A DNA stretch of 64,000 nt from Tetrahymena thermophila SB210 (Eukaryota > Ciliophora > Oligohymenophorea > Hymenostomatida > Tetrahymenidae), in contig NW_002476155.1 of the NCBI RefSeq assembly GCF_000189635.1, positions 1 through 64,000 of the forward strand. Direction: 5' to 3'. The position numbers were made by a program, and so were the translations under genes. The notes under the pieces were generated by a model that made no database searches, had not been told where the DNA came from, and saw only the letters and a program-made list of their open reading frames with translations. Positions within the stretch are counted from its first letter, which is position 1. Every line of letters begins with the position of its first letter. Positions 1 to 64,000 of this stretch are shown piece by piece.

Positions 1-81
1 CAACCCCAACCCCAACCCCAACCCCAACCCCAACCCCAACCCCAACCCCAACCCCAACCCCAACCCCAACCCCAACCCCAA
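1..81. repeat. Telomere, C4A2 repeats
   Basis: The window opens with CAA followed by 13 perfect CCCCAA units and then unique sequence from position 82. C4A2 on the 5' strand at the left end is the Tetrahymena-type telomere (G4T2 on the 3' strand). It shows that position 1 is at or very near a natural chromosome end, and it agrees with the ciliate code used by every gene in the window. The run has no variant units, unlike the mixed C4A2/C3A3 repeats of Paramecium. Confidence 0.97.
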
Positions 82-535
82 GAAACAAACTGAAAGATTA
101 AAAAATTAATTTTTTTTAAATAAATCTTATCTTCATATACTTTATATTTAATGTCATAGAGTAATTCAAATAATATTTATTATAGATACTAAAAACTTAA
201 ATTCTTGAATATTTTCACATAAAATTTGAAATAAAAAAATAGTTAAATATTAAAATTTACTATTTTTCATTTTTTTATTTATTGAAAAGAATTTAAACTA
301 ATTTTTATTTATTTTGGAAAATAGTTATATATTTTTTATCAAAAAGACAACAAAATTTTTAATTTATAACAAATAAATCAGATTTATTTAAATTAAGAAT
401 TTATACTCTTTGCTTGTAAGTTCAAAAGTGAAATGAATTAGAAAAAAACTAATAAATAAATAAAATAAATTTAACTAAAAAATGTATGTTATTATTTGTT
501 TATATCTTTTTTATATTAAATAGATTTAAATTTAA
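82..535. other. Subtelomeric spacer
   Basis: About 450 bases of very AT-rich DNA lie between the telomere and the stop codon of the first gene. I see no repeat family, no open frame with codon structure and no RNA-like fold. The gap is short, so the first gene ends close to the chromosome end. Confidence 0.7.
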
Positions 536-3500
536 TCAATTTTTATTTTCTTAGTTTTAACTTAAATCGGTCAGTTAAGCGCTTTATTGCTAATTGACCT
601 TAGTTTTGTATTTAGATATAAATTATTCAAACTATTCTTTGGAGATTTGTTTATCTGGAGTAGTGCAACTTTAAATTTCTTTAATGCTGCTCATATCTTA
701 TTTAATATTTTAAACCTATTTGATCATGTATTCTTTGAATTCGTTTTTGGACATTGAGTTTTAATTATCATCATTTTCCAAATTTTCGTTATCTTTAATG
801 TCTTTTTATTTTGGAGTATTTTCATTTTTATCTTACTGTTATTCTTATTCTTACTCCAACTATTCAGACTTTTATTAATTATTCTAAGTATTATGATTAT
901 TTAAATGTTCATTCTAATTTTCTTACTTTTTAGCTAATAACTTGTTTGGGGTTTGTGATGGCTCTCTTTTTGAAGGAGAAAAGGGAGTAACCCTACCTTT
1001 TGTATCTGAATAGTTAATTTAAATACTTTTCTTATTACTAATTTCAAATTAATTGGATTTGTTACTGCTTGCAGATGCAGAGGAGAATGTATTCCCTTTA
1101 ACTTGATTAATTTCTTAATTTTTAGAATCATTTAGTTTATTATTTTTCTTCGTATTTTATAGAGAAGTTATTTTATTTTGATTAAACTTATTAAATGGTT
1201 GCTTAGCTTGAGAGAGAGAGTGGTTTTCTTTTGAATTTGATGATAAAGGAGTAGTTGATTTAAGGCTATTTTTGGTTTATAAATTTTAAATTTATATCAT
1301 ATTTTGATTTAACTTTTAAAGAATCGATTGATTATCAATATAACTATCATTTTAGTTGCTAATTTGATTTTAATGTGAAGCATTAGTGCTTGAATAATTG
1401 TTATGATTTGATTCTACACTCTGACATCTTTTTTATTAAAACAGTTGCTTATCATATTAAGTGTAAGTATCATTCACAGCATATACAGCTAGCTTAGGTC
1501 TTTTACCATTCTATAGTTTAGTTGGTATGATTGGTGATTTCAGAAGATAGTTGCTTATGCTCTAAGTGTGATTTGTAACACTCGAGTTTTAATAAGAAAT
1601 ATGAGAATTATTTAACATACTTTTAGGAGATTTTTCATTCTAATCATTTATTTTAGTCTAAGAAGCAGACATGAGTAATTTATATTGCTAAATTTATTAT
1701 TCTTGCTTCTAGATTAGTAAAAGCTTTTACTATTAAAGTTCTTTTTATTTTGCCAGTTTCATTTACACTTCCTAAGCTTACTTTTTAGCTAATTCAAGTT
1801 ATTATTTCTTAATTAATTACTTTCTTTATACCAGTTACTTTTTTCTCTCATCTAAACTTTTATTATTTTCTATTTATTGGGTTGAACTATTTTGTTTTAA
1901 ATTTTTATCTTCTTAAAGCATATTTTATCTATCTATTTAATGACTGTTAGCTTAAATACCATCTTAATTTTTATTTATTTAGCTGCTAGTTTAATAAGCA
2001 GTTTTATTTTAAATAGGTCTATTTGAAGGTTTAAACTAATCGTTTTCAAAATTTTACTTTTAGTAGTAAGGATCTGGAGTTTTACATTTATTGTATTCAT
2101 TTTTAACATAATATTATGGAAGTCCATTCTAGCCATTTTATGCACTTTTAACATATGTTCTATTGCTATTAGGTTGAAATCTATCAGATATTACTCCAGA
2201 AAGATAAGTTTGCTAGTAAATGCTTTGTTATACTAATTATTTTTAACTTGAATTAAACCTTTTAACCCTTCTTCTATCCCTAGGCGAGTCATAAGATTTT
2301 AGTAGATCCTAATAAAAAAATAATTTAAATTGAGTAAATTTGATTTTTTTATATAAACATTGTTAAGATCAACGATCTTTCAATTCCATTGTTATTAGCT
2401 TCATTATTGTGAATGAAATAGTAGAAATAAATAAAGAACAGATGATAAAATGCTAAAATAAAATTAACAAAAAAATCTCACAATAATTTTATTAATCAAT
2501 GAAATTTATTTTATATTTTTACCCAAAATTTCAAAAGTTAAATTCTATCTATCAAGCATTTTGATACTTAAGTAAAAATAGAATAACAATGTAAAGATAT
2601 AAATAAAAATTTAGTATTCAAAGAGTGGCATGAAAACTGAAAACAGATGGTAGAAGGTCTAAATAAATGTTCAACAGTTTAAATAATATCTGAATGAAAA
2701 ATATTTGTGTTTAAATTTTATTTATATATTTTTACTTTCTTGATTTCTATGTCATCTTAGAGAGTTTCTATTTTTATATCTTAGTCATTATGATTTGTAA
2801 ATTAGTAGTTCGAATGTTCATCTTTGTTAGAGTCAAAGAATCTATTTAGTTCATCTTTATACAGCTAATTCTGTAATAGTTAAATTTATAACAATAATTA
2901 ATTAGAGTAATTTAAGTCAAATATTAAAGATTAGTATGTATTACATCTGATAAATTTAATTTAAAAGGTAGAGCAACGTTGTGAGTTGGATTATGCTGAG
3001 ATTCTTTGCAGCTATTGAGCTTAACAAAATATTTATCAAGTATTCTGCCTTCCTTATCAACCTTATTAAAACAATATAAGTTTAATTTGTGTTGTTTACA
3101 TTTTTAAAATGATTTATTTATTTACTAATTGATTTTATTTTATTTGTTTTCTCACATTCTTATTCAAGAAAAAGCCCTTTAAATGATCGTCTGTAAGAGG
3201 ATTATATGATAATTTATTAGTTTTACCTACATTTGTATCAATAACGAAAGGTCTTTCTGTACCTATATTAATAGGAACCTTATTTCTATTAAATAAAATG
3301 ATAAATAATTAGGTAAATCTACAAGTTTAATTGAAAAATGTGTTCAATAATTCAAACTAAAAATGTTGAATTACATTTTAAAGTTCTTTTGTTTTTTATT
3401 TTCTTTTTTGTTTTGAGGACCTTCTAACTAGCTTATTGAATACTTATTGTTTCCTTGATGATTTCTACCCATTTAGGATGCATATTTTCTTTAGCCATCT

Positions 3501-3652
3501 TCCTTGCTATTTTCGAGTAATTCAATGTATTACTCCTCATCTTAGTAATAATCTGATTATCCATACTTATCCCCAGCATGCTAATTATAGTTTGTCTCTT
3601 AAGTTGTAACAAATTCAGCCTAATTTGTAGGCGAAGTATCCATATTAAACAT
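536..3652 (-). CDS. ERICH3-like N-terminal motif, Q/N-rich protein
   Basis: I read five exons on the minus strand: 3652-3375, 3318-3126, 3061-2945, 2870-2736 and 2308-536. They sum to 2,496 bases (831 residues, TGA stop). Residues about 128-170 read YNPLTDDHLKGFF..., then VRKQIK..., then KEGRILDKYFVKLN. This follows the N-terminal signature of vertebrate ERICH3 (tyrosine, asparagine, D/KHL-GF/YF, then GRIL and KLN), a protein linked to cilia and vesicle traffic. The rest, especially the 1.77 kb last exon, is low-complexity Q/N/S/Y/P with in-frame TAA and TAG as Gln. The intron between exons 4 and 5 is long (427 bases) and may hide a further exon. The family call rests on my recollection of the motif; the role of a ciliate homologue is inference. 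Confidence 0.6.
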
Positions 3653-4464
3653 TTCTATTGCTTAAAAAACTATAATTCTAAGTTAGTTTTATGAATTTTT
3701 AAGTATAAGTTATTATTTACATATAAAAAATTAATGTAAAGCAAATTAAATGAAATTTCACTTATTAATTAAATAAATAATATAGTAATTAAATAAATTT
3801 ATTCAACACTACAAACTATTGGTTTTTATTTGTTTTCATTAGTTTCTAATTTATTTATAATTCGATGGACTATAAATAAAGAATAAACAAGCAAACTATT
3901 CATTTAATAGTATTTGCAATCCTAATTTTATCAAAACAATCTTGCTTAATCATAGTAAAAAATTTATACTTTCAATCTGAAAATTAATTTTACAATCAAT
4001 CAATCAACCATTTATTTATTTATTATTTTTTCATTTAATAATATAACAATTCTTGAAAATAAATAGTAGAATTGATTGATTGATTTTTTTGTTAATAATT
4101 AGTTGAGAAATAGATATTTTAAACCCCCTTTGAAATAAATAAAGTAATAAAATAAACAAATATTATTGATTGATTACAAAATAAATAAATGTTTTTTTTG
4201 AATTTAGTTTATTTGAAATGAAAGTGTGTTTTTATAGGTAGAATAATTGAGTAAAAAGTCGACAAACATCAAAGAGACATAATTATGCATAAATAACTGA
4301 TAACCAAAGATTAACTTAATATATTTGTTTATATGAGATTGAAACCTATTAATTATATCAGTTAACTTTGATAAAATACAATAATCTCTTAAGAAAGTGT
4401 CAGAATTAAAACTCGTTTTTAGTTAAAATGAGCTACTTACTTATAATTTGCTAAGCTTAAGTAA
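3653..4464. other. Intergenic, AT-rich
   Basis: Divergent or shared flank between two minus-strand genes. It contains homopolymer A/T runs and simple ATTT/ATTG runs (for example around 4000-4020 and 4070-4085). No coding frame or RNA gene is visible. Confidence 0.6.
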
Positions 4465-4686
4465 TCACAAATATTTATCACTATGACCTCTGTTTTTAAC
4501 GAAATCGAACTTCTTAGATTTGAGTTATTCGGCAGTAGATGCTTCGAGGAACTCAGCGAAAGCAGCAGGGTTCTTTTAGCAGGTAACGTATTAATTAATC
4601 CATGTTTTACAGTTATACAAATTGCCATCAGACTTGAACATGCATTCACGAGAATCGTTGAAAGAACTCAAACAAATAGGATCCAT
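4465..4686 (-). CDS. Twin CX9C (CHCH) small protein
   Basis: A single-exon frame of 73 residues beginning MDPICLSSF and ending at TGA 4465-4467, with three in-frame TAA glutamines. The four cysteines are at residues 5, 15, 26 and 36. They form two exact C-x9-C pairs separated by ten residues, the coil-helix-coil-helix signature of proteins oxidised by the Mia40/Erv1 relay in the mitochondrial intermembrane space. Residues 37-73 form a charged helical tail. Base composition is clearly less AT-rich than the flanks, as expected for a real gene. Members of this family include respiratory-complex assembly factors and MICOS parts; I cannot say which this is. Mitochondrial location is inferred from the cysteine spacing. 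A second small cysteine protein lies 500 bases away on the same strand. Confidence 0.8.
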
Positions 4687-5189
4687 CTTTTCACTTAATT
4701 TAAAATAATTTTATGGAGAGTGCAAACAAAATATTTTATTTAAATGATTTTAAATAATTGAAGTAAATGATCGAGCGAGTGATAAACCCACCCAATTCAA
4801 ACAAACAAACCAACTATTCAAAGATCAAAAATTTATTAGATTTATTTCAAAGTGTATATATTTATTTATTTATTATGTTTTTGTATGTGTGTGAGATATA
4901 CACACATTAAAACAGACAATTATATAAAGAGATAGCCTAGATGTATCTTTTGCATTTAAACGCAGTAAATAAAATCAATTAAATCCCCATTCTAAATATT
5001 GAAATTAGCACTTTATATTTACTTAAGTATCCTTATACAATATTTGATTTTTATTTTCTAATACATTGTTTTTAAGTTTATCATTCATTCAATCATTCAT
5101 TCATTTATTATTGAAAATAAAGGCTATTCTTAAAATGTCGCTAACAAAACTAAGCTTAAAATCTAAATTTATTTGAAATTTAAGTTAAT
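4687..5189. other. Intergenic, AT-rich
   Basis: Putative promoter side of the CX9C gene and 3' flank of the next. It contains ATTC/TTTA simple repeats near 5085-5105. No gene is visible. Confidence 0.55.
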
Positions 5190-5426
5190 TCAGTGATATT
5201 TTAATTACGCTTCTTTGTAACATGAAAGGACTTCTTTGGCTTAAGCTTTACAATGAATGGGATCCTTGGGAAGAGGAGTATCAGTTTATCTACAATCCTC
5301 GAAATTGTAAACTTGCTCTCTGCAAACATCAAATGCATATTAAGAATGGATCAAAACCTTTTTATTTTTTGTAAAAATTTAACTTAATGCTCACGCAGTC
5401 TACTTTTATTGCTAAATAATGCCCAT
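5190..5426 (-). CDS. 53-residue cysteine protein with one CX9C
   Basis: Two exons: 5426-5395 (starts MGIIQQQKQ) and 5319-5190, total 162 bases, 53 residues, TGA stop at 5190-5192. The intron runs 5394-5320 with donor GTGAGC and acceptor TTTGCAG, and the reading frame closes exactly across it. Cysteines are at 20, 34 and 44; the last two are C-x9-C inside a helix-like stretch (HCKAQAKEVLSCYKEA). This looks like half of a CHCH hairpin and recalls small intermembrane-space proteins, but the first pair is C-x13-C and does not fit the standard rule. The start is chosen because this ATG gives the only frame that splices in phase. A gene this small is easy to miss, so I hold it at moderate confidence; the function is unknown. 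Confidence 0.5.
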
Positions 5427-6460
5427 AAGCTTTTTATTTATATTTTAATAATTTAAAACTATTATTAGTATTTATTACTTCGAATGATTTTGTATTCATC
5501 TTACTTATCCTCTTTAAAATCTAATTAGCTTTTTTTAATAATCTTTATTTTTTTCTTTATTTATCTATCTATCTATCAAACTAATCTTTTTCCTTTTCTT
5601 TCTCCTTTCTAATTGCATTAAAAAATACTGAGACATATTCTTAACACTAAATAAAAATATTGCTTTCATTCATATATACATACAAACATTCATAAATATC
5701 ATTCTAATAAATAAGCCCCACTTTATTATTGTATTTTAGCTACTTAAAATACTATACAAAGATATATATGTTTATTAGCATATTCAACACATTCTTTATC
5801 AAATTAAGTATGCTCATTAAATAATATTCATTTCATAATTGCTATCATTAAACTATTAAATATATATTCATTATTTCTTTAATAAATATTCAATAAAATA
5901 TAATAAATCTTTGCATGAAATCTTTTCATTTTATTCATTTAAATATTTTTTATTGATTTAAGATAAGATATTCTTAAATAATCAGCAGCCAGTTTTAATT
6001 AAATTATTTTTTAATTAAAAAAAATATTATTAAAATTTAGAATCTTTTTTTATAATTTTATATTTTAGATTTATTTTTTATTTTTAAATTTTTAAATTAA
6101 ATATTTTTTTTTTTTAAGCTTTTTGTTTTTGATTAAAATATTTAAAAAAATGATTTTATTTTTATAAAAACTCTTTATTTTTTTTAATGAGTTAATACTT
6201 TTGTTAATTTAGAAGCAAAAATACTTTAAAATTCAACTTGCAAATAAATTAACTTAAACAAAGTTGATGTAAAAAAATAAAAGTTGATTTTGATAATTAT
6301 CATATTAACTTTTATATTAATTTTAAAACTTCAGATTGGGATCTGATTATTATTAATTAATTAGTTGTTAATAAGTATCTTCCGCTCAAAATATTTTCTG
6401 ATATTAATTAAATTAAAAAATAAAATCAGATATTTTTTATCAGGTCTAGCAATAAAAAAA
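5427..6460. other. Intergenic, AT-rich
   Basis: About 1 kb of very AT-rich spacer upstream of the GH31 gene. A short minus-strand open stretch near 5510-5636 could be read but has no splice-consistent continuation. No repeats or RNA genes are seen. Confidence 0.55.
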
Positions 6461-9400
6461 ATGAGTACTGAAGAATAAGAAAGTAAATTTAATATTTCAT
6501 TTTCTTTAGGTTAATTTTAAGATTTAGAAGTAATCTAGGAATAGCCTATACTTGCAGAGTAAGCTCCTAAAGAAAAAGTTGACAATTACAAAGTTTTGGT
6601 AAAATTTATTTAAATTTGGTAGAATTGAAACATATAAAATGAATGTTAAAGGACTGGGCTGTTGAACCACTCAAAGATCTACGCTAAGGAAAAGAACAAA
6701 GAAAATAAAGTGTTAAATAAGTAGAATTTGATAAAGGAAGACAACAAGTCTTAATCACCCTAGAGCAAGATGAAAACCATCCTAATGAGCTTTAGATATA
6801 ACTTACTATTTTTGAAAATGGAATTCTTTACTTTAAAGCTAAAAATTAAAGTAATACTTGGGATTTCTAATTAGATGATGTTGTAGGTCCCTTACCATTA
6901 CTAAATGAAAATATTGATAATATCGAATTAGTAGATAATGGATGCCATTATCATCTCCAAGTTTTAAATGCAAACTTAAATCTAAAAATAAATAAATCTC
7001 CATTCCAATTGTCATTTTCTTAGAATAACCATAACTTCCTTGAAATGAACTCACTTTTCTGTGATGGAGTAGTATCTTCTCACACTCATTTATTCTCTTC
7101 TAATCTCTATGGCATACCTGAGCATCCCGATCACTTTAATTTAGTTGATACTTCCAACGATAAGCCATACCGTCTTTATAATCTTGACAGGTTTTTCACT
7201 AAAAATTTATTAAAAGAATTATTCTTTATTATAAAAAATAATTAAAAAGATACTTATGGCCTATCCATTCTAAAGGAAGTTTATATGGAACTGCTCCTAT
7301 CCTTATTAGTCATAACGAAAATATAACAACAGGATATTTCTGGAGGAACTGTACAGAAACATATGTTGATATTTAAAAGTTGGAGCAAACAAGCAACGTG
7401 AATTGGCTTAGTGAAAATGGTGAATTCGAGTTAGTTGTATTTGCAGATTAGTGTATTGAAAAATTCTACAAGAAGCTTGCTGACACTATAGGATATTCTG
7501 TTTTTCCTTAGTTATTTGCACTTGGATATTAACACTGCAGATATTCATTTAAGGATTAAAAAGATGTAGATTATGTTGATACAAACTTTGATGAGTTAGG
7601 TAATTAATTATGAGCAAAATATTAATAAAATCCAATTTTACTTAATAAGTAATATAAATAAATATATATATATATTTATATAAAAGGTATACCTTACGAT
7701 GTAATTTATTTAGATATTGATCATTGTTACAAAAAGAGATACTTCTCTTTTGATAAAGAGCTATATCCTGATGTAGATTTGATGGTGAGAAAGTTAGAAG
7801 GTAAAGGAAGAAAAATAGTTACAATTGTTGATCCTCATGTCTTAATTGATGAGGAATACTATGTTTATACAGAAAGCAAAGGCTAATAAGACTTTTTTAT
7901 AAAGAATCCAGATCAAACTGACTTTGTTGGTAAATGCTGGCCAGGTGACTGTAATTGGTTAGACTTTTTGAATGAAGATGTCAGAAAATATTGGGCAAGT
8001 TTATACTCATATTCCAAATATAAACACTCAACATCTAACTTTTATACATGGAACGATATGAATGAACCAGCTGTTTTCAAGGGTATTGAAGAAACTATGA
8101 TTAAAGATAATATTCACACTGTTAAGAACAAAGTTAAAAACTACTAAGTCCCTCACACATTTGGCCATAACCTATATGGACTCACCTAAGCTATGGTAAA
8201 AAAGATTTTTTATAAGGAAATAACTTAATTTTAAATTCTTTGAATACAATAGGCTAGTTTCTAGGGTTTGGCGTAGAGAGAAAAAGAAAATGATTAAAAG
8301 AGACCATTGGTGCTCACTCGTTCATGGTGGGTTGGCTCTCAAAAATATGCTGCAATTTGGACAGCAGACAGTGAAGCAAAGTGGGAATACTTAACGATCC
8401 ACACTCCTATGTTATTGACATTCAGCACAGTTGGTTTTCCTTATTGCGGAGCTGATGTAGGAGGGTAAAATATTGTTTTAATTTTTAACAATAAATAATT
8501 TTCAATAATAATTTTATTTTAAAAGTTTTGAAGGTAACCCTCCTGAAGATTTGCACATAAGATGGTATTAAGTTGGTGCCTTTTAGCCTTTCTTTAGAGG
8601 TCATAGCTCTACTTTTTGTGATAGAAGAGAACCTTGGTTGTATAGTAAGGAAACTTGTTAAAATATAAGAAAAGCCATCAGAACTAGATATGAATTCCTA
8701 CCTGTTTGGTACAGTGAATTTTTCCGTCATTAAAGAACTGGTCTACCAGTGATGAGAGCTCTTTGGTAAAACTATCCTAGTCGTACAGATTTGTTTAATG
8801 AAGAGTAGGTTTATATGATTGGAAAAGATGTTTTAGTTGCTCCTATTGTAAGAAAGGAATAAACTTCAGTTAATTTAAAGGGACTTGAAGGTAGATGGTA
8901 TGATTACAATAACAACTATGCTATTACTGATACTTCTAAAGATATCGAAAACATCCCTCTTGATATAATCCCTGTTTTCTTCAGAGGAGGTGCCATAGTA
9001 TTGCTCTATTAGATCCTTCAAAATGAGTAACATTATAGCTTTTAAATATTTGTTCATTTAATTACTTTATAAGTTTTATTAAATTTATTTTCTATTAATA
9101 ATTAATCAATTAATATTTATTTTTTATATATTAATTATATAGAACAACTTATAGATCTAGCGAAGACATTAGATAAAAATGCCCTCTTTAATTAATCATT
9201 TGCTTAAATGAGTAATAAGAGGCTCATGGTAACTTCTATATGGATGATGGTTAAACATTTAAATACTCAAAAGTAACAAAATATTTTTAACTAATTCAAG
9301 TTTTTATTTATTTATTTTATTATTTTTTAAAGAGCGGATAATTTTGCGTTAGCAATTTAAGCTACAAGGATAAGTAATTGCATTTAGATGTAGAATCTAA

Positions 9401-9569
9401 ATTATAAGACTAATACTGGATGACTGAAGTCAACTAGGTAGTTTTATGCGGTTTAAATAATCTCAATGAGTTATAACTAAGCGAAAATATGACTATTGAA
9501 GGAGACACTTTAAAGATTACAGGATTATCAATTAACCTTAATAAATCCAACAGTTTCCATCTTTTCTGA
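6461..9569 (+). CDS. GH31 alpha-glucosidase
   Basis: Eight exons: 6461-6598, 6652-7190, 7250-7599, 7687-8195, 8253-8464, 8526-9026, 9143-9272, 9333-9569. They total 2,616 bases, 871 residues, with seven introns of 53-116 bases. The catalytic core is plain: ALGYQHCRY, then IPYDVIYLDIDH, then the nucleophile motif WNDMNEPAVF (Asp about 466), LVLTRSWW, and WTADSEAKW with the likely acid/base Asp about 551, followed by GNPPEDLHIRWYQVGAFQPFFR. Family GH31 removes terminal alpha-linked glucose from glycans, glycogen or maltose; the closest types are glucosidase II alpha and neutral alpha-glucosidase C. The start MSTEEQESK has no signal peptide, which favours a cytosolic GANC-like enzyme unless an upstream exon is missing. 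Confidence 0.92.
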
Positions 9570-9950
9570 TGATTTATTCTGGTGAATTTTAAAATATATT
9601 TCTAGACATGAAAATTAACAGTTATTATTCGATACTTTTATGAAATAAGTTTATTTTTATGTTTTTAAAGTAATCAATTAAATAATAAAGAAATAAATAG
9701 ATATAAAAATGATTAATCTTTTGGAAAATAATATAATTTTAAGCATACATTTATAAACGAATTTGTATTTTATTTAAATAATAATTCTAGTTGAGAGAAT
9801 GAAGAGCATTTATTTAGTAAGCTCATAAACTTACTTTTAAATTTGCATTAAAATAATTAATATTTATTTCTATCAAGTATTAATTTAAGATTTATATATT
9901 ATTATTTTTGTAAACAAAATCAATACATAAGTTAAGCTGCTAATAAATAA
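9570..9950. other. Intergenic, AT-rich
   Basis: Spacer of 380 bases between two tandem plus-strand genes. Nothing beyond A/T-rich sequence is visible. Confidence 0.6.
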
Positions 9951-12320
9951 ATGAGTGGGATATAGGATGATAAGAAAATAGAAGAAGAGGATGATTATGA
10001 AGATTAGGAATCAATAAAATTATTATCAAAAGCAAACAAAATACTTAGCGAAAAACAAGTTTCGGATGAGAGCTTCAAGTTTTTCACTTAGATAAGCACT
10101 GAAGTTTTGATGAAAATTGCAAATCAGCTATCTAAGGAGAAGGCAGAAAAATTAATGAATTACTTATCAAAGTAAAAAATTTCTAAAAAAGAGGAAAAAT
10201 TATTAAAAGAATAAAGTAAAAATAATGGGAAATAATCTTTGAATTCTCAGCAAAATGAAAAAACATAATTTTTCAATCCTTCTGCACCTGTTTGGACTGA
10301 AGACAAATCATAAAATCAAGATTAAAATGATAACAATCCTATTATACTGAATTAGCTTTTAAGAGAACATGAAGATTAGCAGAATATAAAAAGTGGAAGA
10401 AAAGATAAAAAATTTAGGATGGATCCTTCTTAGTATAAATTTGAAGAATTGGCAAAGTATCATGAAAAATCTAACCCCTTTTTCCCTTTTTATAGCATTG
10501 TATCAAAGATTATGTATAGTTATGGTGATTTACTTTAGAATGATGAATCAGCTGTGCAAATGATGCACTCCTAAATTGAAGAAATTCTCAAAGCAATATT
10601 TGATAAGAAATTAATGCAGAAACTAGTTAAGTATAGCAAATAGAATTCATAAAATTTATATGATTTGGAAGATGAAAGTATTACTTCTAAAGATAAATTT
10701 GTATTTCCTAAGGCAACCAAAACTATAAAGCGATGTTTTAATTAGTATTTCTAGACTATTTTTGCTGAATAATTTAAAATTTATCAACGATTTAGAGAGA
10801 CATATTAAGGAATTAAAGAAGAAGGAGGATTTTACAAAAATAATAAAAAGGGCAGTGGCTAGAATGATTCTGAAAGTAGTGGGGATAGCAGTGGAGACGA
10901 AAATGACTAAATGGAATATGAAGAAGATTAAGCTGAGGATCATTAATTAAGAGAAATGAAAGAACATTTCGATAGAGATGACGAAGAAGAAAATAACAAT
11001 TAATCAAATTAAAATTCTCGTAAATTAGAAGAAAGTTCTTTATCAAGTAGTAAAATCAATAAGAAAACTGAAGTTACTTAGAAAAAAGATATTCTATTAT
11101 TTGATGACAACTAAGAAGAAGATGATGAAGAGGAAGAAGCATAAGATGGACTTGAAGATAATTAAGAAGATATTTAAGACACTTTAGATACATTAAATTA
11201 GATTGAAAAAATTGCTAGCTTAGATGAGGAACATAAAAAAGACGAAGTTATTTTACCATAAAATAAGCCTTAAAATGTAGGTTAAACAGCTACAACAAGC
11301 AATTCTTTAAATAATAATGGCATTTTGAAAGAGTAAAATGGCGAAAATTCATTTTCTCACTTCGGAGATAAGTTATAAATAAATGAAGAAGATAGGATTA
11401 GATTTAATAAAGAAAGAACTGATGAGATGAGTAATGAGGAATGGAATTATTTTATGAATGTTAGATGTACAACATTTACTTCTAATGGAAACAGAAAGCT
11501 CTTTGTGGATTTTCTGAATATAAATAAATATAACAATTAGTTTTCTGAGTGCTTAAATGTTTTTGTCCCATTTTTGAGTTATTGTTTATGCAAAATTATT
11601 GGCTTAGTGGTTGAGTAAATTTTGAGATCAAGAGAGAATGGTTATTTAAAATAAGCAACTCATTTTGTCACTGAAAGAGAAGTTTAAGTCTTTGGTAATT
11701 CAATCATAGAAAGATACATAAATAGAGCTAAGAGATATATTTTGAGCAAAGAAAAATTGATCAAAGCAGCCTTTTAACAATTTACTGAGGAGTTTTTGAA
11801 ATTTGGATATGACAAAATTCTCTGTTAAGAAAAACCAGTTGCTCCAAAAAATCAAAAGAAAGGTTCAGTTTAGAAAATTGAAGGCTCAAAAACAAATGAA
11901 AAGGAGGAGAAATAAATTTAGTAAGATGAACAAAATATCAGAGAGTAATGGAAAGGAATGAAAAATGCATACAAAAAGATGTGGGTTGAGAGAGTAATAT
12001 CTGAAAAGCAAATAAAAAAAGTTATTGAAGAAAAGACATAAAACAAAGAGCAAAGATAAGCCTTACAAGATTTGCTAAGAATGGACTCATAATAAATTTA
12101 ATTCATAAATAAATATGCTAGCTACTTATATGAAAGAGTGCTAGAGGATATGCAGAAGAATTGGCTGCAAATAAATTATGCATAACATTTTAAAAATTGG
12201 TTTTTAAACAATGATTGTCAACGCACAGGCCAAATTAAAAAGGCTGTAATTAACAACCTTCAGAATCAAACTAAAGACCAAAAAAGAAAAATGATGAAAT
12301 TCGAAAGTATTTTGGATTGA
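9951..12320 (+). CDS. Unknown intronless acidic protein, 789 aa
   Basis: A single uninterrupted frame of 790 codons from ATG 9951 to TGA 12318-12320, with many TAA/TAG glutamines. I do not recognise a family. The N-terminal third is charged and helical. Residues about 300-460 are a low-complexity acidic stretch of E, D, N and S, including runs such as EEDDEEEEEA. A folded-looking region around residues 490-630 follows, with FVPFLSYCLCKIIGLVVEQIL, an aromatic-rich segment before it and a basic helix after it. The C-terminal 150 residues are charged, coiled-coil-like, with conserved-looking tryptophans. There is no signal peptide, and the hydrophobic patch is too isolated to be called a membrane segment with certainty. 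It is the only long gene here without an intron. Function is unknown. Confidence 0.85.
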
Positions 12321-13393
12321 AAAGCTTAAACTATGTTTTACCTAAATAAATGCGGTTCTTTTTTTTAAATTATTTCATATAAAATCTTAACATATTTATT
12401 AATTTATCTACTATTTTAACACAATTAAAATATCAAAAATAAATAAATTCTTAAAAATTTGAAATTTAATTAATTTTTATATTTATTTTAAAGAATTTAA
12501 ATTTATATAATTAATATGTTTAATTGTTGTACTAATTAATTGTATTAACAATCAAATTTTGTGACTTAGAAAGAGAAATAAATGCATAAATTTAGATTTA
12601 GAATATAATAATTGAGTGAAATTTGAACTCTAAAATGATTAAATTACAATATTTTAAAAATAAAAGTAAACAATCTATCAATTTAATTTAATTTTTAGAT
12701 GATATTTACTAAAAATCTTTTAGATGATGTATGGCTTTCATAGAGAAAATAATTAAATAGATATTTGAGAGGTAGAAATTCTATGAATTAGTTTGTTATT
12801 AATTAATTTGGTTATTTATATAAAGCTAAACTATAAAAATTAAATAAATCATTAAAAATTGAATAATTTACTTTAGTTGTTATTTTAAATATAGAATTAA
12901 AACCTAAAAAATTTATAAAACTCTTTAGAATTTAATTGTTTAATTGTTTTAATTATAAATAAAATTGATGAATTAAAAAGTGAGCCTAATATAGGCTTAA
13001 AAATAAAATAATTGAAATATGAACTCTAAAATTATTAAACTACAATATTTTAAAAATAAATATAAACACTCTATCTATCTATCTTTTTAATTATTTTTTT
13101 AGATAATATTTATTTATTTAAAGTGCATTTATATGCTTGCTGTTAATAGTTAAAATAATTAATTAATTAATTATGGATTATAAGTTTGAGGGTAAGAATT
13201 TAATTAATTTAGAATAACTCACTCAATTAATTGGTTTTTTGATTGGTTACTCTGGAAATATTAATTAATTATCTTATACTTTTATTATTAATTAGTTCTT
13301 ATATTTTATAAATTTACTTGTTAGCTATTTATTTAACAAAGCTCTTTTTAGATGTAATTAATTGTTCTTCACAAAATATGTTTATTTTCATTT
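12321..13393. other. Convergent intergenic region
   Basis: Lies between the 3' ends of two convergent genes, so it should hold both terminators and poly(A) sites. It is AT-rich with an imperfect duplication (listed separately) and TAAT/ATCT simple runs. No gene is seen. Confidence 0.6.
12609..13122. repeat. Imperfect direct repeat, two copies
   Basis: About 100 bases at 12609-12710 recur at 13009-13122 in the same orientation, offset by about 400 bases. Shared blocks include TTGAACTCTAAAAT or its variant, TACAATATTTTAAAAATAAA, and TTTTTAGAT followed by ATATTTA. Divergence is moderate, so this is an old local duplication rather than an active element. No inverted termini or target-site duplications are evident. 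Confidence 0.6.
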
Positions 13394-16300
13394 TCAAATT
13401 TTTTATTTCTTTTTAGGTGTTTATTCGAACTTAGAAATATTTTATTTAGTATTATTGCTATTATTTTTATTTTTATTATTAACTCCGTTAGTGATGTTAT
13501 TATGATTATGTTAATTTGTTTCTATAGGATTTGTAGCTGACCTTAAGGCCTTCTCCCTCTTTGAAGATAATTATAAAATAGAAGGATCTTAGTTTCTCAT
13601 TAAATTTTTTATTTCTTTACTAAATAATGAACTTAAGCCTCTTTTAGATTTCTTTGATTTAGGATCCTATTCATTTTTTAATATTGTTTATTCAATAAAT
13701 TATTTAATAAATATAAAATATTCTTTTACCTTTTTATTGCTTTTCTTATCTTTTTCTGCTTTTATGTGCTCTTTTTTCTTTGTTGAGACCTACTTAATTT
13801 TCTTTTAATCTTTTTCTTTACTTTTAGATTTTTATTAAGCTTTAGTTTATGCTACTTTTCCATTCTTCGTAGGCTTTTATTTACTAGTTTTTTATTTATT
13901 TCTTTGGTTTTCTTCTATTGTACTTTCATCTGATTAAATAATTGATTCTACTTCTTCATTTTCACTTTCTTCATCATCAGCATCTTCAGTCTAATCTTCG
14001 TCATTTTCTTCTTCTTCTACATCTTTATCTCCTGATTCTTAATCTTAGCTATCTTGTTCCTCTTCTTAGCTTTCCTATTCATTCTCTTCTTAATTCTCCT
14101 CTTCTTCATCTTCACTTTCTTCTTCTTAGCTTTATTGTTACTCTTCTTCATTAGAATCGTCTGTAACTGCATTTTCAGATTCTTCTTACTCTATAACTGA
14201 GGAATCTGTTTGATCTACTTCATCTTCATCTTCGATTATTTATGATTTACTTGACTATTCTTGATCATTTTCATTTTCATCTTCTTCCTCTTCTTCTTGC
14301 CCACTAGATTCCTATTGTGAGCTGTTTTCTACATCACTTGTGACTTCTTCACTGTCCTGTTCAACGTCTGATTAGTTGCTTTATTCAATTTCAGAGGAAT
14401 CACCTTACAAAGAAGAATTTTCTGATTCTTCTTAAATGTCTTCCGTTTCTTAATCTGAGTTTTTAGAGTTTCTATTTTTGCCCTTTGCGGATTTTTTGGG
14501 TGTTTCTTCTTTCTTTTTTTCATTCTTTTTTGTTGCTCCATTTTTAGCTATTTTGATTATGAAATATTTTAAAATAAAAATAATTTTAAATAAAAAATAC
14601 CTTTTTCAGCTTTTTTCTTTTTTTCTTAATTTTAGGCTATTTCTTTATCTTGCTGCTTCTTCAATTTAGTTGAGGCTTTTTCAAGCTATATTTATATTTT
14701 TTGCTCCTTTTTTTTAAATGTTTCTTATTCTTCTAGTATTTAAAAGTGCTTAAGTTTTTCTCTTCTGCAAACTTAAGATATAACTAATCTTACTCGTTCC
14801 ATATCTAATCTAACGTAGGTAAGATCGTCTAACTTAGTTTGTAGAGTTTTTTCTTCTTCCACTTCCTTTTCATAAGTCTGCTTTTAAACTTAAAATACTA
14901 TCATGCTGCTATTCGTTGCCCTATTGTAAATATCGTCTCTTTCCTAATAAAATATTTTATTTTAATTTTTATTCCTAAATTTTAATGCTGATAAATAATA
15001 TAAATACTTTTCTCTTTCTGTCTTCTTCTGAAAGAGGACGCAAGTACTTATTAAGCATAGATTCCTACTCCAAATATTATATATCGCCACCATATAGTAA
15101 ATATATACCTTTAAGCTTGTTTATTTACTCATTTCTAAGACATCTTATGCAGTGGCAATAATTCTATTTTAAAAAGAAAAATTTTATTTTTGATTCAACA
15201 TTAAATTTATTTACTTGGCAAAATGGACAGACCCAATCTGTCTTGCTTTGATCATGCTTGAAATCATAATTTTACTTTAAGCAGTGAATGCAAAATTTTC
15301 TCTTACAAACTAACTCACCATCTTTATTTAAAATAAATGAAAAAATAAAGCTTAGATTTTAAATAAAATTGAAATATTTTACTGCTTTTCTTAATATAAG
15401 AATTGTAATTGTTTCTCTTTCTATTTAAGAATGGTCTTCTTTGATTGCTATCATAATCAACAACTATTTTTTTAATTGAAATTATTTACTATTTGAGTCA
15501 AATTTTATTATAAAAGCTACTTTATGAAATAAATATTTGATCGTTAGTTGATTGGCTAGACTATGGCATTCCCATGACTGAGCTTCTATAATTGCACTTA
15601 ACTAGATACCCTAATTCAAAAATTTATCTACAATGATGGCATATGTCAAAGTTTCTAGTCATATTAATGATTTTATGGTGGGTTTGGTCATGATGCTAGT
15701 TAGAATTTCTTTTAATAGTATCTAAGATATCTTGATCTTTATAAGGATTTGGTTTATTTCTGTTTGTGACATATTGTGTGAGTTGAACATACTATTTAAA
15801 TTTAATTTTTTTAAAACATTTCTACTTTTTTAATTATTTTACATTGTGAGAAGTAGAGGAAAAGAGAGTTTTAATAGGTAAATTGTATTTCCTCAACATT
15901 GAATGTTCTCTGTATTCGTTGAATCTAAGTAAAGTTTTCTCATCTATGTAGATAGGTTGAGAGTTTAGAGCATCTTCAAACATTACTTCATAGTGAAACT
16001 CTTTTTTAGATTCTTTTTTACAGTTTGTTATCTTAGAAATGGAGTCAGCAACTTATTTTTCTTCTAAAGTAAATATCAACTGCTATAAATAGTTTAAGTG
16101 CAAATCGCTAATTTCTTTTTCAGACATCTTAGGACGAGGGTCCTTTCCTAGTTCTTTTTAAAATCCTCCAAATTTAGGTAGAGTATCTACAACTCCTGCA
16201 TCTGTGTGGTCTGAGGAATACTCATTGTTCTTCTTGCTTTTTTTCTTTTGCTTGGTTTGCTGCTGTTTGCCTTGCGAGTGCTTATCGTGAACTACTAAAC

Positions 16301-17279
16301 TGCTATTGTCATTTTGATTTTCAAAAAAGATCTATTTTCCTTCTTTAAGTTCAGCTTGTACTTTTTAATTTAGCCTATTTAAAAAAAAAAAATTAAATAA
16401 AAATTTTTAGAAAATTAGAAAAATTTGATTTCTTTAATGATTAATAAGTCATCAGAAATAATCAAATCTTATCAGGAATGCCTTAATTATATTGATACTG
16501 AATAATTTTTAAGAGTTATGCAATTTCTCCTAAAAATTTCATATTAATTTTACAAAAATAATGATTTTTGATAAGATCTAGTTGAAACTTTCTTGGTTAA
16601 TTTTGAAATTTAATCAAATTTTGATAAGAACAAGATAGATTTAATTTCTCAATTTTTTTTATCGTTCAGAATTTAAAATTTTGTTTTAAAAATTAAGTTG
16701 AAATATTTACTTTTTTAGGTTTAATTTATTGATAGCATTGATTTCCTCTAATTGCCTGACTAGTCTTTCCTATTCAAAATCTAATTTTCTTGAACTATGC
16801 TTTGCATAATAACTTATTTCATCATTTGAAGCAGTAGATATGTTATCGTGATTGTTGCTATTATCATTATCTTCCTAATCTATTTCACTATTGTTGCTAT
16901 CTTCATCAGAATAATTCTAAGCTTTTTTTTAATGTCCATTTTTCTTTTTGCTATGCTTTGAATCTTAATCTGAATTTTATTCTATTTGCTTTAAGAGCTT
17001 TTCTTCTATGGCTTTCAATTTTTATAATTCATTTTGCAAGTCGTTAATGCTTTTCTTTTTTGTACTCTTTTTAGGAGTAATTTAGTCTCTTTCTTTAATA
17101 ATTTAATCTAAGAATTTCAAATTTGCTTTATCCTTAAAGTGACATTCATAAATCAAAGCCTAAATGTTGCAATTAACCTTAACTATTTTGAAAAGAATTT
17201 TTTGCACTTCTGGAGATTACTATTGATCACCCAAAAATTTTTCTTTATCTATAACATTTTAAATAGCAGTGTAAACCAT
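13394..17279 (-). CDS. CDCA7-type zinc finger protein (zf-4CXXC_R1)
   Basis: Nine exons: 17279-16711, 16374-15843, 15791-15521, 15463-15383, 15321-15215, 15163-15008, 14943-14601, 14547-13730 and 13666-13394, total 3,150 bases, 1,049 residues. The zinc region (residues about 418-528) reads ICHHCRQ, then a third Cys (LVKC), then VCKRKFCIHC, then WVCPFCQNYCHCIRC. This is the cysteine order of the CDCA7/MAO-A-repressor-R1 finger, which recruits the HELLS remodeller to chromatin in animals and plants. An insert of about 50 residues separates the third and fourth cysteines. The N-terminal part is charged with a coiled coil; a lysine-rich coiled coil and a long E/D/S/Q acidic tail (about residues 690-960) follow. 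The frame stays open upstream of 17279 without an ATG, so a short 5' exon may be missing. A nuclear chromatin role is inference. Confidence 0.8.
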
Positions 17280-17800
17280 GTGATTTGCATACTTCTGCCT
17301 TTGAAGAGAAGCTATTTGATTAAATAAATGTTTGTAAATACATTTGCAATTTGCATGAATTTTTTTGTGTTGGGAACAAAATCAAATTTAATTAAGCCCT
17401 GATGACTAAATGAAATTTTTTGATTATTTTTCTAAAAATTTGAAAAATAAAATTTTTAGAGTAATTAATTAGATAGAGAGACAGAAGGATTAATATTTTT
17501 TATATTTCTTATTGCCAATATTAATCAAAAAGGAAATATTATATTCATAAATGAATAGAAAAAAAATTTATGTAGAAAGAATCAGTTGGGCAATCAATAT
17601 TCTATTGAAATGAATGCAGAATTGACAAACTGATATCAAAAATGAAGATTTAATCAATATAATAATATTAATTAAAAGAACACTAATTAAAACTTCTTTC
17701 TTTATTAGGCAATAAAAGAGCCTCTCTTGCTTTTTGTTAGTAAGGATATAAGAAAATAGAAAAAAGTGAAAGGCTTGCAGTGGGATGTGATATGAAGAAA
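17280..17800. other. Intergenic between two minus-strand genes
   Basis: About 520 bases. The first 30-40 bases extend the open frame of the zinc-finger gene and may hold its true first exon boundary. The rest is AT-rich. A standard-code frame at 17568-17804 is hydrophobic and reads like chance AT-rich translation. Confidence 0.5.
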
Positions 17801-18264
17801 TCAATAAATGGAATGGAGGAAATCAAAGGAATAGTTTAATGCTAACATACTATCTTATTTTAAGGAGAATAATTGATCAAGATAGGACAATCTTTCCATT
17901 TCATTTGTATCTAATTTCCTAAAGTAGTATCTATTAATGTGACGCCAGAAACACCTCAAGGTATTTTCAGGTTGATTCTAGCCCAAAATGGAGCTTGATG
18001 TGCTGGAATTGATGTTGCGGACTTTTACTTTGGTACTTTATCATAAAAGAAATATCATAAATTATGTGCGATACCCCCAATTACATTTGTAAATTTGTAA
18101 GAAAAGTCTTTAAAAAAAAGTAGAGTTTTGAAGTACTTAAATAAAGTGTCATTGATTTCAAAATTTGCGTGCTTTTTGTCAATTTTGATGAGTTTCTCAA
18201 CTCCATTCTTAATTTCACTTTATTATTGTTTTTTATCATCATCTTTATCACCTTTATCGCCCAT
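17801..18264 (-). CDS. Unknown small protein, 138 aa
   Basis: Two exons, 18264-18075 and 18027-17801, total 417 bases with TGA at 17801-17803. The protein begins MGDKGDKDDDKKQQQSEIK, a charged leader, and continues with a helical aromatic-rich body (TLFKYFKTLLFFKDFSYKF, then TLRCFWRHINRYYFRKLD). The 47-base intron is inferred because the first exon frame meets TGA soon after 18075, while a second frame of good codon quality runs to the stop; GT-AG boundaries give an exact in-frame join. MG at the start would allow N-myristoylation but there is no following cysteine. I recognise no domain and propose no function. Confidence 0.6.
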
Positions 18265-19984
18265 GATTTTTGATTATGAAATATCCCCTAGCTTAAATAA
18301 CGTGAACGAGTATTAAATATGAATATTCCCCCTTCTTACGTTGTCTATGATTATCTTTATATTTGTAATTAAATATATGCAAATAAATATACAAATTTTG
18401 TATACAAACTACTTTTTTTTGATTTACAAGTCCTTATTTATTTATCAATTAATTTATTTATTTATTTTTCTTTTCTTCTTTTCTTTTAATCAATTTTTTG
18501 TTTGATTGTTTCTTTGTTTTTTTACTTGATATTTAAATGCAATTCACATAATTATTACTTAATTAATTAATTAACTAACTAACTAAATGAAATATTACTT
18601 GATATTTATACAGTTTTGAGATTAATAAATTGAATTAGTTTAATTATGGATGAATGAATGTGCCAAGTATATCTATCTCTATTTATCAATTTATCTATTT
18701 ATTTATTGATTTATTAAATGAGTAAAATATAATCAATGTATTCATTTAATCATATATCAATATAGCTAATATACTAATATATAGGCTCAAATTCACTTAA
18801 CTTAATATCAATTTTAAAATTTTTCACTCATGAACCTTTTGTTAAATGCTAAGACATCATCCTAACTTATTATAAGAAGGTAGGTCTCTTCTTAGAGATG
18901 CACAAAATAAATCTAACATACCAATAATCTTTATTTTCTCTAAATATTTTCTTGTATGCATTTTTCAATCTATTTTTCCTCTTTTTCAAAATTTTATTTC
19001 TCCTCATCACAATTAATTTTTTTTTTCCTCTAAATTTTAAGGATTGCAAAATTTATTAGTTTTGATTTATTTCACATTTTTATTTTGAATAATAAATAAA
19101 TAAATTAGTTGATGAGAAGATAGATTTTCATTTCTATATGTTAAAAGATTAATTTTTTAAATATCTTTAATCCTTTATCCAAATCATTTTTAATTTTTAT
19201 TCATTTACAAAAATTAAAATTATATTATATAATTTTTCCAAAAATCAGTCCAAATTCTTTGAGCTTTATCATTCAACCTATCAACTAAAATATAATAAAT
19301 AAGTATATATTTTTAAACACAATAAAATAATAACATTTTTTTAAATTTAATATTTTTGAAATTATTTTGCATTGAAATAAAAAAATCGGACTTCCAAAAT
19401 AATTAAATAATTTTTCAGATTTTTTTATGAGAGTTACACAATACTTAAAATAAAAAAAATTTATAAAATATTTTAATTTATTTTAAAATTGTTAATTAAA
19501 TTATTCATCAATAAACCTTAATTATCTAAACAATATAGAACACTCTAAATAAAATAATTAAAACTTGTTTAGGAAATAGAATGCCTTAAATTTATCTTAT
19601 AATAGTCAATATTTAAACTAAATAACTTAAGAAATGAGGTTATCTGAATGAATTAGATGTTTTCTTTGTTGATCCGAATTAAATAAATCTTATAAAATAA
19701 ATCAACTAGTAAAATGAAGGAGATAGTAATCTATTAAGATAAGAGATATCTTAATGCAGATATTAATTACCTTGGAATTCAATCTTAATTATATAAAATT
19801 TAATTTATTGTATGCATGTAGATTGATAAACAAATGATTGATTGATTGATAAGATAAGGCAAAGAATTGCATAGTAAATGCAAAAAGATATTATTTGACA
19901 TAATAATAAACTTAATAATCAATAAAAATTTCATAAACATTCAGTATCTTAAAAAAATATAATTCCAATTAAGCCTTTGAAATA
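18265..19984. other. Divergent intergenic region
   Basis: About 1.7 kb between the start codons of a minus-strand gene and the first TOP3 gene, so it should hold both promoters. It has many simple runs (TTTA, ATTA, ACTA, TGAA). A slightly more GC-rich stretch near 18830-18930 has no frame that I can support. No tRNA-like sequence was recognised. Confidence 0.5.
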
Positions 19985-22900
19985 ATGAGTTTTCCTCCAG
20001 TATAGGTTTTGATGGTTGCTGAAAAGCCATCTATAGCTAGAACAATAGCATAAGCTCTATCTCAATAAGTTCATACTTAAAGAAGAAATAACCATGAAGT
20101 TCATTTTTTCCCTTCTTACTTCTTTTAAATGGTAGCATTAAATTACGATTTTATCTATTTGAAAATTTGCAACATTATTATTGACACAATAATATCCATT
20201 TTATAGACATATTCATATTAATATTATAAACTATCTATAGCCTTGCCTGATTAAAGTTACTTCTGTAGTTGGTCATATATTTAGCACAGATTTTTCTCCA
20301 GAATACAATGGAAATGATGTAGATCCTATAAAATTGTTTGATGCTCCAACTATCAAAAAATTCTCAAGCCCATCATCGTAATCTAATTATTAACTTAGAC
20401 TTAAAAAAACCATAATAATGTTTTGTTAAAATCAGCACTATCATTTAGCACTTAAAAAATGAAGCTTAAGGATGCAATTTCCTCGTTTTATGGCTCGATA
20501 ACGATAGAGAAGGAGAAAATATTTGTTTTGAAGTAATATAAGTATGCGATAGTTTTTTGAACGTGTTTGATAGGAATTCAAAATACATTTTCAGAGCTAA
20601 ATTCTCTTCAATTACTCAAGTAGATATAATAAAAGCATATGAGTAGCTCATCGCTGAGCCTGATTTAAATTAATCTCTTGCAGTAGATGCCAGATAAATT
20701 CTTGATCTTAAGGTATTTTCCTATAGAAAAACTCTTCTTATTTTTAAATATTTAAAGAAAAATTTATTTAATTGTAAAATTTTAATGTTAGAATTTTATT
20801 GCAATTTATTGCATTGTTTTCTTTAAAATTATTTATTTTCATCTTTTTCAAAAAATATCTTAAACAAATAAAAATAATTTTTTTTTTACAATTTAAAGCT
20901 AGGTCTTTCTTTTAGTAAATTTTAAACAAGATATCTTCAAAATAAGTACAATATTTAGGGCAAGAAAAAGATTTCTTACGGTCCTTGCCAAACACCAACA
21001 TTAGCTTTCTGTGTTGAAAGACATGACGAAATTGAAAATTTTAAGCCATAAACATACTACACAGTTGAGGTTAATCTAAGTGAATATGTAAATCATCTGA
21101 ATGTTGTCATTCATTTAAAAAATTTAATAATTTTAGGCAACAGCAAAATGGTCAAAAGAACAAACTTTTGATCAAGAAGAAGCCAAAAAAGTTCTTAGCG
21201 AAGTCCAATAGAGCAATTAATTAATGGTCAAAAGCATTTCAACTGTATAAGCAATAAAATCAAGACCTGTTGGTTTGAATACTGTAAATATGCTTAGAAT
21301 AGCATCAAAAAAATATGGTAATTTTTATTTTTAAATTTAAATCTAAATTTTAAGCACTTTTATTTTTCGTTTAAAGAAATTGGACCTCACGATGCAATTC
21401 ATATCGCTGAAAGTTTGTACTTACTTGGTTTTATAACTTACCCAAGAACTGAAACCACTAAATACCCAGGCGAATTTGATTTTAAATCAGTTCTCCATGC
21501 TATCTCTAATTCTAAATTTAATAATATGGCTAATTATGCAAAAGGTTTGCTTAGTGAACCACTCAATAAACCTTACAAGGGTGTAGATTCAGGTGATCAC
21601 CCACCTATTACTCCTACTTAAAATGTAAAATCTAAATAAAAAATGAATAATATTAAAATTTTATTTTTTCTATTAAATAGGCTCCACAATCCTTAAATCC
21701 ATAATAAATGAAGATTTATGAATTAGTTTGTAAAAATTTCTTGGGATCACTCTCGTAAGATGCTCAAATCGAAAATACAACTTATATATTGTCTTCAGGA
21801 TAAAATGAATTTGAAATGAAAAAATCTATATTACTTCATTCTGGTTACTTAGATATAGTACCATGGGAGTCAGTGTGCTTAAGTAATCCTAAAATTGAAA
21901 AAATTGAGGAAGGAGTTGCTATCAAGTATGAATAAGCTGAAGTCTTAACGTTACTAACTTAACCTCCCAGCTATTTGTCAGAATCTGATTTAATAGGACT
22001 TATGGAATAAAATGGCATAGGAACAGATGCTTCAATGCCTTAGCATATAAACAATATTATTCTCAGAAATTACGTTTATGTAAATATTAAAGAAAGATAG
22101 CTTATTCCCACTTAACTCGGTATTGCTCTCATTCATGCATATAAGGATATTGATAATTAATTAGTTGCTCCTGAGCTAAGAAGAAATATGGAAGAGTAAA
22201 TTTCTCAAATAGCTAAAGGTTAGATGACAAAAGATGAGCTTGTCGAAACTTAAATAAAAATTTTTAAATAAAAGTATGAAAATTTTGTTTCTCAATCAAA
22301 TAGATTGGACTTCCATTTTGATTTGATTAAATCATTCCTCCAAGGTAAGCAATTTAATCTTTTAAAGAATATTTATTTAAATACTTAAAAATTTTATTTC
22401 AAAAAATTAGACTCATCAAACGAAGAAGAAAATGAGGAAGAAAGTCAAAATCATAGAAATTGGAGTGATAAAAGAGGAAATCAACATTAGCACCAAAATT
22501 ATAAGCATAACCATTACCAATAAAATTAGCATAGAAACCAATATAAATAGAATAATATTTAGAAGTAAAAATATCAAAACTACTAAAATAATAACGATCA
22601 TGATAATAATAATAGCAACTCTTATTAGGGATAACAAAAATATTAAAGAAAAGATGCTGCTTACAATAGATAAAATAACCAATATAAAAATTAAAATAAA
22701 TACAACAATAATTAAAATTACAGCAATAATTAATAGTTATAAGAATAACAATTCCCTAGTATTCTTGATTAATTAAATCCTGCTAAGTTAGTTGAATAAA
22801 ACGTAAGTGATATCTAATAAGTAGATGAGCAAACCAATTAAAATTAAAACAGCTCTTAATAAAAATAGGGTAATTCAAATACTTAACAGCAATAATAATA

Positions 22901-23144
22901 ATAATTAGGAAATACATAAAAAAAGAAAACACAACATAAAAAAGATTAATATGTTTAAAAAGATAAAAGATAGCAAAATAGAGAATAAACTTAAAATCCT
23001 GATTAGTAATCGTACTTGCTTGCCAGTGATTGCATAGAATAGTAGCTAACAGACATGCTAAATCTTAAATAAACAAAAAAGAAATCAAAAAAGACTCTAA
23101 AAAACGAAGAGAATGAATAAAATCATAATAAGGAATCCTTATGA
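19985..23144 (+). CDS. Topoisomerase III, TOP3-beta type, without zinc ribbons
   Basis: Eight exons: 19985-20131, 20241-20377, 20436-20712, 20899-21087, 21137-21317, 21377-21624, 21681-22344, 22411-23144; total 2,577 bases, 858 residues. Type IA topoisomerase motifs are intact: [11 protein letters not shown] at the N-terminus (Toprim Glu), [14 protein letters not shown] (the DxDxE metal site), FGPCQ-type [11 protein letters not shown], and ITYPRTE with catalytic Tyr about 332, then GDHPPITPT and GIGTDASM. The enzyme passes single strands through a transient break and works in recombination, replication-fork repair or R-loop/RNA handling. After residue about 610 the usual zinc-ribbon domain is absent; instead there are about 245 residues of Q/N/H/Y-rich low complexity ending in a lysine-rich stretch. 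A complete paralogue lies about 7.6 kb downstream. Confidence 0.9.
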
Positions 23145-24852
23145 TATGATTTTTTCATTTTGATTTAATCTAATAGAATAAAAATATTTACGTTTTTTAT
23201 ATACACATAGTTTAAGCTTTGAAAAAATTATTGCAACCAAGTTTTAAAAAAATTATTTTAAAATATTTTTATTAAATCCACATAATTTATTTTCTTTCTT
23301 CTTTCTTTTAAAATAGTTTCAATTTTAATTTTATTTAATTAAAAAAGTTTTTGAGAGCAAAAATAGAATCAAAATTTACTATTAATTTTGTTTTTTATAT
23401 TTTTCAAAAAATAATAAATCACATTATTTTAGAGATAAAAAATGTAAAATTAATTAATTAACTATCTATTGTTTAGAAGGAATTAAATTTTCTTAATAGT
23501 TATTAAATAATATTTGAGATAAAGTTGAATCTATTTTATATTTTTAGAATTCATTTTTTTAATTATTTTTAAATAATATTTAAGATTTTATAATACTAAT
23601 TTTATATTTTAAAAAGCCATTATATATCAATTTTATTGATAATTAATGAGATTTAACAATAATAAAATTATAGGCATTAAGATAGTTCAAATTTTTTTAA
23701 GATTTTATATTAGCAGCAATTAGTTTTATTTATTTTTTCTAGTATTTATCTTATTATCTAGCTATAATTTAAAGAATAAATTAGTTTTTTATTTTTAAAT
23801 TATTAACTAAAAATGAACCTATTTAAAAAAGTAAAAAATTATAATATAAAATTATTTATGATAAAATATTCAATAGTTTAATAAAGACTTTAAGTTTTTT
23901 TTTGCCATTTATTTATTAATTAAAAAACTCGTAACTAAACTCTGTATTTATAAAAAAATTATGAGATATTTTAAGATAATAACCCTAATTAAAAAATATT
24001 TACTTGTTAAAAAATCTATATTGTTAATGTTTTTTTAATTAATTTAGTTAATATTTGATTTTGCTATATTAAAAATTTGTTTCATATTTTTTTATTTTTA
24101 TTAATTATCATGCTAAAAACTTCGTTTTATCCTATTAAAAAATATTATTTTTAAACAAATTAATTAGTATTATTTAAATTATTAACTAATTATACTAATT
24201 TAGAAGACTATGAACTTTTTGTGCTAAAGAACTCATTTTTCTTTTATATTTAATCTATAATTAAATTATCTATGAAATATAATATGTGATAATTAATTAG
24301 GTTTATCAAAAATATTTGATTCCATACTTTTTAGGGTAGTGATTTTCAATTATAATTTATTAACTATTTTTGTTATTCTTATATACATTGTAAATTTCTA
24401 TTCACTATAAATAATAATTTATTTATATCATTTCAAAAATTCTTTGTAAGATATTTAAAATTAGATATTTTAAAGTACTTTTTTAAAAGAAAAATATACA
24501 AAAATATTTTTGAAAAAATTCAAGATGGATAAAAAAGAAATTGTTTTCTGTCAATTATTGATTTAAAGTATGAATTAATTTATATTATTTTTATCGTATT
24601 TGGCATTCATCCATTTTACAAATAATTAAAAAAATTATTTCAATCATTTAAATTAAGCAGCTTAAAGATTTATTCTTATTTTATTAAAAAAGATAAAACT
24701 ATCTCTAAATTTTATATTAAATAAAATTTGAATTTTTTATTTAGAAAATAATCAAAAATAATTTGTTAGAAATAATAATTTTTATTTTTAAGCTATAAAA
24801 AATAATTATTTATACTATAATTAATAAATGCATTCTATTTTATATAAATTTT
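23145..24852. other. Convergent intergenic region, extremely AT-rich
   Basis: About 1.7 kb between the 3' ends of the first TOP3 gene and a minus-strand secreted-protein gene. Nothing but A/T-rich sequence and short homopolymers is visible. Confidence 0.6.
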
Positions 24853-25938
24853 TCATTAGACAATGTAAGAGCCTCTAAAGCTTGATGATTTTTGTTTTTG
24901 AGCTTTTTCTACTATTTGAACTGATTCATTCTAAAAATCAAAACCAATGTAATAAGTGTCAAAAACAGTACTACCGAATTAGATATAGTTAAGATGGCCT
25001 AATTGTTATTAAATTAATAACTAGTATTCACCACTGGGTAATTATCTATAAAGCTAGTAGGGTTATAGTGTAACAGTGTAAATTTTTCCATATCTGTTTT
25101 TGAGGTAAATGTATAAAGGCTCTATTTAATCAACAGATGGTAAAAAGATGTCAGCAGGCTTTGAAATGATAATTTATTCAGTTCTGTATTTAATATTCTT
25201 TTAGTCAAATACTTTAAGGATTTGATTTACAGAATCACTAGGTAGTTAAGTGAAGGGAGAGTCTAAATTAAAATGAGCATAAACATATACTCCTAGTGGT
25301 TAGTCAGAGTATAAAGCACCTTAGCAGTAAGCGCTGTAATATAGACTATCAGGAATGGAGTAGACTGCTAATTCAATGAAAGAGGCACCTTATTTAATCA
25401 AAGATGCATCTGGTTCTCCAATATCAATAGTTCCAACAACTGCATCTCCAACGTTCTACAAAGTAGTACTGTTCAAGTTAACGTAAGTTATTTGATTCTA
25501 AATAACTTTATTTTCAAATAATTCAACAATTAAATTGTCTTATTTAAACCTCTAGAAAGAAAAGCAGAGTTATCTTTTTCCGACTTAGTCATAATAGTTT
25601 GAGGTAACGAATTTAAGATTTGTCTTAATATTTCCTAAATCGAATTCAGTAGAGTAATTAGGATTTTTAGAGAAACTATCATCTCCGATATATTTAGCTC
25701 CACAAACGTCAGTCTAGTGTGAGGGATTAGAAATAATGTTATAGCAATCTTCGCTGAATACAGGGAAGATATCCATTTCGCATTTTTAAGGCCCATACTT
25801 TACTTAAAAGTAAATAGCACCATCTTCATACTACTTCAAAGGTAGAGTAACTTTAGAAGCAAAGGCTTAACTGCATCCAAGCAATATTATCATGGATGCA
25901 ATTACAAGATTCAAAGCGTTTTTTTTTTAATTGATCAT
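24853..25938 (-). CDS. Secreted pepsin-fold-like protein, catalytic Asp lost (copy A)
   Basis: A single exon of 362 codons (361 residues), TGA at 24853-24855. Residues 1-27 are a signal peptide (NALNLVIASMIILLGCSQAFA). The layout follows a pepsin-type bilobed aspartic protease: ASKVTLPL then YFQVKYG where the first strand and flap region lie; NLDSPFTQLPSDSVNQIL where the second DTG/DSG loop lies; and FGSTVFDTYYIGFDFQNESV matching the C-terminal ILG-FL-YY-FD block. The catalytic motifs are not kept: the first site reads MDIFPVFS and the second LDSP in place of D-T/S-G. So I expect a non-catalytic secreted or lysosomal protein. Six or more cysteines suggest disulfides. It is paralogous to the next gene (shared FNLDSPF, YYIGFD and IDxGxPD motifs). 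The fold assignment is inference from motif order. Confidence 0.65.
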
Positions 25939-26375
25939 TTTTCTTCTTTTTTTATTTTAAATTATTATTTCAGGATTAATTAATTAATTTTTTTCTTCTT
26001 AAATTTAATAACAAGAAACAACCCAATCAATAATCAATCATATAAATAAAAAAATATTTCTCCTTGAATAAATATTCAATATTAATAAAAGTATAATTGA
26101 TATATTTGTGAAGAACACAATTAATTTTGTTCTCTGATGAAATCTAATTAACTCCACCCAATAGAGTCAGTCTTACTTATTACACTAAAATTCTTTCACA
26201 AAAAAATAAAGCAAAAAAATTTAAAACATACACAACATATTTTTCTTAACTCAGAAGTATTTTTTGAATCTAGCTTATATTTAAAATAATTTTATAATAT
26301 ATAAAATAAATTTTACAAAGTTATTTATTTATTTATTTGTTTGTTAAGTTTTTCATAATATATAATATTATTTTT
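25939..26375. other. Intergenic between tandem paralogues
   Basis: A 437-base AT-rich spacer that should carry the promoter of copy A and the 3' end of copy B. No motif was identified. Confidence 0.6.
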
Positions 26376-27389
26376 TCAAACTTAATTATTGTTTATTTAA
26401 GCAATAGAAATTGATTAGCTTTATAAATCAAAACCAATGTAGTAAGATTGTAAAGCAGTGTAGCCTAAGTAGAAAGATTGCTACTATGAGAACACAGGGT
26501 AAATTAACACTTAGAATTTACCATCAGCTGTTTTTCTAGTATACTCAGTTGGTTTAAGAGTGAGTAAAAATGTCTTGCTGTCTGATTAAACCAATTAAAT
26601 TGTTATGTCCTAAAGTTACTCAATCGATTTAACATATAAAGTGTTTAGTTGACTATCAAGCTCATAACTGATACCTTGTTACATCAAAATATTTAAAAGT
26701 AACTAGAAAGAGTTGTTTGGAATTCCTGAAAAAGGCGAATCTAAATTGAAATAAACAGAAGTTTGAGTATAAATTTTAGCACTACCATAGGTAAAGTAAT
26801 CTCTAGATAGAGCATCAAAGGATATGATATTGAACACATTTTTTATATTAACAAACTAGCTAGTAGTGATTGAAGTATCAGGAGCACCAAAATCAATTTA
26901 TCCAATAACTTGTCCTGTTTAAGAGTTAGCGAGGTTATTCAAAGTTATGAAGAATTTTTAGTCAGAAATTTATTTTGTTTAATAAAGCTACAAAAGAGTA
27001 TTCAGTTCAAAATCGAAACGTTGGAATCCTAAACACAAAACACTCTCACCATAGAACTAGGATTTACTGCCATTAGGAGCAGTAAAATTCAAGACCTTTT
27101 ATTAACTGCCTAATTGGATTTTAGATTGATAATTTAAACCCTTAAAATATGGATTTAAACCAACAAATTCTACTCCACATTATTCAAGTTCTTTAGCAGA
27201 TTTTTGTATAGAGCTGTTGCAAGTGTTAATTGATAATAAGAAATCAACTTAGCACTAGGCAGAGCTACCTACATTAGCAGTAAGATAGAGTTAATTATTA
27301 TTGTTGAGCTTTAAAGGTACAGATATTCTTTCAGACAAAGCACAACTTAAAAGAGCAATAGTTATGAGCAAAATTTTTCCAGTATTCAT
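26376..27389 (-). CDS. Secreted pepsin-fold-like protein, catalytic Asp lost (copy B)
   Basis: A single exon of 338 codons (337 residues), TGA at 26376-26378. It starts with a clear signal peptide (MNTGKILLITIALLSCALS) and then ERISVPLKL, the same N-terminal strand as copy A. Shared blocks with copy A are CLGFQRFDFE versus CFSFQRFKQD, GQIDFGAPDTSI versus GTIDIGEPDASL, VYFNLDSPFSGIP versus AHFNLDSPFTQLP, and the closing SYYIGFDL versus TYYIGFDF. The two potential active-site loops read FLLSINTC and LDSPF, again without D-T/S-G. The pair is head-to-tail, 437 bases apart, and quite diverged, so the duplication is old. Whether it binds peptides, inhibitors or matrix partners cannot be read from the sequence. 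Confidence 0.65.
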
Positions 27390-30300
27390 TTTTATTAATT
27401 TCAGATATTATTGTAATTTCTAATTAATTTTTATTTACTTTGAAAAAGTTATGAGGATATAAACCTTTTTTTCATTTTATTTTTATTTAAAATACGAAAA
27501 AAAGTATTAAATCCATGAATGAACAATAAAATAGTTACATGAAATAATTTTATTAAAAAATATTTTAGTAATATATGCAATTTATTTACAATAAAATATT
27601 TCATATTTTGTAAAATATCATAAATAAATAAATCCATCTTCATCTTGAAATGATAATATTTTGATTTTTTACATATTTTATATCAAAAATGCATAAAAAT
27701 AAAATCGTGAATTTTTCTATTTATGAAAGAAAGTAAAGGGAATCTAAACATTAAATCAAAAGAAAAAATTACAATATTTGTAAGTGATTAAATTTGATCA
27801 AGCATTATAAAAGATTTAAGTTGTAAAAAATAAAATTGAAAGAAATAAAATCAAAAAAATATCTCTATTACTTAGAAAAATCTTTTATAAAACAAAATTA
27901 AGAAAAAAATTTCAGAATTTATTAGTCAAAAATTTTTGTTATTTATTTCTGATAATTCACTAACTGGATTAAGGGCATATTCAACTTTTTAAAAATAATT
28001 ATTGATATTATTTAATTATTTGAAAATTATTTTCTAATTTTTATTATGAAAAATAAATTGATAAATAAATATTTATAAAAATCTTTTATTTAATCACTTG
28101 ATTTACATTTTCCTTCTTTTATAATTCCAAAATTTACTTTAAATTTTTTAATTCATTTTTATAATAAAATTTTTTTAATTATTTTTGATAATTTAATTGA
28201 TCAGAATATTTAACTGTAAGATTCTTGGATATGATTAAATTTCATTATTAATGGATTTGCTAAATATAATTCATCAGAATTTATTCCAAAATTCACTCTA
28301 AAGTAAATTAAACAATAAACTATTAAGAAATCTTTTATAAAATATTTTCATCAAAGCTAAAATTAAATAATTTGATACTTAAAAACTAACTAAAAGGTCA
28401 ATCTAAAAATAAAATTAATTGTTAAGATTTTTATACTTTATTGAATATTTTTTATGAAGAGATTAGTTAAATGATTTTATTTTTTTGCCTTAATTAATTT
28501 TAAAAATAAAAATAGAAGAAAAAAAAAACTATTACTTCTTTTTTTATATTTAATTTAAAAAGCTATTTTTATTTTTTAGTTTATTTTACAAAATATTAGT
28601 TTTAAATTTATAAAAAATTAAAAAAAGTAAGCTAAGCGAAACTGCTCTTCTTAAATTAATTAAAAAAAATTTTTGAATTAAATAAATTAAAATTTTCTCA
28701 TTTTAATAATAACAAAACAATGCTAAAATCTAATTTTAAATAGTCCATCATTAATATTCTAAGTTTTATTAAAACTTACAAGCATAAATAAATATATAAA
28801 ATATATATAGTATTATATCAATATTTAGAATAAATTATATGGAATTTTTATGTATTATTATCAGTGATGGAATTAGTAATTATAAAAAAGATTTTATATT
28901 AAATTAAAAAGGTTATGCATTGTTTCGTCTTATATATATAAAAATTATTTATATTAAAATCTATTGAATTGAAAGTCAAAACAAAAATATTCATTGTATA
29001 AATCATAAATTAATTTCACTTGAATACTAAAACAAAATATAATAAATTATAATGTTGTAAAATATAAATATTATTTACAATAATTAAAGAATCTTAAAAA
29101 CTTAAATATTATTTTTGATTTGATAATTTGGAATTAAAAAAAGTATTATTTTTTATTATTAATTAAATGTGTTTTTACTAAATATTCCAATAATAACTTT
29201 GAAAAAAATTATAAAAACTAAAATAAAACAATTGTTATTAAACATAGTTGGCTAAATGTATATTTATTTTATTACAAATTATAAAAGTTATTTTTCATTT
29301 TATATTTTTAACAAATATTTAAATTAAAAGTTAATTGAAATGAAAGTCAAAAAAGTAAATTATTTAGGTGTAATGAAATAAGTATAAGTTATTTTAAAAA
29401 TTAATTCTAAGAAATTTAATATTAATTTAATTTTAAATAATTCATACTATTGATAAATAATTAAAGAAACTCAAAAAATTAAGATATTCTTTTTCATATT
29501 TTATTTTGGAGTTAAAAAAATTATTTTTTTTTTATCAAATAAATGCTTTTTATTTTGCTAAATACATCAATAATAACTTAATTAATAATAAGCCACAAAA
29601 TTATTTAATTATTTAATTTAATTAAATATCCAAGTAAGAAAGGATTTCTTTGAAAAAAGTTAACATTTTAATTGATTGTATAAGTATAATATCTATTTAT
29701 CATTTATCATAATTTTTTTTTAATTATAAATAATTAAAAAAATGTTAATTTAAATTTAGAAAGATAAAGTCAGTCAGACAACTTGAAAAAATTTAATAAA
29801 AATGAAATGGAATATTATCAAATATAGTTTGCTCAATATTTATTTAATTTTACCAATTTGGAAATTAAAAATCAATATAAAATTATAAAAATGGTAAAAT
29901 TGTTAAAATATAATGAGTATATTTTATTTAAAAATTTCTTAACAGATAATTAAAGTTCTTTTTAAAAATCTTAATAGATATTTAAATTAAAAAACACTCC
30001 ATTTAATCAAATAATTATTTGCCGACTTATTAATTAGAACAATTTAAATATTTTTATTTTTTTCATATTTTTTTAAATTAATAAATAAATCATTTTATGC
30101 TTGTTAAGATATTGTAGTATTTGATTTAAATGGAATTTATTATATTTAATTTATTTTTTAAAGTGTTTTTTTTATTTTTTTATTATAACTCAGGGTTTGA
30201 AGAGTATTTTTAGTCAAGAATGAAGACTTAAAGCTATTTATTATATCACATTATATTCCTTATATTGTTAATATTAAATTCAAATTTGAAATTAAATTTT

Positions 30301-30789
30301 AGAAAATTTGCGGGGATCCTTAAATACAAAATTTAAAAATCGTCAGAAATAATTAACTAAAAAGGTTAATTAATCTTGGTTTATTATGAGTTAATTAATA
30401 TTTTTCACATATTTGTAATTCCTAGCAATTTATTTATTTGTATTGCAATATTCGTATCTAAAATTTAACATTGATTATTTATTACAAAAGAGCTTGTTTT
30501 TAGTTTAGTATAATTAATTAATAGTAACTTAAGCTGAAAGAAAACAATAGAAGAAGAGAGATAGATAGATAATAAATAAATAATATTATTTCTGATTTAA
30601 ACTAGGTTCTAAAAAAAGCACAGACAAAGAATAAATTCTGAAAATGTATTATTTTAAATTATTTATATTGGCGCGTTTAAGATTTAAATGATTTATTATT
30701 AAAAATCTACCTAGATTTTAAAATAGCCAACTTTGAATATATAAGTAAATAACTGAAGCTCTGATTCAATTAAAATAGAAAAAGCAAAA
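27390..30789. other. Long intergenic region (3.4 kb)
   Basis: The largest gene-free stretch in the window, between the start of copy B and the second TOP3 gene, so it should hold two promoters. It is extremely AT-rich with diverged internal repeats (listed separately). A slightly less AT-rich region near 30180-30360 contains no frame I can support. Confidence 0.6.
28970..29610. repeat. Diverged direct repeat, period about 370 bases
   Basis: Two copies in the same orientation, beginning near 28970 and 29337, share in order: TTGAAA(TG)AAAGTCAAAA, then AATAATTAAAGAA followed by a run near CTTAAATATT, then GGA(A/G)TTAAAAAAA, then a run ending AATAATAACTT. A fragment with AAAGTCAGTCAG near 29768 may be a third, more degraded copy. 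There are no long open frames or terminal inverted repeats, so the origin is unclear. Confidence 0.45.
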
Positions 30790-33700
30790 ATGGAATAAGA
30801 CTTCTAAGGAAAATTTAATAGGTCTTTCAATATGTAGTAGGATTAGTTTAAAGCTTAGCATAGCTTCATCTAGGATAAGCAAAATTGTAATATTTATTAA
30901 CAAAAAGATTTAGAAATATTTATTTTTTATTATTTTGTATTATTAAATTCTTTTTTTTAATAGAAGGTTAAAAAAGCACATTTTAATACACTTAAAATGC
31001 TCAGCAAAAATTCTAACATAATCCCAGATTTAATAAATTTGATCATGAAGCTGATTAAAGCTCATACTCACTTAAATAGTTTGATAGAGCTTAATCTTAT
31101 GGCAAGAATTATGGAAAAGATAGGAATATGCACATTGAAAAGGATGGATCTGATTTATAAGAATAATCAACTGGAGCAGCACCCTTGAGAAAAGGCAGCT
31201 TAAATTAATATCAAAAAGATCAGAGTTCATTCTAAGGCAAATTTAATTAAAGAAAAGACTCAAATAATGAGCAATTCTAGTCATTAAGAGGCCTCTCTCA
31301 AGACGATAGCAAAGTGCCTGCTAAAACAGGTTATTTGGGTAAAAATTTTGATCCTAACTACAAGAATAGATTAGCAAAACAAAGAGAAGGATCATTAGAG
31401 AATTAAGAAGATGGTGAAATAAAGGCAAATAGTAATCCTCTTCGTTAACCCAGAAATAATTCATCTAGCTTTTAAGGATCATCAGGTTCAGTTCATTAGC
31501 CACCTAGATAACAAAATCAACCATACTTCAGCAATGTCCATGCTAAAGGACTTCTTCCTTACTCTGTTGATGAAGGTTTTGATAGCTTCGTTACAGTATT
31601 GATGGTTGCTGAAAAACCTTCTATAGCACGTAGTATTGCTGAAGCTCTTGGTGGAGCAGGATTTACTACTCGTAAAGGAATATGCAAATTTTCTAATGTC
31701 TTTACCTTCTATGGCCATATTTTTGGAAAGGTAGTTTTTTAAAACCATTCAAAATATAAATAAAATAATATGTATTTTTTGTATTTAATAGAAAGCATTG
31801 ATTAAAGTTACATCTGTTATTGGACACATTTATACTTCAGATTTTACTTAAGAATATCAAGATTGGAGAAGAGTTGATCCTTATAAGCTATTTAATGCCA
31901 CAACTTTAAAAAAAGAAACAAATCCAAATAGGTAATTTAAAAATGAAAAGAAGTTATATTTTTATTTTTATTTAACAAAAAAGTTAAATCATACAGCATC
32001 TATAAAAAGAAGCTATGGGAGCTAGTTATCTTATTCTTTGGTTAGATAATGATAGAGAAGGTGAAAATATATGCTTTGAAGTACTAACTATTTGCAAACC
32101 TGAATTGATTAAAGAAGATTTCCAATAAATTTTCAGAGCTAAGTTTTCATCAATTACTCCAATTGATATTCGCAAGGCTTTTGATGAGCTTTCAATAGGT
32201 CCTAATTTCAATGAATCTCAAGCTGTAGATGCCCGTTAAATTATTGATTTAAAAGTTGGTGTTGCTTTCTCACGTTTCTAAACTAGATATTTAGTTAGAA
32301 AATACGAAGATTTAAATAATAAAAAAATTACATTTGGCCCTTGTTAAACTCCTACTTTATCTTTCTGTGTTCAAAGAGATGACGAAATAAAAGATTTTAT
32401 TTCTAAACCTTTTTACAGAATTATTCCTAAAATCAGCTTAGTCCCAAATGAAGTAATATATATTTTTATTATTATTATTGATTATTATATTTCTTTTTTT
32501 TCAAATAAATTTAGTTGATAAACTTAGAATGGACTAAAGAAAGAACTTACGACCAATAAGAAGCTTTAGATGTAAAATAAGAGTTAGAAAGCATTGGATA
32601 AACTTCTGTTGTAAAAGTTGATAATAAAGAAACCTAAAAAATAAAACCAGTTGCATTGAACACTGTAAATTTCTTGAAAATGGCTTCAAAGCAATATGGT
32701 ATTCATATTAATTATGAGTTTAAACTTTAATTAATTATTATGTATAAATAGGTCTCGGTCCTCAAAATGCTATGCAAGTAGCTGAAAAATTATATTTAGG
32801 AGGTTTTATCACATATCCCAGAACTGAAAGTACTAAATATCCTGATAAATTTGATTTTAATTCAGTATTACATGCTGTATGTTAATACCATTAAAATTAG
32901 AATATTAGCATTTATGCTTAAAAACTCTAGTAAAATGGTATTCACAAATCTAGATTAGGAAAAGATGTTGGTGATCATCCTCCTATTACTCCTACCAATA
33001 AAATTATGAGATAATAACTATCTAGAGACGAACAAAACATTTACGAACTTGTATGCAGACATTTCTTAGCCACTGTCTCTTCTGATTGCCGTCTCTATAA
33101 GAAAAAAGTAAATTTCTATTGTAAAATATATTTTTATTAAACTAAAAAAAATAACAAGGTTCTTTTCTAAACTGGTAACCAAACTTTTTCATTGATTGGC
33201 ACTGCTGTCATAGATAAGGGATACCTTGAAGCTTTACCTTGGTAAAAGATTTATGAAAATGAAATACCTAACTTTTCAGAAGGAGATCAAATTTATCTTC
33301 ACAGTGTAGATATTCATTCTGGAAAGACTCAACCACCTGACCATTTAACAGAGTCTGACTTAATTAGTTTGATGGAGCAAAATGGAATAGGTACTGATGC
33401 TTCTATGGCTCAACATATTTAAAATATATGCGACAGAGAGTATGTTCAAGTTGTTGGATAAGCTAGAAGATTAGTACCAACAGAACTCGGTTCATCATTG
33501 ATTCATGCTTATGCTGAAATTGATCCTGAATTGGTAGCTCCAAATTTGAGAAGCTCTATAGAAAGATCAGTTGATCTTATTTCCTAAGGTGAATTAGACA
33601 AAGACTAAGTACTCTAAAGTGTGATAGAATTATTCAAGAATAAGTATTTGTATTTCGTAAGTAAAGTCGGTGTCCTCGATAAATATTTTGATCCAATTTA

Positions 33701-35562
33701 CTAATCTATTGAAACAACCATAAGTAATTTAGCATTATTAATTTTTCAACAATATTTTTAAATATAATTTTTTTAATCTAATAGGCCAAGCTTAGTATTT
33801 TACTAAATGTGGAAGATGTAAATGCAATATGAAAATATTAGATAAAATTGGAAAAATCTTTTGTGAAAGATGCAAATTTATGTACGGATTACCTAGAGAC
33901 TCAAAGTATTCCATAGCAGGAGAATGCTTTTGCCCTATTGATGGATTCTAACTGGTGCTAATTGAATCAACAGTTAAAGGTAATACCAAACGTTTTACCA
34001 TCTGTCCTCTGTGCTTCTAAAAAACGCCTGAGTTAGAAAACTACAGTAGCGAAGAAAAGTATTAAAGGACATCTTGCAATTTATGCTCAAATCGAAGCTG
34101 TTAATTCTCTATGGTTAATAATGAAATAGGTCCTTGTCCCCACTGTAAATATGAGAAAGTAATATTTTAGCTAATTTATGTTATTTTTAAATAAATTCTC
34201 AAAATAATAAAATAATAATAATTAAATGTATTTTTTTTATTAATTAGGGTGGCAGACTTGTCCTTGACTGGCCTGACAATAATAATTATACGATGACTTG
34301 CAATGCATGCATGTATCAATATTTGATAGTAAAGAATGGTAAATTAATTAGATCATAAATGAAGTGTGCTAACTGTAACTGCTTCTAAGTTAAAGTAATC
34401 ATTCTATTTAATTTTTTATTTTAAATCATTAAGTTGTTAGAATTTTGGTAATTTATAAATTTACATAAAAATTAGATTGAAACTAGTGACGGTTTTTCTG
34501 CATTAGGCTGTTTGTTCTGTGATATTTAAACAAAGAATAGGATGGAAGAAAGACCTCCAACTGAACCTTAAGGTGAGAGTAGCTTGAGAAACTAGCGTTA
34601 TTTTAATGAAGATCTTGACAAATCAATTGAGGATTAACCTTTGAAACTTAAGCAACCATAAGCATTATAGATAAATAATAACCAAAAAGTGATAGGATTA
34701 AAGAACAATATTATGGAAATAGAAAACTAAATTACTGAAGCAGATCAGCCAATTAAAAAGAGAAGAGGAAGACCACCCAAAGCTGCTACAGTAAGTTTTA
34801 TTTATTAAATTATTTTAACTTTAGTGACTTACTTTTAATAGTCTTCTAAAGAGTTTTTTTATTTAGGAATTTAACTTTTAGGAAAAGGAAAATATTTAGG
34901 ATGAAGCAAACACTAAACCATAAACAAGAAAACCTAGAGCAACCAAGGCAATTAAGAAACTTTCTCAAGAAGAAGGAGAAGCTGATGAGGATGAGGAATA
35001 ATTTAGTAAACCAACTCACCCAACTGTAGATTTTGTTAAAAAGGGTATTCAAAAGGCTCCTAAGAGTTATGGAAATACATTCAATTAATTCAAAGCTCAA
35101 TAATAACAAAAAATTGATAATTAATTCCAAAACTCTAATTTTGAAGATATTTTAGAAGATTCACACAAATAAGATTTAGAGTTTTTCTCAAAGTTCCCTA
35201 GAAATAACATAATAAAAGAAAATCAAGAAACATACGAAATCTTGAAAGAATCTACTATGTTATTATCTGAAATCGATGGACATTCCACCTTTAAAAATTA
35301 TAGTAGCCTTGAAAATTCATTCTAACAAAACAATAGAAAGCCAAGATAAATGAATAATTTCAAATAGAACCAGTTTAATAATTAATAATTCTAAGGCAAC
35401 TCTTTTAAACAAAACATATCTACAAATTCATCAATATAATAAAACAATTTTTAATAACAACGCAAACCAAACTATGAAAAAGAAATGAATAACTCATTCC
35501 AAAATAAGAATAATAGCGCACTAGACTCATCATCAATATTGCTTAAACAACTTGACTTCTGA
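30790..35562 (+). CDS. TOP3B: DNA topoisomerase III beta, full-length
   Basis: Eleven exons: 30790-30886, 30964-31730, 31792-31931, 31984-32452, 32515-32698, 32752-33107, 33159-33723, 33785-34158, 34248-34394, 34476-34790, 34867-35562; total 4,110 bases, 1,369 residues. About 250 residues of Q/N/S-rich leader precede [18 protein letters not shown]. Then come [32 protein letters not shown] (catalytic Tyr about 574), GDHPPITPT and [12 protein letters not shown]. After the core, zinc modules follow the vertebrate TOP3B order: [10 protein letters not shown]...[50 protein letters not shown] and LGCLFCD. An AT-hook-like KKRRGRPPK and a long Q/N-rich tail complete it. TOP3B acts on DNA and RNA with TDRD3-type partners in animals; a partner here is not visible. 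Confidence 0.93.
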
Positions 35563-36691
35563 TTAAATATTAAAACTTTTTAATTAAGTAAATTTAAAAT
35601 TAATAAATTAATAATTTAATTAAAAATAATACAATCAATAAATATTTTTATGAAACAAACATAATTAATTTACTACTAACTTTCAAAATATATATTTAAC
35701 TAATTAAAATAATATCTTTCTTTTAATTTGTATTTTCATTTTATATATTAATTTATTGTATCCTATTTCAATATTACTATAATGAAATACTTTATTTTAA
35801 AAATCTTCTAAAAAACTTACTCAATTCGTTTATTTCAATATTTAACTCAATCTATTTTCAAATAAAATAAGTAATTTTTCTTTAAAAAATACTTTTTATA
35901 TAAAGTTTTTCTATACTTTATAATTCAATTTTACAAGTATGAAACTTTAAATTTTTTAAATACTTAACTCATATCTCATGTATTTTTATTGAATTAATTT
36001 CAAATTCTATCTTATCAATCAATAAAACATATATTTAAAAATATAAATATTATTACTTTTCACTTATCAATAAAAAAAATTTTTTTAATCTTTCTAATTA
36101 AATTATGCTTAAACTAAACATTTACTTTTATTTGATTATATTTTAAAATTAATGCTATTCAATAAGTTAACTTATATACTATATATTTCTTAATATTAAT
36201 ATAATTTTAATATTTATACTTCAAACTTTTTTTAAAAAACAACATAAATAAATAATAAATCTTCATTATTATTAAATGGAATATTAAAATATTATGAAAA
36301 AAGTAGAATGATTTATAAAAATAGAATTAGAAAATTAATTAGTAAAAATGAATAAATAAAAAAATATCCTATTTATCTTAATTGGATGGATGTTTTGATT
36401 TATTCTAAATTTTATATTAACTGATTAATTAATGTGAGTATTCAAAAATTAGGGTATTTTGTTTTTGTTATTTTTTTTTTAAGTTTAAAATCAATCAAGA
36501 ATCATTTTTACCGACTAATTTATCTCTTAATTTTGAAATAATTAAATAACTAAAAATTCAAGAAGGCTTAATAAACATTATTTGCAAAGCACACAAATTT
36601 AGATAAGATAATAAGGATTTATTGTAGGTTTTCAAATTGCCAAATTTTAAGTGAATGATTAAATAAGAAGGCTACAGGAGTAATAGTTATA
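35563..36691. other. Intergenic, AT-rich
   Basis: About 1.1 kb between two tandem plus-strand genes, holding the TOP3B 3' end and the RCC1 gene promoter. Nothing else is visible. Confidence 0.6.
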
Positions 36692-39600
36692 ATGCGTTAG
36701 AAGAGCGCTAACGATCAAATTCGCAATAGGCTATATCAAAATCTAACAATACATATACCGGTAAGTTTATATTAACATTTAAATTCATATTTATAATACT
36801 TAGATTGCATTTTTTAAAAATAGAAATTTATGTTTGGGGAAGTAAATAAATTGAAAGACTATTATCATATTTAAAGTTTATAAAATTGCTAATTATTTAG
36901 ATGATAAATATGGATAGTTAGGATTAGGTCATAAATATACTGGAAAGAATTATTTAGTTCCAAAAATATGTTCATATAATTTAGTTATTAAGCAAATATC
37001 ATGTGGAGAAGAGCATACTGCATTTGTTACAAGTAAATACAAATATTAAACATAATGTTTGATTTTTATGTAGGCGAATGAGCTTCAATTCGATTTATAT
37101 AAAAGTTAGGGGTCATATTTATACTATAGGCAGTAATTTAAAAGGTAGATTAGGTATTGATAATAAGCAAATAACTTAAAGCTCTTCTCCTTGTCTAGTA
37201 GAAGATTTATAAAAACTAGTTTGTTGTAAAATTGCATGTGGCTCTAACCACACTGTAGCTGTTATGGAAAATGGTGAAGCTTATTCATGGGGTAATGGTG
37301 ATTTGGGTGTTTTAGGAATCGGTTCTTAAGAACATACGTAAGATATTATAAAAAGATATATATAGATTTATCTTAGTTAATAAAATATTAAATTTTTAAT
37401 AGCTGGGCACCAGTTAAGGTTTTAGGATAAAAACAAAAATATATTGATGTAAGTTGTGGTGCTAGACATACGATGTTATTGAATTAATATGGAGAAGTAT
37501 TTGCATGTGGTTCAAACGAAGAAGGCTAATTATGTTTGCCTAACTCATCAGGTGAGCTCTATCCTTCTAAGGTTAGAATTGAAAAAGCAATTGAAGCTGT
37601 TTGTGGACATTATTTTACTTTGATTTTAACCTAACTAGGAGAAATTTATTCTTGTGGAGCAAACAATTTTGGGTAGTTAGGAATAGGGCATAAAACTTCT
37701 ACAAAGGAGCTCTAAAAAGTAATTAATTTATTGTTTTGTAAAAATATTTTTTGTTTAAATAATCTTTTTTTATAGGTGTAAAATTTAGAAGATTAAACTA
37801 TAATTAAAGTTGCTGCAGGTCATCATTCTGCAGCTTTAAACAGAAGAGGAGAGCTATTTATTTGGGGTACAGGTGTATTTGGAGATTATCCTTTTCCAAC
37901 TAAGTTTTGTAAGATAGATTCACCTTTTAATGACATATCCGTGGGTGGTTTCTCAGGTAAGGAAAAAAAAATAATAATTTTTTTTATGATTGAATTGATT
38001 TATGTCTAAATATAAATAGGAAGTTCTGTAGATGCAAACGGAGTAGTTTGGACATGGGGATCTAATTAGAATGGAGAATTGGGAGTTGGCGACCAAGAAC
38101 CAAGATTAAACCCATTTCCTGTTGCTGCTTTAAAAGGAAGAAAAGTAATTAAAGTAGCTTGTGGAATAAATTACATGGTAGCACTGAGTGCTCCAAAATC
38201 AAAAGATTTACAAAAACAAAAGCACCAAAGTAGCGCACATCATTCCTCATAGGGCTTAGGTAAAAAATTATTTGTTTGAAAGCAATTAAATTCTAAATTA
38301 TTTTTGTAGGGGAAGATGGAAAGAGAAAGGAGACTTTAGGTTTACATGTTGAAAGCACATTCATTGAAAATCCAGTTTCTAATCAATTGCAACAATAATA
38401 ACCTATGAAGCAAAGTAGAGTAGAAGAAAGAATTTAAAGATAAAATCTCTCTCTAGATTATGAAAATAATTCCAGGTCTCCACTAAATCTGAGTAGATAT
38501 GAGAAAAATATAGATAAAAATGAAGATAAACAATATTTCACAAATTCAAGGAACTAAATTATAAGCCCAGTGCCTGCATAACAGCACTAATAATCACATA
38601 ATTCAAGTTAATACAATACAATTAACTAAAGTTAGATGAATAATAATCATCAAAGATCACATTCTGATTACGCTCCAATAGATAATGAAAAGAGATCACT
38701 CTCTCCTATTTCTACTACATCAAAACATATCAAAAGTGTCAATAATAATGATTAGCTTCGAGATATTATAAAAGGTGAACACTCATCTATCACAGAAAGC
38801 TACAAAGTAAATGATAATTTTAAATCTATTAATGAAAACTATAAATCTATAAATAATGATAACTACAATGATAATAACAGATCAATAAGTGATAAATATA
38901 AATCAATTAATGATAACTATAAACAATCAAATAATGATAATTATAAATAACCTTTAAATGATAATTATAAATCTTAGTAACCAAACAATTAATCTTATTA
39001 TGCATCCAGTTAATATTCTACAATAAATCCTTCCTACTCAAGAATGTCAAAAGAAAATGAAAATAAAAATAACAGCTATATCAACTACAATAAACATGCT
39101 TCCAGTTAAGCTAATTTAAGCAGCCTAGATAATAATGTATAGTCAGGCCCATTAAAACTTTCAATGCCTCCTATTTCTAAATCACCTTCTCTTTCAGCTG
39201 ATACTTTTAATTATGAATCTTAAAAGAGAGTATCAACAGAAGTAATTAATTAATTATAAACATATTTTTTATTTTGATTAACATTTATTTTATAAATAAG
39301 AATTATGGTTCCAGAAAAACGCCAACATATAATCACCCAAATAATTTTTCAAACAGGTAAAGCAAAATACCTCCTTTACCAGGATCATAGAATAATTATA
39401 ATCCTGAAAAGTAATTGCATGATATTGAAAATAATATTTTGCAAAGTAAATATAATTATTTGGAAGAAACTCTAAGAAATGAAAGAAAAGAAAAGCTTAA
39501 TTTAGAGTAAAATTTGATAGAGCTAAGAAGACAATTAAAAGAAATTTAGTATGGAAAAGGGGGATTAAATGATTTGTCAATTCTCTTAAATGAGGAAATG

Positions 39601-41733
39601 CTTAAATTTGACTAATTAAAAAAAAATCATGATGAGCTTTATAAAAGAAATATTGAAAATGAGTAGAAAATAATCGAGTTAAATAGCTAATTGGAATACT
39701 TTAACCAAATTAAAGAGAGCCAAGATAAAAATGTATAAATGGCTAAAGAAGATGTTAAGGAAAAAGTTAACTAACTGCAAATGTTTACTTCCTAAATTCA
39801 AAGTAAATAAATTTATGAATTTTATTTTTTTTATTATTTTCTTTAAAAAAATAATTTAATTTTTTTATAGAACTTGAAAAAATGATTACAGAAAAGCAAG
39901 ATATTATTGATAAATTGCAAATTAATTTAGAGACTTAAAATGAGAAATTTAAGTTAGAATAAAAAAGAACAAATGAAGTTGTAAATTAGTTGAACTAGTA
40001 GTGCTAGGAGTTCAGAGACAATTACCAATTCTTAGAAGATCGCCTAACAAGTTATTAAGAGAACTTAAAAATATTAGAAGATGTGAAGTTTGATTTGGAA
40101 AAGAAGAATTAAATAAATCAGTAAGAAATAAAAGAAAAAGATAATTAATTGATATAAGAGATCTAACAAAAATAGAAATTTGAATAGTTTTACTATGCTG
40201 AGCTAAAATAAAATGAAGAAATAAATTTGGAAAACAAATCACTGAGAGAATAGTTGCAAAGTTACAAGATTAAACTTCAGTAATCTTAAGATAATGAACA
40301 AAGATTTATGAACTAGATCTAAGATTTATAAGAAGATAACAAATAATTGAAGGAAGAAATACCTAAAATAGATGAGCTCCATAGAGAAGTCAGAAATAAG
40401 GTAAAGAATTGTAAATAGAAAATGAAAAATAATTATTAACTAATTCATTTTAGGATGAGTATATAGAAGAATTGGAAAGTAAAAGCAATGCCTTGAAAGC
40501 TTAAGTGAAAGAATTAGAAGAAAAGAATATTAAGCTAGGAGAGTTACTGAATGCAGAGGTTGATAGATAGGCTGAATAGTATAAATAGAGGACCTTAAAA
40601 AATTTATATCACAATGCAGAATAACTTTATGAGTTATTCAATTAGAATAATTACAATGATGAAAATTACAATAATAACGTTTCAAATATAAATATCAAAC
40701 ATAATTAAGAAGAAGAAGATTTTGATAATAATCACATTATTCACAATCAAACTTTTGATTCTGTTGAAAATCCTACTGATAAAAAACCTTTAAATAAACC
40801 TTCCTTGAATACATCAGGATACCATCAAAAGCCAGCCAGAGTTTTATAAAATAATGCATAAGATAGTCTAGCTTAGAGCACAAATAGAAACATAGCCTTA
40901 ACCCCAAATGAGTCTCCTAAAAGATTTAAATAAAATATTTCAGATAATTAATCCTTTACTTTAAATAATAAATCTGACATAGTAAGAAGTAAATTGAAAT
41001 CGAAAATGTAATATTTTATAAATTTTTAATAAATATAATTTAATAAATAAAATTTATTTATTAATAATAGAGAAGAGTAAAAAAGAAAAATAAGCTCTTC
41101 TGCTAAGAAGTTGCTCGATATATTGGATAATTCTCATGACAACAATAGCAATATCTATAACAGCAATTTAGCAAATTCTTAAATTAATTAAAATAATGAA
41201 ATAAAATAATAAGACGAATTATTAAAATAATATTACAACCAAAGGAGAGCACATGAAGAAGAAATTGATCAGCCATTAAAAAGAAGTGCTTATGGTTTCA
41301 ATTCTAATATATAATAATAATAATAAAAATTAGATTAAGATAAATTAAATTTTAGTTAAAATAACAATAAATAATAACAAAAATAGTAAGAAAATAAAAA
41401 TACACCAAACTAATCAAATAATGTTTCTTTAACATATTCTCCAGTGAGATCAAAAGTAAAACCAAATTTAGATAATAGTAGTATGTATTTATCTAACTTA
41501 TAAAACCAACAAATCCAAGAAAAGTAAAATTTATATTATAAAAAGTAGTTATTTTAATTTTTTTTAGAAATAAATTAGAAAAAAGTAGAGTAGAATAAGA
41601 TTAAAAAATGAAAGATTTAGCTGATGTTAAAGAAAGATTGGCTTACATGAAAAGAGCAAAGGATTAATTAGAATCTAAGCTAAACGAAGTGGATAATAAA
41701 CTTAATAAATATTAAGATTATAATAAAAAGTGA
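36692..41733 (+). CDS. RCC1 seven-blade propeller with coiled-coil tail
   Basis: About thirteen exons encode roughly 1,440 residues, TGA at 41731-41733. The N-terminal 370 residues hold seven RCC1 repeats, a whole propeller: IYVWGNDKYGQLGLG, IYTIGSNLKGRLGI, AYSWGNGDLGVLGIG, VFACGSNEEGQL, IYSCGANNFGQLGIG, LFIWGTGVFGDY and VWTWGSNQNGELGVG. A Q/N/S-rich linker follows, with an NDNYKS-type repeat near 38810-38985. Then about 300 residues of strong coiled coil, a second low-complexity stretch and a short final coiled coil. RCC1 propellers include the Ran exchange factor, but here the fused coiled coils suggest a scaffold; the Ran role is not implied. The junction of exon 1 (36692-36760) with exon 2 is not in phase by the best donor, so the first 25 residues are uncertain. 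Confidence 0.85.
38810..38985 (+). repeat. Coding NDNYKS tandem repeat
   Basis: Inside the RCC1-coiled-coil gene, about ten imperfect copies of a 5-8 residue motif (N-D-N-Y-K-S/Q with I-N spacers) follow each other. They form a tyrosine/asparagine-rich low-complexity run between propeller and coiled coil. Confidence 0.65.
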
Positions 41734-42648
41734 TCAAAATAAATAAATTAATTTTCATTTTTATTCAAATGTTTCTATTTATTTTAAAATAGATTATTAA
41801 AACATTTAAAAAACTTAAATTTTATTAATCAACAACAATAAATTATTTAAAATCGTTAATAAATCAAATAAAAATATTTATATTTGCTATTTAAATTATC
41901 TCTAAAAAAGTAATTTCTTAATATCAATTTAAAATTTAAAAATATAAAATTTTTTGATGAAAAGAATTTTAAGTTTAAAAATTAATTCATATTTGATTTA
42001 AATAAAATAAAATTATTTTATTATACTCATTAACTTAATATTAAATAAAAGACTTTTTATTAGAATTTTAATAGCTTAATAATGTCAATTTTTCAAATAT
42101 TTTTTCAAGTTTTTAAATTAATTAATAGAAATTTAATGATGATAAGAATTTTTAGAATTGAAAAGGGATGCTTTTAGAATTATTTGAACTATTTTCTAAT
42201 TGTTAAAAATTAAATTTAGAAAAGTAAGTTAAAATAATTGTTTATAATAATTTAAATTAAAATTTGTTTAACATTTTTAACAATCAAGAAATAGAATGTA
42301 CTAAATTATCAAATTACTTAAATATCTTCTATATTTCTTATAATAAAAGTGACAAGGTTGGAATTTTTAGATTTTTTTTATAATTAATTAGTGTAAATAT
42401 TTTCATACGATATAATTTAAGAATTTTTGTTACTTATTTTATAGTGATAAACCGACGGTAAGAAAATTTAGATTAATATAGATTATTTAAAAAATGATTA
42501 TGTTATTTGTGGATGATTTTGATTATCTTGCTTGCATGTAGTTAGTTATCCTATACTTTAAAATTAACTATATTGGTAAAAAATTAACTTAATACTAATA
42601 ACAATATCTATATAGAAAGAATAGATTGTATTAATTTATTATTTTAAA
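41734..42648. other. Intergenic, AT-rich
   Basis: About 900 bases between tandem plus-strand genes. AT-rich; no gene, repeat family or RNA is recognised. Confidence 0.6.
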
Positions 42649-45600
42649 ATGATCATAAATTCTTAGGATTTAGATATTGTTACGTCTGGGAATTCCCTCA
42701 GATAAAATCAAAATCGTATGAATAAACTGTTTGATGATGAAGACCATAAAAACTTGAAGAAATTTCATTTGAAAAATTAGATGGATAATGATATTCTAGT
42801 TAAAGATGAGCAAGATGATATGTTTGATATAACAAATATTATGAGTGATTAATAAAGATTATAAAGGTTAGGATATAACTAGAACGCATTACAGGTTCTT
42901 AAAAATTAAAATAATACAAATACAGGAATTGATGAATTTACTGCTAATTGGAAAAATCCTTCTGAAGTTAAGCAAGACGCTCAAAAGAGCATAACAATTT
43001 TAAATTTATAAAGCATGGACGAAACATCTAAAAACATGCTTCAGCAAAAAGATAATAATAATTTCTAAAAACTATTAATGTAAATGCAATCACCAATATC
43101 CTTCGATAATAAGTAAAGTTTAATGAATGCTATGAATGGAATAAATTCAAATAATGGTCGTATTCATACTGAATAATCATAGAAATAAGCACAAAAAACA
43201 ACTTTTCAGTATAATGTCTACTAAACTGCCAATAGACTACGTCAAAAATTAATTAGTAAACTTGAAAGAGTGAAGCTTTTGAATTTAACTAATTTTCATT
43301 TAAGATTGATAGATGATTGGTCTAGTTTAATGAACAATAGGCAATTTTCGTGTTAAAATTTAGAATGCTAAATAAACTAAGATTTAGGGAATATCAAAAA
43401 AAGTAGTTGCTGCTTTCAAAGTACTTCTAAAAATATTTCAAATGTAAATAATAAAGATTAAAATAGTCTATTTATCAAGGAGACTTCTAAGTAGCTAGAA
43501 TAAATATCAATAGGAAGCAATAGCAATTTTACATCAAAAAAGAAAATGATTAATTTATTTTAATCTGCTAGGAGCTTTAAAGATTAGCCTTTGCAAAGTA
43601 CTGAAACAAGTTAGAAGCCAAAAACAGAGAGAAAGTCAATTATTCAGATTTATTCTAGCATTCTACTTTGGGTTACTTGCATAAAAACAGCGATTAATCC
43701 TACTGACCTAAAAAGATTAATTATTGATTTACTTCAAGTTTTGTTTTTGATAATTTTCTATTTTTTTATTACTCTCAGAGCAGTATTCGAAAATGAAATA
43801 GATAGGCTTTTGATAAGCAACGATACAGACATTAATTAAAATACAATAATTTTCTATTTTGCATGTGTTGGATTCCCTTTATAATTAATAGATTTATTTA
43901 TGAGCTATATTACTGGATTTTATAACAAAGGAATTTTAATTACTGATGCAAATATAGCATCACTGAGGTACTTTAAAAGGTTTTTTATATTTGATCTTGT
44001 CAGCATTTTGTGTCTTCTATTTTTTATTATTGGTAGCTAAGATCCACCGATTGTTATAAAAGTGCTATATTTTTTAAAGATTCAATCTAGTTTTTAAAGC
44101 CTAAAAAGATTAAAATTAAAAGCTTCTATTAATTAGTTCCGAAAATTAGTGTTTAAAATTTTATATAATGGAGCTATTTTTGGTCTTGTTTTGCATTCCT
44201 TTACAGTTATTTGGATAGCCATAGGGAAAAATGAAAGCCGCTCTAATACGTAAAAAGCTATGATAAATACTTCTTGGATAGATTATAATTAACTGACTAA
44301 TTAAAACTGGCACTATCTGTAAATATTTTAATTAATAAATATATATTTTTTTAATATTTAACATCTATATTGCTTGTTAAATAAAAGGTACACAGCATCT
44401 CTTTAATTTATGTGCAGTAGTTTGATATTCTAAGGAATGTAGACTAAGACTCAGTCGGAGCAATTATTCTTAGTTTTTACTTAAATCTTCTCAGTATTTT
44501 TTATATACAGATTTGTCTGTTCTTTTATCAAGATGGCTAAATTATACTCTTTCTCCGCTAGCTATTCTGATGTATAATTTCAAAATTTTTACTAAAAAAA
44601 GAATTTAAATAATTTAATAAATATAATTAGAAAGCTGTTTTTATCAGTAATTTCCTCCCCAAAAGAAATGTAAGAATATTAAACAAAGTATTTATTGCTA
44701 AATTGATTTTTTTTTTAATAAAGGTTCCTGAATAGATAATAGTTGATGCTAAATAAAATTTAAAGTACACACTTACAAAAAAATATAAATAAAATAGAGA
44801 GCACCAGTCAAAAAATTAACTTAAATTGTTAAATTCTTCTTTAAAAGATAAAATAATAGAGTCAATAAATAAAAAAATAATTGACAAAATGGAAATTATG
44901 AAAATTTTCACTGAAAAATTTAAAACTTAGATTTCAAAGCATCTTGATGAGATATAATTTGAAAAAGGTTAGATAGTCTATTACTAAGGAGAAGAGACTG
45001 ATTGTAATTTGTATTTCGTTGCTCAGGGATAAGGTATTTTAAAGTTTAATTATTAATTCTTATGAAATTTTATAGCTTTTATGTTTTTTAAATTTAAAAA
45101 AATAATAAAAAAGTTGAATTATTCTATGTTACAGAAAAGAGATGCAAAGATGAAGAAAACTATCTTGTTTTTCAAACAATTTAAACTGGCCAGCATTTTG
45201 GCTAACTCAGTTTCTTTACTGGAATGCCAAGAGAATCATATGCTCGCTGCTCTGAGGAGTCAATTGTTTTTAAGGTATGTATTTTTTAAAGACTTAATTT
45301 TATTTTAAAAAATGTATTTATTTAATAAATTCAGGTTAATAGAGATTAATTTAGAAATATTATTTAAGAGAACTAAAAAGACTTAGAGATTTTTTGTGAA
45401 ATAAAAGATGATTTGCTATTTTAAAATGAGCATAATTTGGTTTTCCAAGTATGCTCTGCTTGTAAAAAAGAAAAGCATTAAGTGATTGATTGCCCAGAGG
45501 TCCATTTTGTTGCAGATAAAGAGAAAATAATTCTTAGTTAAAATTGTCCTAAAGTATAATTAAGAAGTCCTGGATTTGCTAAAAGAAAAAAAAAAGATTT

Positions 45601-48154
45601 TAATGCACTCTCTGATTAAAACGGGATTAATCAAGCAGCTTAGAAAGTAGAATAAAATTCTTCTTTATATAATAAATGCATGTTTGATGCGATGAATACA
45701 AGTTGTGGATTTTATGATCAAAGATTAAATTAATCAAATTTGGAACTTGACTAATTCAATGACAATTTAAGTAAAGAGTCTGATGATGGTTTTAACAATG
45801 AAAATAATTAAAATACTAAGCATCAGCAAAGCTTAGAAGGCCTTCCTTCTAAAAATAATTTGGTTTATACTGACATAGACTAAGAGTAGTCAAATAGGAG
45901 AAAATCAGAACATCATCTCTAGAATTTAAACACTTTAAACACTACAAATAAGTAGAGATCTTTTACCAAGGAGGATGAATTTTTTTTTGAGCAAAAGTCA
46001 GGGTAATCTTTCTTGTATCCTATCAGAAAGGATACTTCTCATGCAATTACCAATGTGATTAATAATGGTGCAAGCAGCTAGGGTAATATTTTGATTCCTA
46101 CCTAATAAGAACTAGCAGTTAGTCCAATTCCTTCACTCAACCAAGAATAGAGCTTTTTTTCAAACCAAATCAAATCGAAACCTTATTTATCAAAGAATAA
46201 CAGCAACAACATTTAGTAAGATGAATCTATAAATAACTCATCACAATTTCTTAACTTTTAACACAACTAAAACAGTGAGTTTCCTTAAAGAAATCTCACT
46301 CCAGAAGATGTGTTTGATTAAAAAGTAAATCATGCTAAAGAAATGATTCACTCAGCTTCTCCAAATGTGCACAGGAACAAAAAGAAAAATCTTACTTGGA
46401 ATATAGTTGATGAAGTCTAACAAATGCAAACAATTTGCAATACCCCGCAAAACTAAACTGCAAAAACAAGTAACCAAAGTAACATAAATGTTAATAATTA
46501 GAATGTTCATAGTAGCTTTGCAAATAGTAACTAAAATGCTTTAAACCATATTTCTAACAACTGCAATATAAATAATACAGTAACTACTCCACTTTCATAT
46601 TCCTCCTCAAATATCATAAACACTGTGAACTAAATTCCTAACTAAAATATAAACAACAGTATCAATAACATAAATAACAACAATGAACAAAACTATCAGG
46701 GCTCACCTTCAATGACTCATCAGACAAGAAGAATATCTCAAACACCTAAAACTTTGTATTAAATACACAAAGAAGAGTTAGGTATACTATAAGGATACGA
46801 TGAAGTAATTGGAAAACATGTTTAAAGATAGAAATCAATAATTTAGCATTAACTAGACAATAATATAAATCAAACACCAAAGTAAACAGATTCTAACTAC
46901 TCCGAACAAGTTCAATACAACTAATCTCCACATATTGATATATAAAATGGGTATAGCTCTACAAAAGTTTTGGGTTCTTAGCCTTATATAAATAACAATC
47001 ATGGAATTGCTATAAATTATAACAGCGGAACGAATATCAATAACATTATTCTTAACTCTAATTCTTTAGGAAATAATTATAATGATGCAATAACTGAATA
47101 ATCAAAAGTTTAAAAGTAGACTTCAACTCGTAAGAGAACTTCTAGTAAATTTAATGATTCTTAATACAAAGCAGACTCAGACTCTTAAAACTCTGCTTCA
47201 TAATTTAAAAAAGTAGCTAACAATAAAAAGAAGAAAATATTAACTATCATTTAAGAGTAGTCTCCACTAGTTAGAAGTGGTAACTAAATGAAAAAGCCTT
47301 CTTTAATAAATCCTCTCTAAGCATCATAAGTAATGATGCCATTTTCTATTTAATTCGATGAAAGTAATTCTAGCTAGCTAATACCAATGGCTACATCGAT
47401 GTAATTCACAAATAACTACTTGGACTCCAAAAAGCAGTCGATTGTCAAAGGGAAATCTCAATTTAATAACTCCTAATTGCTTAGTAGCATAGATTTTTTA
47501 TCTACACAACAGCAGTAACATCTTCAATAATTAAGCTAAATAAACTAATAACTAGGTATTTTGGGTGAATTCTTCCCTGATAAAGTGGAATAATCAATGT
47601 TATATTCAGTTTATAACGATAAATCTAAGCATTCAATTAAATCTAAGATTAATCTGCCAAAACTTAGCTAAGTAATACCTTAGCTGTAAACCAATTTACA
47701 AAGCTATAATAATCCAAATTAATAATTTTAGAATCAATAATCTATAAGTAAATTTTTTTAGAATATGAATGGAAGATTGCGCAAAAGCATAGCTTTAAAA
47801 AAAATATAAAATTACTAAGAATAATTATAAGATTAATTAAACTATTCTTAATACGGCGATAGCTTCTATTAAAACTTTGGAATGGATAGAAACTTGAGAA
47901 ATAATGAAATAGATATAGGTTACTTTAACAAAAATTATAATGCTTAGTATGTACCATACATTCCTAAGCTTGATGAAAATTTAGAATCCATTAAAGAATT
48001 TTAGTTTTATAAGCCACACTATAATATCAAGGTAATTCTGAAGTAGCTTGAAAGTTCATTAAAAAATAAAAAACTAAAAACCAAATCTTTCCGATAACAA
48101 GGAAACTCTTTTTATGTATATAGCTTAAAAATTAAAAATAAAAACCAAAAATGA
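42649..48154 (+). CDS. Cyclic-nucleotide-gated channel-like protein with atypical pore
   Basis: Five exons: 42649-44318, 44388-44646, 44724-45033, 45114-45274, 45335-48154; total 5,220 bases, 1,739 residues. After about 340 charged residues come S1-S4-like membrane helices, including FYFACVGFPLQLIDLFMSYITGFYNKG and a basic S4-like helix (LKRLKLKASINQFRK). A pore loop and S6 lie at residues about 555-610. A C-linker and a cNMP-binding domain follow (EIQFEKGQIVYYQGEET ... HFGQLSFFTGMPRESYARC). In the pore, the K+ filter T-V-G-Y-G is replaced by CSSLIFQGMQTKT (about 566-578). In the phosphate-binding cassette the usual FGE reads FGQ, though the Arg is kept. The C-terminal 900 residues are Q/N/S-rich low complexity. 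It is a channel-family protein by layout; conduction and ligand gating are both open. Confidence 0.85.
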
Positions 48155-49031
48155 CCAATTTTATTATTATTTTTTATTAAATTAATTGAGTATTTTATAA
48201 AATTTAGTTATTTATACTATAATTGTATGTTAATTTCTCTAATTAAAATAGATGTTTCCTCAGCTTTCCTTTAAATTTAACATAAATATAATTAATTAGC
48301 AATAATTTGACTATTTATAAGATTGAAAATTTAAATTTAGTTATAATAATAAGTGAAAAATAATTATTTTATCATTATATTTCATAAGAAAAACAAGATT
48401 CAAAAAAAATAAATTTAATAAAACTAAAAAATAAAACCTAATTTTTTAATTGAATAAAATTAATTAATTGTTAAGACATTTCATTTAAATAATAAGTTTT
48501 TTAGAGAAAATTCTTAAGAATTTATTTTTAATTTGTCATTTAATTGTGAAGTTGTTAAGATTTAAAGATTTATAAATTAATTTTTTTTAACAGAAAAGAA
48601 GTAATTTTTTATTAAATAAAAATGAATTTATTAATTTATCATTTGAATAAATAATTCCAGTTTATTAAAATTAAGAATTACTTTCCTATTTTTATAAATA
48701 TTTTTGCTTTTTACTTTAATTAAATAAATATTTTTGTTAAAATTGTAAAATTGAAATTAGAATTTAACAATCTTTTACGGAATATTGAGTAAATATAATT
48801 GAAAGCAAATATTTGTAAAGGTATTGATTGAGTGATCGAAAAAATAGAGCTTACTAGGTGATTCAATTATTAAAGAATTATATTCGTTGAAAAATTATCA
48901 AAAAAGAAATATTTTGATATTTAAATGTTATTATTAAAATTATTGATCTAAGAGCTGATTAACAAATTAATTATTTAATAACAAAAAACATAGAAAAGAT
49001 TTTACTATTTTTCTTGCAAACATTTTAATTA
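48155..49031. other. Intergenic, AT-rich
   Basis: About 880 bases between tandem plus-strand genes. A/T-rich throughout; nothing recognised. Confidence 0.6.
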
Positions 49032-52000
49032 ATGGGTCAAGTAAATTGCTTATAAAATAATGATAAGAATAAGAATTAAAAACAAAATCAATAACTGTCG
49101 CCTTAGGATTTTCAAGAAGAAAGTGATTTAAAAAATGCAAAATTAGTTTTTGAAATATATAAAAAATTATGCCTGGATCTATTGAAGCCATTAGAAAAGT
49201 TATTATATAAGTTATAGTACTACTTGTTTAATAATGAAATGTTTTAGAACAATCAATCAAATATTTAGATATAGAATAATAATCCAATAGATTAGTCTCT
49301 AATCTTTAACCTCAAAAAGTAAGAAGAAGAATGGTATTCAGAGGTATTGGCTCATAAAGTAATTAAGGAAAGCTAATCGAAGCAAAATATGTTAGATAAC
49401 TAGAATATATCAAATGAATAATTTTTTAAGTTGGCAATTGCAGATATGATCAGTTAGATTATTTAGATAATAAATATAGAAGGTCAATCAGATTACTAAC
49501 GCAGATAAAAGCTAAATCAAATAACAAAAGTAGAAGATTAGTCAGATATCATATCTAGATAAAAGATTAATCAGATTAAAAATGTAGAAGATTAGTTAGA
49601 TAATGAATGCAAATAAAAATAATTAAATATTTGGTAGATTCGTAGTTTAGTAAAAGATATGGAAGATGTTTTGCAGTAATTTTTGTAGATTCAACATAAA
49701 CCAAAAAGTGATCATGTCTACAGAAACTGTAATGAAGATGAGGATGAAACAAGTTAAAATTATAGTTAAAATATGCTAAATCACTAAGAAAGTTTAGATG
49801 AAACGTGTGATGAAAGTTAAGAAACAAAATATAAATAAAGATAAATTGATAAAAAATTTTTGTCAAAATATTTAAGTCATGAAGATTAATAAGAATGGTT
49901 TATTATTACCCAAAAAATAGAAAATATTCTGCCAAACAAGAAGAATGTAGACCTAAAATTAAAATAAGTAAATTCTTAGGTAAAAAAGGAATCATTTATT
50001 TTGAAATCAGAGGCTTAGCAAAGTATGTTTTCTAATGCAAGTAGGAAGCTTATGATTATAAATGCTATTACAAAATAAGAAAAAAAAGTAGAAATAGAGA
50101 TATAAAATTTCCCCTATTCTCATAATGAAATTATTAATGTGCATCAAAATAGGAAACAAATTTTATTTTATAACAAAGATAAAAAGACAGAAAAAGATAA
50201 TTTGCTTTTTTATATAAATTACAAAAAAATCAAAGGTGATACTAATCTTCGAGAAAAAATCAGACAGTTTAAGTTACATTTAAAGTTGCTGCATCCACAT
50301 GAGTTAAACAGCTAGAATAATTTAAATCATTAAAATTCAGCTGATCAAAGCTTATAACCAACTTTTGTTTTTAATCTTTATGAACCATTGTACGTTATTA
50401 AGATAAAAAACCATTAACATGTAAGTATAAATTATTTTTAATTTAAAAAAAATTATTTCATTTGGAAGTTTGTTTTTAAATATTTCTGAAATTTATATTT
50501 TTTTAATTTAAAAAAAATTATTTATTTATGACAGGAAAAAAATGATAAGCAAGAGTATTTTTTGGCTTATAAATCAGATGTTTCCTACTTTACAATGTAG
50601 TAATTTATTGGAGAAAGCTCAAAGTTGAAATTGTCTGAATTAGAATTTTTAATTGTAATAAAAGATATGATAAAAATTTTAAAGCAGTTAGAAAAGAATA
50701 AAATAGGACATAGGAATATTTCCACAGAGACCCTGTTATATTATTTTAAAAATGAATAAAAATAATGGGTGCTTAAGGATTTGTTTAAATCACAAATTAT
50801 TGAAGACATTTATAAAAAATAAGAAATAACAACAATTTATGGAAAGATTGAATACGTTAGTCCAGAAATATCTAAAGAAATTTAGGCAAATACTAGTTAT
50901 TTTTCAAAATTTTCTCTCAAAGCATAAGATGTTTATGCTATGGGTATTGTTCTTGCAAAATTAAAACTCTGCCTTAATTAGCCTATTTCTGGTGAACAAA
51001 TAGATTAGTTTTTGATAAACGACAAAGTTCTAAGAAATGTAATTCTAAATATATTCTTATTACTTTAATCAATTAAATAAATTAATATATTTCTTATAAA
51101 AATATTATTAAATTACTATTAATTAGTCATACAAAATTGTTTGGAGAAATATCAATTTATAGTTTTTAAATTTCAATAATAAATGATACTATTCAATTAA
51201 TTATTCAAAAAATTATATTATATTATATTATAGAAGGATCTCAAGGTTTCGGATTACATAATAGGCCTTATGCTCTCCCCAAAAGAGAAAGATAGAATGG
51301 ATTTTAATTATGATGATATTATTACTTTGATAGAAGAAGAATTTTTTTCTCTTTATAAAGTTTATAAAATAGAAACTGAGCAAAATCCTTAAAAAGCAGA
51401 AAACAAAAACATTCTTTAAAATCATGATAAAATCATAAACTTTTTATAGAATGAAGTGACTGATAATTAATTAAAGTAATACAATGACTTTTGGGAGGTT
51501 TAGAACCTACCAAACTATGAAGAAATAGAAAGCTAGTAAAAATAAGCCAACGATATGGAAAGCTCTCAAATTACAGATATTTATTAAAAGTATTAATATG
51601 ATAAAAGTTTCCAATCAAATAAAGAAAACGAAGCGTAAGAAAAAGAGAGAATTGAAAGAGAGAGAAAAGAAAAAATCGAAAATGAAAAGAAAGAGTAAAA
51701 AATTGAATAAAAAAGGGAAAATAGATTAAAGAAATTATTAGAATTTTTAAAATTTATCAAGAATTTTAAAAATAGAGACTAGTATTAAAAGCTAGCTGAA
51801 GAAATTCTGTTATTTATTTAAAATAAAATGAAACCCAGCTAATAAAACTTACATGAAGAATTTGATATAATTTAGTAACTTATTCAGTTACATGATGAAA
51901 GTTTGGAATAAATTGAGAATAATTCTATAATTGAAGATTAGCAAAAAATAGGAGAGGCTATGTTAAAGAAATAAAAACCAAAGCTCAAGATAACTTAGTT

Positions 52001-53616
52001 CAGATACTAAACTGTAGATGAAGATGAATACAATTTAGAATAATAGTAAAATGAAGAGATAAAAGCTAAAAATTTAGTGAATTTGAGAGAAAAAGAGTGC
52101 AAATTAATAGCAAAACTAAGATTTAACATTATTGAACGTACGTTTAAGTACTAAAATTTTTTCTAAAAATTAAAATAAAAACAAAAAGACAATGATTAAG
52201 ATGAAAACCATTATAATAAACATGAAAAATTATTCAAAAAAATTATTAATAATGACTAAATAGCTGAAGATTAAGACCAAAACATTAATGTTAAAGAAAA
52301 TAAAGTTAGGAAAGTATTAAATTATGAATTCAAATTTAAAGATTTTGAGTAAAATAAAAGTCAAAAAGATGCTAAAGATAAAAAACTCTTAAGTTCTGAG
52401 TATAGAGAGAGTAAAATCGATATTTTTGATCATTTACCTCTTAATTAGAGTAATTTTTAAATAGAATTAATAAAAATTTATTTTAAGTTGTTTATTTAAT
52501 GAAGTAGAATTAACATTTTATAATTTATTTTTTTTATTTGAAAGATATACAACTATTGATAAAATGCTATGACAATCTTGTAATACATAGAATTTCTATG
52601 GAAGATTTTTTAGATGATATTATAAAATTGAAGGAGTTGCTCAAATAAAATGAAAGATAAATTGATAATTTAGATTAAATAAATACCCAAATTTAAGGAT
52701 ACATGTGCAAATGCTATTATGAATTGAATGAAAAATAAAAATCTAAAGAGATATTTTATTAGATTGAAAATAAAATTGAAAAATAATTTTGTAATTTTTT
52801 AACATTTTAAGCGAATTTTATTTAACAAATTTATAATTAATTAATTAAAGGTCGCATTTTGAGAAGTTAGTATATCGAAGATATAAGGTACCATGAGTTT
52901 GATCCGTCTCAATGGGATTAAGAAACTGCAATAGATGTTTTAAAATAGATATAAAAAAGAGATAAAAAAAATTTACAATAATGTAAAATTTAGATTTTAT
53001 AAATATCCATTGACTATAAATTATTAATTAGATGTAGAAATAGAAATAAGAATTGCTGAAATGTATTTAGAGCTAAATCCTCCAAACTACCTTGAAGCTG
53101 CCTATAAATACTAAAATGCTCTTGCTCTATTCTAATAATTTTCATAAGAGATTGAAATTAAATAATTAGGTAAAACCAAATATATATTTTTATAATTTAG
53201 ATATTAATAATATTTTTTTTAAAGATATATTAGAAAATGTTTCTGATATTTACCAAATTTTGCTTGAAGAAAAAAAGGATAAAATTGATCGTTATAGAGA
53301 TTTAAAAGATAAATAACTTGAGTCAGCAAATGAAATTAAGAATTAGGATTTAAAAAATGAAAATAAATTCTCAAAAAAAGTAGACATTTTTAAAAAGTAA
53401 GAAAAAAACATAGATTATGTAAGTAAAATTAAATAAGAATTATATTTTACAGATCAATATGATAAAGAGAGAGAGAAATATATGAAATTGGCAATTGAAA
53501 GAGCTAAAGAATAAAATCTAAATTAAAAAGATATTAATTATTTAAAGAATAAGCTAAAAACTGGAAAACCAAATTTAATTAAAAAATAGTTAAAAAAAAA
53601 TATTAAAAATGAATGA
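49032..53616 (+). CDS. Acylated pseudokinase with TPR-like C-terminus
   Basis: Seven exons: 49032-50420, 50535-51038, 51234-52449, 52545-52790, 52851-52982, 53032-53169, 53225-53616; total 4,017 bases, 1,338 residues. The start MGQVNC carries Gly2 and Cys6, the classic N-myristoylation plus palmitoylation pattern, so it is probably membrane-attached. A kinase fold is visible at residues about 460-640. The catalytic loop reads GHRNISTETLL (His522-Arg-Asn, Asp lost), the DFG position reads LKDLFK, the activation-segment end YVSPEI, and the F helix DVYAMGIVLAKL. Without the HRD and DFG aspartates it should be a pseudokinase. A long lysine/glutamate coiled coil follows, then TPR-like helix pairs (GYMCKCYYELNE, RIAEMYLELNPPNYLEAAYKYQNALALF) and a charged helix. 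No family member is known to me by name. Confidence 0.85.
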
Positions 53617-54347
53617 AATTAATTAATTAGTAAATAAATAATAAATTTATTTGTTAAATTTTATTAAAATATATTTTTACTTTTTTATTCTTTTCTCAAT
53701 TATCTCATTATAAAAATATTTATTTTCAAAAAAATTATATTGTTATAAATATTTTAAATCAGATATGTTTTGAGTAGTCTGTTGTGCAAATGTAAGATTA
53801 TAATTTTCAGAACATTTTTTTTTCATAAGTCGAGTTTAGGTCGGAGCAGGACAAAAAAAAATATTGGAATAATAAATTGTTTTAATGCAAGTTCTAAGCT
53901 TAGATTGAAACATAAATTTAAATAATAATACTATTTGTTTATTTATAACGAGATAATAGATAGATTATTTTATATCTAAATATTTCAAAAGCTAATTAAA
54001 AAAAAATTTCTTTCATCAAATGATATTTTTAAAAAATCATAGAATATGGTAAAATTTGCCTATGAAATTTAAAAAGGTTTGGCCTATTATTATAGTTAAT
54101 TTATTTAAAATCAAGCAAAGCTTTAAAATAAAAATAATTAGTATTGAACAAAGAATTTTTTTTGATATAACTCCAAAAATAGTATCGACTTAATTATAAT
54201 TTCTCCATGACAAACATAAATATATTTATTTATTTATAATTTTATATATGATTTATTGTATTTGATAATAATCTTTATATTAAATTAATTTAACTAATTA
54301 ATAAAGAAAAATTTTATTTTTTATTATAATTTTTTCAAAAATATTTT
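53617..54347. other. Convergent intergenic region
   Basis: About 730 bases between 3' ends of convergent genes. A slightly GC-richer stretch at 53825-53855 (around AGTCGAGTTTAGGTCGGAG) stands out but has no fold or frame that I can support. Confidence 0.5.
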
Positions 54348-56486
54348 TCAATCGTTGAATACATGGCCAGAGATGATGTTATAACCATGATTAGAATGAA
54401 TTCCAAAAGAGTCCTTGATAAAATTAGATTCTTATTGAATATTTTTATGCAGCAATTAAGCCCCATAAAAATTAACTTATGGATTTTGTAAAGATTTAGG
54501 ATTGACTGTTCTAATTTAATTAAAATTATCAACATGATTTTAAATTTTATTTATGTATGACTAATTTAAGTGCACTTAAGACATTTAAGATTAGTTTTAA
54601 ATAGGTTGATTATTAATTTAATCCATGCTTTATTCATTTGGAGACTACAGTCTATTAATAAGCTAAGATCCATTTCTGACTAAAGTTGACGATGGCTGAC
54701 CATTATTGACTTGAGCAAGATTAACCTAACTTAAATTATTCATAGTTGGAATCCTACTTAAGTTAGGATTTGAATTAGGTGTTATTTATCTATTTAATGC
54801 TCTATCTACTTAGTTTAGTTATTTCTATCTTTCATATGAGTTATATTCTAAAGAGTAAATAGGATTGAGTTCAATACCGTTTTTATCTCTTGTCTATATA
54901 TAATTTATTTCATTAAAATTTGTTATAAATAGATACCAAAATTAGCAATTAAATACAATGTTAATTAAGCAAATATAATTTTTCCTTGAATATAATTTTA
55001 TTTAATAAAGAGTAGTTCATTAAAATTATTGAAGTTAGGTCTAACAAAATTAATAAAAATGTAATTTTTTCTTTTCTTGTATCTATGAATTCGAAAAATA
55101 ATTTATTTTTATGTTATAAAAATTAAATTTCTTTTAACTTTTCTATTCAAATTTTATGCTAAACAATCTAATTAATTTACACAAAGAATTTATTTCAAGT
55201 CATAAAATATGTAAAACTATTTTTTACCTTTGACCTTTTAGAATTAATTGCAGTTTCTCTTGCATTCATTAAATTCTCTCTTATTTGAAGTTGTTTCTAA
55301 AATTAGCTCTTTTTATTTAAAATATATTTAGAAAATAAATTTAAAAAGAAGTAATTAATTAATTAATTAATAAACAAAATTCTTTATTAGAAATATTTTA
55401 CCTAAACATTATTATCAGTGCAATATTACTAATAATACTATTTTTTTTATTCTTTCATTTACTTTTCTTGATCTTGCAAGAATTTAGCTTGCATTTCAAC
55501 CAACTCTCTTTCCCTAAGTTTTTACTCTCTTTCCATAGCTTTTTAAGCTTCTTTTTACTTAATTTACTCGTATACTACATCATCGCACTTATCATGAAGA
55601 TATTTTCTTTCTACATTTAATATATTATGGGATCCTCTTATTATATTTTAGTGCTATTTATTTTTATGGGTAGTAAGTAATTCAATTAATTTCTGTTATA
55701 AAAATCTATTCAAATTAATAAATAATTAAATTTTTTACTGGAAACAAAGGAGTTATTTTTTGAGGTTCAATTAGTTGCAAATTTTGCTAGTTCATTTGCT
55801 ATATTTTTTAGTACTCTTTTTCCATCTTTTAGAAATTAAAAATTTAAGTTAAATTCACCTTTAATAAATTGCTTGTTTATTACCTTTTTTTAGTTATTTT
55901 AGTAAATCTATGCTTCCTTTAATCTAAATTAATTCATTCTTTCTTCCATAGTCTAGTATTATGGGTAGCTTTTAACCTAATCATATATCTAAAAAACCAT
56001 TAATAATTCAAGTTAATAAAAAATAAATATCTACTTAATCTTATCTCTGTTGTGCCAGTATTAAATTTTCTTCGCAAAGCTTTTAATGATAAAGTTTTTA
56101 GGCATTTTTTTATTTATTAAGCATATCACTGATAACCTTTTTTAAAAAAATAAAACTTTTAACTTCATATAAATATTTTTAGCAAATATATACTTATTCA
56201 TTATCATTCCAATACTTTTAATTATTAATATCTTCCTATTTTTCTATTGCCTTTTAATTTTGTTTGGCCTATACATCTTAATCTAATAGTTCCCTAATTT
56301 AAGATATCATTTTTAATATTGCACTACTAAATATAAAAATAATATAAACCTATATTTTTATTTTCTCATTTATTCATATTATTTTCTTTATTGATAGTTC
56401 TCCAACTACTTCTACTCTTACTGCTAAAAAAACTAACCCCATTCACCTGCATGTCCATTTGCTTATTGCTACGATGGAGGATACAT
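54348..56486 (-). CDS. Q-rich coiled-coil protein, unknown function
   Basis: A multi-exon minus-strand gene read from ATG 56486 (MYPPSQQQANGHAGEWGQ) to TGA 54348-54350, about 495 residues. The central exons encode charged coiled coil (QIRELLDQDVQAKQNQKAIEKQ; later EREQKLRERELVEMQAKFLQDQ). The last exon (54893-54348, 182 codons) is N/Q/S/P-rich and starts TRDKNGIELNP. Several joins are exactly in phase (for example at 55700-55745 and 55400-55290). Two points are uncertain: the first intron (donor GTAAGAG near 56420) and the long intron of about 340 bases before the last exon. That last exon could instead be a separate 209-residue gene starting at 55020 with a 43-base intron; the joined model is preferred because that alternative first exon looks like chance AT-rich translation. 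No domain is recognised. Confidence 0.6.
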
Positions 56487-57934
56487 TGGTTCTTTAAAGT
56501 TGGTAAATATAATAATAAGTAAGACAAGATAGTCAATAGTTAATACTTTAAATTACAGATTTAAAAAGGAGTTGAAGAAACTTAAATTTAAGGTTGAGAA
56601 TAAGATCTCATTCTAAACGATCTTTGAATTTTATATTTGCTATTTACTAGTTAGAATGTAGCCTTCTTTATAATTTATTGGATATAATCAATTAAACAAA
56701 ATTGATATTTGACAAGATTTGCTTTTGCTTAAAAATTAATTATTAATAATTTTAGAAGTCTATAAGTCAGAAGAAGAAGAAAATACAATATCACTCATTT
56801 AAAATTAATTGAGATTGGATTAAAAGAGATTGGCTGATATAATTTTATTATTAATTTCAATGATAATTCCAGTAAAAATCTGAATCTAAAATTTAAGGAT
56901 TGAATAAAATTAAGTTATTAAAACAACTAAAATTTATATTGCTGATTTCAATTAATTCTTTTCTTATTTTTCAGATGGCAGAATCTTGCTATTAGAATTT
57001 GTAAATATATTGATTGTTTATTAATATTTGAAAAAATAAATTTATAAATTTATTTATATTGAAGTTATCTGTTATTTATCAATTTTTATAAATAAATATC
57101 ACTCAAGTAGGTGTTAGAAAATAATTTGAACTAGATTTAAAACTGTTTATCTAAATATTTCTTCTAAATTTATTTCAAAATTTACATAAAAATTTGAATA
57201 AAATCCTCTTTTTATCATCAATTAATATCTTCAGTGATTCTTTTGTTAATTTATTGATTGAAATTGTTTCATTACTTTTAGATAACAAAGAAAAGATATC
57301 GATATAACGTATAAAGATAAGATTTATAAATAAAATATTTTATAAATTGGTAATACTATATTACTTAATATATAATCAATAATCATTTTTTTAACTCTAC
57401 ACCCATAAATATTTTGCTTGTTACTTAGTAAAAAATTCATTTTTAGTTTCTTCTGCTTAGTTTTCATAATCAATCTTATCCTTAATATAATTATTACAAA
57501 TAATAATTAATTTCTTCAACATTTTACTTTTTAAGTTATTTTTTAACTATTTATAACTTATTTTTCTTGTTTTAATTATTTAATAATAAGAATTATATCT
57601 TTTTTAAATCATAACATAAATAATATTTTAATTCATATTTTAATTTTTTATTTAATTAAATCTATGTCTTCAATCTAAAAATTTTACTACATAAAAATCA
57701 TTAATATTGTTGAATATAATCTATAAAATATATCTAAATATATAATAAAGTTTTTTTTGTTTTACTATTATTTTTAGGATTTAAAAAAATATGGGTTAAA
57801 ATTTTCTTAGCCAAAAATTTTCTAAAATAGCCTTAATTAAAGGTTGCCTTAATTAATGAGTAATTACGGTATATTCTATAATTTAAATAAATACTTTTAA
57901 ATTTATTTATATTATTTTCATCATATATTTATTA
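56487..57934. other. Intergenic, AT-rich
   Basis: About 1.4 kb upstream of the coiled-coil gene and downstream of the LRR gene. A short plus-strand open stretch (56570-56710) is noted under rejected items. No RNA gene is recognised. Confidence 0.5.
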
Positions 57935-60900
57935 TCAAAAATATATTTTTAAGGAAACTAATCTTTTTGATTTAAGACAATTACTGCTTACTTTAAATTC
58001 TTCTGATTCATTGATTTCGTTAAAACTTTTAATGTAAATTATTGTAAATTATTAATAAAAATTAACTTGACATATTGTTTAAATTCAAAATAATATTTTA
58101 AATCAATAAATAAAAAAACATTAGCAGAATAATAAATAAATAAAAAGCTAATATATAAATTTAAAGAGTCATTTTGTTTTTAATCATTTACATATTCGCA
58201 AACCAAAATAAATAAACTATTTTTACCTAAGAGTAAGGGTCAACTTAGAGAGTTTAGTGCATTTTGCTAAAGCAGAACCTAAGTCTTATGAACCTTTATC
58301 ACCAATTTAATTTTCACTTTTTAAATATTGAAGAAAAAATATAAAATAATTTGTTAGTTAAAAGGAAAAAAGAAGAAAAAATATCAGAAAATTATAAATG
58401 AATTAATTATTATTGAAAGTAAAAAATGAAAATTAATAAATGAGTTAATTTAACAAAAAAATAAAAAAAACAGAAATAGAATAAAAATAAAAATAAATCA
58501 AATAAAAAGCTAATAAATAAATAAATTAAATGAGTCGTTTTTTTATTAATTAATTTTCATATTCACAAACCAATATAAAAAACTGTTTTTACCTAAGATT
58601 AAGTGTCAAATTATAGAGTTTAGTGCACTTTGATAAAGCAGGGCCTAAATCTGATGCTGCTTTATCACCAATTTAATTGCAGCTTTTTAAATATTAAAGA
58701 AAAAAATATTTTATTAACTAGTAAATAGGAAAAAGTGAAGATAAAATATGAAATGTATGAATTAATGATAAAATCAAAATATGAAAATTAAAAATTAAAG
58801 AGTTAAACAAATACAAAAAGAAAAGCATAAGCAAAATAAAAAATAAAAATAAATCTAATAAAAAGCTAATAAATAAATTAAAAGAGTTTTTAAATATGAC
58901 AATCAAATACGAATACACTGTTTTTACCTAAGATTAAGTGTTAAATTTGATAAATTAGAGCAGTTTGATAAAGCAGAACCTAAGTCTGATATACATTTTT
59001 CACCAATTTAATTTCTACTTTTTGAATATTGAAGAAAAAAAATATAATTTACAAGTGAGTAAAAAGAAAAAATGATGAAAAAATATGAATGAAATGATGA
59101 GAAAATATGATTGAAATGAATTCATTAATAATGAAAGCAAAAGATGAAAATGAAAAATTTGAATGAGTTAAATTAACAAAGAAAGAAAGCAAAACATAAG
59201 TAAAATAAAAAGAAAACAAATCATATAAAAAGCTGATAAATAATAATAAGATTTTTTAATTTTTATATCACAATCTAACAAATAAACTATTTTTACCTAA
59301 GATCGAGTGTAAAATTTGAGAGATTAGTGCACTTTGCTAAAGCAAAACCTAAGCCTGATAGATCAATTACATCGATGAAATTTCCACTTTTAAAATATTG
59401 AAGAAAAAAATGAATAAAAAATATGAAAAAATAAGAATTAATAATCAAATTATAACTTAAAAATTAAAAAATGATTTAAATTAGCATCGAAAAAAAAAAA
59501 CAGAAGCAGAGTAAAAAAGAAAAATAAATCAATAAATAAAAAGCAAATAAAAGATTAAGAGTTAGCTATATTATTTTAAATTCATTTTTATACTAAAAAA
59601 TATCATAATCCTTAAAAAAAAAAACTATTTTTACCAAAGATCAAGTGTCAAATTTAAGATATTACAGCAATTTGATAAAGCAAAACCTAAGCCTGATACA
59701 TTAATTGCACCAATTTTATTTCCACTTTTTTAATTTCGAAGAAAAAATATTAATTAATTTGTTAGTTAGTTAGAAGGAAAAAATGAAAACCAAATAAAAT
59801 AATAAGAAATTAATTCATAATGAAAGCAAAGATTGAAGATGAAATAATGAGCTAAATTAAGCAAAGAAAGAAATAAAAAATACACAATTAGAATAATAAA
59901 AGAAAAATAAATCAAAAAAAAGCAAATATTTGAATTAAAACAGTTGATTTGTTTTAAATTCATTTTTGTATTAAAAATATCATAACCCAAAATAAATAAA
60001 TTGATTTTACAGAAGATAAAGTGTCAAATTTTAGATATTAGAGCAGTTTAATAAAGCAGTACCTAAACTTGATATACCTTCACTACCAATTTCATTGTCA
60101 CTTTTTAAATATTGAAGAAAAATATATGAAGAGAACATATGAAAATAATTAAAATAAAAGTAAAAATAATTAAAAAATAAGTTAATTTTACAAAGAAATA
60201 AAATAAACACTATTTAAATACATAAAAAAAGAAGAAAAAACAAATAAAAAGCTATTAAAAAAATTAAAAGAGTAGTTCTGTTTTTGAATTCATTTTATAT
60301 TAAAAAATACTGCAATCCAAAACAAATAAATTTTTTACTTAAGATCAAGTTTCAAATTTGAGAGATTAGTGCACGTTGCTAAAGCAGAACCTAATCCAGA
60401 TGCACCAACTGCACCAATTTAATTTCCACTTTTCAATTATTGAAAAAAAAATATTTCATTAATTAGTTAGCTGGAATTAAAAAATGAAGAAAAAATATGT
60501 AATAATTAGAAATAAATCAATTACTAATGAAAGCAAAATTTGAAATATAAAAATGAGGTATTTTTGCAAAGAAAAAAAAAAATAAATAAATTAAAAGAAT
60601 TGGTTTGTGTTAAATTCATTTTTATATTAAAAAATATGATAATCTAAAACAAATAAAATATTTTACCAAAGATTAAGAGCTAAATTTTAGATATTAGTGC
60701 AGTTTGCTAAAGCAGAACCTAAGCCTGATGCACTTTAATCATCAATTTAATTTTAACTTTTTCAATATTGAATAAAATAATAATAATTATTAATTAATTA
60801 GTTAGTTAGAATTAAATAGGAAGAAAAAATATGAAAATATTAGAAATTAATTAATAACGAAAGTAAAAGATTTAAAAAAAAAATGAGCGAGTTTAATTAA

Positions 60901-63900
60901 AAAAGAAAAATAGAAAAACAGAAGCAGAGTTTAAAAGAAAAAAAAGAAATCAAATAAAAAGCTAACAAATAAAAAGAGTTATAATGTTAAATTCATTTTT
61001 TTAAAAAAAAATTATCATGATCCAAAACAAATAAACTGCTTTTACCTAAGATCAAGTATCAAATTTGAAAGATGAGTATAGTTTACTAACGCAGAACCAA
61101 AGCCTTATGTACCAATAGCACCAATCTTATTTCCACTTTTAAGACATTGAAGAAATATATACAATTAGTTAGTTAGTTAAAAGGAAAAAATATCACAATC
61201 CAAAACAAAAAACTTTTTTACCAAAGAATAAGTGTAAAATTAGAGAGATAAGTGCTGTTTGCTAAAGCAGAACCTAAGTTAGATATACCTTCATCCCCAA
61301 TTTAATTGTAACTTTTTAAATATTGAAGAAAAAATAAAAAATAAATTAGTTAGAGAGTAAGTAAGTGAGTGAGTGAGTAAGAAGGAAAAAATATGAAATA
61401 ATAAGATATAAGTTAACTGATAATGATGGCTAAAGTTGAAATTTAAAAAATTATTTAAATTAATAAACAAAGAATAAAAATAGAAGCAGAATAAATTAGA
61501 AAAATTAAAATAAATTAAATTAGTTATATTGTTTAAAATTTATTTTAACACTAAAAAATATCACAAAAAACCAAAAAACAAATAAACTGTTTTTACGTAA
61601 TATTCAGTGTCAAATTTGAGATATTAGGGCAGTTTGCTAAAGCATTACCTAAGTCTGATGCACCAATTGCACAAATTGAATTTCCACTTTTTAAATTCAT
61701 TAGTTAGTTAGAAGAAAAAATGAAGAAAAAATAAGTAATGATTAGAAATAAATTAGTTAATAATGAAAGCAAAAGTAGGAAAGGAAAAAATGAATTAGCT
61801 TAATTAACAAACAAATAAAACTAAACAGAAGCAGAATAAAAAAGAAAAATAATCAAATAACATAAGATTAAGTATCAAATTTGAGAGATTAGTGTATTTT
61901 ACAAGAGCTAAACCTAAGCCTGATACGCTTTTATCACCAATCGAATTGTAACTTTTTAAATATTGAAGAAAAAATAAATAAATTAATTAGTTAGTTAAGG
62001 AAAAAATGAATAAAATATGAAATAAGAAGAAATCAGTATTGTTTAAAATAAATTCATTTTAGTGTTAAAAATATCGCAATCCAAAGCAAATAAACTGTTT
62101 TTACCTTAGATCAAGTGTCAAATTCGAGAGATTAGTGCAGTTTGCTTAAGCAAAACCTAAACCTGGTGCACCTACATCATCAATATAATTGTAACTTTTT
62201 AAATATTTAAGAAAAAATATATCATAAATAAATAATTTAGAAGAAAAAAATGAAATAATAAGAAGAAAGCAATAAATAAATAATGAAAGTAACAGTTATA
62301 ATTTAATAATTTAAATTAAAAAAGAAAAAAAAAAAAACTGGAGTTGAATTAAAAAAAAAAATAATTCAAATAAAAAGAAAATAAATAAATTAAAAGAGCT
62401 TTTTTGTTTTAATTTAATTTTTATGTTAAAAAATATGACAATCCAAAATAAATACACTGTTTTTACCTAAGATCAAGTATTAAATATGAGATATTAGTGC
62501 AGTTTGCTAAAGCAGAACATAAACCTGATGCACCACTTGCTCCAATATAATTTCCACTATTTAAATATTGAAGAAAAATTATAATATTATTAATTAGTTT
62601 GTAGGAAAAGATGAAAAAAATATGAATTAATTAATTAACAACGATCAAAAGTTGAAAATGAAAAAGTGAATTAGTTCATTTAATAAAGAAAAAAAGCAAA
62701 CAGAAGCAGAATTAAAAAGAAAAGAAATCAAAAAAAAAGCTAATAAATAAATTAAAAAAGAGTTGTTTTGTTTTAAATTCATTTTTTATTAAAAAATATC
62801 ACAATCAAAAACAAATCAACTGTTTTTACCGAAGATTAAGCATTAAATATGAAAGATTTGTACAGTTTTTTAAAGCAGAACCTAAGCCTTATGCAGCAAT
62901 TGCATGAATTTAATTGTAGCTTTTTAATTATTAAAGAAAAAATATTTAATTAATTATCTATATAGAAGAAAAAAATGAATGAAAATTTAAGAAATGATTA
63001 TAAATAAATTAATTTATAATTAAATACAAAGTTAAATTAAAGAAAAAAATAAATAAAAACAAGCTGAATAAAAATGAAAAATGAATCAAATAAAAAGCTA
63101 ATAAATAAATATATTAAAAGAATCATATTGTTTTAAATTCATTTTTATATTAAAAATATTTTAATCCAAAAAAAATAAACTATTTTTACCTAAGATCAAG
63201 TGTCAGATTTGAGAGATTATTGCACTTTGCTAAAGCATAACCTAAGTCTGGTGCACTATCATCAATTTAATTTACACTTTTCAAATATAGTTAATTATAA
63301 GGAAAAAATATGAAATCAATAATAATAAAGTAAAAATTCAAAATTAAGAAATTAGTTATTTAACAAATTGATAAAAGAAAACAGAGGCAGAATAAAAAAG
63401 AAAAAATAAATTCAAATCAAATAAAAAACTAATAAATAAATTAAAAGAATTAGTTAGTTATATTATTTTAAATTCATTTTTATATTAAAAAATTTCACTA
63501 ACCAAAAAAAAAACCCTATTTTTACCAAAGATCAAGTCTCAATTTTGAGAGATTAGTGCACTTTGCTAAAGCAGAACATAAGCCTGATGCAAATTTATCT
63601 CCAATTAATTTGTAACTTTTTAAATATTGAAGAAAAAATATATTATTAATTAATTAGTTAGAAGGAAAAAATGAAGAAAAAATATCAAATAAAAAATTAT
63701 TAATTAATTAAAATTCAAAATAAAAATAAAAATTTAAAATGAAAAATAAGTTAAAAAAAATATTTGAGAAAATAAAAATGAACGAAAGAATAAAGATGAT
63801 AAATTATATAAGAAAAATAATTTTGCTAATAACTTTAAAATTAAATTTATAAAAAAATTAATAATAATATAAATATACTTCTGAAAAATATGGAGAATCT

Positions 63901-64000
63901 AGTGAGATTATAGCGAAGAGTTTAAAAACTTTTTTTATTAAAAAATATAAATTTAAAGAATATTCCTAAATAAATAAATAATTACTTCTTCTAGATCTTA
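57935..64000 (-). CDS. Leucine-rich-repeat protein built of uniform exons (5' end outside window)
   Basis: Terminal exon 58025-57935 (TGA 57935-57937) plus 17 upstream LRR exons. Low-coordinate starts are 58227, 58593, 58928, 59297, 59635, 60011, 60339, 60667, 61046, 61222, 61597, 61862, 62105, 62467, 62830, 63190 and 63526. Each is 90 bases (87 for 63190) and begins and ends in phase 2. Each encodes one 30-residue ribonuclease-inhibitor-like LRR, consensus S-G-N-Q-I-G-A-x-G-A-S-G-L-G-S-A-L-A-K-C then T-N-L-S-N-L-T-L-D-L. All 17 stay open under the ciliate code. The last exon closes with SSNCLKSKRLVSLKIYF. About 540 residues are visible. LRR solenoids bind proteins; in ciliates they are often joined to kinase domains, but the N-terminus is not in the window, so the partner domain is unknown. 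Exons upstream of 63615 were not found. Confidence 0.85.
58227..63615 (-). repeat. Tandem array of 17 exon-intron units
   Basis: The repeated unit is about 330-380 bases: a 90-base LRR exon plus an intron whose sequence also recurs. Recurrent intron blocks, read on the plus strand, are TATTGAAGAAAAAATAT after each exon, TTAATTAGTTAG with GAAGGAAAAAATGAAG, ATAATGAAAGCAAAA, ACAGAAGCAGAATAAAAAAG, AAATAAAAAGCTAATAAATAAA, and AAATTCATTTTTATATTAAA up to AAATAAACTGTTTTTAC at the donor. Three units are shortened by intron loss of sequence: starts 61046 to 61222 (176 bases apart), 61862 to 62105 (243) and 61597 to 61862 (265). Units are diverged by point changes but keep exon length. Confidence 0.9.
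63616..64000. other. Upstream part of the LRR gene or its intron
   Basis: Begins with the intron sequence typical of the array, then becomes unique AT-rich DNA from about 63700. A less AT-rich stretch at 63889-63930 could hold part of a preceding minus-strand exon with a GTATAT donor, but the frame cannot be fixed from this window. Confidence 0.4.

What the first reader, a model, noticed from the sequence alone, without database searches (positions are those of the whole stretch)
58227..63615. LRR gene grown by copying whole exon-intron units
Seventeen consecutive exons, 16 of exactly 90 bases and one of 87, all phase 2 to phase 2, each encode a single LRR, and the introns between them are repeats of each other. 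Each repeat's first residue is a codon split over the intron (AG, TG, AA, AC, AT, CT or CG before the junction, usually T after it). Copying an exon-intron unit can therefore never break the frame. This is a clear case of a protein repeat number set by genomic tandem duplication, and it could vary between strains or between micronucleus and macronucleus copies.
Basis: seen in the sequence. Interest (0 to 1): 0.75.

Follow-up and report, generated by a model that had tools for sequence, protein, structure and literature searches.

The report
Known Tetrahymena 90-base-exon LRR gene
This is one of the many leucine-rich-repeat genes of the ciliate Tetrahymena built from rows of 90-base exons, a striking gene design that was already described in detail in 2019.

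Summary
In detail: on the minus strand, 63615-58227, lie 17 consecutive AG|exon|GT units, 16 of 90 nt and one of 87, all phase 2-2, each one LRR and free of TGA in the ciliate code. With a proposed first and last coding exon the whole reads as a 587-residue LRR protein without internal stop. The window is the end of a macronuclear chromosome, almost certainly Tetrahymena thermophila. This architecture (tandem phase-2 90-bp exons, long repeated introns, repeat number changed by exon-unit shuffling) was published by Xiong et al. 2019 (PMC6564038) for thousands of Tetrahymena LRR genes; this gene fits their young "group III" on each feature I could test. Units are homologous exon plus intron, but they are not significantly more alike when adjacent, nor more alike within this gene than to the neighbouring array; three of four units searched have their best matches on other contigs. 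Recent stepwise copying inside this gene is not visible, apart perhaps from the last two units. Splicing is unproven for lack of RNA data. Already known; low interest.

The parts
63879..64000 (-). Putative first coding exon (runs on past the window end to contig base 64024; 146 nt, ATG, ends in phase 2)
   Evidence: In 22 aligned 5' ends ATG sits at this place in 18 and the donor GT in 21, but 11 carry an indel that is not a multiple of 3, so it is the weakest part of the model
63526..63615 (-). LRR exon 1 (90 nt)
63190..63276 (-). LRR exon 2 (87 nt, one codon shorter)
62830..62919 (-). LRR exon 3 (90 nt)
62467..62556 (-). LRR exon 4 (90 nt)
62105..62194 (-). LRR exon 5 (90 nt)
61862..61951 (-). 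LRR exon 6 (90 nt) with atypical donor GTTATTT
61597..61686 (-). LRR exon 7 (90 nt)
61222..61311 (-). LRR exon 8 (90 nt)
61046..61135 (-). LRR exon 9 (90 nt)
60667..60756 (-). LRR exon 10 (90 nt)
60339..60428 (-). LRR exon 11 (90 nt)
60011..60100 (-). LRR exon 12 (90 nt)
59635..59724 (-). LRR exon 13 (90 nt)
59297..59386 (-). LRR exon 14 (90 nt)
58928..59017 (-). LRR exon 15 (90 nt)
58593..58682 (-). LRR exon 16 (90 nt)
   Evidence: its best-scoring match in the genome outside itself is exon 17
58227..58316 (-). LRR exon 17 (90 nt)
57935..58025 (-). Last coding exon (91 nt, ends in TGA; C-terminal ...KSKRLVSLKIYF)
   Evidence: 39 similar 3' ends in the genome, a lower bound; of 22 aligned rows 18 keep the acceptor AG and 17 the residues KRLV

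Best explanation
It is a macronuclear copy of a Tetrahymena thermophila 90-bp-exon-array LRR gene of the young 'group III' class of Xiong et al. 2019. Transcribed from the minus strand and spliced at 18 phase-2 introns, it would encode a 587-residue protein with 17 LRRs of the LRR_6 kind between a short family-specific head and tail (exons shown in sequence; splicing inferred). Each unit is one LRR exon plus its intron; because every LRR exon begins and ends in phase 2 and is a multiple of 3, units can be gained, lost or exchanged without frameshift (follows from the phases). The units trace to a shared source sequence that spread through the genome. In this array they are now about 75% identical to each other whatever their order, so its repeat set is best read as an older, shuffled or long-diverged array rather than one being extended by local copying, except perhaps its last two units (inferred). 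Selection keeps the frame and the buried leucines; at the other positions change is not distinguishable from neutral. Most likely function (inferred, weakest step): an LRR scaffold that binds a protein partner.
For: Phase, length and open frame of 17 of 17 exons and full-length model. Leucine codons at exon nt 36, 48, 66, 75, 81, 87, the positions given in the paper's S15 legend: 95 of 96 residues there in the 16 exons of 90 nt are L, I, V, M or F. Median intron 259.5 nt against about 257 for group III. Exons hold 1 indel, in frame, in 1527 nt; introns hold 122 indels, 98 of them not multiples of 3, in 3862 nt. pN/pS against consensus is 0.41 at the six leucine codons (no simulation of up to 400 as low) and 1.46 elsewhere (neutral range 0.92-1.73). 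Pfam LRR_6, E 5.3e-21. In the same genome, besides the query itself: 40 matching places for one unit, 39 near-full-length and 8 shorter matches for the 5' region, 39 for the 3' end, all lower bounds because only the best 40 candidates are scored. 135 of 135 TERT residues identical to 6d6v_A (that this entry is T. thermophila is recalled). Window starts with 13.5 copies of the C4A2 telomere repeat.
Against: No RNA evidence for any junction of this gene here. Donor of LRR exon 6 is atypical. The first exon carries frame-breaking indels in 11 of 22 aligned rows, and its codon-position divergence is not clearly coding-like (0.187, 0.145, 0.186). Over all codons pN/pS among repeats is at the neutral level, so selection on most residues is not shown. 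Lack of adjacency could come from age alone, not from exchange. The CRS masking that formally defines group III could not be run.
Confidence: 0.93

Rival explanations
1. The gene grew to 17 repeats by recent stepwise tandem duplication of its own exon-intron units.
For: Whole units, exon and intron, are homologous. Units 16 and 17 are each other's nearest in the exon-plus-flanks comparison, and unit 17 ranks first after self for unit 16 genome-wide. Introns lean this way: 4 of 16 have the next intron as nearest (5-6, 9-10, 14-15, 15-16), 10 of 16 have their nearest in the same gene (8.3 expected), adjacent mean 75.6%, P 0.09. Some other arrays hold nearly identical neighbouring units, up to 98.9% (L071).
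Against: No relation of identity to separation (Mantel P 0.68 exons, 0.44 exon plus flanks, 0.33 introns); adjacent exons no more alike than others (P 0.64; with flanks 0.37); nearest neighbour in the same gene for 8 of 17 exons and 6 of 17 exons with flanks, 8.8 expected. Among 154 units of 11 stretches (12 labels), 1 of the 16 units of this gene has its nearest in this gene, about 1.6 expected; the highest adjacent identity in this array is 81.1%. The 86-nt intron 8 is the nearest of 6 introns, probably because it is so short, which inflates the intron count.
Confidence: 0.12
2. The array is a pseudogene: units decay neutrally and are not joined in a protein.
For: pN/pS over all codons 1.25, inside the neutral range 0.89-1.52. 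Exon and intron divergence are about equal. One atypical donor.
Against: 0 frameshifting indels in 1527 exon nt where the intron rate predicts about 39. No TGA in 17 exons (about 3% under neutral simulation). The six leucine codons are conserved beyond the simulations. All 17 acceptors are AG, 16 of them AAAAG and one AATAG, and 16 of 17 donors are family-like.
Confidence: 0.05
3. Not exclusive with the best explanation: the array is a mosaic put together by unequal exchange or conversion with other LRR genes in the germline, possibly helped by the REP retrotransposon, as the paper proposes for the family.
For: Three of four searched units have their best matches on other contigs (one search is the exception). 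Of 16 units, the nearest lies in other stretches for 14, in the neighbouring array for 1 and in this gene for 1. The paper reports such scrambling for an 83-gene cluster.
Against: With very many units in the genome the closest match lies elsewhere by sample size alone. The best outside match in these searches is only 88-89%, so no recent exchange is shown.
Confidence: 0.45

Closest known systems
[quoted passage not shown] 2019, PMC6564038)
   Same: Runs of exactly 90-bp phase-2 exons, one LRR each; introns near 257 nt; leucine codons at the same six exon positions; repeats detectable at the DNA level; same species by TERT
   Different: One exon is 87 nt and one donor is atypical; units are about 75% identical, without the near-identical neighbours seen in some other arrays
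Tetrahymena group II LRR genes (same paper)
   Same: 90-bp phase-2 exon arrays
   Different: Group II has introns near 56 nt and no repeats visible at the DNA level; here the introns between LRR exons are 86-289 nt and clearly repeated
Other LRR proteins of solved structure, e.g. radial spoke protein 15, dynein regulatory complex subunit 5, RanGAP (matches)
   Same: LRR sequence similarity
   Different: Partial matches only; [quoted passage not shown]

Membership tests
Tetrahymena group III 90-bp exon LRR genes | At least one 90-bp exon, usually three or more in a row | tested here: met
   16 of 17 LRR exons are 90 nt; the last 15 stand in a row
Tetrahymena group III 90-bp exon LRR genes | Phase-2 introns around the 90-bp exons | tested here: met
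   18 of 18 introns of the model are phase 2
Tetrahymena group III 90-bp exon LRR genes | Leucine codons centred on exon nt 36, 48, 66, 75, 81, 87 | tested here: met
   95 of 96 are L, I, V, M or F in the 16 exons of 90 nt, most of them L
Tetrahymena group III 90-bp exon LRR genes | Encodes an LRR protein | tested here: met
   Pfam LRR_6 5.3e-21, LRR_1 2e-08, LRR_5 1.2e-07
Tetrahymena group III 90-bp exon LRR genes | Long introns, main peak about 257 bp | tested here: met
   Median 259.5 nt over the 16 introns between LRR exons; range 86-289
Tetrahymena group III 90-bp exon LRR genes | Intragenic repeat units visible at nucleotide level | tested here: met
   TRF arrays of period 328-369; profile of the units: 17 hits in the array, none elsewhere in the window at E 1e-3
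Tetrahymena group III 90-bp exon LRR genes | Masked by one of the eight consensus repeats CRS1-CRS8 | not testable with these tools
Tetrahymena group III 90-bp exon LRR genes | Higher G+C and altered leucine codon use | not tested
   Not computed
Tetrahymena group III 90-bp exon LRR genes | Germline location near centromeres or telomeres, next to IES/REP | not testable with these tools
   No micronuclear assembly at hand
Tetrahymena group III 90-bp exon LRR genes | Exons joined in RNA | not testable with these tools
   No RNA reads; the paper shows RNA-Seq support for another gene, TTHERM_01349950 (S8 legend)

The most novel reading that the evidence does not exclude
Whole-unit exchange among a very large pool of interchangeable 90-nt LRR cassettes, with only the frame and the buried leucines held and the other positions free to change (pN/pS there not below the neutral level), makes these genes a repertoire of recognition surfaces that is reshuffled in the germline, and this array is an old, fully scrambled member of it.
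Probability: 0.2. Interest if true: 0.45.

Novelty: already known. Interest (0 to 1): 0.15.

Why it matters
As a phenomenon it is a textbook-grade example of exon shuffling with symmetric phase-2 exons, and it is already in print for ten Tetrahymena species. This gene adds only a well-delimited example and a caution: a repeat array can look like a ladder of tandem copies and still carry no clear trace of local, stepwise growth.

Tried and rejected
A scan with a generic LRR motif did not list the exons; a plain AG-n-GT scan did. Local growth was tested by Mantel and adjacency shuffles and not found for this array. The significant adjacency value for L069 (P below 0.0005) is not used, because two arrays on opposite strands were pooled under one label there; L070 has the same flaw. 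Of the other eight labels tested none was below 0.05 (lowest L073, 0.06). The pooled count (nearest in the same label for 68 of 154 units, 16.6 expected) shows that other arrays are internally related; it suffers from the same pooling and from stretches chosen by similarity to this gene's ends. In one search a length of 90 was preferred when several lengths fitted, and 4 of 162 hits gave no open exon. Diversifying selection was considered: pN/pS 1.46 outside the leucines looked high, but neutral simulation gives 0.92-1.73, so it is not claimed. Rfam (gathering thresholds) and ARAGORN gave 0 matches in the window. No structure prediction was run, because a spliced protein is not read letter for letter from one frame of the DNA and so falls outside the stated limits. 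Transmembrane segments or signal peptides were not tested.

Papers: PMC6564038: abstract and outline, found passages, sections 10, 25 and 27 and part 1 of 2 of section 15. PMC10868616: found passages only (the term LRR occurs 0 times there). Paper searches. Of the three papers listed only PMC6564038 holds '90-bp exon'.
Full report
What was checked. The window is bases 1-64000 of contig C334 (530,000 bases) of a 101.0-Mb, 445-contig assembly. It begins with 13.5 perfect copies of the telomere repeat CAACCC, i.e. C4A2, and is about 23% G+C (mean of the rows). A telomerase exon found in the same assembly is identical over 135 of 135 residues to PDB chain 6d6v_A, which I recall to be Tetrahymena thermophila TERT; the call itself prints no organism. 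The ciliate code (TAA/TAG = Q, TGA = stop) was therefore used.

On the minus strand 17 AG|exon|GT units run from 63615 to 58227, 16 of 90 nt and one of 87, all open, all phase 2 on both sides. The split codons are as described; the base after the junction is T in 15 and C in 2 of 17. Apart from the array's own strand and span the window has 213 AG-90-GT stretches, only 1 of which is open and has L, I, V, M or F at all six leucine positions; the array holds 15 such. A profile built from the units of this and the neighbouring array finds 17 units in this array and none elsewhere in the window at E 1e-3.

Gene model. Extending both ways gives a first coding exon 64024-63879 (24 nt past the window end), the 17 LRR exons and a last exon 58025-57935 ending in TGA; the coding sequence is 1764 nt, 587 residues plus stop, with no internal stop. 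Pfam finds LRR_6 (5.3e-21), LRR_1 and LRR_5; PDB matches include radial spoke protein 15, dynein regulatory complex subunit 5 and RanGAP. The 3' end and the 5' region recur widely: besides the query, 39 places for the 3' end, 39 near-full-length and 8 shorter matches for the 5' region; each search scored only the best 40 candidates, so these are lower bounds. In an alignment of 22 5' ends (this gene, its neighbour and 20 of the other 38 near-full-length hits) ATG is at this place in 18 and the donor GT in 21, but 11 rows carry an indel not divisible by three, and codon-position divergence (0.187, 0.145, 0.186) is not clearly coding-like, so the first exon is the weakest part. In 22 aligned 3' ends (this gene, its neighbour and 20 of the other 38 hits) 18 keep the acceptor AG and 17 the residues KRLV.

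Weak junction. Of the 32 LRR-exon donors of this gene and its neighbour, 30 start GTAA and one GTGA; the donor of LRR exon 6 (after 61862) is GTTATTT, and the following intron is 175 nt. The open reading frame and the length of 90 fit, but only RNA can settle this junction.

Is it coding? Exons hold one indel (in frame) in 1527 nt, introns 122 in 3862 nt, 98 of them frameshifting; at the intron rate about 39 frameshifts would be expected in the exons. Under a neutral simulation with the intron substitution pattern, 17 exons free of TGA have a probability of about 0.03, and 95 of 96 hydrophobic residues at the leucine positions about 0.0007. pN/pS against the consensus is 0.41 at the six leucine codons (no simulation of up to 400 as low), and 1.46 at the other codons, inside the neutral range 0.92-1.73; over all codons it is 1.25 (range 0.89-1.52). 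Pairwise dN/dS among repeats is 1.07 (120 pairs). So frame and scaffold are kept; for most other positions neither constraint nor diversification is shown.

Did the gene grow by copying its own units? Mean identity is 74.8% among this gene's exons, 74.5% to the exons of the neighbouring array, and 74.8% among its introns (aligned columns). Identity does not fall significantly with separation (Mantel P 0.68, 0.44 and 0.33 for exons, exon plus flanks, introns); adjacent units are not significantly more alike (P 0.64, 0.37, 0.09); the nearest neighbour lies in the same gene for 8 of 17 exons and 6 of 17 exon-plus-flank units (8.8 expected) and for 10 of 16 introns (8.3 expected). The introns thus lean weakly towards local copying: 4 of 16 have the next intron as nearest; but the 86-nt intron 8 is the nearest of 6, probably because it is short. 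Of four units searched genome-wide, three have their best matches on other contigs and one, LRR exon 16, has exon 17 first. Ten further stretches plus the one with the two arrays gave 162 unit hits, 158 with an open AG-n-GT exon (90 preferred in the choice of length), 154 of 90 nt; of the 16 units of this gene, 1 has its nearest within the gene (about 1.6 expected), 1 in the neighbouring array and 14 elsewhere, while other arrays hold neighbours up to 98.9% identical (L071). A larger sample outside the gene raises the best outside match by itself, so this shows absence of a local signal, not proof of exchange. Unit number varies among relatives: four stretches that hold a 5' and a 3' end have 13, 12, 7 and 4 unit hits (L065-L068) against 17 here; I take each to be one gene.

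Comparison with the literature. Xiong et al. 2019 (PMC6564038; abstract, passages, sections 10, 25, 27 and part 1 of section 15 read) describe tandem arrays of exactly 90-bp exons with more than 98% phase-2 introns in LRR genes of ten Tetrahymena species, 1 to 51 such exons per gene in T. thermophila, an intron peak near 257 bp in the young group III, leucines at nt 36, 48, 66, 75, 81 and 87, the split junction codon, RNA-Seq support for an example gene, and unequal crossing over with possible REP retrotransposition as mechanism. The present gene meets each feature that I tested; the CRS masking, germline place and RNA could not be tested. The paper names recombination both within a gene and between genes; here a within-gene signal is not significant, with the last two units as the likeliest local pair. 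A 22-strain macronuclear study of T. thermophila exists (PMC10868616); the passages I saw do not mention LRR genes.

Verdict. A real, nicely readable member of a published family; observation confirmed, interpretation partly supported, no novelty. The function is not established; an LRR binding scaffold is the most likely, and the paper's suggestion of a role in sensing bacteria is a hypothesis.

Noticed in passing
contig C334:64735-69923, beyond the window (L009 1736-6924), minus strand: A second LRR array directly upstream on the same strand: 15 exons (14 of 90 nt, one of 93) and a last exon with the same kind of tail (64825-64735); its 3' end is 83% identical in DNA to this gene's over 188 bases.
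   Followed up: partly
contig C334:69950-70340 (L009): The 5' region of that second gene has one base less in a homopolymer than this gene's putative first exon, and 10 other rows of the alignment also carry indels not divisible by three; either the first-exon model is wrong for them or homopolymer length drifts.
   Followed up: partly
window 61862-61687: The intron after LRR exon 6 lacks the usual GTAAAA start and is short (175 nt), yet a GT falls exactly at the 90-nt boundary; 33 of 40 other matches of this unit end within 3 bases of the exon end.
   Followed up: partly
window 61221-61136: One intron is only 86 nt where the median is 259.5, i.e. much of the repeated intron is missing.
   Followed up: no
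window 49501-49629: Tandem repeat of period 54, 2.4 copies, 74% matches.
   Followed up: no
window 1-81: Perfect C4A2 telomere repeat, 13.5 copies: the window starts at a macronuclear chromosome end.
   Followed up: no
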